Part shown: in pieces, positions 1-64,000 of the stretch
Position numbering within the stretch: the first letter of the stretch is position 1
Layout of the letters: every line of letters starts with the position of its first letter
Source of the DNA: Polaribacter sejongensis
GTDB taxonomy: Bacteria > Bacteroidota > Bacteroidia > Flavobacteriales > Flavobacteriaceae
DNA length: 64,000 bases
Direction of reading: 5' to 3'
NCBI RefSeq assembly: GCF_038024065.1
Contig: NZ_CP150667.1
Span: 558,001 to 622,000, forward strand
The notes under the pieces: model-generated
The model's input: the letters and a program-made list of their open reading frames with translations, nothing else
What the model was told of the DNA's origin: nothing
Database searches by the model: none
Made by a program: the position numbers and the translations under genes

Positions 1-1119
1 GATGTTTTAGGTGAAACATTACCAAGTGGATGGACGGAACTTATAAATTTAGGAGATCAATCCATTTGGACGGGACTTAATAGTGATGGAGAACCAGGAA
101 TTGGTTTGTTAGAAGTTATCGGTTTTGCTTGGGCAGCAAATTCAATTACTCACTTTGGTCTTATTGATATGGCTTTATTTCGTTTTGCTAAAAAGAAATC
201 TTACGGATTAACAACAAGTACAGGAATGATGTTTGGTCATTTTGTTGCTTGGATCTCTGCAGGAATAATGGGGGCTGGTGCAGCTGTTATTATTGGTAAA
301 TCTATCGTAGAATTAGATCCGGGAGATGTAGCTTATTATGCTTTGGGTTGGTCTGGTTTTGTAATTGTTATTGTTGCTGGTTGGACGACTGCTGTTGCTA
401 ATCTTTATAGAGCTGGTTTGGCTGCACAAGCTATTTTTACTAAAAATTCAAGAAAAAAGACAACTATAGTTGTTGGTTTAGTAACTATGGTAGTCGCTTG
501 TTTTCCGTTTGTGTTTTCTCAAATGCTTCCGCTATTAACGTATGCAGGTTTATTAGTTGTACCAGTTGGTAGTATTGTTTTTGCTGAGCATCAAATTTTC
601 CCTAAAATAGGGTATACACGTTATTGGTCTCATTATCGTAATTTAACCTTTAGTACTCCTGCCATTGCTTCTTGGGCATTAGGATTGTTGTTTGGTTTTG
701 GTTTAAATATTTTAAATGTAATGTCTTTTTACTATTTATTTATACCAACTTGGATTTTTACAATACTTATTTATACTTTTTTAGCAGGACGTTATGGAGC
801 AAAAGATAAATATCCAGAAGAAGAAGAAAAAGAGAGAGTAAGAAACACGCATATAGATGAATTTCAAGAAATAAAAGCACAAAGAGAAGTTGTACTTATA
901 ATAGATACATCATTATTTACAAAGGTATTAAAAGGTATCTCATTACTTTCATTAGCAATAACCGTTGTGTTGGCTTGTATTGTGTTATTTGGTAGCGAAA
1001 CAGAAAAAGTATATATAGCAAATAGAGAACTATTTTACACCTATGCATTTGTATGTACTGTAGTCTATTTTGTAACATCAATTTGGGCACTTAAAAGAGG
1101 TAATTCTTTAAATAAATAA
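1..1119 (+). CDS. NCS1-like (purine-cytosine permease type) membrane transporter, 5' end cut by the window
   Basis: The reading frame is open from the first base, so the gene begins upstream and the TTG at 106 is not its start. The 372 visible residues hold about nine hydrophobic helices and a charged tail with a run of glutamates and lysines. The helix pattern and motifs such as GFAWAANSITHFGL and YTRYWSHY fit the nucleobase:cation symporter-1 (NCS1) superfamily. The gene ends 7 bases before a mannitol dehydrogenase and shares its strand, so I infer that it is the sugar-alcohol importer of this operon rather than a nucleobase carrier. Substrate is unproven; family assignment is moderately sure. 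Confidence 0.6.
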   Translation, partial: DVLGETLPSGWTELINLGDQSIWTGLNSDGEPGIGLLEVIGFAWAANSITHFGLIDMALFRFAKKKSYGLTTSTGMMFGHFVAWISAGIMGAGAAVIIGKSIVELDPGDVAYYALGWSGFVIVIVAGWTTAVANLYRAGLAAQAIFTKNSRKKTTIVVGLVTMVVACFPFVFSQMLPLLTYAGLLVVPVGSIVFAEHQIFPKIGYTRYWSHYRNLTFSTPAIASWALGLLFGFGLNILNVMSFYYLFIPTWIFTILIYTFLAGRYGAKDKYPEEEEKERVRNTHIDEFQEIKAQREVVLIIDTSLFTKVLKGISLLSLAITVVLACIVLFGSETEKVYIANRELFYTYAFVCTVVYFVTSIWALKRGNSLNK

Positions 1120-1126
1120 TAAAATC

Positions 1127-2626
1127 ATGGAAAATATAATTAAATTAAATCAAAAGAATTTAGCAGAAATTAGTACTAAAATAACTTCTCCTACTTATAA
1201 TAGAAGCGACATTAAAACAGGTATTGTACATGTTGGTATTGGTGGTTTTCATAGATCACATGAAGCGTTTTATACAGATCTGTTATTAAATGATGATACT
1301 CAAAAAGATTGGGGTATTTGTGGTGTTGCTTTGTTAGATTTTGATACTAAAATTTACAACATACTTAAAGAGCAAGACGGTTTATATACGTTGATTATAA
1401 AAGAATTAGATGGTTCGTTAACAAAACAAATTATTGGTTCTATGGTAGAAGTTTTGTATGCGCCAGAAAGTCCAATAAAAGTCATTGAAAAAATGGCGAG
1501 TGAAGATGTAAAAATCATCAGTTTAACCATTACAGAAGGAGGTTATAATTATAATGAAGCAACAGGAGAATTCAATTTTGAAAATCCTTTAATTCAGCAC
1601 GATTTAGAAACTCCAAATGCGCCTAAAACTATTTTCGGATATTTAACGCAAGCGTTGAAATTAAGAAAAGAAAATGGTTTAAAAGGTGTTACTATTCAAT
1701 CTTGTGATAATATACAAGGAAACGGACACATGACAGAAAAAATGTTGTTAAGCTATGTAAAAGTAGCAGCACCAACTTTAGTATCTTGGATTGATGAGAA
1801 CGTATCGTTTCCGAATGCAATGGTAGATAGAATTACACCTGCAACATCTGCATTAGATATCGAAAAATTAAAAGAAACTTCAGGTATCGATGATGGATGG
1901 CCAGTGGTTTGTGAACCTTTTAAACAATGGGTAATTGAAGATGATTTTGCAGCCGGAAGACCTGCTTGGGAAACTGTTGGTGCTCAGTTTGTAAAAGATG
2001 TGGTGCCGTATGAAAAAATGAAGTTAAGTTTACTAAATGCAGGTCATTCTGTATTAGGAATTTTAGGAGCTTTATATGGTTATTCTACTATTGATGAAGC
2101 TGCTAATGATGCCGATATCAGTTCTTTCTTAAGAATTTATATGGGGAATGAAGTTACACCAACTTTAGGAGATTTAGAAGGTGTGAATTTAAAAAATTAT
2201 AAATTTTCATTAATCCAAAGATTTGGAAATACCTATATAAAAGATCAAATAGAAAGAATCTGTTCTGAGAGTTCTGCTAAAATTCCAATTTTTATTTTAC
2301 CTACGGTTTATAATCAGTTAGAAAGTAATAGAACTGTAAATCATGCTGCTTTTATCATTGCTGCTTTTGCAATTTATAGTGTTGGCGTAAATGAAAATGG
2401 ATCTCAATTAATAATTAAAGATGCTATGGAAGCTGTTTTAACTGAAAAAGCAATTTTATCAAGAAATAATCCAGCGGCGTTTTTAGAAATAGAATCTATT
2501 TTTGGGCAGCTTAAAAATTCTAATACCTTTTTAAATGCTTATATAGAAGCGTATCAGAGTATTGTTAAAAACGGTATAGAGAAGTCTGTGAAAGATATTA
2601 ATAGTACTATTTTAAATGAAATTTAG
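1127..2626 (+). CDS. Mannitol 2-dehydrogenase (mannitol dehydrogenase family)
   Basis: This 499-residue protein belongs to the long-chain mannitol dehydrogenase family, which oxidises D-mannitol to D-fructose with NAD+; close relatives act on fructuronate, altronate or arabinitol. The N-terminal dinucleotide site reads GIVHVGIGGFHRSHEAF (about residues 31-47). The catalytic set is seen as K299, N304 and H307 in KLSLLNAGHSVLG, the same K-x4-N-x2-H spacing as in Pseudomonas fluorescens mannitol 2-dehydrogenase. It lies between a permease and a PfkB kinase, and its TAG stop is directly followed by the ATG of the kinase. Mannitol is preferred over uronates because no uronate genes are near and a fructokinase-like gene follows. 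Confidence 0.88.
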   Translation: MENIIKLNQKNLAEISTKITSPTYNRSDIKTGIVHVGIGGFHRSHEAFYTDLLLNDDTQKDWGICGVALLDFDTKIYNILKEQDGLYTLIIKELDGSLTKQIIGSMVEVLYAPESPIKVIEKMASEDVKIISLTITEGGYNYNEATGEFNFENPLIQHDLETPNAPKTIFGYLTQALKLRKENGLKGVTIQSCDNIQGNGHMTEKMLLSYVKVAAPTLVSWIDENVSFPNAMVDRITPATSALDIEKLKETSGIDDGWPVVCEPFKQWVIEDDFAAGRPAWETVGAQFVKDVVPYEKMKLSLLNAGHSVLGILGALYGYSTIDEAANDADISSFLRIYMGNEVTPTLGDLEGVNLKNYKFSLIQRFGNTYIKDQIERICSESSAKIPIFILPTVYNQLESNRTVNHAAFIIAAFAIYSVGVNENGSQLIIKDAMEAVLTEKAILSRNNPAAFLEIESIFGQLKNSNTFLNAYIEAYQSIVKNGIEKSVKDINSTILNEI

Positions 2627-3517
2627 ATGGCAAATATTACATGTTTTGGCGAAGTGCTTTGGGATGTGTTTCCAACTCATAAAAAAATAGGAGGAGCTCC
2701 TTTAAACGTTGCAGTAAGATTACAGTCTTTAGAAAATAATGTATATATAATCACTAAGGTTGGTGAAGATGATAATGGTCAAAAAATTAAGACTTTTATT
2801 AAGGAGAATAACGTTAACAAAGTAGCGTTACAAATAGATGAAGAACTAAAAACAGGAAAAGTAAAAGTTTTATTAGATAACAATGGTTGTGCTTCTTATG
2901 ATATTATGTTTCCAAGAGCTTGGGATCAAATAGAGTTAACAGAAAGTGCAAAGAAAATAGTAAAAGTTTCAGATGCTTTTGTGTATGGTAGTTTAGTGGC
3001 TAGAAATGAAGTGTCAAGAAATACATTATATGAACTTTTAAAAATAGCAAAATATAAAATTTTTGATGTAAATCTTAGAGCACCTTATTATAACATAGAA
3101 GGTTTAAGTTATTTAATGAATGAGGCTAGTTTTATAAAATTTAATGATGATGAAATTATTGAAATTTCAAAGGGATTAAATTTTAAGTCAACTTCATTAG
3201 AAGAGAACATTCAATTTATAGCAGAAACTACGAATACAAAATCTATTTGTGTTACAAAAGGAGGTTCAGGAGCCATACTTTATTATAATGATGTATTCTA
3301 TTATAATGAAGGTTATAAAGTAAAAGTTGTAGACACTGTTGGAGCAGGAGATTCTTTTTTAGCTTCTTTAATTAATAAGCTATTAAAAGATGTTGCGCCA
3401 CAAGAAGCATTAGATTTTGCTTGTGCTGTAGGTGCAATAGTTGCAAGTAGTGAAGGTGCAAATCCTGAAATTAAAGAAAGCGATATTCTAGATTTTATGG
3501 AAAAAAAGACTGTGTAA
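2627..3517 (+). CDS. PfkB-family sugar kinase, probable fructokinase
   Basis: A 296-residue ribokinase/PfkB-fold kinase that probably phosphorylates fructose formed by the upstream mannitol dehydrogenase. The PfkB signature near the N-terminus (GGAPLNVAVRL) and the C-terminal signature DTVGAGDSF, with catalytic base D242, are both present. Length is normal for fructokinases. Its ATG touches the stop codon of the dehydrogenase, so the two are almost certainly translated from one mRNA. A strong hairpin terminator follows the gene. Fructose as substrate is inferred from context; other PfkB kinases act on 2-keto-3-deoxygluconate, ribose or tagatose phosphate. Confidence 0.85.
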   Translation: MANITCFGEVLWDVFPTHKKIGGAPLNVAVRLQSLENNVYIITKVGEDDNGQKIKTFIKENNVNKVALQIDEELKTGKVKVLLDNNGCASYDIMFPRAWDQIELTESAKKIVKVSDAFVYGSLVARNEVSRNTLYELLKIAKYKIFDVNLRAPYYNIEGLSYLMNEASFIKFNDDEIIEISKGLNFKSTSLEENIQFIAETTNTKSICVTKGGSGAILYYNDVFYYNEGYKVKVVDTVGAGDSFLASLINKLLKDVAPQEALDFACAVGAIVASSEGANPEIKESDILDFMEKKTV

Positions 3518-3544
3518 AATTTAATTACACATTATTATATATTG

Positions 3545-3577
3545 AAAAGTTTCGTAATTTATTACGAAACTTTTTTT
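3545..3577. terminator. Bidirectional hairpin terminator between the kinase and the DMT permease
   Basis: Arms AAAGTTTCGTAA and TTACGAAACTTT enclose a 4-base loop, followed by a run of T; the mirrored A run lets it also work for the convergent minus-strand gene. Confidence 0.85.
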
Positions 3578-3579
3578 GT

Positions 3580-4479
3580 TTAAGAATATAAGATTAAAAA
3601 TACTCCAAGTAAAATTCCGAATAAAGGAACCAGTTTTTTACGCTTATTTTTTTCCTTAAATAGCAATCCGCCAACTACAACGGCAATTATAATCTGACTT
3701 CTTTTTATAGCCGATAATAACATAATTAAAGCATCAGTATCTTGTAGTGCTTTAAAATAAAAATAGTCTGCCGTTTGTAATAAGACTCCAACAGCAGGTA
3801 TAGACCATCTAAATTTAAAAGCTTTTCTTTTATCAGCATAAGGAAACCATGTAATTGATAAAATAATTAACAATATTAGAATGGTATAAAAGCAAAACCA
3901 AAATTGTAATGTTTGTGGATTTAAGATTAAAGTCTGAATTAAAAATTTATCATACAAACCACTAGAAGCACCTAAAAAGGTAGCCGCAATAATGGCAAAA
4001 ATCCATTTATTTTTTTTAAAGTTGATACCCTCTTTTTTTCCTATTTTAGAATATAACAAGACAGATAATATAATAAGAAAGAAACCAATCCATTGTAAGG
4101 CGTTTGGTTTTTCTTGATAAATAAAAATTGCACCAATAAATGTAAAAAAAGGTCCTGCAGATCTTATTGGTGTAACAATAGTAATAGGTAAATGTTTTAA
4201 TGCTTGGTAAGCTAAAACCCAAGAGGCAGCCATTATCATCGATTTTATAAAGATAAAGCCATGTGTACTCCAAGGAATACTTGTAATGTAGAAACCTATT
4301 TTTTGCATATACTCCGGATTCCAAATAGAACCTAAATAGAAGGGAAGTATCAATAAAAAACCTGAAGAAATTGTTCCCAACAAAACAGGAAATACTTCAT
4401 TGCCTTGTACGGCGTGTTTTTTACATAAATTGTGTAATCCTAAAAATAAAGCAGCTAAAAGTCCTAAGTACATCCACAT
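3580..4479 (-). CDS. EamA/DMT-family transporter
   Basis: A 299-residue membrane protein with about ten hydrophobic helices arranged as two repeats, the layout of EamA-type drug/metabolite transporters. The N-terminus (MWMYLGLLAALFLGLHNLCKKHA) and the end of the first repeat (TPIRSAGPFFTFIGAIFIYQEKPN) match the EamA pattern, in which an acidic residue follows the last helix of each repeat; the second repeat ends with FKEKNKRKKL. Substrate cannot be read from the sequence. It is a single gene transcribed convergently with the mannitol operon and shares its terminator. The start could also be the second methionine two codons downstream. Confidence 0.85.
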   Translation of the reverse strand: MWMYLGLLAALFLGLHNLCKKHAVQGNEVFPVLLGTISSGFLLILPFYLGSIWNPEYMQKIGFYITSIPWSTHGFIFIKSMIMAASWVLAYQALKHLPITIVTPIRSAGPFFTFIGAIFIYQEKPNALQWIGFFLIILSVLLYSKIGKKEGINFKKNKWIFAIIAATFLGASSGLYDKFLIQTLILNPQTLQFWFCFYTILILLIILSITWFPYADKRKAFKFRWSIPAVGVLLQTADYFYFKALQDTDALIMLLSAIKRSQIIIAVVVGGLLFKEKNKRKKLVPLFGILLGVFLILYS

Positions 4480-4815
4480 AATGCGCGCGAAGATAATAGA
4501 ATGAAAAAAATAGGCGACTTTTAATAGTTACTATTTTTTTTAAAAGACAGATTGTTCGTTTAGTCTACTGATAAATAGGTTTTTATATGTTTTTAGAATA
4601 CTAGTGTTTTAAATATATTCTTTTAATAATTTCTTTTATTACGGTTTTAGGATAAATATTGCTATCTTTTGTAGGTATTTCAAGAATGCTTTTTATAAAA
4701 GTAAATACCCTTTTTACTATTGTCCATACTCGTTATTTATCAATGATTACAGGAATTTAATAGAAATTGGATAAAAAACTTGTTTTTGAAATTATTTAAT
4801 TGAAAATATGATAAT

Positions 4816-4842
4816 GATTTTTTACGATTACTGTAAAAAATC
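4816..4842. repeat. Perfect 10-bp inverted repeat upstream of the ATP-grasp gene
   Basis: Arms GATTTTTTAC (4816-4825) and GTAAAAAATC (4833-4842) are separated by seven bases. No T run follows, so an operator or leader structure is more likely than a terminator. Confidence 0.5.
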
Positions 4843-4854
4843 AAATAAAATAAA

Positions 4855-4871
4855 ATTATTGTTACAATAAT
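4855..4871. repeat. Short palindrome upstream of the ATP-grasp gene
   Basis: Arms ATTATTG and CAATAAT are separated by TTA. It lies 70 bases before the gene start, where an operator would be expected, but it is A+T-rich and may be chance. Confidence 0.35.
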
Positions 4872-4940
4872 CCTATCATAATTTAAAAATGTTTACTTTT
4901 TTCATAAAAGTAATTTATATTTACTAAAAAATTATAAGAT

Positions 4941-6407
4941 TTGAAAGAAACTAAAACACTACCGCTATTTTCTACTTACGAACTAGATTCTAGATTTTAT
5001 GATGAACTACTTAAGGATAATAATGAAGTTAGGGAGGTGTATAAAACCTTATATAATTTATTTGGTTCTTACTCAGTGTCTGAATTTGATCGTTTAAATA
5101 AACAAGCAAAAGATTCTTTTTTTAATCTAGGAATTACGTTTCAAGTTTATGGTGATAAGGAGGTAAAAGAAAAAATTTTCCCTTTTGATTTATTTCCAAG
5201 AATTATTAATAATAAAGAATGGACTACAATAGAGAAAGGTGTTTTACAAAGAAGTAAAGCTTTAAACCTTTTTCTTTGGGATGTTTATCATGATCAAAAA
5301 ATTATAAAACAAGGCATTGTACCGGAAGATTTAATTAAATCTTCTGCCAATTTTTTACCAGAAATGATAGGATTAGATCCTCCTGGAGGCATTTATAATC
5401 ATATTTCGGGTACAGATTTAATAAAACATTCTGATGGTAAGTATTATGTATTAGAAGATAATATTAGATGTCCTTCTGGTGTTAGTTATGTTATTGGGAA
5501 TAGAAATGCTGTAAAACATGCATTGTTTGGTGTTTTTAATCAATATAACGCACATACGGTTGTAGATTATGGTTCTAAATTATTAGATACTATGGAATCT
5601 GTAAAACCAAATGGGGTAGATGCTCCTGTTTGTGTTATTATTACACCTGGTGTATATAATTCTGCTTATTACGAACATTCATTTCTTGCAAAACAAATGG
5701 GAGTTGTTTTAGTAGAAGGAAGAGATTTATTTGTAGAAAATGGTTTTGTGTATATGAGAACTATTTATGGACCAGAAAAAGTAGATGTTATATACAGAAG
5801 AGTAGATGATTTATTTATAGATCCTTTAGTCTTTAAAAAAGATTCTATGTTAGGGGTTCCTGGTTTATTTTCTGTGTATCAAAAAGGAAATGTTACTTTG
5901 GTAAATGCTCCTGGTACAGGTGTGGCAGATGACAAAGCTGTGTATACTTATATGCCAGAAATTATTAAATATTATTTAGATGAAGAACCTATTCTAAATA
6001 ACGTACATACCTATCATTGTAGTAGAAAAGATGAGTTAAAATATGTTATAGAAAACATAGATAAACTAGTTGTAAAGCCTGTAGATGAGTCTGGAGGATA
6101 TGGTATATCTATTGGAAGTAAACTAACAAAAGAAGAAATAGAAACTGTTAAGAAAACAATTTTAGCAGCACCTAGAAAATACATTGCTCAACCTATAATG
6201 TCATTATCTACTCACCCAACGTATATAGATGAAAATGAGTCTTTCGAATCTAGACATGTAGATTTAAGAACGTTTACTCTATTAGGAAAAGATACCGATT
6301 TTGTATTAAAAGGAGGTTTGTCTAGAGTTGCACTTAAAAAAGGAAATTTAATAGTAAATTCATCTCAAGGTGGAGGGTCAAAAGACACTTGGGTTTTAAA
6401 AAAATAA
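4941..6407 (+). CDS. Circularly permuted ATP-grasp protein (type 2, formerly DUF404/DUF407)
   Basis: A 488-residue stand-alone circularly permuted ATP-grasp enzyme. Family motifs in order are VLEDNIRCPSGVSYVIGNR, VDVIYRRVDDLFIDPL, NAPGTGVADDKAVYTYMPE, the glycine-rich nucleotide loop VVKPVDESGGYGISIG, and the C-terminal LIVNSSQGGGSKDTWVLKK. ATP-grasp enzymes join a carboxylate to an amine through an acyl phosphate; the natural substrate here is unknown. The start is the TTG at 4941, because an in-frame stop lies just two codons upstream and no methionine occurs in the next 100 residues. The alpha-E gene follows 6 bases after the stop and is surely in the same transcript. Confidence 0.88.
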   Translation: MKETKTLPLFSTYELDSRFYDELLKDNNEVREVYKTLYNLFGSYSVSEFDRLNKQAKDSFFNLGITFQVYGDKEVKEKIFPFDLFPRIINNKEWTTIEKGVLQRSKALNLFLWDVYHDQKIIKQGIVPEDLIKSSANFLPEMIGLDPPGGIYNHISGTDLIKHSDGKYYVLEDNIRCPSGVSYVIGNRNAVKHALFGVFNQYNAHTVVDYGSKLLDTMESVKPNGVDAPVCVIITPGVYNSAYYEHSFLAKQMGVVLVEGRDLFVENGFVYMRTIYGPEKVDVIYRRVDDLFIDPLVFKKDSMLGVPGLFSVYQKGNVTLVNAPGTGVADDKAVYTYMPEIIKYYLDEEPILNNVHTYHCSRKDELKYVIENIDKLVVKPVDESGGYGISIGSKLTKEEIETVKKTILAAPRKYIAQPIMSLSTHPTYIDENESFESRHVDLRTFTLLGKDTDFVLKGGLSRVALKKGNLIVNSSQGGGSKDTWVLKK

Positions 6408-6413
6408 AAAAAT

Positions 6414-7427
6414 ATGTTAGCAAGAGTAGCCAATAACCTTTTTTGGATGGGAAGATATATTGAACGTTCAGAGCACTTAGCAAGGTTTTTAAACGTAAAT
6501 TATTTTTCATCTTTAGACGCACCAGATGAGTTATCACAATCTAGACAATTTGTATTAAGATCTGTAATGTACATGTCTGCCAATGAAATTATAGATGCAG
6601 ATATTACATTAGAAGAAGAAGCTGTTTTATTTAATGTTGGTCTAAATTTAGAGCAACCGTATTCAATTGTAAATACCTTTATTAATGCGCATGAAAATGC
6701 AAGAAGCTCTAGAGATTTAATTTCGACAGAATTATTTGAATGTATCAATAGAATTAATCATAGTTTTAAAGGGTATCCAATTGAAAAATTTGTAAAAAGC
6801 GGTTTGTATGAGTTTACTTCTATGGTAACGCAATCTGCTTCAGAAGTAAGAAGTAAAATTAAAGGTACGCTTTTGCATGATGAAGTATACGCCATTATTA
6901 TGTTAGGTGTATATTTAGAAAGAGCAATACAAGTATCCAGAATTATTAATTCTAAATTAAGTGATGTTGCGGCAGCCAAAGAAATTTATGGAGATGTAAT
7001 AGATGGTAGTTACCAATGGTCAACGCTTTTAAAATGTGTGTCTACACATGATATGATGCGTAGTTTTTATAAAAAAACACCTTCTAGAAAAACCACTTTA
7101 GAGTTTATTATTTTAAACGGAAAATGTCCAAGATCTATAAAAAGTTGTTTGTATCAAATATATAAGTATATCTGTATTATTTCTAAAAACAGACAAATTA
7201 CAGATGATTCTGCAGCTTTTTTAATTGGTAAAATGAAAGCTGATTTTGAGTATAAACTCATAACAGATATTGAAGATAATATAGAAGAATTTATTGCTGA
7301 TTTAATAGAGCATTTAGTTTTAATTGCTGATAAATTAGAAGATAATTATTTTAATATTTCAGACGCTATAGTAAAACCAGATGTTAAAGTTGCTACTGAA
7401 ATTAAAAAACAAACTCAAAAGCAATAA
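6414..7427 (+). CDS. Alpha-E domain protein (DUF403)
   Basis: A 337-residue, mostly helical protein that begins with the alpha-E signature MLARVANNLFWMGRYIERSEHLARFL. Alpha-E domains have no proven activity but almost always occur beside or fused to circularly permuted ATP-grasp domains and next to transglutaminase-like genes. Iyer and Aravind's survey of amidoligases predicted that such sets make or attach peptide-like groups. The gene is translationally close to the ATP-grasp gene and ends before a terminator shared with the convergent second half of the cluster. A lysine- and glutamine-rich tail (KKQTQKQ) ends the protein. Confidence 0.87.
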   Translation: MLARVANNLFWMGRYIERSEHLARFLNVNYFSSLDAPDELSQSRQFVLRSVMYMSANEIIDADITLEEEAVLFNVGLNLEQPYSIVNTFINAHENARSSRDLISTELFECINRINHSFKGYPIEKFVKSGLYEFTSMVTQSASEVRSKIKGTLLHDEVYAIIMLGVYLERAIQVSRIINSKLSDVAAAKEIYGDVIDGSYQWSTLLKCVSTHDMMRSFYKKTPSRKTTLEFIILNGKCPRSIKSCLYQIYKYICIISKNRQITDDSAAFLIGKMKADFEYKLITDIEDNIEEFIADLIEHLVLIADKLEDNYFNISDAIVKPDVKVATEIKKQTQKQ

Positions 7428-7480
7428 TATTTAGCGTAAAAATAATTGCCTTATTTAAACGATTATTTTAAAAAACAATA

Positions 7481-7517
7481 AACCTCAAAGTTTTTAAATG
7501 CTTTGAGGTTTTTTTTA
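7481..7517. terminator. Terminator between the convergent halves of the ATP-grasp/transglutaminase cluster
   Basis: Arms AACCTCAAAG and CTTTGAGGTT with a 10-base loop and a long T run after the right arm; the minus strand has a shorter A/T flank, so it may serve both directions. Confidence 0.85.
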
Positions 7518-7536
7518 GTTTTATTTTTTTAAAAGT

Positions 7537-8457
7537 TTAAGACTGACTCTGGCTTTGACTTTGATAATTTTTGGCAGGCCTTAAATCTACAGCTACATCC
7601 ATTTTACTTTTACCTGTACTGTAAATGACTCCTTTTAATGGAGGTACATCATAATAATCTCTACCGTGAGCAACAACTATATGTTGGTTTTTTGGTATTT
7701 GATTGTTAGTTGGGTCAAAATCTATCCAACCTAAAGTTGGGATAAATACAGAAAACCATGCATGAGAAGCATCTGTACCAATCAGTTTTTCTTTTCCTTC
7801 TGGTGGTAGTGTTTCTATATATCCACTTACATATCTGGCAGGTAATCCCATAGACCTAACACAAGCAATAGCTATTTGAGCAAAATCTTGACAAACCCCT
7901 TTTTTCTCTTTCATTACTACTTTTAAAGGTGTTGCAATGTTTGTAAATCCAGAAACGAAGTCGAAATCTGTAAAAATACGTTGCATTAATTCGTAAGAAG
8001 CTTCATACAAAGATCTTTCAGGCTTAAAAGAAACCAAAGCATATTCTTTAATAACGGTACTCATGTCAGAAATTAAAGGAGAACCTAAAACAAATTGTCT
8101 AGCTTCAATAATGTCTAGCTGGGTTCCTTTTAATAATTTAAGAGCTTCTTCTATGGTAACTTTTTTTCCTTCAGTTAAATTTTGTCCTTCTATTTGTATA
8201 TCATAATCTCTAGAAACTTTACTACGTGCAATAACAACTAGTTCTTCATGACTTTGCTGAATAGAAAAACGAGTAACTGTATTTCCAAAAAAATCGAGTC
8301 TTTCTGAAATATCAGTAGGTTCTGGACTAATTTCTAAAGCGTATTCTAATACAGTCTGTCCTTTAAAACTTTTAGGTTTTAACGTGGTTATATTATGACA
8401 AAAGGAAGCACCGTTTTCATAACTATATTTTGTTTTGTGCCAAAGATCAAAAATCAT
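7537..8457 (-). CDS. Transglutaminase-like protein (N-terminal transglutaminase domain plus catalytic core)
   Basis: A 306-residue cytoplasmic protein with a beta-rich N-terminal domain (about 1-90) and a transglutaminase/protease core. The catalytic triad is seen as C189 in KKGVCQDFAQ, H232 in ASHAWFSVF and D248 in WIDFDPTNN. Bacterial members act as thiol peptidases or amide-forming enzymes. No signal peptide is present, so it should act in the cytoplasm with the ATP-grasp proteins. It is the last gene of the minus-strand group, and its ATG is separated by one base from the stop of the fused ATP-grasp/alpha-E gene. The protein ends in a QSQSQSQS repeat that may vary in length. Confidence 0.87.
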   Translation of the reverse strand: MIFDLWHKTKYSYENGASFCHNITTLKPKSFKGQTVLEYALEISPEPTDISERLDFFGNTVTRFSIQQSHEELVVIARSKVSRDYDIQIEGQNLTEGKKVTIEEALKLLKGTQLDIIEARQFVLGSPLISDMSTVIKEYALVSFKPERSLYEASYELMQRIFTDFDFVSGFTNIATPLKVVMKEKKGVCQDFAQIAIACVRSMGLPARYVSGYIETLPPEGKEKLIGTDASHAWFSVFIPTLGWIDFDPTNNQIPKNQHIVVAHGRDYYDVPPLKGVIYSTGKSKMDVAVDLRPAKNYQSQSQSQS

Positions 8458-8458
8458 A

Positions 8459-11029
8459 TTAATTAGAAATTTTTCTATCTACCAACTGTTTTTGTTGCTG
8501 AGAGTGGTTAAAGTAAGTGTCTGAAACAGATAAAGATGTTAAGTGTAATAAATCACTTAAATCAGACAGTAAATTGTCTAACTTTTTACGCATATTAGAT
8601 GCTTCATCAATTTCTAGAATTTCTTCTAGCGATAAACTTTCAATTTTTTGAATTACCGTATTGATGTTTTTTTGACAAATAGTCATTTCTACAGATGTAT
8701 TTGTATTCGGTAACTTATCAATATCTTTCTTAATCCTTTTTACTTGATACATTAAAGATCTAGAATATTCTTTATCTAAAAGTAATAACTTTAAGACGTT
8801 TTCTATACTTAGATAAGACTTGTAACTGTATCTATAAATGTTTAAACTTTCGTGACTATTTAAAAGTGATTCTAAAACTTCATACTCTAATTCCTCATTA
8901 TAATTTACAATAATTAAAGACCTAAATTTCTCTATAGTCATAGATGCTTGTTCTATCTGCAAACCAATAAAGTAGAGTAGAAGTCCTTGTCTTACTAATA
9001 TACTTTCTTCTGACAAAGCCATAAAAGCAATCAATCTTGTAATTATTTTATCAAAGAACTTAGATAACGTAGAAATAGTGTAAACCTTTTCTTCTTTAAG
9101 TTTTGTAAGTTGTTTTTGAATTCCATCAAAAACACGCCACATATCTTTAGACCATAGATTTCTAAGGGAATAATAAGAATTGTTAAAACTCTGCATAGAT
9201 TGAGCAAAACCTCCAATTCTCTGGTTATCTAAAGTAAGCGACTTTAATTCTTTAAGAGGATTCTTTAATGCTTCCTCTTCATTTTCTCCTGTAAAACCAG
9301 GAAACGTAGATGTAATGTTTGTAATAGATTGAAATAATATTTTTAAACTTTCAGATTCAGATTTTCTTTCATCATTATATTGTACATGCGTCATTTGGTT
9401 TAAAACCATACGTAAATACCTTGCTGTAAATAAAGTTCTACCCAAATATCTACCAGACCAATATAGGTTTTCGGCAGTATTACTAGGTACGTCATTAATA
9501 CTTTCTGCCTGATTGGAAACGCTCTTATTCCAAGAATAGTTTTGTAAGTAATTTTGTTTTTTATCACTAACAATCCAAAAATCTTTACTAGTTCCTCCTC
9601 GTTGATTAGATACAAAAAGTTCTTCACGCTCTGTGGCAACTCTAACTAAACCACCAGGCATAACGCTATAACTATCTTGTTTTGCTATAGAAAAAGTTCT
9701 ACACACAATTTTGCGAGGTTCTAATTTATCATCAATAAAATTAGGAGCTGTAGAAAAAGATATTTTTTCTTGTGCTACAAATCTATTTGGGTTTTCTAAA
9801 ATTTCTTCTTTTAGTTCCTTTAATTCTTCTTTGCTTAAAAACTCACAAAAATAGATATGTTCTCTATGTGATCTGTCTATTCTTTTTACTACATAAGAAG
9901 GTAAATCTTCTAAAACATGTTTTCTTTCTTTTTCTTGTCCGCACCACCAAGAAGCAATTTGAGGTAGAATTAACTTTTCTTTCAAGAAAAATTTGCAAAT
10001 ATTCTCCATAAACGGAATTAAAGCAGGGTTTTCTAAAACACCACTTCCAATAGGGTTTACGATGGCAACGTTTTGTAAACGAACCACTTCTAATAAACCA
10101 GCAACTCCTAAGTAAGAATCTTCTCTTAATTCTAGAGGATCCATAAAGCTATCGTCTACACGTCTTAAAATAACATCAACTTGTTTTAATCCTTTTAAAG
10201 ATTTTAACCAAACTTTTCCGTGTCTTACCACTAAATCATTTCCTTTTACCAAAGGATGACCTAAAAATGAAGACAAATAAGAATGTTCGAAATAGGTTTC
10301 ATTATGTGGACCAGGTGTTAAAATAACCACCATTGGGTTCTCTGAATTAGACGGAGCTACACTTAATAATAATTTGTTAAAATCATTAAAAAAAGTAGAA
10401 GGTTGCCTAACGTTTACATGCTTATATATTTCAGGAATAATTTTAGTTGTAGAAAATCTATTTTCTAAAGCATATCCCATCCCAGAAGGGGCTTGTGTTC
10501 TGTCATTTACAACCCACATTCGACCGTCTGGACCTCTCGCTAAATCTACTGCGTGTACCAGTAATTGTTTTGCTGTTTTATATTCAATTTGATCACAAGA
10601 ACGTAAAAAACCACGATGTGCGTAAATTACTTCGGGCGGAATAATTCCGTTTTTAAGCAATTCACGTTTTCCGTATAAATCTTTTAAAATAAGGTTTAAT
10701 ATTTCAGATCTTTGTTGAATTCCTTTTTCAATTTCGCTCCATTCTTTCTGATGGATTATAAACGGAACTACGTTTAAATTCCAAGGTCTATTTAACCCTT
10801 TAGGATCGTTATATACATTATAGGTAACACCATTTTCTGCCAATAACCAATCTATATCAACTTGTTTAGAAGCTAATTTTTTAGGTCCAATTTTTTGTAA
10901 ATTGTCTAATAAAACTTTCCAATCTGATGTGTCTTCCATTTTAGAGATTAATAGTTCATCATATTTACTTTTATTTAAAAAATAATCGTGTAAGATTGTT
11001 TTTTCAATTTGATTTTCTTCTATCGTCAT
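8459..11029 (-). CDS. Fused circularly permuted ATP-grasp and alpha-E protein
   Basis: An 856-residue fusion that joins in one chain the two domains encoded separately at 4941-7427. Residues 1 to about 480 are ATP-grasp-like (VVNDRTQAPSGMGYALENR, VDVILRRVDDSFMDPLELR, SNQRGGTSKDFWIVSD), and about 500 to 856 are alpha-E (NTAENLYWSGRYLGRTLFTARYL). Where the stand-alone paralogue has the glycine-rich loop VKPVDESGGYG, this protein reads VKRIDRSHREHIY, so the nucleotide loop is altered; this may be typical of the fused subfamily or may mean loss of ATP turnover. The gene sits between the DUF2126 gene, 27 bases upstream, and the transglutaminase gene, one base downstream. Confidence 0.88.
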   Translation of the reverse strand: MTIEENQIEKTILHDYFLNKSKYDELLISKMEDTSDWKVLLDNLQKIGPKKLASKQVDIDWLLAENGVTYNVYNDPKGLNRPWNLNVVPFIIHQKEWSEIEKGIQQRSEILNLILKDLYGKRELLKNGIIPPEVIYAHRGFLRSCDQIEYKTAKQLLVHAVDLARGPDGRMWVVNDRTQAPSGMGYALENRFSTTKIIPEIYKHVNVRQPSTFFNDFNKLLLSVAPSNSENPMVVILTPGPHNETYFEHSYLSSFLGHPLVKGNDLVVRHGKVWLKSLKGLKQVDVILRRVDDSFMDPLELREDSYLGVAGLLEVVRLQNVAIVNPIGSGVLENPALIPFMENICKFFLKEKLILPQIASWWCGQEKERKHVLEDLPSYVVKRIDRSHREHIYFCEFLSKEELKELKEEILENPNRFVAQEKISFSTAPNFIDDKLEPRKIVCRTFSIAKQDSYSVMPGGLVRVATEREELFVSNQRGGTSKDFWIVSDKKQNYLQNYSWNKSVSNQAESINDVPSNTAENLYWSGRYLGRTLFTARYLRMVLNQMTHVQYNDERKSESESLKILFQSITNITSTFPGFTGENEEEALKNPLKELKSLTLDNQRIGGFAQSMQSFNNSYYSLRNLWSKDMWRVFDGIQKQLTKLKEEKVYTISTLSKFFDKIITRLIAFMALSEESILVRQGLLLYFIGLQIEQASMTIEKFRSLIIVNYNEELEYEVLESLLNSHESLNIYRYSYKSYLSIENVLKLLLLDKEYSRSLMYQVKRIKKDIDKLPNTNTSVEMTICQKNINTVIQKIESLSLEEILEIDEASNMRKKLDNLLSDLSDLLHLTSLSVSDTYFNHSQQQKQLVDRKISN

Positions 11030-11056
11030 ATTTCATGCTACCTATAATAAATTCCC

Positions 11057-14000
11057 CTACTTTTTTCTTAAATCTAGGGTATAAGGAAATTCAAAATTAA
11101 CAGGTAATTCTTTAAACTTAAATCGCTTAGAACTACTGTTGGTTTCTACACTTCTACTAGTGCTTTCTGTATTTGGGTTGATACTTTCCACAGGATCAAT
11201 TTCACCTTGTGTATGTCCAAATTCCCAGAAACGATTAATTCGTCTCGATTCTGCTTCATAACTATTTACTGGATATTCATCATAAGATCTTCCTCCTGGA
11301 TGCGCTACAAAATAAGTACAACCTCCAATAGAGCGTTTATTCCAAGTATCTACAATATCAAAAACAAGTGGAGTATCTACAGGGATTGTTGGGTGTAAAG
11401 CAGAAAACGGATCCCAAGCTTTATAACGAACACCTGCTACATACTCTCCATGAACGCCTGTTTTGTTTAATTGTACTTTAACGCCGTTACAACTTAACAC
11501 AAAACGGTCTTCGTTAAAATTAGAAACTTTTACTTGTAATCTTTCTAATGAAGAATCTACATATCTAGCAGTTCCACCGCCAGTGATTTCTTCACCCAAA
11601 ACATTCCAAGGTTCTATACCAGCTCTTAATTCTAAATGAATATTATTAATGTCTACCATCCCATGTAATGGGAATCTAAATTCGAAAAATGGATCGAACC
11701 AATCTTCTTTAAATTCGTATCCTGCTTTATTTAATTGGTCTACAATATCTTTAATGTCTTCTCTTACGTAATGTTCTATTAAGAATTTATCGTGTAATTC
11801 TGTTCCCCAACGAACTAAATTATGTTCGTAAGGTTTTTTCCAGAACCATGCAACCAAAGTTCTAACCAATAACATTTGTACCAAACTCATTTTAGGATGT
11901 GGAGGCATATCAAATCCACGTAATTCTAAAATCCCTAATCTTCCTGTAGAAGAATCAGGAGAGTATAATTTATCAATACAAAATTCTGCTCTGTGCGTGT
12001 TTCCTGTTAAATCAGTTAATAAATGTCTAAACAATCTATCTGTTAACCAAAAAGGAACTTCGCCATCTTTCGGAATTTGATTAAACGCAATTTCTAACTC
12101 GTATAAATTGTCTAAACGAGCTTCATCAACTCTTGGTGCCTGACTCGTTGGACCAACAAATGAGCCCGAAAATAAATAAGTTAATCCTGGGTGATGTTGC
12201 CAAAAAGTTAATAAACTACGCAATAAACTTGGTTTACGTAATAAAGGACTATCTGCTGGAGTGGTACCTCCTAAAGTAACATGGTTTCCTCCACCAGTTC
12301 CGGTGTGTTTACCATCTAACATAAACTTTTCTGTACCTAATCTTGCTTTTTTAGCTTCATCATAGAAAGTAAATGTGTTTTTACACAAGTCCTCCCAATT
12401 GGTAACTGGGTGAACGTTTACTTCAATAACCGCAGGATCTGGTGTTATTTTTAGAGACTCTAATCTGTTATCATGTGGTGGTTCATACCCCTCCATAATA
12501 ACAGGTACATTTAATTCTCTTGCCGTAAGCTCTATAGAGGCTATTAAATCTAAAAACATTTCTGCCGTTTCTAAAGGCGGTAGAAATAAATATAATTTTT
12601 GATCTCTTATTTCTGCACAAAGTGCGGTACGTACAAAATAGTCTGGTTGGTTTGGCTCTAAACCATAATCTAAAAATTCTTGATGTCTTTTCTTAACAAT
12701 ATTTTTAAAACTCGGTAAACGCTTCTTTTTAGAAAATAAGTCTGGTTCATGAATTGGGAAAATCTCGTGTTCTGGTTTTTCCATTAAAGAATCTAATGGT
12801 AATCTTAATCCCATAGGAGAATTCCCTGGAGTTAAAAAGATGTGTTGTCTTCTAAAAGTCCAAGCACTACTAAACCATTTGTCTTCTGTTTTATTTAAAG
12901 GAAGTAAATAACCAACAGGTGTAGATGCGCCTTTTTCATAAATTTCATGTAATTTTTTGCGTGCTAAAGAGCCGTCTTTATCTTTTGCAGGATCTATATC
13001 TATCGGTAAATTACCTTGCTCCCATAAATGATAAAAAGGATCTTCGAAACTTGGTAAAATATGTTCTCCAGAAACGCGCAAGTATTTAGTAAGCGTTTCT
13101 AAAAATAATTTATCAGAATTTTCTGGAACAATAGGATTATCAGCATAGCTGGATAAATACTTTTTGTTGAACCAAATTGGTCTACCATCTTTACGCCAAC
13201 AAATTTCTATTTGCCATCTTGGTAAAGGTTCTCCAGGATACCATTTACCTTGGGCATGATGCAAAACAGCTCCATTACCAAATTTGTCATACAAACCTTT
13301 GGTTAAGTCGCCTGCTAATTTTCTTTTATTAGGTCCATCTGCAGTTGTGTTCCATTCTGGAGATTCTAAATCATCTATAGATATAAAAGTAGGTTCGCCT
13401 CCCATTGTTAAACGAACATCTCCTTTTTCTAGTTGTTTTTCTACTTTATTTCCAAGTTTGTATACTTCTTTCCATTGTTCGTCTGTATACGGTTTTGTAA
13501 CTCTTGGAGATTCTAAAATTCTTGTTACTTTATTTTCAAAAAAGAATTCTGTTTCACATTTATCAGACATTCCAGAAACTGGTGCAGCACTTTCAAAAGA
13601 AGGTGTACATGCTAAAGGAATATGACCTTCACTTGCTAAAAGACCAGAAGTGGCATCAAAACCAATCCAACCAGCACCTGGTAAATATACTTCTGCCCAA
13701 GCGTGTAAGTCTGTAAAATCTTCTTCTGGACCAGAAGGACCGTCTAAAGATTTTTCATCTGATTTTAATTGCACTAAATACCCAGAAACAAAACGAGCTC
13801 CAAAACCTAAGTGACGTAAAGTTTGTACAAATAACCATGCATAATCTCTACAAGAACCATTTTTTTGATTCAAAGTTTCTTCACAAGTTTGAACACCAGG
13901 GTCCATTCTTATATTATAATTTAAAAACTCATAAATTTTTTGATTGATATCAATTAAAAAATAAATGGTTTTTCTTGGCGTATAATCTAATGTTTTTATA

Positions 14001-14389
14001 AACTCTTCTAATAATTTTCCTTTATCAGTAATTTCTAAATAAGGTTGTAGTTCTTTCTTTACAGTTTCTGTATACACAAAAGGATATTCTTCTGCATACT
14101 CTTCAATAAAGAAATCAAAAGGGTTTATGGTTTTTAAATCGGCAATAATTTCAACATCAATAGACATCTCATCTGTTTTCTCAGGAAAAACCAAACGTGC
14201 CACATAATTTCCAAAAGGATCTTGTTGCCAATTAAAGAATTGTTCTTCTGGCGTAATTTTAATAGAATAAGATTCTATAGGTGTTCTGGAGTGTGGTGCT
14301 GGTCTTAGCCTAAAAATATGAGGAGATAATGATACTTTTCTATCATATTTATAAGTCGTTTTGTGTGATATTACGATTTTTAATGCCAT
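11057..14389 (-). CDS. Transglutaminase-DUF2126 (putative amidoligase) fusion protein
   Basis: An 1110-residue protein and the first gene of the minus-strand group. Residues 1 to about 290 form a transglutaminase-like unit with C180 in NGSCRDYAW and H229 in DLHAWAEVYLPG. Residues from about 310 to 1100 match DUF2126, a family classed as a putative glutamine-synthetase/GCS2-like amidoligase; recognisable stretches are TMGGEPTF, GTGGGNHVTLGGTTPADSPL and FVGPTSQAPRVDEAR. The pairing suggests one half makes and the other breaks or transfers an amide bond. The substrate is unknown. There is no signal peptide, so a cytoplasmic place is likely. Length is normal for this family. Confidence 0.88.
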   Translation of the reverse strand: MALKIVISHKTTYKYDRKVSLSPHIFRLRPAPHSRTPIESYSIKITPEEQFFNWQQDPFGNYVARLVFPEKTDEMSIDVEIIADLKTINPFDFFIEEYAEEYPFVYTETVKKELQPYLEITDKGKLLEEFIKTLDYTPRKTIYFLIDINQKIYEFLNYNIRMDPGVQTCEETLNQKNGSCRDYAWLFVQTLRHLGFGARFVSGYLVQLKSDEKSLDGPSGPEEDFTDLHAWAEVYLPGAGWIGFDATSGLLASEGHIPLACTPSFESAAPVSGMSDKCETEFFFENKVTRILESPRVTKPYTDEQWKEVYKLGNKVEKQLEKGDVRLTMGGEPTFISIDDLESPEWNTTADGPNKRKLAGDLTKGLYDKFGNGAVLHHAQGKWYPGEPLPRWQIEICWRKDGRPIWFNKKYLSSYADNPIVPENSDKLFLETLTKYLRVSGEHILPSFEDPFYHLWEQGNLPIDIDPAKDKDGSLARKKLHEIYEKGASTPVGYLLPLNKTEDKWFSSAWTFRRQHIFLTPGNSPMGLRLPLDSLMEKPEHEIFPIHEPDLFSKKKRLPSFKNIVKKRHQEFLDYGLEPNQPDYFVRTALCAEIRDQKLYLFLPPLETAEMFLDLIASIELTARELNVPVIMEGYEPPHDNRLESLKITPDPAVIEVNVHPVTNWEDLCKNTFTFYDEAKKARLGTEKFMLDGKHTGTGGGNHVTLGGTTPADSPLLRKPSLLRSLLTFWQHHPGLTYLFSGSFVGPTSQAPRVDEARLDNLYELEIAFNQIPKDGEVPFWLTDRLFRHLLTDLTGNTHRAEFCIDKLYSPDSSTGRLGILELRGFDMPPHPKMSLVQMLLVRTLVAWFWKKPYEHNLVRWGTELHDKFLIEHYVREDIKDIVDQLNKAGYEFKEDWFDPFFEFRFPLHGMVDINNIHLELRAGIEPWNVLGEEITGGGTARYVDSSLERLQVKVSNFNEDRFVLSCNGVKVQLNKTGVHGEYVAGVRYKAWDPFSALHPTIPVDTPLVFDIVDTWNKRSIGGCTYFVAHPGGRSYDEYPVNSYEAESRRINRFWEFGHTQGEIDPVESINPNTESTSRSVETNSSSKRFKFKELPVNFEFPYTLDLRKK

Positions 14390-14902
14390 GTATACATATA
14401 TGTTTTGAGTGCAAATTACTTAGTTAATCTTACTTAACCTTTCAAAATAAAGCGAAAAAAAACGCCGGCAAATTTAAGTATTTATTATTCTAAATAACTT
14501 AAAATCCATAATAAAAAAGAGATTCAAAAAGCATTACAGCTTCATAATAAATCTATTTTTAATATCGTTTTGGAATACTTTTATTTTTTATAAATTTAGT
14601 AATAAAACTACAGAATACCTTCATTAATACATATATATTAATACTATTTATTAGTGTTGTAATAATTTTTTTACAATAAAAATGTTAAAATGATAATTTG
14701 ATAAATTTAAGAGCAATAACTACTTACTCACTTAAAAGTTGTAAGCTTTATAATTTTTAAACAAAGCAATGAATTAAAACATTATTTTTTTTGATTCCTC
14801 AAAATAATTTAAGATAAGTTGTAATAATCTGTGAATATGATAACTATCATATAATAAAAACAAGATGTATGCTAAATTTGATGAAATTTAAACATAAAAA
14901 TT
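14390..14902. other. Intergenic region between the divergent amidoligase and methylmalonyl-CoA operons
   Basis: These 513 A+T-rich bases contain no plausible gene on either strand. The only structured part I can support is the palindrome plus -7 motif close to the epimerase gene, entered separately at 14835-14880. The minus-strand promoter for the DUF2126 gene should lie within the first 100 bases; the candidate TAATTTG there is one base shorter than the consensus. Confidence 0.5.
14835..14880 (+). promoter_or_regulatory. Candidate promoter and operator of the methylmalonyl-CoA operon
   Basis: The -7 element TAAATTTG at 14873-14880 fits the Bacteroidota consensus TAnnTTTG and lies 22 bases before the epimerase ATG. 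Exactly 20 bases upstream, where the -33 element belongs, no TTTG is found but there is a perfect palindrome, ATATGATAACTATCATAT (14835-14852). A palindrome replacing a weak -33 box suggests an activator or repressor site. Confidence 0.5.
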
Positions 14903-15307
14903 ATGAATATTTCACATATAGAGCATTTAGGTATTGCTGTTGAAAATTTAGAAGTTTCAATAAAATATTACGAAGAAGTTTTAGGTTTAAAATGTTATTC
15001 TATAGAAGAGGTTGTCGATCAGAAAGTGAAGACAGCCTTTTTTTTGGTAGGTAATACAAAAATAGAATTATTAGAGAGTACTTCTCCGGATGGTCCAATA
15101 GGTAAATTTATAGAGAAAAAGGGACAAGGTATTCATCATATAGCCTTTGCAGTACCAAATGCAACAGAAGCTTTAAAAACTGCAGAAGAACGCGGAGTGA
15201 GACTTGTAGATAAGGTTTCTAGAAAAGGTGCAGAAGGGTTAAATATTGGCTTTCTCCATCCTAAATCTACCTTAGGAGTGCTTACAGAACTTTGTTCTAA
15301 AGAATAA
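14903..15307 (+). CDS. mce: Methylmalonyl-CoA epimerase
   Basis: A 134-residue glyoxalase/VOC-fold enzyme that interconverts (2R)- and (2S)-methylmalonyl-CoA, linking the mutase to the carboxylase or decarboxylase. The N-terminal [24 protein letters not shown] and the central [11 protein letters not shown] carry the metal-binding histidines, and the end [14 protein letters not shown] carries the glutamate typical of the family. Length is normal. It is the first gene of the operon and lies 25 bases before the carboxyltransferase gene. Confidence 0.93.
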
Positions 15308-15332
15308 TTTTAAAGAAAATACTTATATAAAA

Positions 15333-16892
15333 ATGGCAAATCAAGATAAAATTAACGAACTCATAGAAAAAAGAGCGGAAGCTAAAATGGGTGGTGGAGA
15401 AAAACGTATCGATTCTCAGCATGCTAAAGGTAAATTAACTGCACGCGAGCGTATAGATATTCTTTTAGACGATGATAGTTTTGAAGAGTTTGATATGTTT
15501 GTAACACACAGAACAAAGTCTTTTGGATTGGATAAACAAATTTACCTTTCGGATGGTGTTGTTACAGGTCATGGTACTATAGACGGCAGAATTGTCTATG
15601 TATTTGCACAAGATTTTACCGTATTCGGAGGTTCTTTATCAGAAACATATGCATTAAAGATATGTAAGGTGATGGATATGGCAATGAAAATTGGTGTTCC
15701 AGTAATTGGTTTAAATGATTCTGGTGGAGCACGTATTCAAGAAGGGGTAAGGTCTTTAGCTGGTTATGCAGAGATTTTTCAAAGAAATATTATGGCTTCT
15801 GGGGTAATTCCTCAAATTTCTTCAATTTTAGGTCCTTGTGCTGGTGGCGCGGTGTATTCTCCGGCTTTAACAGATTTCACTATTATGACAGAAAACACAA
15901 GTTATATGTTTGTTACAGGTCCTAAAGTGGTAAAAACCGTTACTGGTGAAGTTGTTACTGCAGAAGAATTAGGTGGCGCTAAAATTCACTCTACTAGATC
16001 TGGAGTTTCTCACTTCTTAGCAGCAAATGATGAGGAAAACTTATTATTAGTTCGTAAGTTACTAAGTTACTTGCCTTCAAACAATTTAGAAGAAGCGCCA
16101 ATACTTGCATGTAACGACCCAGTTGACAGGTTAGAAGATGCTTTAAATGAAATTATCCCAGAAAATCCTAATCAACCTTATGATATTGTTGATGTAATTT
16201 CAATACTTGCCGATAATGGCGAGTTTACAGAAGTTCATAGAAATTATGCTAGAAATATTTGTGTAGGTTTTGCAAGGTTTAATGGTCGTCCGGTTGGTAT
16301 TGTTGCCAATCAACCAAAATATTATGCAGGTGTTTTAGATATTGATGCTTCTAGAAAAGCTGCACGATTTGTTCGTTTTTGTGATGCCTTTAATATAGCC
16401 ATTGTGACACTTGTTGATGTACCAGGGTTCTTACCGGGAACAGGGCAAGAATATGGCGGAATTATTTTACACGGAGCAAAATTATTATTTGCTTATGGAG
16501 AAGCTACTGTACCTAAAGTTACAATTACACTTCGTAAATCTTATGGAGGAGCGCATGATGTTATGAGTTGTAAGCAACTACGCGGAGATGTAAATTATGC
16601 ATGGCCAACCGCAGAAATTGCTGTAATGGGAGCAAAAGGTGCTGTAGAGGTTTTAGAAGGATCTAATATTAGAAAAATAGAAGATGCGGATGAAAAGCAA
16701 GAGTACATTCAGAAAAAAGAGGATGAGTACACTGCAAGGTTTGCAAATCCTTACATGGCAGCAAAATACGGATTTATAGATGATGTAATCGAGCCAAGAA
16801 ACACTCGTTTCAGAATTATTAGAGCTTTAGAATTACTTCAGAATAAAAAAGATGTAAATCCACCAAAGAAACACTCAAACATTCCATTATAA
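15333..16892 (+). CDS. Carboxyltransferase subunit of methylmalonyl-CoA decarboxylase or propionyl-CoA carboxylase
   Basis: A 519-residue biotin-dependent acyl-CoA carboxyltransferase with two crotonase-like halves. Motifs include [23 protein letters not shown] and [16 protein letters not shown] in the first half and [19 protein letters not shown] in the second. It transfers CO2 between methylmalonyl-CoA and biotin. The family alone does not separate propionyl-CoA carboxylase beta from decarboxylase alpha subunits. The next three genes are gamma, biotin and membrane subunits of a sodium pump, and no biotin carboxylase gene is in the window, so I prefer the decarboxylase. The last A of its stop is the first A of the next gene's ATG. 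Confidence 0.88.
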
Positions 16893-17251
16893 TGACATAC
16901 TTAGTTTTAAATACAGAGATTATAAGTGAAGGATACGTTATTTTATTTACAGGATTGTTCATCGTTTTTAGTGCATTGGTATTACTAGCGTTGGTTTTTA
17001 ATTATGGGTTACCCGTAATGCTTTATGTATATAAAATAATTACAAAAGGAAAGGACAAAAAAGTTAGTGAAATTAAGGTAAAAGGGGATAAAGACTTTAC
17101 TGGAGAAATATCTGCGGTTATAGGAGCGGCGGTGCACATGTATACAAGTGAACAGCATGATCATGAAAGTGCAATTTTAACAATTAAACAAGTTAAAAAA
17201 TCATACTCACCTTGGAGTTCTAAAATTTACGGAATTCAAAATAGATTATAA
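16892..17251 (+). CDS. OadG-like gamma subunit of the sodium-pumping decarboxylase
   Basis: A 119-residue protein with one membrane helix near residues 15-45 and a polar tail. It ends in SPWSSKIYGIQNRL, a tail common in Bacteroidota gamma subunits. The gamma subunit ties the carboxyltransferase to the membrane subunit and helps assembly. The sequence is weakly conserved, so the call rests on size, single helix, tail motif and position between the alpha and biotin subunits. Its start overlaps the upstream stop by one base. Confidence 0.8.
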   Translation: MTYLVLNTEIISEGYVILFTGLFIVFSALVLLALVFNYGLPVMLYVYKIITKGKDKKVSEIKVKGDKDFTGEISAVIGAAVHMYTSEQHDHESAILTIKQVKKSYSPWSSKIYGIQNRL

Positions 17252-17254
17252 CAA

Positions 17255-17674
17255 ATGAAAAGCTATAAATTTAAAGTAAACGAAAACGGCTATACCGTTA
17301 ATATAAAATCTCATGAAGATAATATTATTCACCTAGAGGTTAATGGCACTTCTTATGAGGTAAAAATGAAGGAAGAGGTTAAAAAAACGAAGACACCTAC
17401 ATTAGTTCGTGCAGCTTCAAAGCAACCAGCAGCACCTTTACAAGTAAATCCAAAATCTGCAAAAACAAAAATTGTAGCCCCAATTCCTGGAGTTGTTTTA
17501 TCTATTGATGTAAAAGTAGGGGATACACTTAAAGTGGGAGATAGAATGCTTGTTTTAGAAGCAATGAAAATGGAAAATAGCATTGTCTGTGAAAAAGCAG
17601 GTACTATTACAGCTATTAAAATTAGTGTTGGCCAACAGGTGTTGCATGATGAATTAATGATAGAACTAGAATAA
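17255..17674 (+). CDS. Biotin carboxyl carrier subunit of the decarboxylase
   Basis: A 139-residue biotin carrier protein. A flexible Ala/Pro/Lys linker (about 45-70) leads into a biotinyl domain that begins APIPGVVLSIDVKVGD. The biotinylated lysine is K105 in LEAMKMEN, 34 residues before the C-terminus as usual. It shuttles the carboxyl group from the carboxyltransferase to the membrane beta subunit. It starts three bases after the gamma-subunit stop, and the beta subunit follows ten bases after its own stop. Confidence 0.92.
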   Translation: MKSYKFKVNENGYTVNIKSHEDNIIHLEVNGTSYEVKMKEEVKKTKTPTLVRAASKQPAAPLQVNPKSAKTKIVAPIPGVVLSIDVKVGDTLKVGDRMLVLEAMKMENSIVCEKAGTITAIKISVGQQVLHDELMIELE

Positions 17675-17684
17675 AACACGAAAC

Positions 17685-19016
17685 ATGAAAAAAGTAATTT
17701 TAATATTTTGTGTTTTGTCATTATTGATCTTTATAAGACCAGTATTAGGATTTAGCACAAATTCAAACCAAGACGCCGTAAATAGCACCACAGTCACTAC
17801 CACGCAAGTGGATATAGCACCGCAACATGAGGGTGTTTTTGAAGGAGCATTTAGAGGAATAAAAAAGTTTTATGGTTATACAGGTTTTGCAAATGCAACG
17901 TCTGGAAACTTAATAATGATAATTATTGGAATTATATTTATCTACTTAGGTATTAAGTTTGATTATGAGCCCTTACTACTGATACCCATAGGTGCAGGAG
18001 TCATTATAGGAAATATTCCTTTTGTAGCCGGAAATCAAACAGGTATTTACGAAACAGGATCTGTATTAAACTATCTATATTTTGGGGTGGTAAAAGGGAT
18101 TTACCCACCATTAATATTCTTAGGAATTGGAGCAATGACAGATTTCTCTTCTTTAATTGCAAATCCAAAACTAATGTTATTAGGAGCAGCTGCACAAATT
18201 GGTGTTTTTGCGACCTTTATGGGGGCATTATATTTAGGTTTTAACCTTCCAGAAGCAGGTGCAATTGGTATTATTGGTGGAGCCGATGGCCCAACAGCTA
18301 TTTTCCTTTCATCAAAATTAGCTAATGGAGTTAATGTATTAGCGGATGGTACCACGGTTAAAAATCTAATTGGCCCAATTGCTATTGCTGCTTATTCTTA
18401 TATGGCGTTGGTTCCTGTAATTCAACCTCCTTTAATGAGAATGTTAATCTCTAAAGAGGATAGAAAAATTAAAATGAAACCACCAAGAGCTGTTACTCAA
18501 AAAGAAAAAATGATTTTTCCTGTCGTAGCTTTAATTTTAACAACGTTTATTTCTCCAAGTGCTTTACCATTATTAGGTATGTTATTCTTTGGGAATTTAT
18601 TAAAAGAATCTGGAAGAACTGAAAGATTAGCAGATACTGCAAGAACTAAATTAATTGATATTGTAACTATTTTATTAGGTGTTACTGTAGGGGCTTCCAC
18701 CCAGGCAGATATTTTTATCACAAAAGATTCATTATTAATATTTGGTTTAGGAGCTATATCATTTGTAATAGCAACTTGTGGAGGATTATTATTTGCGAAG
18801 TTTATGAATAGATTCTTAAAAGAAGGGCATAAAATAAACCCTTTAATTGGTGCAGCAGGAGTTTCAGCTGTTCCAGATAGTGCACGAGTTGTACATACCG
18901 AAGGTTTAAAATCAGATCCAAGTAACTATTTATTAATGCACGCCATGGCGCCAAATGTTGCAGGTGTAATAGGCTCTGCAATTGCCGCAGGTATTATTTT
19001 AAGTTTCTTAGGATAA
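17685..19016 (+). CDS. Sodium-translocating decarboxylase membrane subunit beta (OadB type)
   Basis: A 443-residue polytopic membrane protein of the OadB/MmdB family, which releases CO2 from carboxybiotin and moves Na+ out of the cell. The family motif GIIGGADGPTAIFLSSKLA and the C-terminal AAGVSAVPDSARVVH and MHAMAPNVAGVIGSAIAAG are intact. The N-terminus has a signal-like segment and a polar stretch of about 50 residues before the first core helix, as in other Bacteroidota members. It completes a four-gene decarboxylase set. A short hairpin (arms GTTCATTT and AAATGAAC, 19030-19053) follows the stop. Confidence 0.93.
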   Translation: MKKVILIFCVLSLLIFIRPVLGFSTNSNQDAVNSTTVTTTQVDIAPQHEGVFEGAFRGIKKFYGYTGFANATSGNLIMIIIGIIFIYLGIKFDYEPLLLIPIGAGVIIGNIPFVAGNQTGIYETGSVLNYLYFGVVKGIYPPLIFLGIGAMTDFSSLIANPKLMLLGAAAQIGVFATFMGALYLGFNLPEAGAIGIIGGADGPTAIFLSSKLANGVNVLADGTTVKNLIGPIAIAAYSYMALVPVIQPPLMRMLISKEDRKIKMKPPRAVTQKEKMIFPVVALILTTFISPSALPLLGMLFFGNLLKESGRTERLADTARTKLIDIVTILLGVTVGASTQADIFITKDSLLIFGLGAISFVIATCGGLLFAKFMNRFLKEGHKINPLIGAAGVSAVPDSARVVHTEGLKSDPSNYLLMHAMAPNVAGVIGSAIAAGIILSFLG

Positions 19017-19081
19017 TGGATAATTAGAAGTTCATTTTAGCGTGTAAATGAACAAAAACAAAATTTTTAAAATTTGATCAT

Positions 19082-20371
19082 ATGAAAATACCAAATAAAA
19101 TGACAGCTGATGAAGCTGTTAAATTAATCAAATCTAACGATAGAGTTTTAATTCAAGGAGGATCAGCTACACCACAAGCTTTAATAAAAGCGATGGTGGC
19201 TAGAGCTCCAGAATTAAGAAATGTTGAACTTGTTCATTTACATACAGAGGGAGCTTGTGGATATACAGCACCAGAATTAAGAGAAAGTTTTCATACAAAT
19301 GCTTTTTTTATTGGTGGAAACGTTCGTAAAATGGTAGGAAACACGGTAGATTATATTCCTGTTTTTTTAAGTGAAATACCAAGTTTATTCCGTGAAGGAT
19401 ATATGAAATTAGATGTGGTATTGGTAAATGTATCGCCACCAGATAAACATGGTTTTTGCTCTTTAGGGGTTTCTGTTGATATTGTTATTTCTGGTATAGA
19501 ACAAGGTAAAACAATTATTGCTCAAATTAACCCACGCATGCCTCGTACATTTGGAGATGCTCAAATACATTTAAAACATTTTGATGCTTGTGTTGAAGTT
19601 GAAGAAGAAATCTACGAAATGAATTTTGTAGAACCATCTGAAATAGAAAAATCTATTGGAGAAAATATTGCTGCAATTATTGATAATGGAGCAACATTAC
19701 AAATGGGAATTGGAGGGATTCCAAATGCTGTTTTAAAATTCTTACACAACCATAAAAACCTAGGGATACATACAGAAATGTTTTCCGAAGGAATTATAGA
19801 TTTAGTTGAAAAAGGCGTGGTAAATGGTTCTAAAAAGAAAACAAATCCATATAAAATAGTCTCAGGTTTTGCTATGGGAACACGTCGTTTATATGATTTT
19901 ATGGATAACAACCCAGAAATTGAAATGAATGATATTGCATATGTAAATGATACTTCTATCATTCGTAAAAACCCAAAAGTAACAGCAATAAATTCTGCAA
20001 TTGAAGTAGATTTAACAGGGCAAATTTGTGCAGATTCTATTGGTCAGAGAATGTTTTCTGGAGTTGGTGGTCAAATGGACTTTATGCGTGGAGCTGCTTT
20101 ATCAAAAGGCGGAAAACCAATATGTGCAATTACATCAACAACATCTAAAGGTGTTTCTAAGATTACTCCAGCGTTAAAAGTAGGAGCAGGAGTTGTTACT
20201 ACTCGTGCGCATGCTAGGTTTATAGCTACAGAATATGGGATAGCAGAACTATTTGGTAAAAATTTAAAACAAAGAGCACAAGCACTAAGAGATATTGCGC
20301 ACCCAAATCACAGAGAGGAATTGGACAAAGCTATTTTTGAAAGATTTGGAAATAGTTTAATGGTAAAATAA
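19082..20371 (+). CDS. CoA-transferase / acetyl-CoA hydrolase family protein
   Basis: A 429-residue class I CoA-transferase of the acetyl-CoA hydrolase/4-hydroxybutyrate CoA-transferase group. Motifs are GACGYTAPELRESFHTNAFFIGGNVR, MGIGGIPNAVL, HTEMFSEGIIDL and GVGGQMDFMRGAALS. Placed inside a methylmalonyl-CoA operon it probably moves CoA between propionyl-CoA or acetyl-CoA and succinate or propionate. That would let the cell form or use free propionate without ATP. The exact acyl pair cannot be read from sequence. It follows the decarboxylase by 65 bases; a strong hairpin separates it from mutA. Confidence 0.85.
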   Translation: MKIPNKMTADEAVKLIKSNDRVLIQGGSATPQALIKAMVARAPELRNVELVHLHTEGACGYTAPELRESFHTNAFFIGGNVRKMVGNTVDYIPVFLSEIPSLFREGYMKLDVVLVNVSPPDKHGFCSLGVSVDIVISGIEQGKTIIAQINPRMPRTFGDAQIHLKHFDACVEVEEEIYEMNFVEPSEIEKSIGENIAAIIDNGATLQMGIGGIPNAVLKFLHNHKNLGIHTEMFSEGIIDLVEKGVVNGSKKKTNPYKIVSGFAMGTRRLYDFMDNNPEIEMNDIAYVNDTSIIRKNPKVTAINSAIEVDLTGQICADSIGQRMFSGVGGQMDFMRGAALSKGGKPICAITSTTSKGVSKITPALKVGAGVVTTRAHARFIATEYGIAELFGKNLKQRAQALRDIAHPNHREELDKAIFERFGNSLMVK

Positions 20372-20378
20372 ATTTTGA

Positions 20379-20421
20379 AGGTTATAGTTCTTAAATTTTG
20401 TAACTTTAAGGACTATAACCT
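20379..20421 (+). promoter_or_regulatory. Strong intra-operon hairpin between the CoA-transferase and mutase genes
   Basis: Two 17-base arms, AGGTTATAGTTCTTAAA and TTTAAGGACTATAACCT, pair with a single G-U and a 9-base loop. No T run follows, so it is more likely an mRNA-stabilising or processing site, or a weak attenuator, than a true terminator. Confidence 0.6.
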
Positions 20422-20447
20422 ATTGATATTAAATAAATTCAGACATA

Positions 20448-22247
20448 ATGAGCGAGAAAAATAAAACATTGTTTTCAGATTTTCCTTCAGTTTCTACTGA
20501 ACAGTGGATGGAAAGAGTGACCGCAGATTTAAAAGGTGCTGATTTTGATAGAAAACTAGTATGGAAAAACCTAACTGGTATCAATTTTCAGCCTTGTTAT
20601 AATATTGAAAACTCAATAACACAGCTAAAGAATACAGGACAGAATTCACAAGCATTAGTAAACTATAGAAGTGTTACTGCTTGCTGTGGGAAATCTGGTA
20701 ATGCTTTAGCATTAAAAGCAATTAAAGAAGGTATAAATGGTATTATTTTTCAAATGATAACAAATGTACCCGTTGAAGAGCTTTTAAATGGAATAGACTT
20801 AAATGAAATTACTGTTTCCTTTAAATTATTTAATAATGCCATCCCTTTTACAAAGGAATTAGTTGCATTTGCAAAAGGTAAAAACTTAAAAGGCTATATC
20901 GATACAAACTTAATTTCGGATTATGTAACAACGGGTGTTTTTAACGAAAGTCTAGTTGATGTTACTGCAGAGTTGGTGAAATTGACAAGTGATTTTCCAA
21001 ATTTTAAAGCAGTTTCTATTTCTGGAACAGAGTATTTAGATTCTGGAGCAAATCAAGTTCAAGAAATTGCATATACATTAAGTTCTCTAGTTTTCTTAAC
21101 AGAAAAACTGAAAGAAAAAGGAATTTTAGTTCAAGATATTTTTAATAATCTAAACTTCAATCTAGCCATTGGTTTAGAGTATTTTGTAGAGATTGGTAAA
21201 TTTAGAGCTTTCAATAACTTATTAGCTGAGGTTGCTGCCAAATATCAGCTTGCTGATTTTTCGAATACAATTACAGCTAAAACATCTATTTGGAGTAAGT
21301 CAATTACCGATGCAGAAACTAATTTGTTACGTTGTACAACAGAAGCAATGGCTGCAATTTTAGGTAATGTTGACGGTGTTTTAATAGATGCATATGATAA
21401 AGAATTTAAAAGTGCTTCTGATTTTTCAAGCAGAATAGCCGGAAACATAACAACAATTTTAAAAGAAGAATCTTACTTTGGTAAAGTTTCAAACCCTGTA
21501 GATGGTTCTTATTATATTGAAGAGGTAAGTTCTAAAATTGCAGAAAAAGCTTTAGAACTTTTTAAAGCGATTGAAGCAGACGGTGGTTTTTATATCAATT
21601 TTGAAAATGAAATTATTCAACAGCAAATTGCTGAAATTCGACTTAAAAAATTAAAACTAATTAGTCAGCGTAGAACCCCTATGGTTGGGATTAATAAATA
21701 CCCGAACCTAATGGAAAAAGTTCCTGTAAACGTTCTTTCTTCAGGAATTACAGATGATCCTAAGGTGCTAATTCCAAGAAGAGCTTCTTTAGAAATTGAA
21801 GCAATGCGTAGGGTTACAGAAGAGTTAGTGGCAAGTACTAATGTGCGACCAATTGTACAACTCGCAAGTTACGGAAACTTAACGATGCGTAAAGCAAGAG
21901 CTGCTTTTGCGTATGATTTTATAGGAGTAAGTGGTTTTGATGTACATCAAGAAGAAAGTTTTGCAAATGCAGAAGTTGCCGCTACAGAAAGCGCGAAATC
22001 AAATTCAAATGTAGTTGTTATTTGTAGTTCAGATGAAGATTACAATGCAACCGCTGTCGATTTTGTAAAAACATTTAGAGCAATTGATACAGACAAAGTC
22101 TTACTATTAGCTGGTGCTCCAAAAAACATGGATGAATTAACAGCTGCTGGTTTAGATGGTGTTGTAAATATGAGAACAGATGTTCTTGTTGTGCTTTCTA
22201 ATATTCAGAAAAAAGTTCAAAAAACCTTTAAATCTTTAGAAGTATGA
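20448..22247 (+). CDS. mutA: Methylmalonyl-CoA mutase small subunit
   Basis: A 599-residue homologue of the mutase barrel with a degenerate C-terminal flavodoxin-like domain. The cobalamin-binding DxHxxG motif is absent, as expected for the non-catalytic small subunit. The C-terminal part ([24 protein letters not shown]) keeps the fold. Together with MutB it interconverts succinyl-CoA and methylmalonyl-CoA. The start of mutB lies within its last four bases (ATGA overlap), so the two are translationally coupled, which fits their 1:1 complex. Confidence 0.93.
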
Positions 22248-24376
22248 AACCAGATTTTTCAGATATAAAAATAAATTCAGCTGTTAAACAAACAGTGGCA
22301 GCTTCAGAGAATAAAGATGTTTGGAATACTCCTGAAGGAATTCCTGTAAAAAAACAATTTACAAAAGAAGATATTGCAGAGGCAGAACATTTAGGTTTTG
22401 CTGCTGGTGTGCCTCCTTTTTTAAGAGGTCCATATAGTGCCATGTATGCCATGCGTCCTTGGACGATTCGTCAATACGCAGGTTTTTCTACTGCGGAAGA
22501 GTCAAACGCTTTTTACAGAAGAAATTTAGCAGCAGGTCAAAAAGGACTTTCCGTTGCTTTTGATTTGGCTACACACCGTGGTTACGATTCAGATCATCCG
22601 CGTGTAACGGGAGATGTTGGTAAAGCCGGTGTTGCCATAGATTCTATTTTAGATATGGAAATTTTGTTCGATCAAATTCCGTTAGATAAAATGTCAGTTT
22701 CTATGACAATGAATGGTGCCGTTTTACCAATTATGGCCTTTTACATTGCAGCCGCAAAAAAACAAGGTGTTTCTTTAGATAAACTTGCTGGAACGATTCA
22801 GAATGATATTTTAAAAGAATTTATGGTGCGTAATACATACATTTATCCACCATTACCTTCTATGAAAATTATTGGTGATATTTTTGATTACACCACTAAA
22901 AATATGCCGAAGTTTAACTCTATTTCTATTTCTGGTTACCACATGCAAGAAGCAGGTGCAACAGCAGATATTGAATTGGCGTATACTTTAGCAGACGGAA
23001 TGGAATACATTAGAACCGGATTAAAATCTGGTTTAAAAATTGATGAATTTGCGCCTCGTTTATCATTTTTCTGGGCGGTAGGAATGAATCATTTTATGGA
23101 AATTGCTAAAATGCGTGCTGCACGTATGCTTTGGGCAAAAATTATAAAACAATTCAATCCTAAAAATCCAAAATCGATGGCATTGCGTACGCATAGTCAG
23201 ACTTCTGGTTGGAGTTTAAGTGAGCAGGATCCTTTTAATAATGTGTCTCGTACTTGTATTGAAGCAATGGCGGCAACGTTAGGAGGAACACAGTCTTTAC
23301 ACACCAATGCATTAGATGAAGCAATTGCTTTACCAACAGATTTCTCTGCAAGAATTGCACGTAACACGCAAATTTTTATTCAAGACGAAACCCAAATGAC
23401 TAAATCTGTAGATCCTTGGGCGGGTTCTTATTATGTGGAGTATTTAACTCAAGAAATTGCGAAGAAAGCTTGGAAATTGATTGAAGAAGTTGAAGAGCTC
23501 GGTGGTATGGCAAAGGCTATTGAAACCGGAGTTCCAAAATTACGAATCGAAGAAGCTTCTGCTCGTAAACAAGCTCGTTTAGATTCTGGTCAGGATATTT
23601 TAGTTGGAGTGAATAAATTTCAAACAAAAGAAAAAACAAACATAGAAATTTTAGATGTTGATAATACGGTTGTAAGAGATTCTCAAATTGCACGATTAAA
23701 TAAAATGAAAGCTGAACGTAATTCTGAATTGGTTAAAGCTAATTTAAAAGCGTTAGAAGATTGTGCCGGAAACGGAAAAGGAAATTTATTAGAACTAGCA
23801 GTTATTGCTGCCGAAAATTTTGCTACATTAGGTGAAATATCTGATGCTTTAGAAGTTCATTTTGGAAGACATAAAGCAGATACTAAATTGATAAGTGGAG
23901 TGTACGGAAAAGAAGTAAATAACGATAGTACGTTTGCGAAAGCGCAAAAATTAACGGATAAGTTTGCAGAAATTGAAGGCCGTAGACCAAGAGTTATGAT
24001 TGCAAAAATGGGTCAAGATGGGCATGATAGAGGAGCAAAAGTAGTTGCTTCTAGTTTTGCCGATTTAGGTTTTGATGTAGATATGGGATCTTTATTTCAA
24101 ACTCCAGAAGAAGTAGCAAAACAAGCTATTGAAAACGATGTACATTTTGTAGGAGCGTCTAGTTTAGCGGCTGGTCATAAAACGTTAATTCCGCAATTAA
24201 TTGGCGAATTAGAAAAATTAGGAAGACCAGATATTATGGTTTTTGCAGGAGGTGTAATTCCTGCACAAGATTATGATTATCTATTAGAAAGAAAAGTAGT
24301 CGCTATTTTTGGTCCTGGTACTGTAATTTCTGAATCTGCTATTACGATTATGGAAAAATATTTAGAACAAGAATAA
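22244..24376 (+). CDS. mutB: Methylmalonyl-CoA mutase large (catalytic) subunit
   Basis: A 710-residue adenosylcobalamin-dependent mutase that rearranges succinyl-CoA to (R)-methylmalonyl-CoA. The barrel has the substrate-binding stretch [18 protein letters not shown], and the C-terminal cobalamin domain has [14 protein letters not shown] with D592, H594 and G597 forming DxHxxG; H594 is the lower cobalt ligand. Length is as in Propionibacterium MutB. It overlaps mutA by four bases and is the last gene before a strong terminator. Its repair chaperone MeaB is encoded 1.2 kb away on the other strand. Confidence 0.97.
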
Positions 24377-24396
24377 GGTTTAAATTATTTATATTG

Positions 24397-24431
24397 AAAA
24401 GCCCAAACATTTAGTTATTTGGGCTTTTTTG
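24397..24431 (+). terminator. Terminator of the methylmalonyl-CoA operon
   Basis: Arms AAAAGCCCAAA and TTTGGGCTTTT close a short loop and are followed by more T residues, 20 bases after the mutB stop. Confidence 0.88.
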
Positions 24432-24530
24432 TTTTTTTATATTACTTCAGTTAAAACGTAAAAGAAGTATTTATGTTATACCAATTTAATATTATTATGT
24501 CGCTAAAAACAATTGAAAATTTAAATGTCT

Positions 24531-24580
24531 TCCTGAGCTTGTCGAAGGACATTCAGTAATTTTAAGTTAGTCTTCGACAA
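24531..24580. repeat. Inverted repeat resembling a dispersed flavobacterial intergenic repeat
   Basis: The arms TTGTCGAAG (24539-24547) and CTTCGACAA (24572-24580) pair perfectly over 9 bases. The left part, TCCTGAGCTTGTCGAAGGAC, is a phrase I know as recurrent in intergenic DNA of many Bacteroidota; copy number here needs a genome search. Confidence 0.5.
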
Positions 24581-24774
24581 AACTGTTTAATAGAGTTGAA
24601 TGTTAGATAAAATGTTTACATAAAAAAAGTGTTTCCTTTTGATGAATAACTAAAACTCCATGTACTTGGCACTTCTAATACAATGAGAAGTCGCATAACA
24701 AGAGGTCTCAAATACTGAGTAATTTTATGTGATTTCTCCTATCGCCTAAAAGACAAAATTGTACCTAATAATTG

Positions 24775-25527
24775 TTAATACGGCTTCCAAAGTGTCTTTG
24801 CAGTAGCACAAATGGTATCGCTTCCTTTAATTTTTATAGTATGTGCAAAAGAATTTTTTGTTTCAAGTCCTTGCGTTAAAGATAGAATGGTGTCTCCAAA
24901 CTTTGCTTCAGCAATAAAACGACCATCAATTTCATGTAAAAAGTAATTATCTGTAACTTCTTCCGGAATCGATTCAATAACCCATTGTAAATATCGAATA
25001 TTATTTACGTGTTTGTTGGAATCTGTATCATAACGATTGACTCTAAATTGTTTTGTATGATGAGGTGATTCTACAGCAATTATCTTTTGCTTGATATTAC
25101 GATTGATAGCGTGCTTATTAAGTAAAGACCATTTTTCTTTAATTTCATTAAAAATAGGAATTGGTTTTCTTTTATCGATGTCAAAGAAAACCCATAAACC
25201 TTTTGCACTTCCTATAATATTATTGTTTTCATCGTAAATAATATTTTCTCTATAACCTTTGATAAAAGAGTAGTGGGAGAGCCAAGTTCTAATGGTTATT
25301 TTTTCTCTATAGTTAGGATAACGATTCATTTGTAAAACACCAGAAACTAATACCCAACCTACATTTTTTTCTAAGAGATCAAATAAACTATGTCCTATGG
25401 AATGAGAATGCTCTGCAGCAGTTTCTTCTAACAAAGCCAAAATAGTTGTTGGCCTTGCTAATCCTTTATTATTCATTTCAAAATACCTCAATTCAAATTG
25501 TCTGTCAAAATAATTATCAAATATCAT
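24775..25527 (-). CDS. Acyl-ACP thioesterase (FatA type)
   Basis: A 250-residue double hot-dog protein that should release fatty acids from acyl carrier protein. The first repeat holds LLEETAAEHSHSIG and GWVLVSGVLQMNRYP; the second holds RVNRYDTDSNKHVNNIRYLQWV with the N and H of the thioesterase active site (DSNKHVNN). I start it at the ATG at 25527 rather than the TTG three codons upstream. It lies 29 bases behind MeaB on the same strand and is probably co-transcribed. Length matches bacterial acyl-ACP thioesterases. Confidence 0.85.
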   Translation of the reverse strand: MIFDNYFDRQFELRYFEMNNKGLARPTTILALLEETAAEHSHSIGHSLFDLLEKNVGWVLVSGVLQMNRYPNYREKITIRTWLSHYSFIKGYRENIIYDENNNIIGSAKGLWVFFDIDKRKPIPIFNEIKEKWSLLNKHAINRNIKQKIIAVESPHHTKQFRVNRYDTDSNKHVNNIRYLQWVIESIPEEVTDNYFLHEIDGRFIAEAKFGDTILSLTQGLETKNSFAHTIKIKGSDTICATAKTLWKPY

Positions 25528-25556
25528 TTTATACAATTTTTAAGGTTCATGAATTA

Positions 25557-26570
25557 TTAATTCAATTTAAAAGAATTTTTGAATTCATCTATAATTTGTT
25601 GGGCTGCTTTTACAGGCGAAATTTTAGCTGTGACAATATCTTTTTCTAATTCTGAAAGTTCTCTTTTAATATTTTTTGAACCATAAAACAAGTGTTTCAA
25701 TTCTTCATTAATATTGTTATACATCCATTTTATTTGTTGATGGTTTCTGTTTTTTAAGAAAAATCCATTCTCATCAACTAATTTTTTAAAGTTTAAAATT
25801 TCATCCCAAACTTTATCAATTCCAATGTTTTTTATGGCTGAAGCAGTACTTGCAACAGGAGTCCAACCAGACTCTGAAGCCGGAAAAATATGTAGTGCGT
25901 TTTGGTATTGTCTTTTAGCTAGTTTACTCATGGTAATATTATCACCATCGGCCTTATTAATAACAACCATATCTGCCATTTCCATAATTCCTTTTTTTAT
26001 TCCTTGCAATTCATCACCAGCACCAGCCAACATCAACAATAAAAAGAAATCTGTCATTCCGTGTACCGCAGTTTCAGACTGACCAACACCAACGGTTTCG
26101 ATTAAAATAACATCGTAACCTGCTGCTTCACAAAGTAACATGGTTTCTCCAGTTTTATTAGAAACACCACCTAAAGTGTCGCCAGATGCGGAAGGTCTAA
26201 TATAGGCTTCTTGCAAAACTGATAATTCATCCATCCTCGTTTTATCACCTAAAATACTTCCGCGAGAGCGCTGACTACTTGGATCTATAGATAAAATGGC
26301 AACTTTATGTCCTAATTTCACCAAATGCAACCCAAAGACTTCAATAAAAGTACTTTTACCAACGCCAGGAACTCCTGTAATACCAATTCGTATGGATTTC
26401 CCTGAACTTGGTAATATCTCTTGAACTATTTCCTTTGCTAAACTTTTGTCGCTTTCTAAATTACTTTCAATAATAGTAATTGCCCTAGACAGAATTACTC
26501 TATCACCTTTTAAAATACCATCTATATAAGCTTGTGCAGGTAGTCTTTTTTTTGGCTTGTAGTTTTTCAT
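25557..26570 (-). CDS. meaB: Methylmalonyl-CoA mutase-associated GTPase
   Basis: A 337-residue G3E-type GTPase that guards the mutase: it gates loading of adenosylcobalamin and removal of damaged cofactor. The P-loop is GVPGVGKSTF, the Mg2+ stretch is SIDPSSQRSRGSILGDKTRM, and the base-recognition motif is NKADGDN. IRPSASGDTLGGVS and VETVGVGQSE are family signatures. It is encoded convergently with mutAB rather than inside the operon, so it is probably expressed independently. Close relatives are annotated ArgK/LAO ATPase, an older name for the same family. Confidence 0.95.
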   Translation of the reverse strand: MKNYKPKKRLPAQAYIDGILKGDRVILSRAITIIESNLESDKSLAKEIVQEILPSSGKSIRIGITGVPGVGKSTFIEVFGLHLVKLGHKVAILSIDPSSQRSRGSILGDKTRMDELSVLQEAYIRPSASGDTLGGVSNKTGETMLLCEAAGYDVILIETVGVGQSETAVHGMTDFFLLLMLAGAGDELQGIKKGIMEMADMVVINKADGDNITMSKLAKRQYQNALHIFPASESGWTPVASTASAIKNIGIDKVWDEILNFKKLVDENGFFLKNRNHQQIKWMYNNINEELKHLFYGSKNIKRELSELEKDIVTAKISPVKAAQQIIDEFKNSFKLN

Positions 26571-26633
26571 TTTAGAGATAGAAAGGTAGGTTTATAGCTT
26601 GAGTTCAGTGTCTAACAAAGATACTAAAAATGA

Positions 26634-26663
26634 AAAAAACACCACTTATTAAAGGGTGTTTTT
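26634..26663 (-). terminator. Terminator of the TPR protein gene
   Basis: On the minus strand AAAAACACC and GGTGTTTTTT form a stem around a 10-base loop and end in T residues, about 100 bases after the stop at 26764. Confidence 0.7.
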
Positions 26664-26763
26664 AAATGATTTTTATAGAAATTATAGGTGAATGATCTTT
26701 AAAAATCGACCATGATATTGATGCTAAATATTTTTGTTTTATTGTTTCCTTTTTCTGCTAATA

Positions 26764-27882
26764 TTATTTAGAGGTATAATACCTACTAAGTAGCTCTTTT
26801 ACTTCATTGGTCTCATAAATTTTGTCATATTTATATTCTTCAGCTTTCAATAAAGTAATATAAGCTTTGTTTAACTGATTATTATCTATGTAAATTAAAG
26901 CTAAACATCTATAGGCATATGAATTTGCAGGGTTTTCTTCTAAAGCTTTTTGTAAATCTATAATTCCTTCTTCTAACCTTCCTAACCTATAATATATTTC
27001 GCCTCTTGTGGCCCAAATAGTTTTTTCTTCTGAAATGTTTTTTCTACTTAATTTATGACTTCTTTCATCAAGTATGGTTTTTTCAATAAAACCTAAAGCT
27101 TTCTGGTAGTTCCCTTTTTCTAAATATATTTTTGCTTTATTAAAAAAAGCATAATAATTTTTGGGGTTAATTTCATGACATTTATCTAAGAATGTAAGTG
27201 CTAAATCGTAGTCTTTAATTCTTAATAATAACCAACCTAAATTATTTAATACTGCTTGATTATCGTTTTGGATAGCCAAAGCTTTAAAACCATACATTAA
27301 AGCTTTTTCATAATCTTCTGTATAAGTGTAATCTATAGCCATACTGTGGTATATGCTTCTTTGTGCAGATCTTTTTATTTGACTTGGACTTAACTTTGAT
27401 AGAATAAAATTAAAATCTTCTAAAGCTTCGTCATAAAAACCAAGGTTTGAATTTAATTTAGCCCTTAAGAATGTGTATTTTAAATTATTTCTATAATGTG
27501 ATAAATAATCATTGCATTCTCTTAATCTTTTATAATCTTTTTTCCCCTTAATGACTTCTCCTTTTAACGTATAATCTATACGTTTTTTAACGATGTTATT
27601 TTTATACTTCCAGACTGTTTTAACTTTACCGTTTGGGTAGTAGAAATTGGCAATACTATCATGATGTCCTTTTGAATTAAATACATAATTAGATTGTATA
27701 GCTCCGCTTCTGTAAAAGGTTTTATACCCTAAAAGTTTGCCGGAATTAAAATTTCTAACTACTCTGATATTTCCATTTTTGTAATAAGATTTAATAGGTA
27801 AATCTTTATACAATTTTGCTCTTTGAGAATACCCCAACAAAGGGATTAAAAATAATAAAAACCTAACTATCATTTTATTCAT
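26764..27882 (-). CDS. Exported tetratricopeptide-repeat protein with N-terminal MORN/YwqK-like strands
   Basis: I place the start at the ATG at 27882, which gives 372 residues with a signal peptide (MNKMIVRFLLFLIPLLGYSQ); the longer frame adds 21 residues that spoil it. Residues about 30-110 carry strand repeats of the type YYKNGNIRVV, YRSGAIQSNYVF and YYPNGKVKTVWKYKN, as in YwqK/MORN-like proteins. The rest is TPR helices, such as NLGWLLLRIKDYDLALTFLDKC and YRLGRLEEGIIDLQKALEENP. It is probably a periplasmic or outer-membrane scaffold. It is a lone gene and no function can be given from context. Confidence 0.8.
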   Translation of the reverse strand: MNKMIVRFLLFLIPLLGYSQRAKLYKDLPIKSYYKNGNIRVVRNFNSGKLLGYKTFYRSGAIQSNYVFNSKGHHDSIANFYYPNGKVKTVWKYKNNIVKKRIDYTLKGEVIKGKKDYKRLRECNDYLSHYRNNLKYTFLRAKLNSNLGFYDEALEDFNFILSKLSPSQIKRSAQRSIYHSMAIDYTYTEDYEKALMYGFKALAIQNDNQAVLNNLGWLLLRIKDYDLALTFLDKCHEINPKNYYAFFNKAKIYLEKGNYQKALGFIEKTILDERSHKLSRKNISEEKTIWATRGEIYYRLGRLEEGIIDLQKALEENPANSYAYRCLALIYIDNNQLNKAYITLLKAEEYKYDKIYETNEVKELLSRYYTSK

Positions 27883-28007
27883 ATTCTTGTTTTTCTCAAA
27901 AATACAGATAAATATTGTTTTAAAAGCTACTTTGCCATTACTCAATAAAATATTCTATTCAAAATAAATGAGGAATTACAGATGGGAGAAATTCATTTTT
28001 ATTCAAA

Positions 28008-28748
28008 TTAATTCTTAACGTTTATAGACTTCAATTTTATAAGTCCAAAAAAGTCTAAAACCTTAATAATTACATAAGTCATATCTATTTCGTGCCATTT
28101 AACTCCAAAATTTGGACTACTAGCATGTTTGTGGTGATTGTTGTGATAACCTTCGCCCATCATAAGGAAATCGAAGTGAAAAAGGTTCTTACTTGTGTTC
28201 TTCATTTTGAAGTTTACATAGCCGTAAATGTGTCCGAACCAGTTAATAATCACACCGTGAATTGGCGCCATTAAAAAAGCGATAGGTAATAACAACCATT
28301 GCCACCAAGCGGTTACAAAAAAGACAAAGAATAGAATGTAAAAGGTAATCCAAAGTAAACGAGAAAAACGAGAACCAGCAAAAGTATCAAAAGATTTCCA
28401 TTGTGGTACATTTTTAGTAAAACGATCATCAATAGCAATGCGTTGCTCATTAATATCTTGATAAATAGTTTTCGTTTTCCACATCATTGCAAACATATTT
28501 GCATCGTAAGAAGGTGAATGTGGATCTTTTTCTGTGTCTGTATATGCATGATGCATTCTGTGCATAATTCCGTATCCGTAAGCACTTAAATAACTAGATC
28601 CTTGAAAAACCCAAGTTAAAATAAAAGTGATTTTTTCCATGGTTTTAGACATGGTAAATACTTGATGTGCTGCATAACGATGTAAAAAGAAAGATTGAAA
28701 AAACAAACCTCCATACCAAAGCACTATAATAAAAATAACTACTGCCAT
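28008..28748 (-). CDS. Acyl-CoA/acyl-lipid fatty acid desaturase
   Basis: A membrane di-iron desaturase of 246 residues from the ATG at 28748. The three histidine boxes are HRYAAH, HRMHH and HNNHH, in the order and spacing of delta-9-type acyl-CoA desaturases, with hydrophobic pairs between them. It would introduce double bases into fatty acyl chains and keep membranes fluid in the cold. The longer frame begins at a TTG that overlaps a perfect promoter -7 element, so that start is rejected. A Crp/Fnr regulator gene lies just upstream on the same strand. I see no terminator immediately after it. Confidence 0.92.
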   Translation of the reverse strand: MAVVIFIIVLWYGGLFFQSFFLHRYAAHQVFTMSKTMEKITFILTWVFQGSSYLSAYGYGIMHRMHHAYTDTEKDPHSPSYDANMFAMMWKTKTIYQDINEQRIAIDDRFTKNVPQWKSFDTFAGSRFSRLLWITFYILFFVFFVTAWWQWLLLPIAFLMAPIHGVIINWFGHIYGYVNFKMKNTSKNLFHFDFLMMGEGYHNNHHKHASSPNFGVKWHEIDMTYVIIKVLDFFGLIKLKSINVKN

Positions 28749-28763
28749 ATTTAAAAATTTTGA

Positions 28764-28794
28764 CAAAGATAGTTTGCTGTTTTAGGTGAAACAA
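28764..28794 (-). promoter_or_regulatory. Promoter of the desaturase gene
   Basis: On the minus strand TTG (28792-28794) is followed after 20 bases by TATCTTTG (28764-28771), a full match to the Bacteroidota -33/-7 pattern TTTG-N19-21-TAnnTTTG apart from the first T. The ATG at 28748 lies 15 bases downstream. Confidence 0.75.
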
Positions 28795-28912
28795 TGAACC
28801 TAAATCAATAAAAAAATAAAAAAGAGCGTTGGGCTTTAAGAACCAAGAACCAATACTAATTTTTGTAATAAAAAGGATACCTTAAAAAGTGTTATAAAAT
28901 GTATTGATATGA

Positions 28913-29482
28913 TTAAATACGTTTTCTAATTCGGCTTAAAGCCTGTGCGGTAACACCAATATAAGAACTGACATATTTTAAAGGGATTTCTTTTAAAATT
29001 TCTGGACGGTCTTTAAATAATTTAAGATAACGTTCTTCTGCAGTTAGGTTTAATAGATTTTGTTCTCTGCTAGATTTGATTAAAAACAGTCGTTCTGCGG
29101 TTAATCTTCCTATTAAATTACCAATTTGGGTTTTTTTATAAATTTCTTGTAAATCGGTGTAAGAAACACTTAATATGGTAGTTTCTGTGAGTGCTTGTAG
29201 TTCATAAGCAGAAGGTTTTCTGGTTAAAAAAGAATCATAAGCACTAATAAATTGGTCTTTAAAACTAAATCCAAAAGTAATTTCTTTTTCAGGATTTTCT
29301 TTAGGGATATACAAGCGTACCACACCAGATTCTATAAATGAAATATGGTTTTCAATTTCGTTTAATTTTAAGAAAACAGCTTTCTTTTTAATAACACGAG
29401 GCTGCAATTTAGACGTAAAAAAGTCCCAATCTTCTTGAGATATGTTGGCTATTTGCTGTAAGTATGCTTTTATCTGTTTCAA
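28913..29482 (-). CDS. Crp/Fnr-family transcription regulator
   Basis: A cyclic-nucleotide-binding-fold regulator of 189 residues if started at the TTG at 29482. The cNMP-like barrel covers about residues 15-120 (FLKLNEIENHISFIESGVVRLYIP), and the C-terminal part ends in a winged-helix recognition region (EIPLKYVSSYIGVTAQALSRIRKRI). The residues that bind cAMP in E. coli Crp are not obvious, as is usual for flavobacterial members. The longer frame starts at a TTG inside a perfect -7 element, so it is rejected. It is divergent from the DEAD-box helicase gene and upstream of the desaturase, either of which could be a target. Confidence 0.85.
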   Translation of the reverse strand: MKQIKAYLQQIANISQEDWDFFTSKLQPRVIKKKAVFLKLNEIENHISFIESGVVRLYIPKENPEKEITFGFSFKDQFISAYDSFLTRKPSAYELQALTETTILSVSYTDLQEIYKKTQIGNLIGRLTAERLFLIKSSREQNLLNLTAEERYLKLFKDRPEILKEIPLKYVSSYIGVTAQALSRIRKRI

Positions 29483-29509
29483 ATGAATATTTATACTAAA
29501 ATAGAGTTG

Positions 29510-29517
29510 CAAATATA
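29510..29517 (-). promoter_or_regulatory. -7 promoter element of the Crp/Fnr gene
   Basis: The minus strand reads TATATTTG, a full match to TAnnTTTG. No clear -33 TTTG is found 19-21 bases upstream. It implies that translation begins downstream, at or near 29482. Confidence 0.6.
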
Positions 29518-29609
29518 CGGATTCAAAAAGCCGCTTTTAAGCTTATTTTTGAGTATTCTGATCATTTTATTTTCAATTAAAATATTTTAAATTCAAGAGC
29601 CATAATTTC

Positions 29610-29641
29610 TTTAATTAACAAGAACGATATTGCTACCTTTG
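29610..29641 (+). promoter_or_regulatory. Promoter of the first RNA helicase gene
   Basis: TTTA (29610-29613) is separated by 20 bases from TACCTTTG (29634-29641), which matches the -7 consensus in full. The ATG at 29657 follows 15 bases later. Confidence 0.65.
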
Positions 29642-29656
29642 CAAAAAATATATTTA

Positions 29657-30997
29657 ATGTCAAAAACTTTTTCATCTTTAGGAATTCATAAAGAATTAGA
29701 AGCACGTTTAGCAAAATTAGAAATTACAGTTCCTACTGCGGTTCAAGAAAAAACCATTCCTTTTATCTTGCATAAAAAGAAAGATATGGTGGTTTTAGCA
29801 AAAACAGGAACGGGAAAAACAGCTGCTTTTGGTTTGCCTTTATTGCAAAAAATTAAAGCTGATGAAACACATATTCAAGTTTTAATTTTAGCTCCTACAA
29901 GAGAATTAGGTCATCAGATATATGACAATTTACTTTCTTTTTCTTCGGATGAACAAAAGGAGAAAATTGTTTCTATTTGTGGAGGAATCCCAATAAAACC
30001 GCAGATTGAAGCGATTAAAAAGAAGCCTAGTATTGTAATTGCAACTCCAGGTAGATTGGTAGATTTAATGAAACGTGAAGCGATTGATATTACAAAAATC
30101 AATTACTTTGTTTTAGATGAAGCAGATGAAATGGTAAGCGCTTTAAAGGAAGAAGTAGATGCTATTATAAAAGAAATTCCGAATGTTAGAAGAACATTGT
30201 TGTTTACAGCAACAATGCCTGGAACAATCAAGCAATTGATACAAAACTATATGTCTAAACACGTAGAACATATAGAAACGGATATGGATTCTGTTGGACA
30301 TAAAGGCATCGATCATCAATATGTGGTGGTAGAACCGATAGAAAAATTGAATGTTTTAATGCACTTTTTATCGACTAAAGAAGGAGAACGCGGAATTATT
30401 TTCTGTAAAACCAAAGCTGCCGTTAATAAATTAGCTAAAAATTTAGCGATTAATAAATTTTCATCAGGTGCTTTACACGGTAGTTTAACTCAAGGGATTC
30501 GTGATCGAGTAATGGGACAATTTAGAGAAGGAAATATCGATATTTTGGTGGCTACAGATTTAGCTGCTCGTGGTATTGATGTAAAAGAAATTTCTTACGT
30601 AGTAAATTACCATTTACCAGATAAATATGAAACGTATGTGCATAGAAGCGGTAGAACGGCTAGGGCAGGAGCAACGGGGCTTTCTTTAAGTGTGATACAA
30701 CCAGAAGAATTAGAAGAAATTCCTGAATTTGAAGAAGATTTAGGGTTGGTTTTTAAAGAATATAAAAAAGCAGATGCACAAAGTATTGAAGATAACAATA
30801 CCATTCTTTGGGCTAAAAAAGTGTTTAAAGCAAAACCAAATCGTGCTATTTCAGAAGATTTAAAAGCAGAGATTAAAACGATATTTCATCATTTAACCAA
30901 AGAAGAATTGGTAGATAAAGTTTTGTCTAATTATTTAGCACAAACAGCTAGTGCAAAGACAAAACCAGAGGTAATTAAAAAGAAGAAAAAGAAATAA
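29657..30997 (+). CDS. DEAD-box ATP-dependent RNA helicase
   Basis: A 446-residue RNA helicase starting at the ATG at 29657; nine further upstream codons overlap the promoter and are not translated. Motif I is AKTGTGKTA, motif Ia PTRELG, motif II DEAD, motif III TAT, and motif VI HRSGRTARAG. Such enzymes unwind structured mRNA and rRNA, and several are needed in the cold. The C-terminal tail ends in a lysine run (KPEVIKKKKKK) typical of RNA-binding extensions. A long hairpin with a T run follows. A second helicase gene comes 195 bases later on the same strand. Confidence 0.94.
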   Translation: MSKTFSSLGIHKELEARLAKLEITVPTAVQEKTIPFILHKKKDMVVLAKTGTGKTAAFGLPLLQKIKADETHIQVLILAPTRELGHQIYDNLLSFSSDEQKEKIVSICGGIPIKPQIEAIKKKPSIVIATPGRLVDLMKREAIDITKINYFVLDEADEMVSALKEEVDAIIKEIPNVRRTLLFTATMPGTIKQLIQNYMSKHVEHIETDMDSVGHKGIDHQYVVVEPIEKLNVLMHFLSTKEGERGIIFCKTKAAVNKLAKNLAINKFSSGALHGSLTQGIRDRVMGQFREGNIDILVATDLAARGIDVKEISYVVNYHLPDKYETYVHRSGRTARAGATGLSLSVIQPEELEEIPEFEEDLGLVFKEYKKADAQSIEDNNTILWAKKVFKAKPNRAISEDLKAEIKTIFHHLTKEELVDKVLSNYLAQTASAKTKPEVIKKKKKK

Positions 30998-31007
30998 ACA
31001 ATATTAT

Positions 31008-31069
31008 TTACCACAGAGGAACATAGAAAACATAAGCTATATGAGCTATGTATCTATGTGGTAATTTTT
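31008..31069 (+). terminator. Long imperfect hairpin with T run after the first helicase gene
   Basis: TTACCACA with further pairing (ACATAG) on the left meets CTATG and TGTGGTAA on the right, then five T. The left arm (ACCACAGAGGAACATAGA) resembles a phrase repeated in intergenic DNA of many bacteria, so this may be a dispersed repeat used as terminator. Confidence 0.6.
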
Positions 31070-31191
31070 CTAAACAGTAAGTTATATAAACTGTCAATGG
31101 TCGTTATAAATATTTAAGTTCGCCTTAATTTTATTCAACCAGACATCAATAAAAAAGTAAATGATACCATTTACTAAAAAAAGAAATAAGT

Positions 31192-32499
31192 ATGGCAAAT
31201 AACATTAAAAGTCAACAAGATATATTATCAAAATTGCAGATTGAAGAGTTAAATCAAATGCAAAAAGAAGCGATTGCCACCATTAATAAAAACGACAATG
31301 TAATCTTACTTTCGCCAACAGGAACAGGTAAAACATTGGCTTTTTCTTTGCCTTTATTAGAACTTTTAGATCCAAGTTTAGAAGAAGTACAAGCATTGAT
31401 TTTAGTGCCTTCTAGAGAGTTAGCAATTCAAATAGAGCAAGTAATTCGTTCTATGGGTTCTGGTTTTAAAGTAAATGCAGTTTACGGTGGTAGACCGATG
31501 TCTAAAGATAAGATAGAATTAAAACATATTCCTGCAATTTTAATAGGAACACCTGGTAGAATTTCAGATCATTTTGCAAACGATCGTTTTTCTAAAGACC
31601 ACATTAAAACTTTAATTTTAGATGAATTTGATAAGTCTTTAGAGGTTGGTTTTGAATATGAAATGCGTAATATCATCAATCAATTATCATTAAATAAACG
31701 CATATTAACTTCTGCAACACAAGGAGTTGAAATTCCTGAATTTGTAGGTTTAAGTAAACCAAATACCGTTAATTATTTAAAAGCAGTAACTTCTAAATTA
31801 GAAATAAGAACAGTAGTTTCTCCGGCTAAAAATAAACTAAATACCTTATTACATTTACTAAATCATTTAGGAAATAAGCAAGGGATTGTTTTTTGTAATT
31901 TAAAAGATTCTATAAATAACGTAAGTACATTTTTAGAAAGCAAGAACATAAAACACGGTTGTTTTAGTGGTGGAATGGAGCAAAAGGATAGAGAACGTTC
32001 TTTAATAAAATTTAGAAACGGAACCAATCAATTATTAATTGCAACAGATTTAGCAGCAAGAGGAATTGATGTGCCAGAAATGAGTTTTATAATTCATTAT
32101 GAATTACCGCAAGCCGTAGAAGAATTTACACATAGAAACGGACGTACAGCAAGAGTTTCTGCAGAAGGAACTGCCTTTGTTCTAAAATGGAAAGACGAAC
32201 GTTTACCAGACTTTATTAAGCATGCTGATTTACAAAACATTTCTAAACAAGCAGAAAGAAGTCCTGTTTTTTGGGAAACATTATTTATTTCTGGAGGTAG
32301 AAAAGACAAAGTTTCTAAAGGAGATATTGCTGGTTTGTTTATAAAACAAGGAAAATTAAGTAAAGATCAATTAGGAGCAATTGAGTTGAAACAAGATTGT
32401 GCTTTTGTGGCAGTTCCATCTACATTAACAGAAGAATTGATAGAGAAATTAAACAACTCTCGTTTAAAAAAGAAAAAAGTACGTATTTACAAAGTGTAA
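31192..32499 (+). CDS. DEAD-box-family RNA helicase with DEFD in motif II
   Basis: A 435-residue helicase. Motif I is SPTGTGKTLAF, motif Ia PSRELA, motif III SAT and motif VI HRNGRTAR. Motif II reads LDEFDKS, so the usual DEAD is DEFD; the two acidic residues that hold Mg2+ and water are kept. The C-terminal extension ends in LNNSRLKKKKVRIYKV and may form a small RNA-binding module like that of DbpA, but I cannot prove it. The SDR-like gene follows 16 bases downstream, so they may form one transcript. Confidence 0.9.
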   Translation: MANNIKSQQDILSKLQIEELNQMQKEAIATINKNDNVILLSPTGTGKTLAFSLPLLELLDPSLEEVQALILVPSRELAIQIEQVIRSMGSGFKVNAVYGGRPMSKDKIELKHIPAILIGTPGRISDHFANDRFSKDHIKTLILDEFDKSLEVGFEYEMRNIINQLSLNKRILTSATQGVEIPEFVGLSKPNTVNYLKAVTSKLEIRTVVSPAKNKLNTLLHLLNHLGNKQGIVFCNLKDSINNVSTFLESKNIKHGCFSGGMEQKDRERSLIKFRNGTNQLLIATDLAARGIDVPEMSFIIHYELPQAVEEFTHRNGRTARVSAEGTAFVLKWKDERLPDFIKHADLQNISKQAERSPVFWETLFISGGRKDKVSKGDIAGLFIKQGKLSKDQLGAIELKQDCAFVAVPSTLTEELIEKLNNSRLKKKKVRIYKV

Positions 32500-32515
32500 G
32501 TAGAAGTGTAAGAAT

Positions 32516-34051
32516 ATGAGTAATAAAGAATTAAATACAGAAGTAAGTTCGTGTATCAATACACTTCAAAAATTATTGGAGGACACGAATCAACTTTTTG
32601 AATTGCCAGAAGAACAAAGAGTCGCACTTTTTAAAGTTGCTGGCGAATTGTCTCGTCCAAATCGTGATGAATTTCAACGCAGACGTAAAGACGCAAAAAA
32701 AGCGGCAAAGCGTAAAATGATTGAAAGCGATAAACACGCTAGAAAATCAACCGGAATTCGTTCAGCAAGAGAAGCAGCTTTATTTGTGGCGCCTAAATTA
32801 TTAGGAGCAGCAGAATTAAATGAAGATACACCAGAATTAGAATCGCCAAGAAATTGTTATGTATGTAAAACGGTTTTTACCAAGTTGCATCATTTTTATG
32901 ATACGATGTGTACAGAATGTGGCGATTTAAATTATGCAAAACGTTTTCAAACTACAGATTTAAAAGGACAAGTAGCTGTAATCACAGGTTCTCGTTTAAA
33001 AATCGGATATCACATTACATTAATGTGTTTACGTTCTGGAGCAACGGTTGTAGCAACAACTCGTTTTCCTGCAGATTCTGCGATTCGTTTTGCAAAAGAA
33101 GAAGATTATAAAGATTGGAGTCATCGTTTGCACATTCATGGCTTAGATTTACGACACATACCAAGTGTAGAAATTTTCTGTAATTATATAGAACAAAAAT
33201 ACGATCGATTAGATATTTTAATCAACAATGCAGCGCAAACAGTAAGAAGACCATCTGGTTTTTATTTCCATTTAATGGAGAACGAAAAGAAACCGATAAA
33301 TCAATTACCAAAGTTAGCACAAAGGTTATTACAAGATCATGAAGGTTGTTTAGAAGAATTGGCAGACTTAAGTGTGTCTACTGCTAAAACGGATAAAAAT
33401 AATGTCTTGCCAGTTACTTGGCACGGACCAGAACCAGGAATTGGTTTAAGAAATTCGGCTGAATTATCTCAAATTCCGTATAGTTTTGACAATTCGTTAC
33501 AAACGGCAGAAGTTTTTCCGGAAGGAGAATTAGATGCAGATTTACAACAAGTAGATTTAAGAAAAACCAACAGTTGGCGTTTAAAATTAGGCGAAATAGA
33601 AACTACAGAAATGGTAGAAGTACAGTTAGTAAATGCTGTTGCTCCGTTTGTGTTATGTAATCGTTTGTCTAATTTAATGATGAAAGAAAATACAGGTAAA
33701 AAACATATTATCAATGTAACTGCCATGGAAGGGAAGTTTCATCGATTTAAAAAGGTAGACAGACATCCGCATACAAATATGGCAAAAGCAGCCTTAAATA
33801 TGTTAACGCATACGTCTGCATCTACATTTGCTAAAAAAGGTATTTATATGAATGCGGTTGATACTGGTTGGGTTACAGATGAAGATCCTGCAGAATTGTC
33901 TAAGCATAAAGTAGAAACTCACGATTTTCAGCCACCTTTAGATATTGTAGATGGTGCCGCAAGAGTGATGGATCCTTTAATTGATGGAATTAACACAGGG
34001 AAACACTGGTCTGGTAAATTTTTGAAAGATTATTTTCCGATAGATTGGTAG
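32516..34051 (+). CDS. SDR-fold protein with N-terminal zinc-ribbon-like insertion and altered catalytic residues
   Basis: A 511-residue protein. Residues 1-110 are charged and helical. Residues 114-135 hold a C-x2-C...C-x2-C cluster (C114, C117, C132, C135), likely a zinc ribbon. From about 150 a Rossmann fold of the short-chain dehydrogenase family follows: [26 protein letters not shown], and an [10 protein letters not shown] helix. The catalytic Tyr of YxxxK is Thr420 (HTNMAK) and the catalytic Ser is Ala403 (INVTAMEG), while Lys424 remains. So it may bind NAD(P) without normal oxidoreductase chemistry. It follows an RNA helicase gene closely. Function is unknown. Confidence 0.75.
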
Positions 34052-34087
34052 AATTTATAGTATAAAGTAACAAGTAAAATAAAATTT

Positions 34088-34134
34088 AAAAAGGAATGCT
34101 GATGGTTTAAAATCATAAGTATTCCTTTTTTTTT
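34088..34134 (+). terminator. Terminator after the SDR-like gene
   Basis: AAAAAGGAAT on the left pairs with ATTCCTTTTT on the right, with a further partial inner stem (GATG/TCAT), and is followed by a long T run. Confidence 0.8.
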
Positions 34135-34238
34135 ATTATTGATTATAGATGTTTTTTTGTAAATATGAAACTAAAATAGTAACTTAGGAGAGTTACTTTT
34201 CTGTAACATTATTTATAAACCACTTAAAACTTATAATT

Positions 34239-34505
34239 ATGTTAGCATTTAGAACTGAAATTAGAAACTCACCAAGAGAACAAACTTTAAAAATTTATTT
34301 AAGCGACACATCATTAGTCGTAGGATTAAAAAATCTCCTTGAAAACATTAAAGGTGTTCGTATTGTAGAAGTACAAGAAAGTTTTAGTAGAAATAGGGAA
34401 GCAGAAAATGTAACAATTTACAGAAAAGAAAAGCACTCTATAAACGCTTTAAAGGAAAAGGTAGATACTTTTTTAGGGATTTACTTTGAGAAGATAATAG
34501 TGTAA
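34239..34505 (+). CDS. Small conserved-looking protein of unknown function
   Basis: An 88-residue basic protein with no signal peptide or membrane helix. The order of predicted strands and helices (LKIYLSDTSLVVGLKNLLENIKGVRIVEVQE, then VTIYRKEKHSINALKEKVDTFLGIYFEKIIV) suggests a small alpha/beta fold. I do not recognise the family. It stands alone between a terminator and the cold-shock gene, with a small hairpin (AGTAACT/AGTTACT, 34178-34197) upstream of its start. Codon use looks like that of neighbours, so it is probably a real gene, possibly linked to the cold-shock response by position. Confidence 0.6.
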   Translation: MLAFRTEIRNSPREQTLKIYLSDTSLVVGLKNLLENIKGVRIVEVQESFSRNREAENVTIYRKEKHSINALKEKVDTFLGIYFEKIIV

Positions 34506-34593
34506 TATTAGTTTTTAAAGACTGTATTTAAAGGCGTATCATTCCAAATAATAAAAAAAATAATAAAAAAGAGAAAAGAAAACAATTATAAGG

Positions 34594-34623
34594 TTGTATA
34601 TCAGAAAAATGGAACCATCTTTG
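34594..34623 (+). promoter_or_regulatory. Promoter of the cold-shock gene
   Basis: TTG (34594-34596), 19 bases, then CATCTTTG (34616-34623), which differs from TAnnTTTG in the first base only. The 5' leader would be about 30 bases, much shorter than that of E. coli cspA. Confidence 0.6.
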
Positions 34624-34659
34624 CAATATAATTAGTATTATAAATTTAACAACATTATT

Positions 34660-34851
34660 ATGAGTAAAGGTACAGTAAAGTTTTTCAACGACACAAAAGG
34701 TTTTGGTTTTATCACTGAAGAAGGAGTAAGCAAAGATCATTTTGTACACGTTTCTGGTTTAATTGATGAAATTAGAGAAGGTGACGAAGTTGAATTCGAT
34801 TTACAAGAAGGAAACAAAGGTTTAAACGCGGTTAACGTAAAAGTTATCTAA
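34660..34851 (+). CDS. Cold-shock domain protein (CspA family)
   Basis: A 63-residue single cold-shock domain that binds single-stranded RNA and DNA and melts mRNA structure. It starts MSKGTVKFFNDTKGFGFI, with RNP1 as KGFGFI and RNP2 as DHFVHVS. The length is typical of Bacteroidota members. It is a single-gene unit with its own promoter and a perfect terminator. Two RNA helicases and a desaturase lie within 7 kb, which makes a cold-response role likely. Confidence 0.96.
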   Translation: MSKGTVKFFNDTKGFGFITEEGVSKDHFVHVSGLIDEIREGDEVEFDLQEGNKGLNAVNVKVI

Positions 34852-34872
34852 GAAATATACTTAAAGTTTTAT

Positions 34873-34905
34873 AAAAGCCCATCAATTAATTGATGGGCTT
34901 TTTTT
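34873..34905 (+). terminator. Terminator of the cold-shock gene
   Basis: A perfect palindrome with arms AAAAGCCCATCAATT and AATTGATGGGCTTTT, followed by further T residues. Confidence 0.92.
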
Positions 34906-34949
34906 GTTACTATTTTAAGAATTAAATATTTTAATGTTTTAAAAGGATA

Positions 34950-34980
34950 AAAAAAGGCTCGCGAATTGCAAGCCTTTTTA
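34950..34980 (-). terminator. Terminator of the amidohydrolase operon
   Basis: On the minus strand AAAAAGGCT and AGCCTTTTT enclose a short loop and lie five bases beyond the amidohydrolase stop at 34985. Confidence 0.8.
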
Positions 34981-34984
34981 TTGG

Positions 34985-36280
34985 TTATTTAGTTTTGTAT
35001 TTATTAGAATAGCGTTTCCAAAGTTTTGTTTGATGTGTTTCAAGACTGATTTTTCTACCTTGAATAAAAGCATCTGTTAAAATATTAGTTCTCATATCTA
35101 AAGCATCACCTTCAGAGACAAACAAGGTAGCATCTTTACCAACTTCTAAGGTTCCAACCATATCATCTATTCCTAAAATCTTAGCAGAATTAGAAGTTAA
35201 TAATTGCAAAGCTACTTCTTTGTCTAACCCGAATGCAGCAAAAGTACCTGCGTAAAATGGAAGATTTCTAGTATTCATTCTTTCCATTTGACCTTCCATA
35301 CCAAGTGCAACAACAACACCTTTGTCTGTTAAAACTTTTGCAATTGTGTACGTATAATCGTAAGCATCGTCCTCATTTTCTGGATTTCTATGTGGTCTTT
35401 CTAAAACAACTGCTATGTTATTTTTAACTAATAAATCTGCTACTTTATCAGCTTCATCACCATGAACAATTACAATGTTTTCTATTCCTAATTCTTTAAT
35501 AATAGTAATAGCATCTGTAATTTCTTTTTGTCCATTTACATGAATAAATAATTTCTTACTTCCATCAAATAAACCTTTTGTAGCATCATAAGGTAAATGC
35601 ATTTTATTTTTATCACCTGCTAAATAGGTTTTAGCATTGGAAAAATAAGATTGAATATCGTTTATTTTTTTAGGATACTCTTTATCTGGTTTTAAAGCAG
35701 GATCTTCTCCTAACCACCATCTTCCACTCGTAAAACTACTTGGCCAGTTAATGTGAATTGCATCGTCTGTTTTTATAGCAGCATCTTCCCAGTTCCAAGC
35801 ATCTAATTGTACCACAGATGAAGTTCCAGAAATAGTACCACCTCTAGGTGTAATTTGTGCCATTAAAACTCCATTCGGGCGCATAGATTCTACCACTTTA
35901 CTTTCTGCATTATAAGCAACCAAACTTCTAATATGTGGGTTATTTGCTCCAATTTCATCTTCATCATCACTTGCTTTTACAGCATCTATTTCTACCAAAC
36001 CTATAGAGGCATTTGTAGCGATAAAACCAGGATATACATGTTTTCCTTTGGCATTAATAATGGTTCCTCTTCGAGCTATTTTTGCATTTGCATTTCCAAC
36101 AAATACAATTTTTCCATTGCTAAACATTACTAAAGCATTTTCTATAATTTTTCCATTTCCTAAATGTGCTGTAGCACCTTCTATAGAATAATCTGTAGTT
36201 TGTTTGTCTGCGGGCGTTTGTTGCGCGATGCTATTTCCTACTAAGAAGAAAAATAGCAAACTATATATTATTTTTTTCAT
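34985..36280 (-). CDS. Secreted amidohydrolase-fold protein lacking the usual metal ligands
   Basis: A 431-residue protein with a signal peptide (MKKIIYSLLFFFLVGNSIAQQ). The composite domain of metallo-dependent hydrolases is clear (EGATAHLGNGKIIENALVMFSNGKIVFVG, and GTLEVGKDATLFVSEGDALDM near the end). Where active members have an HxH after the first strand, this one reads GFIATNASIGLVEID, and the usual aspartate region reads VVALGMEGQMER, so most metal ligands are missing. It is 12 bases downstream of the 985-residue relative and probably forms a complex with it. A catalytic role on its own is doubtful. Confidence 0.82.
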   Translation of the reverse strand: MKKIIYSLLFFFLVGNSIAQQTPADKQTTDYSIEGATAHLGNGKIIENALVMFSNGKIVFVGNANAKIARRGTIINAKGKHVYPGFIATNASIGLVEIDAVKASDDEDEIGANNPHIRSLVAYNAESKVVESMRPNGVLMAQITPRGGTISGTSSVVQLDAWNWEDAAIKTDDAIHINWPSSFTSGRWWLGEDPALKPDKEYPKKINDIQSYFSNAKTYLAGDKNKMHLPYDATKGLFDGSKKLFIHVNGQKEITDAITIIKELGIENIVIVHGDEADKVADLLVKNNIAVVLERPHRNPENEDDAYDYTYTIAKVLTDKGVVVALGMEGQMERMNTRNLPFYAGTFAAFGLDKEVALQLLTSNSAKILGIDDMVGTLEVGKDATLFVSEGDALDMRTNILTDAFIQGRKISLETHQTKLWKRYSNKYKTK

Positions 36281-36292
36281 TATTATTTAGTT

Positions 36293-39250
36293 TTATATTT
36301 CTTCTAATGTATCGCAGTGAAAATTTCTATCTTTTCTTTTTGCTGGAATTTGAGTTTTTGCTCCTCCCATTTTTTCCTGCAACATCATATTGATTAATTT
36401 GCTTTTTTCTTGCTTAATAGCTTCACGTTTTTTGATGTCTTCATTTCTATCAAAGAACACTTTTCCTTCTATAATTGTTTTTTCAACTTTAGCATAAATA
36501 GACATTGGGTGATGGCTCCATAAAACAACATCTGCATCTTTACCTATTTTTATACTACCAACACGGTCATTAATATGTAATAATTTTGCAGGGTTAATAG
36601 TAACCATATTCCAAGCTTCTAATTCTGTCATTCCGCCGTACTTTACTGTTTTTGCTGCTTCTTGATTTAGTCTTCTAGACATTTCTCTGTCATCAGAATT
36701 AATAGCAACAGTAAGACCTTCATTGTGCATAATTGCTGCATTGTATGGTATTGCGTCATTTACTTCGTATTTATATGCCCACCAATCTGAAAATGTAGAA
36801 GCACCAATATTGCGATCTTTCATTTTATCAGCAACTTTATAACCTTCTAAAATATGTGTAAATGTATTTATTTTGAAGCCCATTTTATCGGCAACATTCA
36901 TTAACATATTGATTTCAGATTGTACATAAGAGTGACAAGAAATATGACGTTCTCCGTGTAAAATTTCAACCAAGGTTTCCATTTCAGTATCTATTCTATA
37001 CGGTTTTCCACTTTTCTTTATAGCATCATATTCATGCGCTCTTGTAAAATAATCTGTAAAAACCTGTTCTACACCCATTCTTGTTTGTGGAAAACGTGTT
37101 CCGTTTGTATAACGAGATTGTTTTACATTTTCACCTAAAGCAAATTTTATAAATTTAGGAGAATTTTTATAAATCATCTCATCTGCATTTTCTCCCCATT
37201 TTAGTTTGATAATTGCAGAACGACCACCAATAGGGTTTGCAGAACCGTGTAAAATTTGAGAAGTAGTGGTTCCTCCAGAAATATTTCTGTAAATGTTGAT
37301 GTCATTAGGATCAATTACATCTTCCATAGTAACTTCTGCAGATGAGTTTTGAGCACCTTCATTCACAGCAGAAGCAGCAATATGAGAATGTTCATCTACA
37401 ATACCAGCTGTTAAATGCTTGCCTGTTCCGTCAATTTCTGTAGCACCTCTAGCACTTAAATTAGAACCAATCTTCTCTATTTTCCCGTCTTTTAAAAGAA
37501 CATCTGTGTTTTCTAAAACCCCTTCTTTTTCACTTGTCCAAACAGTAACATTTTTAACTAATATTGTTTCTGTTTTAGGTTGTGTATAATTACCGAATCC
37601 AATATTAGGGTAACTTACTGGAACTACTGTAATTGCTTTTTCTTCTTTGATTTTTTCCTTTTTTGATTCTTCCTCTTTTTGAATCTTTTTACTGGCAGAC
37701 CAATAGCTTTTATTTCCTTCGGTATCAAAAGCATCGCCTTGCATTACGTTAGAAGCATTTACAATTTTACCTAGCATTCTTGTAAAATGTTCGTCATCGT
37801 TTAATGTGATAGAAACCCAATCATCATTATATGAAAATTTTGACTTAATTTTTTTATCATCAATTTTAATAGTTCCTGTTTGCTTAGCTCCTTTACCTGT
37901 AATTGATAAATCGTAGTTTTTGTTATTTACAGATAACATATAATCACCTGTAATATCTTTAATATTCATATCATTAACTACATTTTTAGCTCCCTGAACC
38001 CAGTTTTCATAAATGGTAGTTTTAGCCTCAAAAACATCACCAGAAGTAATAATAAAGTTTGCGTAGCTTCCTGTATTTAAGTTTCCAATTGTATTGTTTC
38101 CAATTATAGTTGAAGGAATTGTAGTTAATGCAGCTAAGGCTTTCTCCTTCTCAAAACCGTATTTTATCGCTTTCTGTAAGTTTTTATGAAACGTATTTAC
38201 AGATTTTAAAGTGTGCGTTGTCAATGCAAAATTGACATCGTTTTTAGAAAGTACACTTAAATTAGATGGCGATTGATTCCATTTACGCATGTCTTTTAAA
38301 GAAATGTGTTGTGCCAATAAAGGATCTGAAACGTCATAAGCATCACTAAAATTAATTGGAATTATAAAGTTGGCATTTGTTGCTTTTATATCATTAATTC
38401 TTTCAAATTCTTCTCCGCTTCCCACAATAGTGTATTGCACACCAAATTCATCACCAACTTTATCTGCTCTTAATGCATCTAAAACAGTAGCAGTTTCAAA
38501 TATTTGTAATAAATTTTTATTGTTATTAAAGGCTTCTAAAGACAAATCTTTATTTTTCATATTGCCTTTTGCATACCAATCTGCATCATTAAAAACTTGG
38601 CGTAATAAAGCCATTGCCCCCATTCTAGAGCTAGGATACGCTTGGGTAGATTTTGCACTTTTATGAAAAGATAAATACTGTGCAGACCTTGTGTTTAAAA
38701 TTCGATAAGCATCAGATGTATTCGGGTTTAAGGCTATTAATAAACCGTTTCCTTGTACAATTCCGTCATTAGAATGTGTGTTAACAATTCCAAAACCGGC
38801 ATCAATTAAGCTCTTTGCTTTTTTGTTATCAAACTTAAAGCTATTAATAGGGTTGTTTTCAGGTCTAATATGATCGTTCCAATAATAACCTTCTCGTGTT
38901 GGTTCATATTGTGTTGTTCTATTTCTAGATCTCGGTTGACCTTGTGGTTTTGCGATTCCAAAATCAGAATAAATATCAATAAATGAAGGGTAGATTGTTT
39001 TTCCTTCTAAATCCATGGTTTTTGTTCCATCAGGAATTTTAACAGATTTACCAATGCTAACAACTTTACCGTCTTTAATTAGTAAAGTTCCTTTTTTTAC
39101 AATCTTTTTATGTGTTACATAAATAGTTGCATTTGTAAATGCAAAAGTGGTGTTTTTAGTTGTTTTTACTCCGCTATCTGTAGGGAAATATTCTTGCGAT
39201 TGCATCGAATAAGCCACAAATAAGGAGAAAAATAAGAGTAATTTTCTCAT
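36293..39250 (-). CDS. Large secreted protein with two amidohydrolase-fold halves
   Basis: A 985-residue protein with a signal peptide (MRKLLLFFSLFVAYSMQSQ). The first half, to about residue 440, is an amidohydrolase fold without the HxH motif (YPSFIDIYSDFGIAKP). A beta-rich linker follows, about 445-540. The second half, about 565-985, looks active, with H621 and H623 in VDEHSHIAAS, ISCHSYVQSE, FTHILEG and the aspartate in INSDDREMSRR. Related enzymes are imidazolonepropionase-like or cyclic-peptide and dipeptide hydrolases; the substrate here is unknown, probably a peptide or cyclic amide in the periplasm. It heads a two-gene operon. Confidence 0.85.
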   Translation of the reverse strand: MRKLLLFFSLFVAYSMQSQEYFPTDSGVKTTKNTTFAFTNATIYVTHKKIVKKGTLLIKDGKVVSIGKSVKIPDGTKTMDLEGKTIYPSFIDIYSDFGIAKPQGQPRSRNRTTQYEPTREGYYWNDHIRPENNPINSFKFDNKKAKSLIDAGFGIVNTHSNDGIVQGNGLLIALNPNTSDAYRILNTRSAQYLSFHKSAKSTQAYPSSRMGAMALLRQVFNDADWYAKGNMKNKDLSLEAFNNNKNLLQIFETATVLDALRADKVGDEFGVQYTIVGSGEEFERINDIKATNANFIIPINFSDAYDVSDPLLAQHISLKDMRKWNQSPSNLSVLSKNDVNFALTTHTLKSVNTFHKNLQKAIKYGFEKEKALAALTTIPSTIIGNNTIGNLNTGSYANFIITSGDVFEAKTTIYENWVQGAKNVVNDMNIKDITGDYMLSVNNKNYDLSITGKGAKQTGTIKIDDKKIKSKFSYNDDWVSITLNDDEHFTRMLGKIVNASNVMQGDAFDTEGNKSYWSASKKIQKEEESKKEKIKEEKAITVVPVSYPNIGFGNYTQPKTETILVKNVTVWTSEKEGVLENTDVLLKDGKIEKIGSNLSARGATEIDGTGKHLTAGIVDEHSHIAASAVNEGAQNSSAEVTMEDVIDPNDINIYRNISGGTTTSQILHGSANPIGGRSAIIKLKWGENADEMIYKNSPKFIKFALGENVKQSRYTNGTRFPQTRMGVEQVFTDYFTRAHEYDAIKKSGKPYRIDTEMETLVEILHGERHISCHSYVQSEINMLMNVADKMGFKINTFTHILEGYKVADKMKDRNIGASTFSDWWAYKYEVNDAIPYNAAIMHNEGLTVAINSDDREMSRRLNQEAAKTVKYGGMTELEAWNMVTINPAKLLHINDRVGSIKIGKDADVVLWSHHPMSIYAKVEKTIIEGKVFFDRNEDIKKREAIKQEKSKLINMMLQEKMGGAKTQIPAKRKDRNFHCDTLEEI

Positions 39251-39336
39251 AAAAATTTGAATTTGTTTGAATTAATTTCCTAAAATTAAACAGAACCTTT
39301 TTATAAAATGTTAAATTACGTTAATTTAACAAAGTT

Positions 39337-40422
39337 TTAGGAGTTTAAAGAAGGTATAGAAACCTCAAAATAACTAATAAATAAATCCACCACATAATTA
39401 TAAGATTGCACACCTTTATCTTGTTTATTGGCTTTTAAATAGACATTATATCCTTTTTTAAGAATTGGCTCAAACGGATTTTTATATTGCTGCCAAAAGG
39501 TATAACTCGCACTAAAATCTTTAAGTATTCCTTTATGAACTGTTTTCCAAAGTTCTTGGGATAAATTTTGGTCACGTTTTCTTAATTCAGAAATACAATA
39601 GCCCAAAGCCATTCGATAACTTGCATATTTAAAATAAAGATCGTCATTATAATTAGCTGCTAAAAAACCAACAAAATTAGCTTCGTTTTCTGCAGCAAAA
39701 CCAATTTGATGTGCCATTTCGTGACACGTTGTAGTTGGGTAACTTGTTTTAGGAAGCTTGTCGTTTACCTGTGCTTCACCTGTTAAAGGATTTAGATATC
39801 CTGCAGTTCTATTATACGTTTGCAGCAAACTCATTAAAGAACTTTTTACAGATTTATATTGATATTTTAACTGAGGAAAATCTTTAGATAAATTATCATA
39901 ACCAGAAATTGCCATTGTATACATCTCTTTTTGAGAATACGGATTTTCTACCTTTAAAGTATCATTTTTAGTGATTTTATATTGATACTCATTTAGCTTT
40001 TCAATGACATGTGCTGTTACTTTTTGAAGTTGCTCTGTAGTATATTCTTTTTGTTGATAATTTAAGTTTTTCGCCAAAGGCTCTCTGTAATAATTTAAAC
40101 CCCAAAAGAGATAAAAGCAAAAATAAATGACTGATAAAATGGCTGTAAAATGAACAATTTTTGGAATAAAATTCTTGAAACGTGTTTTTATCAATCTAAA
40201 TATAAAACGAATAAAAATAAAGAGTCCGAACGCCAATAGTATATCACCAACAGAAAAAGGAATCCAGCCTAAAATAATTCTTAAAAAAGAAGAAATAGGA
40301 GGGTAGATTCCGTTTGAATAATATTTCTCTATAAACGCAGGATTTTCTGCAGCCAATTGAATTAATATTATTTGTACTGGAAGTAAAAATGTTAGTAATA
40401 AATGTTTTTTATTGATTTTCAA
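39337..40422 (-). CDS. DUF3810 membrane protein with HExxH-type site
   Basis: A 361-residue protein with three hydrophobic segments in the first 125 residues (LLLTFLLPVQIILIQLAA, VGDILLAFGLFIFIRFIF, FTAILSVIYFCFYLFWGLNYY). A soluble domain follows with TTCHEMAHQIGFAAENEANFVGFLA. The HEMAH motif followed by glutamates 8-10 residues later looks like a zinc metallopeptidase site, and DUF3810 is common in Bacteroidota but uncharacterised. The soluble part probably faces the periplasm. It stands alone on the minus strand, divergent from dnaB. Confidence 0.85.
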   Translation of the reverse strand: MKINKKHLLLTFLLPVQIILIQLAAENPAFIEKYYSNGIYPPISSFLRIILGWIPFSVGDILLAFGLFIFIRFIFRLIKTRFKNFIPKIVHFTAILSVIYFCFYLFWGLNYYREPLAKNLNYQQKEYTTEQLQKVTAHVIEKLNEYQYKITKNDTLKVENPYSQKEMYTMAISGYDNLSKDFPQLKYQYKSVKSSLMSLLQTYNRTAGYLNPLTGEAQVNDKLPKTSYPTTTCHEMAHQIGFAAENEANFVGFLAANYNDDLYFKYASYRMALGYCISELRKRDQNLSQELWKTVHKGILKDFSASYTFWQQYKNPFEPILKKGYNVYLKANKQDKGVQSYNYVVDLFISYFEVSIPSLNS

Positions 40423-40624
40423 GGATACTATTTTTGTGTAAATAAGCGTTTATATATATTCAAATAAGAGGATATAATAGTTTTTAAAAATCCAAATTTA
40501 TTGGTAAAAATAACATTTCATTTTAGAAGTTGGCTGGTTATTAACAAGATAATAACATTTTTGTTTACAATAAATGTTCACAAATTAAAGTAAAGTTTAA
40601 CAAACCAATTTCAACCTAAAAAAG

Positions 40625-40632
40625 TACCTTTG
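40625..40632 (+). promoter_or_regulatory. -7 promoter element of dnaB, five bases before the start codon
   Basis: TACCTTTG is a full match to TAnnTTTG. With the ATG at 40638 the mRNA would be leaderless or have a leader of one or two bases. No good -33 box is seen. Confidence 0.5.
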
Positions 40633-40637
40633 TAGCA

Positions 40638-42155
40638 ATGGAAAAAACGACTCCTGTAACGGGAAAAAAGATAGATAAATCAAGATTAATTAGTCTTGAG
40701 AAAGGCAAGATTCCTCCACAGGCACTGGAGTTAGAAGAAGCTGTGTTGGGTGCAATGATGATTGATAAAAAAGGAATTGATGACGTTATAGACGTTTTAA
40801 GTTCAGATGCTTTTTATGATCAAAAACATCAAGAAGTGTATGCGGCTATTTATGAATTATTTCAAAATTCTGAACCCATTGACCTTTTAACTGTATCTAA
40901 CTTGTTAAAAAAGAATGGAAAACTAGAATTTGTTGGAGGAGATTTCTTTTTAATTCGTTTAACTCAAAAAGTGGCATCTTCTGCACACATTGAGTTCCAT
41001 GCTAGAATTATTTTACAAAAATTTATTCAACGTAGATTAATTTCAATTTCTAGTGAAATTATAGAAAATGCGTATGATGAAAGTACCGATGTATTTGACT
41101 TATTAGATGATGCAGAGGCAAAATTGTTTGAAGTTACACAAGGAAATTTAAAAAAGAGTTCTGAAGATGCAGGCTCTTTAGTAAAACAAGCCTTAGCTAA
41201 GATTCAAGAAATTGGGAATCAAGAAGGAATGTCTGGTTTAGCAACTGGTTTTACCAAATTAGATGCGTTAACTTCTGGTTGGCAACCATCCGATTTAGTT
41301 ATTATAGCTGCACGTCCTGGTATGGGGAAAACGGCATTTGTAATTTCGATGGCGAAGAATATGGCGATTGATTTTGGTCATGGTGTTGCTGTTTTCTCAT
41401 TAGAGATGTCTTCTGTACAGTTAATTACGCGTATGATTTCTTCGGAAACGGGTTTAACATCAGAAAAATTAAGAAAAGGAAATTTAGAACCACACGAATG
41501 GGAACAGTTAAACGTAAAAGTAAAACGTTTGTCTGATGCACCTATTTTTATAGATGATACACCATCTCTTTCTGTATTTGATTTACGTGCAAAAGCACGA
41601 AGATTGGTGTCGCAACACGGTGTTAAAATTATTGTAATTGATTATTTACAATTAATGACTGCTGGTGGAAAATCGAATGGAAATCGTGAACAAGAAATCT
41701 CTATGATTTCTAGAAACTTAAAAGCTTTAGCAAAAGAATTAGAAGTGCCAGTAATTGCTCTTTCTCAGTTATCTCGTGCGGTAGAAACGCGTGGAGGATC
41801 TAAAAGGCCTTTACTTTCTGATTTACGTGAATCTGGAGCAATTGAGCAGGATGCCGATATTGTATCGTTTATTTTCCGTCCAGAATACTACGGAATGACA
41901 GAATGGGATGATGATGATCATTCACCATGTGAGGGACAAGGAGAGTTTATCGTTGCGAAACACAGAAATGGTGGTTTAGAAAATATTCGTTTGAAATTTA
42001 CCGGTCACTTAGCAAAATTCTCAGATTTAGAAGAAGGGTTCAGCTCAGAATTTCAATCATCTATGAATGCAGACTTCCCTGAAGATCCTTTTGCAGGACA
42101 AGGTGGAGTAGACCCGAAAGATGCTTTTGGAGGTGCTGATGATGTTCCTTTTTAG
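40638..42155 (+). CDS. dnaB: Replicative DNA helicase
   Basis: A 505-residue hexameric replicative helicase that unwinds DNA at the fork. The N-terminal domain is PPQALELEEAVLGAMMIDKKGIDDV, and the RecA-like motor has Walker A ARPGMGKTAFV, Walker B KIIVIDYLQLM and the ALSQLSRAVETR and DLRESGAIEQDADIV stretches. The acidic, glycine-rich C-terminal tail (FPEDPFAGQGGVDPKDAFGG) is usual in flavobacteria. It is a single-gene unit with a terminator 45 bases after its stop. Confidence 0.97.
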   Translation: MEKTTPVTGKKIDKSRLISLEKGKIPPQALELEEAVLGAMMIDKKGIDDVIDVLSSDAFYDQKHQEVYAAIYELFQNSEPIDLLTVSNLLKKNGKLEFVGGDFFLIRLTQKVASSAHIEFHARIILQKFIQRRLISISSEIIENAYDESTDVFDLLDDAEAKLFEVTQGNLKKSSEDAGSLVKQALAKIQEIGNQEGMSGLATGFTKLDALTSGWQPSDLVIIAARPGMGKTAFVISMAKNMAIDFGHGVAVFSLEMSSVQLITRMISSETGLTSEKLRKGNLEPHEWEQLNVKVKRLSDAPIFIDDTPSLSVFDLRAKARRLVSQHGVKIIVIDYLQLMTAGGKSNGNREQEISMISRNLKALAKELEVPVIALSQLSRAVETRGGSKRPLLSDLRESGAIEQDADIVSFIFRPEYYGMTEWDDDDHSPCEGQGEFIVAKHRNGGLENIRLKFTGHLAKFSDLEEGFSSEFQSSMNADFPEDPFAGQGGVDPKDAFGGADDVPF

Positions 42156-42199
42156 TCGATAATCGACATTTAAATAGTAAAGAATTTATAAAATTATAG

Positions 42200-42241
42200 A
42201 AATACACAATTGCTTTAAAGTAATTGTGTATTTTAGTTTTT
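42200..42241 (+). terminator. Terminator of dnaB
   Basis: Arms AAATACACAATT and AATTGTGTATTT enclose a 10-base loop, followed by TAGTTTTTA. Confidence 0.82.
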
Positions 42242-42261
42242 AGATATGAAGAAGCTTTAAT

Positions 42262-42387
42262 ATGTGTACTTATAAAATTTTCACCAAACAAGAACTTTTT
42301 TCTAGAGCAGAAGAAGCTAATAGAGATTATTTAAATGGAAATTTTTCTACACAAGAAGATTTTGAAAAAGAAAGTGCAAATTGGTAA
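42262..42387 (+). CDS. Very small protein (41 residues), unknown function
   Basis: An ATG-started frame encodes 41 residues, beginning MCTYKIFTKQELFSRAEEAN and ending DFEKESANW. It is acidic and helical with flavobacterial codon use. It lies just after the dnaB terminator, and its TAA is separated by one base from the ATG of the next gene, a spacing typical of translational coupling. I do not recognise the family. It could be a true small protein or a leader peptide for the secreted protein downstream. Confidence 0.5.
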   Translation: MCTYKIFTKQELFSRAEEANRDYLNGNFSTQEDFEKESANW

Positions 42388-42388
42388 T

Positions 42389-43648
42389 ATGAAAAAAAAC
42401 CTAACAATCTTAATATTTCTCTTACTCTCAAACTCAATTTGGGCCTCTTTTATATACGTACCAATGAGTCATGATAATCAAAAAAACCATTTAAAAGCAT
42501 ACGGAATTGTCTATTTTTCATTAGAGGCAGGCTTAAAATCGAAATGGTTATTAAATTATGATGGAGGTGCTTTTTTAATAGAAAACAATAAAATAGCAGA
42601 AAATGAATGTAAAATACGTGGAGTTTCTTACCAAATAATTTCAGATGCAAAAGCACAATTAATTTTAGAAGAAATTTCTTCTCCTTCATCGAATCAAGAT
42701 GCAGTAACTTTAGAAAAAGCACCCAAAATAGCAGTATATTCTCCTAAAGATAAAATGCCTTGGGATGATGCGGTAACTATGGTTTTAACGTATGCTGAAA
42801 TTCCGTTTGATGTTATTTATGACAAAGAAGTTTTAGAAGATAAGCTACTTTTATATGAGTGGTTGCATTTACATCACGAAGATTTTACGGGGCAATATGG
42901 TAAGTTTTACGGTTCTTTTAGAACAGCTCCTTGGTATTTAGAAGCTAAGAAAAACTCAGAAAAAAAAGCTTTAGTATTAGGGTTTTCTAAAGTTTCTGAA
43001 GAGAAATTAGCTGTTGCAAAAAAAATAAGAGATTATGTAATTGGTGGTGGTTTTATGTTCGCCATGTGTTCTGCAACCGATAGTTTTGATATTGCTTTAT
43101 CCGCAGAAGGAGTAGATATTGCTGAGGCAATGTTTGATGGTGATGCTTCTGACTTAAATTATCAATCGAAAATAAATTATAATAAAACCTTTGCTTTTAA
43201 GAATTTTCAATTGGTAAAAAATCCAAGTACGTACGAGTTTTCTAATATAGACATGACTGATAAACGTAAAATTCCTAAAACTTCAGATTATTTTTCTTTA
43301 GGTGAATTTTCTGCAAAATGGGATCCAGTGCCAACCATGTTAACGCAAAATCATACTGTTTTAGTAAAAGGGTTTATGGGGCAAACTACAGCGTTTAATA
43401 GAAATACAGTTAAATCTAATGTTTTGGTTTTAGGTGAAAATAAAACCAATAGAGAGGCTCGTTATATTCATGGAACCAAAGGAAAAGGAATGTTTACTTT
43501 TTATGGTGGTCATGATCCAGAAGATTATTCACATAGAGTAAACGATCCAAAAACGGAATTAGATTTACACCCAACTTCACCAGGTTATCGCTTAATTTTA
43601 AATAATGTGTTGTTTCCTGCAGCAAAGAAAAAGAAACAAAAAACATAG
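42389..43648 (+). CDS. Secreted protein of the group often labelled asparagine synthetase B
   Basis: Started at the ATG at 42389, the protein has 419 residues and a signal peptide (MKKNLTILIFLLLSNSIWA). A longer frame from 42335 overlaps the small upstream gene and hides the signal. The centre (residues about 120-290) looks like a class I glutamine-amidotransferase or ThuA fold (ALVLGFSKVSEEKLAVAKKIRDYVIGGGFMFAMCSATD), with C and H candidates (AMCSATD; YGGHDPEDYSHR). It has neither the N-terminal Cys of class II amidotransferases nor the SGGxDS motif of AsnB, so I do not use that name. Periplasmic role unknown. Confidence 0.7.
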   Translation: MKKNLTILIFLLLSNSIWASFIYVPMSHDNQKNHLKAYGIVYFSLEAGLKSKWLLNYDGGAFLIENNKIAENECKIRGVSYQIISDAKAQLILEEISSPSSNQDAVTLEKAPKIAVYSPKDKMPWDDAVTMVLTYAEIPFDVIYDKEVLEDKLLLYEWLHLHHEDFTGQYGKFYGSFRTAPWYLEAKKNSEKKALVLGFSKVSEEKLAVAKKIRDYVIGGGFMFAMCSATDSFDIALSAEGVDIAEAMFDGDASDLNYQSKINYNKTFAFKNFQLVKNPSTYEFSNIDMTDKRKIPKTSDYFSLGEFSAKWDPVPTMLTQNHTVLVKGFMGQTTAFNRNTVKSNVLVLGENKTNREARYIHGTKGKGMFTFYGGHDPEDYSHRVNDPKTELDLHPTSPGYRLILNNVLFPAAKKKKQKT

Positions 43649-43728
43649 ATTTTTATCATTTTAAAATTCTTCTTTTCATAAAATATCATTTTAATTGATC
43701 ATAAAGCTGTTTTTGCTTACAATTAATC

Positions 43729-43759
43729 TTGTAAGTTGCTATTAAAAAAATTACTTTTG
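43729..43759 (+). promoter_or_regulatory. Promoter of the transketolase subunit gene
   Basis: TTG (43729-43731), 20 bases, then TACTTTTG (43752-43759), a full -7 match. The ATG at 43779 lies 19 bases downstream. Confidence 0.7.
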
Positions 43760-43778
43760 TCCAAATTAAAATAACAAA

Positions 43779-44624
43779 ATGCCAACAACACAACAATTAC
43801 AAGATTTTACGCAACAAGTTCGTAGAGATATATTACGCATGGTTCATAAAGTTAACTCTGGTCACCCAGGTGGATCTTTAGGATGTGCAGAATTTATTAC
43901 TTGCTTATATCAAGAAGTAATGGACTATTCTACAGATTTTACAATGGACGGAAAGAATGAGGATTTATTCTTCCTTTCAAACGGACATATTTCTCCAGTA
44001 TTTTATAGTGTTTTGGCGCATAGTGGATTTTTCCCTGTAGAAGAATTATCAACTTTTAGATTGTTAAATTCTCGTTTACAAGGACACCCAACTACGCATG
44101 AAGGTTTACCTGGTGTAAGAATTGCTTCTGGATCTTTAGGTCAAGGAATGTCTAATGCTTTAGGTGCTGCACAAGCAAAAAAATTAAATGGAGACGATAA
44201 AATAGTGTATAGTTTACATGGTGATGGTGAATTGCAAGAAGGACAGAACTGGGAAGCAATTATGTACGCATCAGCAAAAAAAGTAGACAATATTATTTGT
44301 ACAATCGATTTAAACGAAAAGCAAATTGATGGAACTACTGATGAAGTTTTAGCAATGGGAAGCATCAGAGCTAAATTTGAAGCTTTTGATTGGGACGTTA
44401 TTGATGTTGAAAAAGGGAATGATATTGAAGCTATTTTAGCTGGTTTAGCTGAAGCAAAAGCATTAACAGGAAAAGGAAAACCAGTTTGTATTTTATTACA
44501 TACAGAAATGGGGAATGGTGTAGACTTTATGATGCATACACATGCTTGGCATGGTAAAGCACCTAGTGATGAGCAGTTAGAAAATGCATTGGCTCAAAAC
44601 CCTGCAACTTTAGGAGATTACTAA
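43779..44624 (+). CDS. Transketolase N-terminal (thiamine diphosphate-binding) subunit
   Basis: A 281-residue protein equal to the first third of full-length transketolase, the pyrophosphate-binding domain. Motifs are KVNSGHPGGSLG, LSNGHISPVFYS, GSLGQGMSNALGAA and the ThDP site HGDGELQEGQNWEA...DLNEKQIDG. The pyrimidine-binding half is normally a second gene directly downstream in split transketolases. Here a terminator and then bshA follow, so the partner subunit must be encoded elsewhere. Alternatively it belongs to another split ThDP enzyme, but the motifs favour transketolase. Confidence 0.88.
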   Translation: MPTTQQLQDFTQQVRRDILRMVHKVNSGHPGGSLGCAEFITCLYQEVMDYSTDFTMDGKNEDLFFLSNGHISPVFYSVLAHSGFFPVEELSTFRLLNSRLQGHPTTHEGLPGVRIASGSLGQGMSNALGAAQAKKLNGDDKIVYSLHGDGELQEGQNWEAIMYASAKKVDNIICTIDLNEKQIDGTTDEVLAMGSIRAKFEAFDWDVIDVEKGNDIEAILAGLAEAKALTGKGKPVCILLHTEMGNGVDFMMHTHAWHGKAPSDEQLENALAQNPATLGDY

Positions 44625-44659
44625 GAATTAGCGTCTTTAGATTCTAAAATTAATATATT

Positions 44660-44696
44660 AAAAAAGCTTTTCGATCTAATTGAAAAGCTTTTTTTA
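44660..44696 (+). terminator. Terminator after the transketolase subunit
   Basis: Arms AAAAAAGCTTTTC and GAAAAGCTTTTTT around a 9-base loop with a T run. Confidence 0.88.
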
Positions 44697-44800
44697 TGCT
44701 TTTATTTTGATTTCGACTGTAAGAATAGAAGTATATTTACAACTAAAGAATCGTATTTATAGATCTTTACTGTAAATCTTTTAATATTTCAAAAAATTAT

Positions 44801-45937
44801 ATGAAAATAGGAATTGTTTGTTACCCAACATTTGGGGGAAGTGGAGTAGTAGCTACGGAATTGGGAATGGCTTTGGCAGATAAAGGACATGAAGTCCATT
44901 TTATTACTTATAACCAGCCAGTTCGTTTAGACTTTCTATCTCATAACCTACATTTTCATCAAGTTGTAATAGAAGAATACCCTCTTTTTGAATACCAACC
45001 TTATGAATTAGCGCTGTCTAGTAAAATGGTAGAAGTAGTTAAAAAGCATGATTTAGAAGTTTTACATGTACATTATGCAATACCACATGCGTATGCAGCA
45101 TATATGGCAAAACAAATGTTAAAAGAAAAAGGTTTAGATGTTAGGGTTGTAACTACTTTGCACGGAACAGATATTACTTTGGTAGGTAGTCATCCTACTT
45201 ATAAAACGGCTGTAGAATTTAGTATTAATAATTCTGATGTAGTTACTGCAGTTTCTAATAATTTAAAAGAAACCACAAATACGTTATTCAATATTACAAA
45301 AGATATTAAAGTAATTTATAATTTTATTGATGTTGAAAAATATAATAATGCACATAAAGAAGAGTGTAAAAGAATAGCATTAGCAAAACCAAATGAACGA
45401 ATTTTTACACACGTAAGTAATTTTAGACCTGTAAAGAGAGTAGAAGATGTTGTTAGAATTTTTAGTGAAGTAAGAAAAGAAATTCCTTCTAAACTATTAA
45501 TGATTGGTGAAGGGCCAGAAAGAGCAAAAGCAGAAAAAGTTGTAAAAGACTTAAAACTAACAGAAGATGTATTCTTTTTAGGAAACAGTACAGAAGTAGC
45601 TAAAATATTATGTTATACAGATGTTTTTCTATTGCCTTCGCAAACAGAAAGTTTTGGTTTAGCTGCTTTAGAAGCAATGGCGGCAGGTACTGCTGTAATA
45701 TCTACCAATACAGGTGGTTTACCAGAAGTAAATATTCATGGAGAAACTGGTTATTTAAGCAATTTGGGTGATGTAGCAGATATGGCAAAAAATGCGATCT
45801 CAATTGTAAAAGATGATATTACTTTAGAAAGGTTTAAGAAAAATGCTAAAAATCATACTAAGCAGTTTTCTTTAGAAAATATATTACCAGTTTATGAAGA
45901 AATTTATAAATCTTGTTATAAAAGTAACGTTATATAG
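44801..45937 (+). CDS. bshA: N-acetyl-alpha-D-glucosaminyl L-malate synthase of bacillithiol synthesis
   Basis: A 378-residue GT4 glycosyltransferase that joins N-acetylglucosamine from UDP-GlcNAc to L-malate, the first step of bacillithiol synthesis. The N-terminal MKIGIVCYPTFGGSGVVATELG and LHVHYAIPHAYAAYMA are strongly BshA-like, and the donor site holds SQTESFGLAALEAMAAGTAVISTNTGGLPE. The other bacillithiol genes are not in the window. It is a single-gene unit with its own terminator. Confidence 0.92.
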   Translation: MKIGIVCYPTFGGSGVVATELGMALADKGHEVHFITYNQPVRLDFLSHNLHFHQVVIEEYPLFEYQPYELALSSKMVEVVKKHDLEVLHVHYAIPHAYAAYMAKQMLKEKGLDVRVVTTLHGTDITLVGSHPTYKTAVEFSINNSDVVTAVSNNLKETTNTLFNITKDIKVIYNFIDVEKYNNAHKEECKRIALAKPNERIFTHVSNFRPVKRVEDVVRIFSEVRKEIPSKLLMIGEGPERAKAEKVVKDLKLTEDVFFLGNSTEVAKILCYTDVFLLPSQTESFGLAALEAMAAGTAVISTNTGGLPEVNIHGETGYLSNLGDVADMAKNAISIVKDDITLERFKKNAKNHTKQFSLENILPVYEEIYKSCYKSNVI

Positions 45938-45941
45938 ATAT

Positions 45942-45976
45942 AAAAAAGCTCAAACATTAATTTGTTTGAGCTTTTT
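45942..45976. terminator. Bidirectional terminator between bshA and the DUF937 gene
   Basis: Arms AAAAAGCTCAAAC and GTTTGAGCTTTTT, flanked by A and T runs, lie between two convergent genes. Confidence 0.88.
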
Positions 45977-45998
45977 AACTTTTATAATTTATAGAATC

Positions 45999-46637
45999 TT
46001 ATTTTCCAAAAAGACCACCTAATAAACCTCCAATTCCTCCAGAGTTTTTATTATCACCACCTAAAAACATTCCAGCAACATCATCTACAACACTTCCATC
46101 TCCATCTGCATCTAGTATTTTTTCTAAGAAGCTTTGTTCGTTAGCTGCGTCATTACCACCTAACATTCCGCCTAATAAACCACCTAGTCCAGAAGAATCT
46201 GTAACGTTGTTTTCTTTAGATTGTTTTGCTAAAACACCCATTAATATTGGTGCAGCTACTTTTAAAATATTAGCAACAGAACCAGCATCTAAGCCAGATT
46301 TCTGACCAATAACTTGCTCAACACCTTGTTGTTTACTTCCTAAAATATGTCCTAATATTCCAGCACCATCTTGTTTTACACTTTCATCTACACCACCATC
46401 AAATAAACCTCCAAGGTTGTCTAAGATACTACCATCATGTTTACCCGATAGAGCCCCCATTAATCCAGCAGCACCTTCTGGTGTAGCGGAATTTCTTTCC
46501 ATAGCTTTCATTAACACTGGTAAAGCCATTGTTAAAACACTACTTGTTTTGCTCGTGTCATTTCCTGTTGACCCAGAAACTCCTGAGATTATTTGTTTTC
46601 CTAAATCACTATTTAATATGTCTAAAATACCTGCCAT
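45999..46637 (-). CDS. DUF937 (YidB-like) protein
   Basis: A 212-residue protein without signal peptide, rich in Gly, Asp and Ser. The N-terminal half (MAGILDILNSDLGKQIISGVSG, VLTMALPVLMKAMERN) and the repeat-like GILGHILGSKQQGVEQVIGQKSGLDAGSVANILKVAAPILMGVLA are typical of DUF937. The C-terminus repeats a short Gly-Gly-Leu-rich unit (GGLLGGMLGG, GGIGGLLGGLFGK) and an acidic DADGDGSVVDDV stretch resembling a calcium-binding loop. Function is unknown; relatives are small soluble proteins. Single gene. Confidence 0.85.
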   Translation of the reverse strand: MAGILDILNSDLGKQIISGVSGSTGNDTSKTSSVLTMALPVLMKAMERNSATPEGAAGLMGALSGKHDGSILDNLGGLFDGGVDESVKQDGAGILGHILGSKQQGVEQVIGQKSGLDAGSVANILKVAAPILMGVLAKQSKENNVTDSSGLGGLLGGMLGGNDAANEQSFLEKILDADGDGSVVDDVAGMFLGGDNKNSGGIGGLLGGLFGK

Positions 46638-46757
46638 TTTATGTTTTTAATAATTAATATGAATCTTTTCTAAAAATTATGACACAATATACAAATAAAG
46701 TCACATATACTTTAATTTTTTTTTTACCTTTCAAAATCTTAATTTTTAAACTATTTA

Positions 46758-48086
46758 ATGAAAAAACTAGCATTACACTGGAAGATTTTAATTGGTATGG
46801 TTCTTGGAATTCTTTTCGGTTTCATCATGAACTCTGTTGAAGGAGGTAAAGGTTTTGTTACAGATTGGATAAAACCATTTGGCACCATTTTTATAAACTT
46901 ATTAAAACTAATTGCAGTACCCCTAATTTTGGCTTCTTTAATTAAAGGAATTTCTGATTTAAAAGATATTTCTAAAATTAAAAAAATGGGAATTAGAACT
47001 ATGATTATCTACATGTTAACTACTTTGGTTGCTATTGTAATTGGCTTAGGTATTGTAAATGTGGTAAAACCAGGAGTAGGTATGTCTGCAGACACAATAG
47101 AGAAGATAAAGGCTAAATATGAAACATCTTCTGATGTTGTAGACAAATTAACAAAAGCGAGTGCACAAAGTAATACAGGACCACTACAGTCTTTAGTAGA
47201 TATCTTTCCGAGTAATATTTTTACATCATTAAGTGATGCAAGTATGCTTCAAATTATCTTTTTTGCTCTATTTGTTGGAGTTTCTTTATTGTTAATTCCA
47301 GAGAAAAAAGCAAAACCATTAATGAATTTCTTTGATTCCTTAAATGAAGTTGTCATGAAAATGGTAGATTTAATTATGCTTTTTGCTCCGTATGCCGTAT
47401 TTGCGTTATTAGCAAATGTTATTATTGCTTTTGATGATACAGAAATCCTTTTAAAACTTTTAGTTTATGCCCTTTGTGTAGTTGGAGGTTTATTACTAAT
47501 GATAGGATTCTATCTAATTTTAGTGAGTGTTTATACAAAAAAATCACCTCTTTGGTTTTTAAAACAAATAAGTCCGGCACAATTATTAGCATTTTCAACA
47601 AGTTCTAGCGCTGCAACCTTACCAGTAACTATGGAAAGGGTAGAAGAACATTTAGGTGTAGATCCAGAAGTAGCAGGTTTTGTTTTACCAGTAGGAGCCA
47701 CCATTAATATGGATGGTACAAGTTTATACCAAGCCATTGCAGCAGTTTTTATTATGCAAGTAATATGGCCAGAAGGGCTTACTTTTTCTAATCAGCTTGT
47801 TATTGTAGCCACTGCTTTATTAGCTTCTATTGGTTCTGCAGCTGTACCTAGTGCAGGTATGGTTATGTTGGTTATTGTTTTAGAATCGATAGGTTTTCCA
47901 GCGGAATTATTACCAATTGGATTGGCGCTTATTTTTGCTGTAGACAGACCTTTAGATATGATGAGAACTACTGTAAATGTAACAGGAGATGCTACTGTAG
48001 CTATGATAATTGCTAAGTCTTTAGATAAATTACATGATGATCCTAAACCAAAAGATTGGGATGATAATTATGATGATGTAAAGTAG
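46758..48086 (+). CDS. Dicarboxylate/amino acid:cation symporter (DAACS family)
   Basis: A 442-residue GltP/DctA-type transporter with about eight membrane helices and two re-entrant loops. The signatures are FSTSSSAATLPVTMERVEE (serine-rich loop HP1), GATINMDGTSLYQ and the substrate helix VDRPLDMMRTTVNVTGDA. These carriers take up glutamate, aspartate or C4-dicarboxylates with H+ or Na+; in a marine cell Na+ is likely. In VDRPLDMMRTTVNVTGD the Arg/Thr-Asn pattern favours glutamate or aspartate as much as dicarboxylates. It is upstream of the sulfurtransferase gene by 28 bases. Confidence 0.93.
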   Translation: MKKLALHWKILIGMVLGILFGFIMNSVEGGKGFVTDWIKPFGTIFINLLKLIAVPLILASLIKGISDLKDISKIKKMGIRTMIIYMLTTLVAIVIGLGIVNVVKPGVGMSADTIEKIKAKYETSSDVVDKLTKASAQSNTGPLQSLVDIFPSNIFTSLSDASMLQIIFFALFVGVSLLLIPEKKAKPLMNFFDSLNEVVMKMVDLIMLFAPYAVFALLANVIIAFDDTEILLKLLVYALCVVGGLLLMIGFYLILVSVYTKKSPLWFLKQISPAQLLAFSTSSSAATLPVTMERVEEHLGVDPEVAGFVLPVGATINMDGTSLYQAIAAVFIMQVIWPEGLTFSNQLVIVATALLASIGSAAVPSAGMVMLVIVLESIGFPAELLPIGLALIFAVDRPLDMMRTTVNVTGDATVAMIIAKSLDKLHDDPKPKDWDDNYDDVK

Positions 48087-48114
48087 TTTTCTATAACTTT
48101 TCTAACTCTTTAAT

Positions 48115-48966
48115 ATGATGTCCTTAAAAATAACAAAACCGATAGTTTCTGTAGGTTGGTTACAAGATAATTTAGAACATAAAAATCTAATTATTTTAGA
48201 TTGTACGATACCAAAAGTTACTGAAAAGTCAAATACCGTTAAATCTGATGAAAAAACACAGATTAAAGGTGCTATTTTTTTTGATATTAAAAACACTTTT
48301 TCTGATGTAAACGGAAAATTTCCGAACACCATTTTATCATCAAAAGAATTTGAATATAAAGCACAAGAATTAGGAATTAATACTGATAGTTTTATTGTTT
48401 GTTATGACGATTTAGGAATATATTCTTCACCAAGAGTTTGGTGGATGTTTCAATTAATGGGCTTTACAAACGTTGCTGTTTTAGATGGCGGTTTTCCTGA
48501 ATGGATTGCAAATAAATACCCTATTGAAAATCAACAAAAGAATTCACGTTCAAAAGGTGATTTTAAGGTGAATTATCAATCAGAAAAAATTAAATTTACA
48601 AAAGATATTTTGAATGCAATTAATAATGAAACTATTTTAATTGCTGATGCACGCTCCAAAGGTCGTTTTAATAGTACCGAACCAGAACCTAGAAGTGATG
48701 TAAAAGGAGGTCATATACCTAATTCTGTAAGTTTGCCTTTTAGTGAAATTATAGAAAATGGAACATTCAAATCTGAAGCAGCATTAAAAGTTATCTTCAA
48801 AGAGATAAACCCAGAAAAGAAACCTTTTATTTTTTCTTGCGGAACAGGAATCACTGCTTCGGTGTTGGCTTTAGGTGCAGAAATATCAGGATCTAAAAAC
48901 TATGCTGTTTATGATGGTTCTTGGACAGAGTGGGGAAGTACGGAGAATTTACCAATAGAAATTTAA
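48115..48966 (+). CDS. Sulfurtransferase (thiosulfate or 3-mercaptopyruvate type, two rhodanese domains)
   Basis: A 283-residue protein with a non-catalytic N-terminal rhodanese domain and a catalytic C-terminal one. The active cysteine is C242 in FSCGTGITAS; CG[ST]GxTA is the loop of 3-mercaptopyruvate sulfurtransferases. Domain one ends with DGGFPEW and the linker with SEIIENGTF. The start could be either of two adjacent ATGs (48115 or 48118). It shares the strand with the symporter upstream and a small protein gene nine bases downstream. Confidence 0.9.
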   Translation: MMSLKITKPIVSVGWLQDNLEHKNLIILDCTIPKVTEKSNTVKSDEKTQIKGAIFFDIKNTFSDVNGKFPNTILSSKEFEYKAQELGINTDSFIVCYDDLGIYSSPRVWWMFQLMGFTNVAVLDGGFPEWIANKYPIENQQKNSRSKGDFKVNYQSEKIKFTKDILNAINNETILIADARSKGRFNSTEPEPRSDVKGGHIPNSVSLPFSEIIENGTFKSEAALKVIFKEINPEKKPFIFSCGTGITASVLALGAEISGSKNYAVYDGSWTEWGSTENLPIEI

Positions 48967-48974
48967 AATAAAAT

Positions 48975-49304
48975 ATGATGAACATCAATTGGACAAAAGA
49001 AGAATTTCAAACTTACGTATTGTTGTACGCGGCACAAAGTAACTATATAGAAACAGAATCTGAAAGTGAGTATATTTTATCGAAAGTAAATGAAACTTTA
49101 TTTAATAGGATTCATACAGAGATTGTACATGATAATGATTATCAATCTATGGAGAAAATTAAAACATATTTAGCTGAAAATAAATACACAGATATTGAAA
49201 AAGAAAACCTTTTAAAAGATATAAAAAATGTCTTTTTTGCGGATGGTTCTGTAGATGTTTTAGAACGAAATGTATTTCTCTTATTGAAAAAAATTATAGC
49301 GTAA
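48975..49304 (+). CDS. Small TerB-like protein
   Basis: A 109-residue acidic helical protein. Its end, KNVFFADGSVDVLERNVFLLLKKII, resembles the ADGxxxxxE helix pair of TerB/DjlA-type proteins, although the rest is too short for a full TerB domain. The gene is nine bases after the sulfurtransferase, with ATGATG as start, and a strong bidirectional terminator follows. No specific role can be given; the sulfurtransferase link is by position only. Confidence 0.65.
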   Translation: MMNINWTKEEFQTYVLLYAAQSNYIETESESEYILSKVNETLFNRIHTEIVHDNDYQSMEKIKTYLAENKYTDIEKENLLKDIKNVFFADGSVDVLERNVFLLLKKIIA

Positions 49305-49345
49305 AACTAAAAAAGCTTCACAAATTGTGAAGCTTTTTTAGTTTT
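49303..49345. terminator. Very strong bidirectional terminator
   Basis: Two 19-base arms, beginning AAAACTAAAAAAGCTTCAC, pair perfectly around AAATT between convergent genes. It overlaps the last codon region of the TerB-like gene by two bases. Confidence 0.92.
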
Positions 49346-49362
49346 ATATAAAGATTTAGCAT

Positions 49363-50640
49363 CTATTTAGCAGGTAGAATTTTACCTACACATTCTCCAA
49401 AACCAATACGCACTTTATCATTTTTACAATGTGCACGCATAATTACAGTATCGTTATCATTTATAAATTTACGTTCTGTACCATCGTTTAACTTAATAGG
49501 GTTTTGTCCTCGCCAAGTTAACTCTAACATAGAACCGTAACTATCTTTTGTTGGACCAGAAATAGTACCAGATCCCATTAAATCTCCAGCTTCTACAGGA
49601 CAACCATTCACAGTATGATGTGCTAATTGCTGTGCCATTGTCCAGTACATATATTTAAAATTAGAATTAGAAACAATAGTTTCTTTTCCGTTTTCTGGTT
49701 GTATACCTACTTGTAAATGAATATCGTAACTTCCTTTTCCTTTTTGTTTTAAATACGGTAATGGTTCATGCACTTGTTTAGGGCTTTCTACTCTAAAAGG
49801 CTCTAAAGCGTCTAAAGTTACAATCCAAGGAGATATTGTTGATGCAAAACTTTTCCCTAAAAATGGGCCTAATGGCACATATTCCCAAGCTTGAATATCT
49901 CTTGCAGACCAATCGTTAAATTGCACCAATCCAAATATATATTCTTCTGTTTCTTCAATCGGAATTCTATCTCCTAAAACGTTTGCATCTGTGGTTATAA
50001 AAGCCATTTCTAGCTCAAAATCTAATAATTGAGAAGGTCCAAAACCAGGAGTATTACTTCCTTCTTCAGGTTTTGTTTGTCCGTAAGGTCTTCTAATTTT
50101 TGTTCCAGATGGCACTATAGAAGAACTTCTACCGTGATAACCAATAGGTATGTGCAACCAATTTGGTAGCAATGCATTTTCAGGGTCTCTAAACAAAGAA
50201 CCTACATTAGTAGCGTGTTCTTTACTCGCATAAAAATCTGTATAATCACCTACAGCAACAGGTATCAACATTTCTACTTCGTCCATTCTAAAGATAATTT
50301 TATCTTTATGATTGGCATTATCTCTTAAAGATCCATTGGTAACATCAAAAACTTCAGCAATTCTGTTTCTAACCAAACGCCAAGTTTTACGACCATCCGC
50401 AATAAAATCATTTAAATTATCTTGTAGAAAAATATCATCCGTTAATGGTATCCCTTCAAAATAACCTAATTGATGAAAAGCACCTAAATCTATAGCAAAA
50501 TTTCCAATTCTACTACCAATCGTAATGATATCATCTCTTGTGATAAAAACACCAAAGGGTAAGTTTTGTATGGGGAAGTCTGAATCTTTATCTACTTTTA
50601 ACCAAGATTTTCTATTAGGATTATTTGCTGTTATGATCAT
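49363..50640 (-). CDS. fahA: Fumarylacetoacetase
   Basis: A 425-residue enzyme that splits fumarylacetoacetate to fumarate and acetoacetate, the last step of tyrosine breakdown. The N-terminal domain includes PFGVFITRDDIITIGSRIGNFAIDLGAF; the catalytic domain has HIPIGYHGRSSSIVPSG, DFELEMAFI, NDWSARDIQAWEYVPLGPFLGKSF and GDLMGSGTISGP, matching the metal and active-site segments. Length is normal. Other genes of tyrosine catabolism are not in the window. It is a lone gene divergent from glyA. Confidence 0.96.
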   Translation of the reverse strand: MIITANNPNRKSWLKVDKDSDFPIQNLPFGVFITRDDIITIGSRIGNFAIDLGAFHQLGYFEGIPLTDDIFLQDNLNDFIADGRKTWRLVRNRIAEVFDVTNGSLRDNANHKDKIIFRMDEVEMLIPVAVGDYTDFYASKEHATNVGSLFRDPENALLPNWLHIPIGYHGRSSSIVPSGTKIRRPYGQTKPEEGSNTPGFGPSQLLDFELEMAFITTDANVLGDRIPIEETEEYIFGLVQFNDWSARDIQAWEYVPLGPFLGKSFASTISPWIVTLDALEPFRVESPKQVHEPLPYLKQKGKGSYDIHLQVGIQPENGKETIVSNSNFKYMYWTMAQQLAHHTVNGCPVEAGDLMGSGTISGPTKDSYGSMLELTWRGQNPIKLNDGTERKFINDNDTVIMRAHCKNDKVRIGFGECVGKILPAK

Positions 50641-50836
50641 TCTTTTGAAATTTATTTTTCATCAAACCTACATAATTTTTTTTCATTTTAAAATAAAAAA
50701 ACAATTAAAAACGCATTTTTAACAGTACATTTTTAATAAATATACAATTATAATAAAAAATGATAAAATATAGTTAAAACATGTTTTTTACAAATTTGAT
50801 TTTATTATTTTTGATGCTTCTTTAAAAACAACAACA

Positions 50837-52111
50837 ATGCAAATAGACAACCAAATTTTTGACCTTATACAGGAAGAAAAAGAAAGACAGTTAAATGGAT
50901 TAGAATTAATCGCTTCAGAAAACTTTGTAAGTGATGATGTTATGAGAGCCCAAGGTTCTATTTTAACTAATAAATACGCTGAAGGATATCCTGGTAAAAG
51001 ATATTATGGAGGTTGTGAAGTAGTTGATGTTATTGAACAAATTGCTATAGACAGAGCTAAAGAATTATTTGGTGCAGAATATGTAAACGTACAACCTCAT
51101 TCTGGTTCTCAAGCAAATACAGCTGTTTATGCTGCTTGTTTAAAGCCAGGTGATACGGTTTTAGGATTTGATTTATCTCATGGTGGCCATTTAACTCATG
51201 GCTCTCCTGTAAATTTTTCTGGTAAATTATACAATCCTGTTTTTTACGGAGTTGTTAAAGAAACTGGAATTATAGATTACGATCATTTAGCTGCACAAGC
51301 TAAAGAGCACAAGCCAAAATTAATTATTGCTGGTGCTTCTGCGTATTCTAGAGATATCGATTTTAAGAAATTTAGAGAAGTTGCAGATAGTGTAGGTGCT
51401 ATTTTAATGGCAGATATTTCTCATCCTGCTGGTTTAATTGCTAAAGGAATTTTAAACGATCCAATTCCTCATTGTCATATTGTAACTACAACTACCCACA
51501 AAACGTTACGTGGACCAAGAGGTGGTATGATTATGATTGGTAAAGATTTTGACAATCCTTTTGGAGAGACTTTAAAAAATGGAAATCCTAAAAAGATGTC
51601 TACTTTAATTAATTCTTCTGTTTTTCCTGGAAACCAAGGAGGACCTTTAGAGCACGTTATTGCTGCTAAAGCAGTTGCTTTTGGAGAGGCTTTAACAGAT
51701 GAGTTTTTAGAATATCAATTACAAGTAAAAGCAAATGCTGCAGAAATGGCTAAAGAATTTGTTGCAAGAGGATATGATATTATCTCTGGCGGAACAGATA
51801 ACCACTGTATGCTAATAGATTTACGTAATAAAAATATTTCTGGTAAAGATGCAGAAATTGCATTAGGAAAAGCAGATATTACTGTAAATAAAAACATGGT
51901 TCCTTTTGATGATAAAAGCCCCTTTGTAACTTCAGGAATCCGTATTGGAACTGCTGCAATTACTACTCGTGGTTTAGAAGAAGAAGATATGAAAGCTGTT
52001 GTTAATTTTATTGATGAAGCTATCATAAACGCTGCAAATGAAGATGCTTTACACAAAATTGGTGAGCGTGTTGCACACATGATGAGTGCAAGAAGATTAT
52101 TCGTAATGTAG
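50837..52111 (+). CDS. glyA: Serine hydroxymethyltransferase
   Basis: A 424-residue PLP enzyme that converts serine and tetrahydrofolate to glycine and methylene-tetrahydrofolate. Signatures are [44 protein letters not shown], and the PLP lysine K222 in [15 protein letters not shown]. The C-terminus ([17 protein letters not shown]) is also typical. A TATTTTTG box at 50806-50813 could be its -7 element. A small hairpin (GAAGGC/GCCTTC, 52111-52125) follows the stop, then a longer inverted repeat and a terminator. Confidence 0.97.
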
Positions 52112-52122
52112 AAGGCAATGCC

Positions 52123-52187
52123 TTCAAATAAGTTATATAATGATCATATCAGTTCGAGTACAAAATAGTATCTAAAACTTATTTGAA
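52123..52187. repeat. 12-bp inverted repeat downstream of glyA
   Basis: Perfect arms TTCAAATAAGTT (52123-52134) and AACTTATTTGAA (52176-52187) enclose 41 bases that include CAGTTCGAGT, a phrase also present in reverse at 60955-60967. Confidence 0.55.
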
Positions 52188-52194
52188 TACATAT

Positions 52195-52230
52195 AAAAAA
52201 AGCATCAAGTTAATTCTTGATGCTTTTTTA
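52195..52230. terminator. Bidirectional terminator between glyA and the CsbD gene
   Basis: AAAAAAGCATCAAG and CTTGATGCTTTTTT flank a 6-base loop between convergent genes. Confidence 0.88.
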
Positions 52231-52255
52231 GTTTTAAATATATTGTAAAAGTTGT

Positions 52256-52447
52256 TTACCAACTTTTTACTTCTTTTTCTATGGCTTCACGAGTTTCACC
52301 ATATTTTTCTTGGATTTCTCCAACTAGTTTATCAAAAGAACCTTCTGCTTCCGTACTCTCATCATTGGTAATACGACCATATTTTTCTTTAAATTCTCCT
52401 TTAATTTGTTTCCAATTTCCTTTTGTTGTATCCGAGTTCATATTCAT
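52256..52447 (-). CDS. CsbD-family stress protein
   Basis: A 63-residue hydrophilic protein. MNSDTTKGNWKQIKGEFKEKYGRITNDE and the following GSFDKLVGEIQEKYGETRE form the two-helix pattern of CsbD, which is induced by general stress in other bacteria; its biochemical role is unknown. The start can be the first or the second in-frame methionine (MNMNSD). It is followed upstream by another small charged protein gene on the same strand, suggesting a stress-linked pair. Confidence 0.9.
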   Translation of the reverse strand: MNMNSDTTKGNWKQIKGEFKEKYGRITNDESTEAEGSFDKLVGEIQEKYGETREAIEKEVKSW

Positions 52448-52554
52448 TTCATTTATGTACTACAATAGTACTAGTTAATAATAGTGTAAATTTAGAAAGA
52501 TTTATAATTGCTTATGAATGCTATCTATTAAAATTTTGACTCATTAGATAAAAG

Positions 52555-52770
52555 TTATTCTTTTTCTGAACTTTTAATTTTTCCAGCAATTTCATCTGCA
52601 TCATCAGTCGCACTCTGTATTTGATTTTTTAATTCACCTTTTTCTTTTTTCTTATCAATTTCTGCTACGATACTTTCTTTTTTCTTATCTGAATCTTTTT
52701 CATTCTTTTCATCTGTTTTTACGGTTCCTTTTAAAGGATGTAAACCTCTTTCGTGTTTTATAACTGACAT
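52555..52770 (-). CDS. Small highly charged protein of unknown function
   Basis: A 71-residue lysine- and glutamate-rich protein, likely disordered or coiled-coil (DEKNEKDSDKKKESIVAEIDKK). The start MSVIKHERGLHPLKGTVK has a basic patch. I do not recognise a family. It lies 107 bases upstream of the CsbD gene and on the same strand. Composition resembles hydrophilic stress proteins, but this is inference only. Confidence 0.6.
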   Translation of the reverse strand: MSVIKHERGLHPLKGTVKTDEKNEKDSDKKKESIVAEIDKKKEKGELKNQIQSATDDADEIAGKIKSSEKE

Positions 52771-52862
52771 ATTTTTTAGTTTTTTAGGTTAATACTCACT
52801 TCAAAAGTAAAAAATAAGTGAATTTCAGCTTAACTACATTCAGTTAAATAATAACGCATTAG

Positions 52863-54212
52863 CTATTCATCAACTTCATTAGCACGCTTAATAATGTTTT
52901 CTGGGATAGCTTTTTTAGCTTTAGCTCCCATTTTCTTTAACTTTTCTACAGAAGTAATTAAATTCCCTCTTCCTTCAAAAAGCTTGTTCATTGCATTGGA
53001 GTATTCGTTTTTACTGTCGTCGATTCGTTTTCCAATTCCGACTAAATCACCTAATAAACCATTAAACTTGTCATATAAAGCACCGGCTTGTCTTGCAATT
53101 TCTAAAGCATTTCTTTGTTGCTTCTCATTATTCCACATAGAATCTATGGTTCTTAAAGTGGCCAAAAGAGTAGTAGGAGTTACAATAACAATATTTTTTT
53201 CAAATGCTTTATTATATAAATGATTATCATAATTTAGGGCAACAGCAAAAGCAGGCTCTATCGGTATAAAAAGTAAGACAAAATCTGGAGATTCAATTTT
53301 ATAAATATCTTCATATTTTTTTTCTGATAATTGATGTACATGTCGTTGGAGTGATGCCACATGTGCTTTTAAGAACTGTTCTTTTAAAGTTTCATCTTCT
53401 TCATTTATAAACTGCTCATAAGCTGTTAAAGAAACCTTAGAATCTACAATCATTTTTTTATTATCTGGCAAATGAATCACGACATCCGGTAGAATTCTCC
53501 TACCATCTTCATTGGTAAAGCTTTGCTGCACATAGTACTCTCTATCTTTCTCTAAACCAGATTTTTCTAAAACTCTTTCTAACACTAATTCCCCCCAATT
53601 ACCTTGCATTTTATTATCGCCTTTTAAGGCTTTGGTAAGGTTTAAGGTTTCTTTACTCATTTGTTGGTTTAGCTCTTTTAAACCTAAAATTTGCTGACGT
53701 AAAGCAGCGTGATAATCGATACTTTCTTTGTGTGTTTTATCTACTTTATCTTCAAAAACTTTAATCTTTTCTTGTAGTGGATTTAAGATTATTTTTAAGT
53801 TTTCTTGATTCTGTTGTGTAAATTTTGATGATTTTTCTTCTAAAATTTTATTGGCTAATACTTCAAAATTATTGGTGAATTTTTCTTGTAATTTTTCAAC
53901 CTCATTTTTATTATGCGCTAGCTTTTCTTCTACATTTTTAAATTCTGTTTCTAAACGTGTTTTATCAGAAATTAAAATTTCTTTTTCTTTTTGAACGTGT
54001 CTTAATTCACCTTGTAAATCATCAATTGTAATTTCTGTATTTTTAAGTGTTTCATTTAGTTTAGAAACTTCAAATTCTAATAGAGATTTTTCCTTTTCAG
54101 AATCTCCTTTTGCTTTTTCAAATTTTAATTTGGTTAATAGTTTGCCTATTAAGAATCCTACAAGGCTAAATATCAGTGCAATTAAGAAGTAAATTATCAT
54201 TTCGTTCATCAT
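52863..54212 (-). CDS. rmuC: DNA recombination protein RmuC
   Basis: A 449-residue protein with an N-terminal membrane helix (IIYFLIALIFSLVGFLIGKLL), a long coiled coil to about residue 180, and the RmuC nuclease-like core. Core motifs are KMQGNWGELVLERVLEKSGL, ILPDVVIHLPDNKKMIVDSKVSLTAYE, FVLLFIPIEPAF and VTPTTLLATLRTID. RmuC limits inversions at short inverted repeats in E. coli. The ATG at 54212 is used here; two further methionines follow within five codons. Single gene, divergent from the acyltransferase. Confidence 0.95.
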   Translation of the reverse strand: MMNEMIIYFLIALIFSLVGFLIGKLLTKLKFEKAKGDSEKEKSLLEFEVSKLNETLKNTEITIDDLQGELRHVQKEKEILISDKTRLETEFKNVEEKLAHNKNEVEKLQEKFTNNFEVLANKILEEKSSKFTQQNQENLKIILNPLQEKIKVFEDKVDKTHKESIDYHAALRQQILGLKELNQQMSKETLNLTKALKGDNKMQGNWGELVLERVLEKSGLEKDREYYVQQSFTNEDGRRILPDVVIHLPDNKKMIVDSKVSLTAYEQFINEEDETLKEQFLKAHVASLQRHVHQLSEKKYEDIYKIESPDFVLLFIPIEPAFAVALNYDNHLYNKAFEKNIVIVTPTTLLATLRTIDSMWNNEKQQRNALEIARQAGALYDKFNGLLGDLVGIGKRIDDSKNEYSNAMNKLFEGRGNLITSVEKLKKMGAKAKKAIPENIIKRANEVDE

Positions 54213-54294
54213 ATCAAATTAAGTTCATAAATTTATCATTTTAAACGCTAACAAAAAACTTCTAAATCAGCATTTTTTAATGCTATCTTTATAT

Positions 54295-54834
54295 ATGAAA
54301 ACAATTGCAAGGTTTATATTATTTACCATATTAGGATGGAAACTAGAAAACGATTTTCCTAAAGAACCTAAAAAATATGTTGTTATTGCAGCACCACATA
54401 CAAGTTGGTTAGATTTTCCAATAGCAATTTTATCTAGAATGTCTTCTGGAACTATGGTTCACTTTATTGGTAAATCTTCTCTTTTTAAAGGTCCGTTTGG
54501 CTTTTTCTTTAAAATGTTAGGAGGAACACCTGTAGACAGAACTAAAAGCACAAATATGGTAGATGCCGTTATTGATGTGTTTAATAATAAGGAAGAATTC
54601 AGGTTAGGAATTTCGCCTGAAGGAACCAGAAAAAAAGTAGATAAATGGAAAACAGGGTTCTACTATATTGCAAAAGGAGCAAATGTTCCTATTGTTATGG
54701 CAACCTTAGACTTTAAAAATAAGAAGATAAAAATATCTAATCCTTATTATACAACAGCAAGTATAGATGCTGATTTTGAGGTGTTTCACTCATTCTTTAA
54801 AGACGTAAAGGGGAAAAACCCTGAATTATTTTAA
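54295..54834 (+). CDS. 1-acyl-sn-glycerol-3-phosphate acyltransferase-like protein
   Basis: A 179-residue PlsC-type acyltransferase, short for the family. The H-x4-D motif is HTSWLD, the substrate motif is GGTPVDRTKS and the third is SPEGTRKK. It would acylate lysophosphatidate or another glycerolipid or sugar at the inner membrane. I choose the ATG at 54295 (MKTIARFILFTI), since the first five codons of the longer frame overlap TATCTTTA, a near -7 promoter box. Terminator follows at 54953. Small bacterial PlsC-like proteins often modify lipids other than phosphatidate. Confidence 0.88.
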   Translation: MKTIARFILFTILGWKLENDFPKEPKKYVVIAAPHTSWLDFPIAILSRMSSGTMVHFIGKSSLFKGPFGFFFKMLGGTPVDRTKSTNMVDAVIDVFNNKEEFRLGISPEGTRKKVDKWKTGFYYIAKGANVPIVMATLDFKNKKIKISNPYYTTASIDADFEVFHSFFKDVKGKNPELF

Positions 54835-54952
54835 TTATTTGGTTTGTTTTATAAAAAAGATTATATTTGTGTGTTACATATAATTATTGATAGAGATTAG
54901 GGGCTTTATTTTTAAGAAATATGTTACGCAAATAGTATCATGCTATGATATG

Positions 54953-54984
54953 GAGTCTTCAGGATACTGAAGACTCTTTTTTTT
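54953..54984 (+). terminator. Terminator 120 bases after the acyltransferase gene
   Basis: Perfect arms GAGTCTTCAG and CTGAAGACTC with loop GATA and eight T. Confidence 0.88.
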
Positions 54985-56224
54985 ATGCAAACTTCACCGA
55001 AATTTTCTCTGCAATTCCTACAATTACTTCTGTTGCTTTCACCATAGATTCTACAGGTACATACTCATATCTACCATGAAAATTATGTCCGCCAGCAAAA
55101 ATATTAGGACAAGGCAAACCTTTAAATGATAATTGGGAACCATCTGTACCACCACGAATCGCTTTAATTAAAGGTGTAATTCCTAAATCTGTCATTACTT
55201 CTTCTGCAATATCTACAATATGCATTACTGGAGTAATTTTTTCTTTCATATTAAAGTACTGATCCTTAATAGTTACTTCAATTAAATCTTGATTGTATCT
55301 TGTATTAAAATCTAACGCAATTTTGTGCATTAAACTTTTTCTTTTTTCAAATAAATCTAAATCATGATCTCTTACAATGTATTCTAAAACAGTTTTTTCT
55401 ACATTTCCATTGATATCATGTAAATGGAAAAAACCTTCATAACCTTCTGTTCTTTGCGGAATCTCGTTTGTTGGAAGCGCTGTAATAAATTCATTAGCAA
55501 TTAGCATAGAATTGATCATTTTACCTTTTGCATATCCTGGATGTACAATTTTACCAGTAATGGTTACTATTGCTCCGGCAGCATTAAAATTCTCATATTC
55601 TAATTCTCCAATCTGACTTCCATCCATGGTGTAAGCCCATTCTGCACCAAATTTATCAACATCAAACATGTGTGCACCTTTACCAACTTCTTCATCTGGT
55701 GTAAAACAAATTCTAATTTTACCGTGTTTAATTTCTGGATGCTGAATTAGATATTCCATCGCGGTTACAATTTCTGTTACTCCGGCTTTATCATCTGCAC
55801 CTAGAAGGGTAGTACCATCCGTTGTAATAATCGTTTGACCTTTATACTGTAATAAATCATCAAAATAATCTGGAGATAAAACGATGTTTTCCTCTACATT
55901 TAAAATAATATTATTGCCTTGATAATTTTCTACAATTTGAGGTTTTACATTTTTACCTGTAAAATCTGGACTCGTATCTATATGCGCAACAAAACCAATA
56001 GTTGGCACTTCATAATCTAAATTACTTGGTAAAGTTGCCATAATGTAGCAATTGGCATCTAAATCTACCTCTTTCATACCAATTTGTTTTAGTTCTTCGA
56101 CTAATACATTGGCTAAATCCCATTGTTTTTCAGTACTCGGAAAAGCAGGATTGTTAGGGTCTGACTCTGTGTCAATCGTTACGTATTTTATAAATCTATC
56201 GGTAATATGTTGTTTTTCAATCAT
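54983..56224 (-). CDS. pepT: Peptidase T (tripeptide aminopeptidase)
   Basis: A 413-residue M20-family zinc aminopeptidase that removes the N-terminal residue from tripeptides in the cytoplasm. The N-terminus KYVTIDTESDPNNPAFPSTEKQ is characteristic. Metal ligands are in GFVAHIDTSPD, LLGADDKAG and CFTPDEEVGKGA, and the dimer/substrate part has HPGYAKGKM and IRGGTDGSQLSFKGLPCPN. The broken lipoprotein gene starts its downstream end one base away, on the same strand, and may share a transcript. Confidence 0.96.
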   Translation of the reverse strand: MIEKQHITDRFIKYVTIDTESDPNNPAFPSTEKQWDLANVLVEELKQIGMKEVDLDANCYIMATLPSNLDYEVPTIGFVAHIDTSPDFTGKNVKPQIVENYQGNNIILNVEENIVLSPDYFDDLLQYKGQTIITTDGTTLLGADDKAGVTEIVTAMEYLIQHPEIKHGKIRICFTPDEEVGKGAHMFDVDKFGAEWAYTMDGSQIGELEYENFNAAGAIVTITGKIVHPGYAKGKMINSMLIANEFITALPTNEIPQRTEGYEGFFHLHDINGNVEKTVLEYIVRDHDLDLFEKRKSLMHKIALDFNTRYNQDLIEVTIKDQYFNMKEKITPVMHIVDIAEEVMTDLGITPLIKAIRGGTDGSQLSFKGLPCPNIFAGGHNFHGRYEYVPVESMVKATEVIVGIAEKISVKFA

Positions 56225-56225
56225 T

Positions 56226-56847
56226 TTATTGAATGTTTTTAATTTTTTCCATCAATGCAAGTGCGTTGCATAATCTTTTATTCACTAAATAATCTCCATA
56301 AACTTCTGCCTTTGCAAGTATAAAGTTCTGGTCGTTTATTTTAATAAATACATGGCAAACTTGGTAATCAAATTTTCCTTTTTTACCTTTTGAAACTGTG
56401 TAATAAGAAGGCTTTTCTAAAAAAGTAGTCTCTTCAGATTTTATGTTGATAAGACTTTTTGATATCTCTTCTTGCTCTCGTTCTTGTTTAAAAGACGTAT
56501 CAAAATTAATGCTTTTATTGATAAATGTAACATCTAAAAGCAAAGATTCTGTTAATTGTTTGGTAGTATCTGCTGTATAAATAGAAGATTGTATATTCTA
56601 AAAGCAAAGATTCTGTTAATTGTTTGGTAGTATCTGCTGTATAAATAGAAGATTGTATATCGTCATAATACAAGTTTGTTTTCCATGATTTTGGTAACTC
56701 AAGAGAAAACAAATTTTTAACGTCTTTTACTTCTTCTAAGTCCTTAAAAGTAGTGGGTTTACAATTAAAATGCTTATGAATTTCTGTTTGATGTGAACAA
56801 GAAAAAAAGACCAGTGAAGCGAGTATTATGAAAAGAATATTCTTCAT
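56226..56847 (-). pseudogene. Lipoprotein gene disrupted by a 64-bp tandem duplication
   Basis: The reading frame starts at 56847 with a lipoprotein signal (MKNILFIILASLVFFSC, Cys17 as lipidation site). It is shifted out of frame by a perfect 64-base duplication (56533-56660), so the first part stops at 56515, while the rest continues in another frame to 56226. Removing one copy leaves 558 bases and a continuous 185-residue protein (QLTESLLL joins DVTFINKSINFD). I do not recognise the family; the C-terminal part (VCHVFIKINDQNFILAKAEVYGDYLVNKRLCNALALM) resembles a small periplasmic protein. Since 64 is not a multiple of three, the gene is off unless one copy is lost, which slippage or recombination could do. 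Confidence 0.75.
56533..56660. repeat. Perfect 64-bp direct tandem duplication
   Basis: Bases 56533-56596 and 56597-56660 are identical, starting TCTAAAAGCAAAGATTC and ending GATTGTATAT. The flanking bases differ, so the unit is exactly 64 bases. Confidence 0.95.
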
Positions 56848-56877
56848 GAAAAATATTTAGAGATATTAAAGGTAACT

Positions 56878-57615
56878 TTATTTTAAAATTGGTTTTAAAA
56901 CAGTCCAAACATTTTTAGCCAATATTTGATGTCCTTCTTTTGTAGGATGAATACCGTCTTTTTGATTTAAATCTGAGATACCTCCTACATTTTCTAATAA
57001 AAAAGGAATTAAATACAAATCGTTTCTTGTTGCTAAATCAGGAAACATATTTTTAAATTCAGTAGTATATTCTTGTCCCATATTTGGTGGAATTTGCATT
57101 CCGGCTAATACAATAATTGTTTCTGGATATTTCTCTTTTACAGCATCTATAATATCTTGTAAATTCTCTTTAGATTGTTTTAAAGGCACACCTCTTAAAC
57201 CATCATTTGCACCTAATTCTAATATAAAAATAGTAGGTTTTTGATTCAGCACCCAATCAATTCTGTTTTTTCCGCCAGATGTAGTTTCTCCACTAACGCC
57301 AGAATTTACAATGCTATAATTCAACTGTAAAGAGTCTATTTTCTGCTGAATAATTCCTGGGAAAGCATCGTTTACATCTTCTAAACCATAACCTGCCGTT
57401 AAACTATCACCAAAAAATACAATTGTTTTTACACTACTATTTTCAGTCTGATTGGTTTCAGTTTTAGAAGTGGTTGTTTCTAGAGTTGTTGCCTTTTTAG
57501 AAGTATCTTGTTTGCAAGAAAACATGAATATCAGTAAAAAAATACAACAAAATTTTAAGAAAACCTTTTGAGATATATGGTTGATATGTATAAGCAATTG
57601 ATTATTTTTCAACAT
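56878..57615 (-). CDS. TesA-like SGNH/GDSL esterase, lipoprotein
   Basis: A 245-residue lipoprotein with a lipobox around Cys34 (LLIFMFSCKQ) and a Ser/Thr-rich linker. The SGNH core holds block I VFFGDSLTAGYG, block II NSGVSGETTSGG, block III ELGANDGLRGV and block V DGIHPTKEGH, giving the Ser, Gly, Asn and Asp-His residues. It is related to E. coli TesA, an arylesterase and thioesterase of the periplasm. It is divergent from the ABC transporter pair with only 33 bases between starts, the same order as tesA-ybbA-ybbP in E. coli. Confidence 0.9.
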   Translation of the reverse strand: MLKNNQLLIHINHISQKVFLKFCCIFLLIFMFSCKQDTSKKATTLETTTSKTETNQTENSSVKTIVFFGDSLTAGYGLEDVNDAFPGIIQQKIDSLQLNYSIVNSGVSGETTSGGKNRIDWVLNQKPTIFILELGANDGLRGVPLKQSKENLQDIIDAVKEKYPETIIVLAGMQIPPNMGQEYTTEFKNMFPDLATRNDLYLIPFLLENVGGISDLNQKDGIHPTKEGHQILAKNVWTVLKPILK

Positions 57616-57648
57616 CGGAATATTTTAGTAAAAAATTAAATAAAAGTA

Positions 57649-58344
57649 ATGTCAAATATATTAAAGATTAATGATTTAGAGAAAACTTATACGAGCGGTT
57701 CTAAAAAATTAACAGTAATTAGCAATATCTCGTTTGAAGTAGAAAAAGGAAGTATTTTTTCTATTGTTGGGCCTTCTGGAAGTGGAAAAACGACTTTATT
57801 AGGTTTGTGTGCAGGTTTAGATTATCCAACTGCTGGAACTATTGAGTTGTGCGGCACTTCTTTACAAGATTTGAATGAAGATGAACGTGCGGCATTACGT
57901 AATAAAGAAGTCGGATTTATTTTTCAGAATTTTCAATTATTACCTACGTTAACTGCTTTAGAAAATGTGATTGTTCCTTTAGAATTACAAGGTGAAAAAA
58001 ATGCGGCAAAATTTGGAACAGCTTTGTTAGAGAAAGTAGGATTGGAAAGTCGTTTACATCATTATCCATCGCAATTGTCTGGTGGAGAGCAACAAAGAGT
58101 TGCTTTGGCAAGGGCGTTTGCTAACAGACCTTCTATTTTATTTGCAGATGAACCAACTGGTAATTTAGATGAAGAAACTGGCGAAAAGGTCATTCAATTA
58201 TTGTTTGAATTGAACAAAGAAGCGGGCACTACTTTAATTATTATTACACACGATTTAGATTTAGCAAACAGAACGCAACAGATTTTACGATTAAAAGGTG
58301 GTAAGATTATTTCTAACGAAAAAACCAACACTATTAATGCGTAA
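57649..58344 (+). CDS. ABC transporter ATP-binding protein (YbbA/LolD type)
   Basis: A 231-residue MacB/LolD-type ATPase. Walker A is [24 protein letters not shown], the Q-loop is [18 protein letters not shown], the signature is [15 protein letters not shown] and Walker B is [16 protein letters not shown]. It should power the permease encoded directly downstream, whose ATG overlaps its last eight bases. Together with the TesA-like gene next door this resembles the YbbAP exporter locus, whose substrate is unknown. Confidence 0.93.
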
Positions 58345-60874
58345 AATGACTTCAAAATTAAATTTTAAGTGGCTATTAAAAATGGCTTGGAGAGACGGAA
58401 AAGCAAGCCTTTCTAGGTTAATGCTTTTTATGGCATCTATTATTTTAGGTATTGCAGCCGTGGTTTCTATTCAGTTATTTAGTGACAATTTAAAGCAAAA
58501 CATAAAGCTACAGTCGAAATCCTTAATGGGGGCCGATTTTATTATTGATAGCAAACAAATACCATCAGAAAAAGTACAAGCAATTATAGATTCTTTAGGC
58601 GCAGATGCATCTGAAGTCAACTTTGTTTCTATGGCTGCTTTCCCTAAAAATGATGGGACAAAATTAGTGAAAGTTAGGGCTATGGAAGGTGATTTTCCGT
58701 TTTACGGAGATTTATCTACCGAACCTGAAAATGCTGGTACAAAATATCAAGAATTAGGAGGCGCTTTGGTAGATGCTACCTTGCTTTTACAATATAATAT
58801 AAACCCAGGAGATTCTATTAAATTAGGTAAAACTACGTTTGAAATTATTGGTGCTTTAAAATCAATTCCGGGTAGTACAGCAATTTCTTCTTCTGTAGCT
58901 CCAGCGGTATTAATTCCGTTTCGCTTTGTTGAAGAAACTGGGTTATTACAATTAGGAAGCAGAAAAGAATACCAATATTTTTTCGAAGATCCTACAATGG
59001 ATTTAGTTACTTTAGAGAACAAAATAGATCCTATTCTTAAAACAGAAAATGCAGATTTAGATACGCATACAGGTACCAGTGAACGCTTAGGCAGAAGGTA
59101 CGATAATGTGAGTCGCTTTTTAAATTTAGTTGCTTTTATTGCCCTTTTATTAGGTTGTATTGGTATTGCAAGTTCTGTGCATATTTACATTAAAGAAAAG
59201 CTTAAAAATGTAGCCGTTTTAAAATGTTTAGGAGCTTCTAGAAAACAAACTTTTTTAATTTATTTGATCCAAATTATCGGAATTGGGTTGATTGGCGGTT
59301 TAATTGGTGCTGTTATTGGAGTTAGTTTACAATATGCTTTTCCGTATCTATTACAAGATTTTTTACCTTTTGACGTTGCTATTTCAATTTCTGCACAACC
59401 TATATTAATGGGAGTTACTTTAGGTGTTTTAATGTCGGTTTTATTTGCATTATTACCTTTGTTAGGCACTTGGTATGTATCACCTTTAGAGGTTTTAAGA
59501 GGTTCTGAAGACAATTTACAAAAACCTAAAAAAGCACGAATTGCAGTAGTATTCTTAATTCTACTTTTTATCTATTTATTTTCTTTTTGGATGTTAAAAG
59601 ATGCCGTAAACGGATTGATTTTTACCGCAGGTATTTTTATCACATTTGCAATTATGGCAGGTGTTGCTAACCTTTTCATCAAATTGATTAAAAAATTCTT
59701 CCCAAGTTCTTGGGGATATACAAAGCGTCAAAGTTTATTGAACTTATTTAGACCGAATAACCAAACAATGGTGCTTGTTTTAGCCATCGGATTGGGAACT
59801 TTTCTAATAAGTACGTTATACTTTACGAAGGATATTTTATTAGCAAAAACATCCATAGAAAATAAAAAGGATGATGCTAATATCATTCTAATGGATATTC
59901 AACAAAAACAAGAAACAGCTATTTTAGAAACTTTTACCAGCAAAGGATTGGAAGTAATTGATAACATACCAATTATTACCATGCGCATGCAAAGTATTCA
60001 GGGTAAAACAGTAAATGAGATTCGGAAAGATTCTACTGTTAAAATGAAAAAATGGATTTTAAACAGAGAATTTAGAGTTACCTACAGAGAAGAATTAGCT
60101 GAAACCGAAGAGATTGTAGAAGGTGAGTGGATAGGAAAATTTATAAATGGAAATCCTATAAATATTTCTATATCCGATAATTTTGCTGAAGATGCCAATT
60201 TAAAAATAGGAGATCCAATTGTTTTTAACATTCAAGGTGTGTTGATGGAAACAGTTGTAGGAAGCATCAGAAAAGTAGATTGGAGTAGTATGAAAGTCAA
60301 TTTTATGATTTTGTTTCCAACGGGAGTTTTAGAAAATGCACCTCAATTTAATGTAATGACGACGCACGTGCCAAATAAAGAAGGTTCTGCGGATTTACAG
60401 AGAGCATTGGTGCAAGAGTTTCCAAATGTTACTATTTTAGATTTGCGTCAGGTTTTTACACTTGTAGAAGATATTTTAGATAAAATCTCTTGGATTATTA
60501 ATTTTATGGCATTTTTTAGCATTTTAACTGGTTTAATTGTGCTGATTGGTTCTGTTAGAAATAGTAAATACCAACGAATTAAAGAAAGTGTTTTACTAAG
60601 AACATTAGGTGCAAAAAGCAAACAGATTTTGCAAATTACAGCTTTAGAATATGTGTATTTAGGTATTTTGGGTAGTTTAACTGGTATTTTATTATCTTTA
60701 GTTGGTAGTCAATTATTAGCTACTTTTATATTTAAAGAACCATTTATACCATCTGCAATTCCGTTTTTAGTTTTTCTACCAGGAATTACATTTTTAGTTG
60801 TGGTGATTGGTTTGAGTAATTTAAAATCGGTTTTAAAAAGTCCACCTTTGGAGGTATTGAGGAAAGAGGCATAG
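58337..60874 (+). CDS. FtsX-like ABC transporter permease (YbbP type)
   Basis: An 845-residue permease from the ATG at 58337, overlapping the ATPase gene by eight bases. It has two FtsX-type units: helix 1 near WRDGKASLSRLMLFMASIILG with a periplasmic domain, then three helices around residues 265-375, more helices near 390-480, a second periplasmic domain, and a C-terminal triplet. YbbP-type permeases are about this length and double. The C-terminus ends LKSPPLEVLRKEA, typical of FtsX/MacB proteins. It probably moves lipids or hydrophobic molecules out of the inner membrane with YbbA. Confidence 0.9.
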   Translation: MRKMTSKLNFKWLLKMAWRDGKASLSRLMLFMASIILGIAAVVSIQLFSDNLKQNIKLQSKSLMGADFIIDSKQIPSEKVQAIIDSLGADASEVNFVSMAAFPKNDGTKLVKVRAMEGDFPFYGDLSTEPENAGTKYQELGGALVDATLLLQYNINPGDSIKLGKTTFEIIGALKSIPGSTAISSSVAPAVLIPFRFVEETGLLQLGSRKEYQYFFEDPTMDLVTLENKIDPILKTENADLDTHTGTSERLGRRYDNVSRFLNLVAFIALLLGCIGIASSVHIYIKEKLKNVAVLKCLGASRKQTFLIYLIQIIGIGLIGGLIGAVIGVSLQYAFPYLLQDFLPFDVAISISAQPILMGVTLGVLMSVLFALLPLLGTWYVSPLEVLRGSEDNLQKPKKARIAVVFLILLFIYLFSFWMLKDAVNGLIFTAGIFITFAIMAGVANLFIKLIKKFFPSSWGYTKRQSLLNLFRPNNQTMVLVLAIGLGTFLISTLYFTKDILLAKTSIENKKDDANIILMDIQQKQETAILETFTSKGLEVIDNIPIITMRMQSIQGKTVNEIRKDSTVKMKKWILNREFRVTYREELAETEEIVEGEWIGKFINGNPINISISDNFAEDANLKIGDPIVFNIQGVLMETVVGSIRKVDWSSMKVNFMILFPTGVLENAPQFNVMTTHVPNKEGSADLQRALVQEFPNVTILDLRQVFTLVEDILDKISWIINFMAFFSILTGLIVLIGSVRNSKYQRIKESVLLRTLGAKSKQILQITALEYVYLGILGSLTGILLSLVGSQLLATFIFKEPFIPSAIPFLVFLPGITFLVVVIGLSNLKSVLKSPPLEVLRKEA

Positions 60875-60919
60875 TGTGTCACTTGTTGAAGTTGTGTTTA
60901 TTAGTTTTTAGATTCTAAA

Positions 60920-60981
60920 CGAGTTCTCGATACAATTTTTCAAAAAAGAAAAATCACTCGAACTGACATTTTTAAAAATGA
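60920..60981. repeat. Imperfect inverted repeat resembling a dispersed flavobacterial repeat
   Basis: AGTTCTCGATACAATTTTTC and GAAAAATCACTCGAACT pair partly around six A; a second near-palindrome (GACATTTTTAAAAATGAC) follows at 60964-60981. The phrase CACTCGAACTGACA recurs reversed near 52148-52159. Confidence 0.5.
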
Positions 60982-61017
60982 CTTTAATGAAATCATTATA
61001 TTATAATTAATAAAAAC

Positions 61018-62400
61018 ATGAATCTGTTTACTTTCCAATATCTTCTTGAAACCAATAAGAAAAGACTGTTAACGAGTTTGTTGTTTTGGTGTTTATGTAT
61101 ATCAATAACAGGTTTTAGTCAAGATGTATCAGATGCTTCAGAAGAAGGTGCTTTGCTTGAAAAAACTATTGAGCAGCCAGCAATTAATTATCCAAGATTT
61201 AAAGCACCAATTTATAATAAGGATAAAGAAAGTTATTCAATTAAAGAAGTTCCGAGTCCAAGAGGTACTGGAATTATAGGCTATGTATCCGATCCAAATG
61301 ATTTGATAGATGCATCCTCAGAAAATCAAATAAACCGATTATTATTTGAGTTAGAGCAAAAATCGTCTGTTGAAGTTGCCGTAGTGGTAATCCCAAGTAT
61401 TGGTAGAGAAATTCCTAAACAATTTGCCGTAGATCTTTTCGAATTATGGGGTATCGGTAAAGCAGATACAGACAACGGATTACTAATTTTAACAGTAATG
61501 GACCAACGCAGAACAGAGTTTGAGGTTGGTTATGGTCTAGAACCTATTTTAACGGACGCTGTTTGCTACCGAATTGGTGTAAATGAAATTGTACCTAATT
61601 TTAAGAATGGAAATTATGGTGAGGGATTGATAAATTCGGTGGTTAGAATCCGTGAGTTTTTAGACAATCCGCAGGTTATTCAGGAAGTTTACGGTACTAG
61701 TATTGTACATCAAAAAGACGACAATTATCAATGGTATCATTATTTTTTATTGGTGTACACTATTATTTGCGCGTTCATGCTGTTTTGGTATGAAGGTGTA
61801 TTATATCAAACCCAAATATCTAAAGACGATTTTTACGATAAGTATAATCGATTGGACGAATTAAAATTAGGATGTCTTATCTTTTTGTTACCATTTCCTT
61901 TATTTTTTATTTCAAAAAAGGTAAAAAAACGCCTGCAAAAATATCGAACAGCTCCTCGTTATAGTAAAGTAAATGGCAAGCTGTTAACTCTTAAAGATGA
62001 ATGGAGAGAAAATAAATTTTTAGAAGCTGCTCAAATTTTAGAAGAAAGGCTCAAATCAACTCGCTATGATGTTTGGGTAACAGAAGATGAAAGCGATATT
62101 CTAATTTTAGAATATGAAGGTATTAATAGCAGAAAATACAGTGATTGCACCAAATGTGGTTATAAAACGTACGGAAAAAAATCATCTAAACTATTAAAAT
62201 CTGCAACGTATGCATCTGCAGGTGAAAGAGTTGATTATTATGAATGTAAAAATTGTAATTATCAAGATGAAAAGATAGTAGTTCTTCCTAAAAAAGTAAG
62301 ACAGACTTCCTCTTCTTCTGGTTCTTCATCATCTTTTTCTTCGTCATCAAGTTTTGGAGGCGGTAGTTCTGGTGGTGGTGGAGCAGGTGTTAGTTGGTAA
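61018..62400 (+). CDS. TPM-domain membrane protein with zinc-ribbon and glycine-serine tail
   Basis: A 460-residue protein with a signal-type helix (LLTSLLFWCLCISITGFSQ) and an extracytoplasmic TPM domain (about 95-225: YVSDPNDLIDASSENQINRLL, AVVVIPSIGREIPKQFAVDLFELWGIGKADTDNGLLI, FEVGYGLEPILTD). Two hydrophobic helices lie near 240-260 and 290-305. Then follow a region with CTKCGYKTYG and YYECKNCNYQ (two CxxC pairs, like a zinc ribbon) and a low-complexity Ser/Gly tail ending FGGGSSGGGGAGVSW. It belongs to the YgcG/TPM group with unknown exact role. Alternative starts exist, but the first ATG gives the best signal. Confidence 0.85.
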   Translation: MNLFTFQYLLETNKKRLLTSLLFWCLCISITGFSQDVSDASEEGALLEKTIEQPAINYPRFKAPIYNKDKESYSIKEVPSPRGTGIIGYVSDPNDLIDASSENQINRLLFELEQKSSVEVAVVVIPSIGREIPKQFAVDLFELWGIGKADTDNGLLILTVMDQRRTEFEVGYGLEPILTDAVCYRIGVNEIVPNFKNGNYGEGLINSVVRIREFLDNPQVIQEVYGTSIVHQKDDNYQWYHYFLLVYTIICAFMLFWYEGVLYQTQISKDDFYDKYNRLDELKLGCLIFLLPFPLFFISKKVKKRLQKYRTAPRYSKVNGKLLTLKDEWRENKFLEAAQILEERLKSTRYDVWVTEDESDILILEYEGINSRKYSDCTKCGYKTYGKKSSKLLKSATYASAGERVDYYECKNCNYQDEKIVVLPKKVRQTSSSSGSSSSFSSSSSFGGGSSGGGGAGVSW

Positions 62401-62504
62401 TCATTTACATCATAAAAAAGGGGGCAAATATTTCGATTTTTGTTATCTTGCACGGTTTTAATTACATGCTTTAATTCAATCAAAATCAGTTTAAATTAAA
62501 ATTT

Positions 62505-64000
62505 ATGAGGTCCTTTTTATTATTTATATTTCTAAGTACAACATTCTGTTTATCAGCTCAGAAAATATACAACGGAAAAGTTGTTGATACCAACAACTCA
62601 CCACTAGAAGACGTAAATGTTATTATCGAAGGTACATCAACAGGAACTATTACAAATAACAGTGGTAATTTTTCTGTTTCTAGCAATAATCAAAACGCAA
62701 TTTTAGTTTTTTCTGCATTAGGATTTAAAACTCAGAAGCAACAAGGAGGAAGCAATTTAACGATTGTTTTACAAGAATCTTCAGAAATTCTTTCGGAAGT
62801 TGTATTAGTAGGAACAAGAAATCCTAGACAAACAAAATTAGAAACACCGGTAGCGGTAGATATTGTTGATGTGTCTAAAATTAAATTAACAAGTGCACAA
62901 ACTACGGCGAATGATTTACTTGCGAATTTAGTGCCCTCTTTTAATTCTAATCGACAATCTTCTTCGGATGGAACAGAACATGTAGATCCTGCTTCTTTAA
63001 GAGGTTTAGGTCCAGATCAGGTTTTGGTACTTATCAACGGAAAAAGAAGACATACAACGTCATTATTAAACAATCAAAATACGGTTGGAAACGGATCTGT
63101 AGGTACAGATTTATCTTCAATCCCTTCAGCTGCTATCGATAGAATTGAAGTTCTTAGGGATGGAGCTGCAGCTCAATATGGTTCGGATGCTATTGCTGGA
63201 GTTATCAATATTATTTTAAAGAAAAATACTGGATTAGAAATTGGTACTACTTATGGTTTAACTTCAGAAGGTGATGGAGAAACGTTTAATTTAAATGTAA
63301 ATTATGGTACTGAAATTGGCAATAAAGGTGGATTTATAAACCTTACGGCAGAATTTAATGATAGAGGTAAAACAAGTAGAAGCCAAAATCATAATTTGGT
63401 TATTTATGACCAATCTGATTTAGGTAATTTCTTTGCGTATGATTTTTCTAATGATGGCGCAAGAGAACGTGATGATGAGTTGATAAATGCTGCGGGTTTA
63501 ACTCGTGATGATTTTAACTTTCAAGTAGGTGATGCTGCAATTACGAACACACAACTTTTTGTGAATCTTGAGCTTCCTACAAGTAAAAATGGAACTTTTT
63601 ATGCCGCCGGTGGTGGAAATTATAGAACCGGTAATGGTTTTGGTTTTAGAAGATTACCTTCGGAAGGACATGTTTTAGAAATTTTTCCAAATGGTTTTCA
63701 ACCCATTTTAGAATCTACAATAATCGACCTTTCTTTAATTGCAGGGTATAAAACGAAACTTGGTGAATGGGATTTTGATTTGAGTAACACCAATGGTTAT
63801 AATCAATTTGATTATGGCATTTCTAATACTGTAAACGATGCATTGGGAATTAATAGTCCGACTTCTTTTGATGCAGGTGGACATACTTTTTTACAAAATA
63901 CCGTAAACTTAGACTTTTCTAAATTTGATGATACTATCATGAGCGGACTTGGTTTGGCTTTTGGTGCTGAATATAGATACGAAAATTATACGATTTATGC
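62505..64000 (+). CDS. TonB-dependent outer-membrane receptor, 3' end cut by the window
   Basis: An open frame runs from the ATG at 62505 to the window end (498 codons seen). It begins with a signal peptide (MRSFLLFIFLSTTFCLSA). A carboxypeptidase-regulatory-like domain follows (about 20-100, KIYNGKVVDTNNSPLEDVNV). Then comes the TonB box region and plug: TSAQTTANDLLANLVPSF, SLRGLGPDQVLVLINGKRRH, PSAAIDRIEVLRDGAAAQYGSDAIAGVINIIL. Beta strands of the barrel start near residue 245. Such receptors import siderophores, vitamins or oligomers in Bacteroidota; no SusD-like gene is visible, so substrate is unknown. Confidence 0.93.
   Translation, partial: MRSFLLFIFLSTTFCLSAQKIYNGKVVDTNNSPLEDVNVIIEGTSTGTITNNSGNFSVSSNNQNAILVFSALGFKTQKQQGGSNLTIVLQESSEILSEVVLVGTRNPRQTKLETPVAVDIVDVSKIKLTSAQTTANDLLANLVPSFNSNRQSSSDGTEHVDPASLRGLGPDQVLVLINGKRRHTTSLLNNQNTVGNGSVGTDLSSIPSAAIDRIEVLRDGAAAQYGSDAIAGVINIILKKNTGLEIGTTYGLTSEGDGETFNLNVNYGTEIGNKGGFINLTAEFNDRGKTSRSQNHNLVIYDQSDLGNFFAYDFSNDGARERDDELINAAGLTRDDFNFQVGDAAITNTQLFVNLELPTSKNGTFYAAGGGNYRTGNGFGFRRLPSEGHVLEIFPNGFQPILESTIIDLSLIAGYKTKLGEWDFDLSNTNGYNQFDYGISNTVNDALGINSPTSFDAGGHTFLQNTVNLDFSKFDDTIMSGLGLAFGAEYRYENYTIY

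Follow-up and report, generated by a model that had tools for sequence, protein, structure and literature searches.

A five-gene ATP-grasp, alpha-E, transglutaminase and DUF2126 set in Polaribacter sejongensis and other bacteria contains a conserved, probable pseudo-ligase

A 64,000-nucleotide stretch of the Polaribacter sejongensis genome (hereafter, the window) carries five adjacent genes in which predicted amide-bond-forming families occur both as separate proteins and as fusions, raising the question of whether these genes make up a single system and which of its two ATP-grasp proteins would act as a ligase. The families involved are large, with at least about 8000 protein clusters scored in public data for each of the two fusion types described below, and they are tied to the proteasome question through the Anbu protein. 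In the excerpts of the literature available to us, their function is still described as unknown.

The forward strand encodes a stand-alone circularly permuted ATP-grasp ligase (A; 4941..6407, 488 aa), whose exact start is unsure because its start codon is TTG, followed by a stand-alone alpha-E protein (E; 6414..7427, 337 aa) that presents the E17-R18 and R93-E94-N95 motifs at conserved alignment columns. The reverse strand encodes a protein (TD; 11057..14389) combining a transglutaminase domain (residues 1 to approximately 275) with a DUF2126 domain (approximately 276-1108), an ATP-grasp/alpha-E fusion that is a probable pseudo-ligase (AE; 8459..11029, 856 aa) and a transglutaminase-like protein of an AE-accompanying clade (T; 7537..8457, 306 aa). 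Pfam scores were far over the cut-off for CP_ATPgrasp_2 (527.6 bits in A and 494.1 in the fusion), Alpha-E (214.8 bits in E and 179.1 in the fusion) and the DUF2126 domain of TD (1261.4 bits), and Bact_transglu_N and Transglut_core were both detected in two of the proteins, whereas NCBIfam provided no name for any of the five. Open reading frames and Pfam matches hence agree with the first-pass annotation on a cluster with two ATP-grasp, two alpha-E and two transglutaminase domains plus DUF2126, and strands and coordinates bear out its description of two convergent units. Between the convergent ends of both units lies a hairpin of 12 pairs followed by thymines (7480..7511) that is perhaps a shared terminator, a scan of the region having returned 7 such sites against 3.6 expected, so that the hairpin alone is weak evidence. 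In the host genome, a single 4.5-Mb contig, the only two alpha-E matches fall inside this cluster. Polaribacter proteins with 88-94% identity are among the best named relatives of TD, and comparison with Lacinutrix yields identities of 92% for A, 88% for TD, 84% for E, 81% for T and 79% for AE, the lowest of the five values. These five adjacent Pfam-matched genes show the amidoligase gene association of Iyer and co-workers, as cited in later papers, in which genes for circularly permuted ATP-grasp, alpha-E and transglutaminase proteins share one neighbourhood.

Named genomes from many phyla were scanned with a TD profile, and the best 80 TD loci were annotated with our own profiles, neighbour-gene grouping covering open reading frames of at least 110 aa. 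These loci contain AE in 53 cases, T in 51, stand-alone A in 45, E in 44 and Anbu in 13. All five genes are found within the flanks at 30 of the 80 loci (24 of the 57 with long flanks), forming two divergent halves in 7 and a co-directional A-E-TD-AE-T run in 11, with examples in Marinomonas, Halioglobus, Desulforhopalus and a Planctomycetaceae draft genome. T is visible at 50 of the 53 AE loci, and in the other three (L098, L128 and L151) the available stretch stops at AE or no more than about 300 bases from it. Furthermore, natural fusions (A-E, T-D and, at L176:3869-5812, E-T) join parts of the set. The convergent layout of the window is a rearrangement of this common set, as is that of Lacinutrix (L085). 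The same two gene groups, including the TD and AE fusions, are presumably represented by Rv2409c-Rv2411c and Rv2566-Rv2569c in Mycobacterium tuberculosis.

The distribution of these genes across sets of genomes provides a second line of evidence. Among 296 Bacteroidota genomes, alpha-E was detected in 119, DUF2126 in 12 and AE in 9, each of the nine AE genes being confirmed as a single reading frame; a tenth candidate (G090) was rejected as an overlapping frame. A separate alpha-E and DUF2126 are present in all nine AE genomes, and alpha-E is present in all 12 DUF2126 genomes. Stand-alone A lies beside the separate alpha-E in six of the nine, with no stand-alone A found within the 14-15 kb stretches examined around this gene in the other three (G190, G137 and G283). 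Both alpha-E genes are close to each other in only two of the nine (G000 and G226), so that linkage by itself does not account for the co-occurrence. The window A-E pair has no adjacent transglutaminase of its own, such as occurs near alpha-E in most Bacteroidota stretches examined. Of 232 Gammaproteobacteria genomes, 70 encode alpha-E, and all 43 genomes with DUF2126 are among them. AE, called here by frame length and score and confirmed by reading out 10 of 20 instances, was detected in 20 genomes; all 20 encode a second, canonical alpha-E (in G573 as a fusion with a canonical A) and 18 encode DUF2126. In addition, 50 of the best 80 named TD genomes were followed up, comprising those in which A or AE was missing nearby and one control. 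Alpha-E was found in all 50 and AE in 37 (in two as pieces), a separate alpha-E accompanying 34 of these 37, in two cases as a short frame of 226-228 aa. The other three are draft genomes, and one of them (G329, locus L147) has a stand-alone A at a contig edge. Hypergeometric values for these co-occurrences disregard kinship and, for AE, include genomes with any alpha-E, and serve as no more than a guide.

The observed pattern is thus nested: alpha-E, usually with A, is the most widespread, followed by TD and then by AE-T, with two gammaproteobacterial genomes that encode AE and lack DUF2126 (G435 and G356) as exceptions. The consistent pairing of AE with a separate alpha-E in the Bacteroidota and Gammaproteobacteria samples, together with the co-directional five-gene runs, upholds the proposal that both units belong to one system. 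The question of whether the units always occur together receives a split answer. AE depends on alpha-E, but the reverse does not hold, as 110 of the 119 alpha-E Bacteroidota genomes lack AE, with two of these showing just a fragment or a weak match.

The two ATP-grasp proteins of the set differ markedly at the residues expected for ligase activity. The window A profile matches the solved structure 3n6x (760 bits), and the protein conserves D159, E172xN174, D330-D331-K332, the VKP lysine (K379) and the G385-G386-Y387-G388 loop. Aligned by eye with the E. coli glutathionylspermidine synthetase Gss, these motifs correspond to D318, E330, N332 and a VKP lysine followed by glycines; we take the matching Gss residues to be those that bind Mg and ATP in that enzyme. 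In the window AE, by contrast, the ExN pair is replaced (N175, R177), the DDK motif becomes E333-N334-P335 and the glycine loop is substituted by residues 388-391 (HREH). A tree of 133 ATP-grasp domains places 61 AE sequences on one side of a branch and 72 stand-alone sequences on the other, with a support of 100 by the quick SH-aLRT method, and the motifs follow the same division across many phyla. The ExN pair is conserved in 72 of 72 stand-alone sequences and none of the 61 AE sequences, the G385-G386-x-G388 loop in 71 of 72 (the remaining row has an X) versus 0 of 61, and the D330-D331-K332 motif in 72 of 72, with D330 itself in none of the 61. A second genome set reproduced this division, the motifs being intact in 12 of 12 canonical proteins, window A included, and in 0 of 10 AE proteins. 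Motif loss goes with lineage and not with fusion, since an independent canonical A-E fusion (L179:5241-7877) retains every motif in a genome that also encodes AE. The tree points to AE being an ancient paralogue of A plus E with a single origin, which speaks against the earlier view of the split and fused genes as two forms of one gene.

The alignment also revealed that AE retains many conserved positions of the fold, among them K379 (50 of 61 sequences), K481 (59) and D482 (all 61), suggesting that binding of a nucleotide or another ligand may persist. In its alpha-E part, R93-E94-N95 is not intact in any of nine proteins, other conserved parts being partly kept. The model of the full-length window AE is confident and has the fold of GspSA and YgiC, which A shares by homology. 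Retention across phyla, conserved replacements of its own and a confident model argue that AE is not a decaying gene. The data hence indicate that AE is probably a pseudo-ligase that has lost the catalytic ATP-grasp site, and they do not support the idea that the fused paralogue adds an amide-linked residue. Canonical A genes found with AE do not group as a lineage of their own in the tree, where at least 13 changes are forced; this speaks against A and AE forming a dedicated pair.

The Cys-His-Asp triad is intact in both window transglutaminases (C189-H232-D248 in T), and is conserved in all 55 T rows, which were limited to frames under 340 aa, and in all 81 TD rows. The T genes that follow AE form a single clade with a support of 100/100, in a tree with a warning for long branches that meet. 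The model of DUF2126 presents a glutamine-synthetase fold resembling glutamine synthetase, GmaS and YbdK; Foldseek alone ranked glutamine synthetases at E ~0.04, and the segment at approximately 690-820 has low confidence. Five residues of this domain (E332, E656, H703, E822 and R824) are invariant in 62 aligned rows and would be candidates to serve a putative ligase site.

Evidence on regulation was obtained from the 47 Pseudomonadota loci among the best 80 TD loci, where sequences matching at least 9 of 10 positions were considered sigma-54-like. Such a site precedes 22 of 64 A or TD starts, versus 9 of 355 other genes in the same loci, and spans 17 of 38 genera or loci; 100 shuffles of the upstream regions yielded a mean of 0.65 sites and at most 4. 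The enrichment persists when at least 100 bp of intergenic space are required (21 of 51 A or TD starts versus 6 of 204 other genes, p 5e-12). NtrC-like palindromes show a similar trend in these Pseudomonadota loci (16 of 64 versus 18 of 355; under the same gap rule, 14 of 51 versus 12 of 204). Some sites are shared by divergent starts, and when all 10 positions are required to match the counts are 0 of 64 versus 2 of 355. In the portion available to us of a study on Burkholderia cenocepacia (PMC5491218), I35_5080-83, encoding DUF404/407 and DUF403 proteins, a transglutaminase and a large transglutaminase protein that from its description would be a transglutaminase-DUF2126 fusion, are reported as lower in an ntrC mutant, and the sigma-54-like promoters of the Pseudomonadota match this published NtrC regulon. 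The Burkholderia genes differ from the window set in that no fused AE is named in that portion of the study, and in that the window genes lack a sigma-54 site. No sigma-54 site was found at 19 Bacteroidota starts or upstream of the window A or TD, and one was found at 1 of 18 starts in other phyla. The nitrogen link therefore does not carry over to the Polaribacter host.

The reading that we favour, tentatively and at somewhat less than even likelihood, is that the five genes encode one system operating a cycle in which an amide bond is made and broken, with AE as a scaffold or regulator. The cycle would most likely take place in the cytoplasm. On the basis of its family and intact motifs, A would act with E to join an ATP-activated carboxylate to an amine, a step modelled on the glutathione, glutathionylspermidine and peptide-spermidine synthetases, which have the same fold as A. 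In its favour, a canonical ATP-grasp protein of an Anbu operon frees phosphate from ATP (PMC6376114, as available in part); against the reading as a whole, the same study reports that a pull-down gave no Anbu partner among its operon proteins. TD would contribute a second putative ligase, the glutamine-synthetase-type DUF2126 domain, whose polypeptide also carries a transglutaminase-type cysteine hydrolase or transferase able to remove or move the group. AE would not ligate; it would instead bind the same substrate or the A/E complex, and position or control its genomic partner T. We prefer a scaffold or regulatory role because AE, which keeps the fold without the catalytic motifs, is accompanied both by a canonical alpha-E and by T. 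In the Pseudomonadota, the sigma-54-like promoters and the single published NtrC-dependent case (PMC5491218, as available in part) suggest that the cycle would serve nitrogen economy. Three elements of this picture are the conserved probable pseudo-ligase among the two ATP-grasp proteins, the nesting of the set and the sigma-54-like promoters of the Pseudomonadota. Together, they narrow the question to A and DUF2126, not AE, as candidate ligases, to their partners and to nitrogen limitation as the condition.

Among known systems, E. coli Gss pairs a ligase with an amidase, as proposed here, but the window set is not a member of that system. Gss and A yield no sequence-profile match, and the Gss amidase is fused to its ATP-grasp domain and belongs to another family. 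We consider rather unlikely an alternative in which the genes would constitute a small-molecule pathway that gamma-glutamylates or peptidylates an amine or polyamine for nitrogen use, by analogy with the gamma-glutamyl-amine synthetases, and the transglutaminases would release the amine or the glutamyl group. The fold that AE, and by homology A, shares with GspSA and YgiC fits such a pathway, YgiC being a peptidylpolyamine synthetase in the accessible part of PMC12568646, and so does the resemblance of DUF2126 to glutamine synthetase, GmaS and YbdK. Partially available sources further place polyamine, urea and dipeptide uptake genes in the NtrC regulon (PMC5491218) and report a correlation with urea domains in marine metagenomes (PMC3597751). 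Against it, the best TD loci reveal no steady catabolic neighbour: of the larger groups of neighbours, an ABC-transporter ATPase appears at 6 of 80 loci and an aldehyde dehydrogenase at 6 of 80, mostly from Pseudomonas.

Protein tagging in the manner of pupylation is improbable. DUF2126 or A would attach a peptide or amino acid to proteins, the transglutaminases would reverse the reaction, and Anbu would degrade or trim the products, recycling nitrogen under starvation. The part of PMC3511204 available traces pupylation ligases to glutamine synthetases, and the PafA/Dop pair, a ligase of this origin with an opposing enzyme, resembles DUF2126 with its possible reversing enzyme, the one point in which the two systems are alike. 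A, E and Anbu lie beside TD at five loci (L118, L124, L130, L144 and L157), and the sigma-54-like and NtrC-like sites of the Pseudomonadota, with the partially available PMC5491218, are also in keeping with tagging under nitrogen control. The Anbu operon described in the accessible parts of PMC5666114 and PMC6376114 contains the same canonical A and E families with a transglutaminase-like partner and, like the window set, predicted amide-bond chemistry; unlike that operon, the window set adds TD, AE and an AE-type T. Unlike pupylation, it includes two further ATP-grasp-type proteins, and its host lacks a proteasome. Searches with PF00227 and an Anbu profile returned no Anbu, HslV or other proteasome-fold protein in the host genome, the Anbu profile having picked up positive controls in 8 of the 20 genomes searched, with E-values of 4e-105 to 3e-131, and Anbu is missing from six of the nine Bacteroidota AE genomes. 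The accessible portion of PMC6376114 reports that no Anbu peptidase activity was detected.

More doubtful still is a broader version of the cycle, in which AE and T would form an ancient pseudo-ligase/transglutaminase gate of a further bacterial amide-tagging system: ligases of the glutamine-synthetase and GSS types would attach a group that T, held by the dead ligase, would remove, under nitrogen control in the Pseudomonadota and under another signal, without a proteasome, in flavobacteria. That AE is instead a second active ligase with a rebuilt ATP-grasp site (R177, Q179 and E333) using another nucleotide or acyl donor would agree with its retention across many phyla and with its conserved replacements (R at the N174 column in 54 of 61 sequences, Q at the R176 column in 52 and E at the D330 column in 59), but the loop has no majority residue in its four columns and a gap at the last in 7 of 61, every AE copy lacks the ExN pair, and we regard this reading as improbable.

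Under the preferred cycle, in which AE does not ligate, the bond would have to be cleaved by enzymes present in the host. As Peptidase_Mx, a family that adjoins these genes elsewhere, was not found in the host genome either, the candidates remaining among the families sought are T, the transglutaminase domain of TD and a third transglutaminase encoded about 40 kb upstream of the window cluster (L069:6914-7702). In a tree subject to the same long-branch warning, this third protein groups (98/98) with the product of the Desulforhopalus gene located directly before A-E-TD-AE-T, and may therefore be a scattered member of the set.

A natural gene fusion in genome G573 bears on the association between the stand-alone circularly permuted ATP-grasp (A) and alpha-E (E) proteins of the five-gene cluster. 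At locus L179 (5241-7877) of this genome, a motif-intact ATP-grasp domain is joined to an alpha-E domain in a fusion that is independent of, and lies beside, the motif-degenerate ATP-grasp/alpha-E fusion (AE). The existence of this independent, motif-intact fusion suggests that A and E act as a single unit. A further natural fusion tying parts of the cluster together, here a transglutaminase fused to alpha-E, was observed in the Nitrospirota draft genome G303 (L176, 3869-5812). High-scoring stand-alone alpha-E proteins were also identified in six Bacteroidota stretches (L034, L039, L043, L078, L079 and L081), with no ATP-grasp near the alpha-E in any of them.

Additional features were noted around the transglutaminase-DUF2126 fusion (TD). 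A protein of ~415 aa is encoded near TD at five loci (L123, 6656-7909; L098; L102; L113; L114), lying between E and TD at L123 and L113; a Pfam scan of the L123 copy returned no match. The gammaproteobacterium G491 carries three DUF2126 genes in a tandem array (L193, 360-9824), with no transglutaminase domain detected in one of them, and additional DUF2126 copies, in frames of ~713 aa, occur in genomes G511, G384 and G482. TD, AE and the transglutaminase-like protein (T) are also present in L092, a record titled Helicobacter pylori and, per its title, a metagenome-assembled genome, which looks like a mislabelled bin.

In the window, the five-gene cluster is followed by a methylmalonyl-CoA epimerase gene and one carboxyltransferase gene (14903-16892), which belong to ordinary metabolism and showed no connection to the cluster. 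The host encodes a third transglutaminase ~40 kb upstream of the window (L069, 6914-7702), and this protein groups with the Desulforhopalus transglutaminase that precedes the five-gene run (A-E-TD-AE-T) in that organism.
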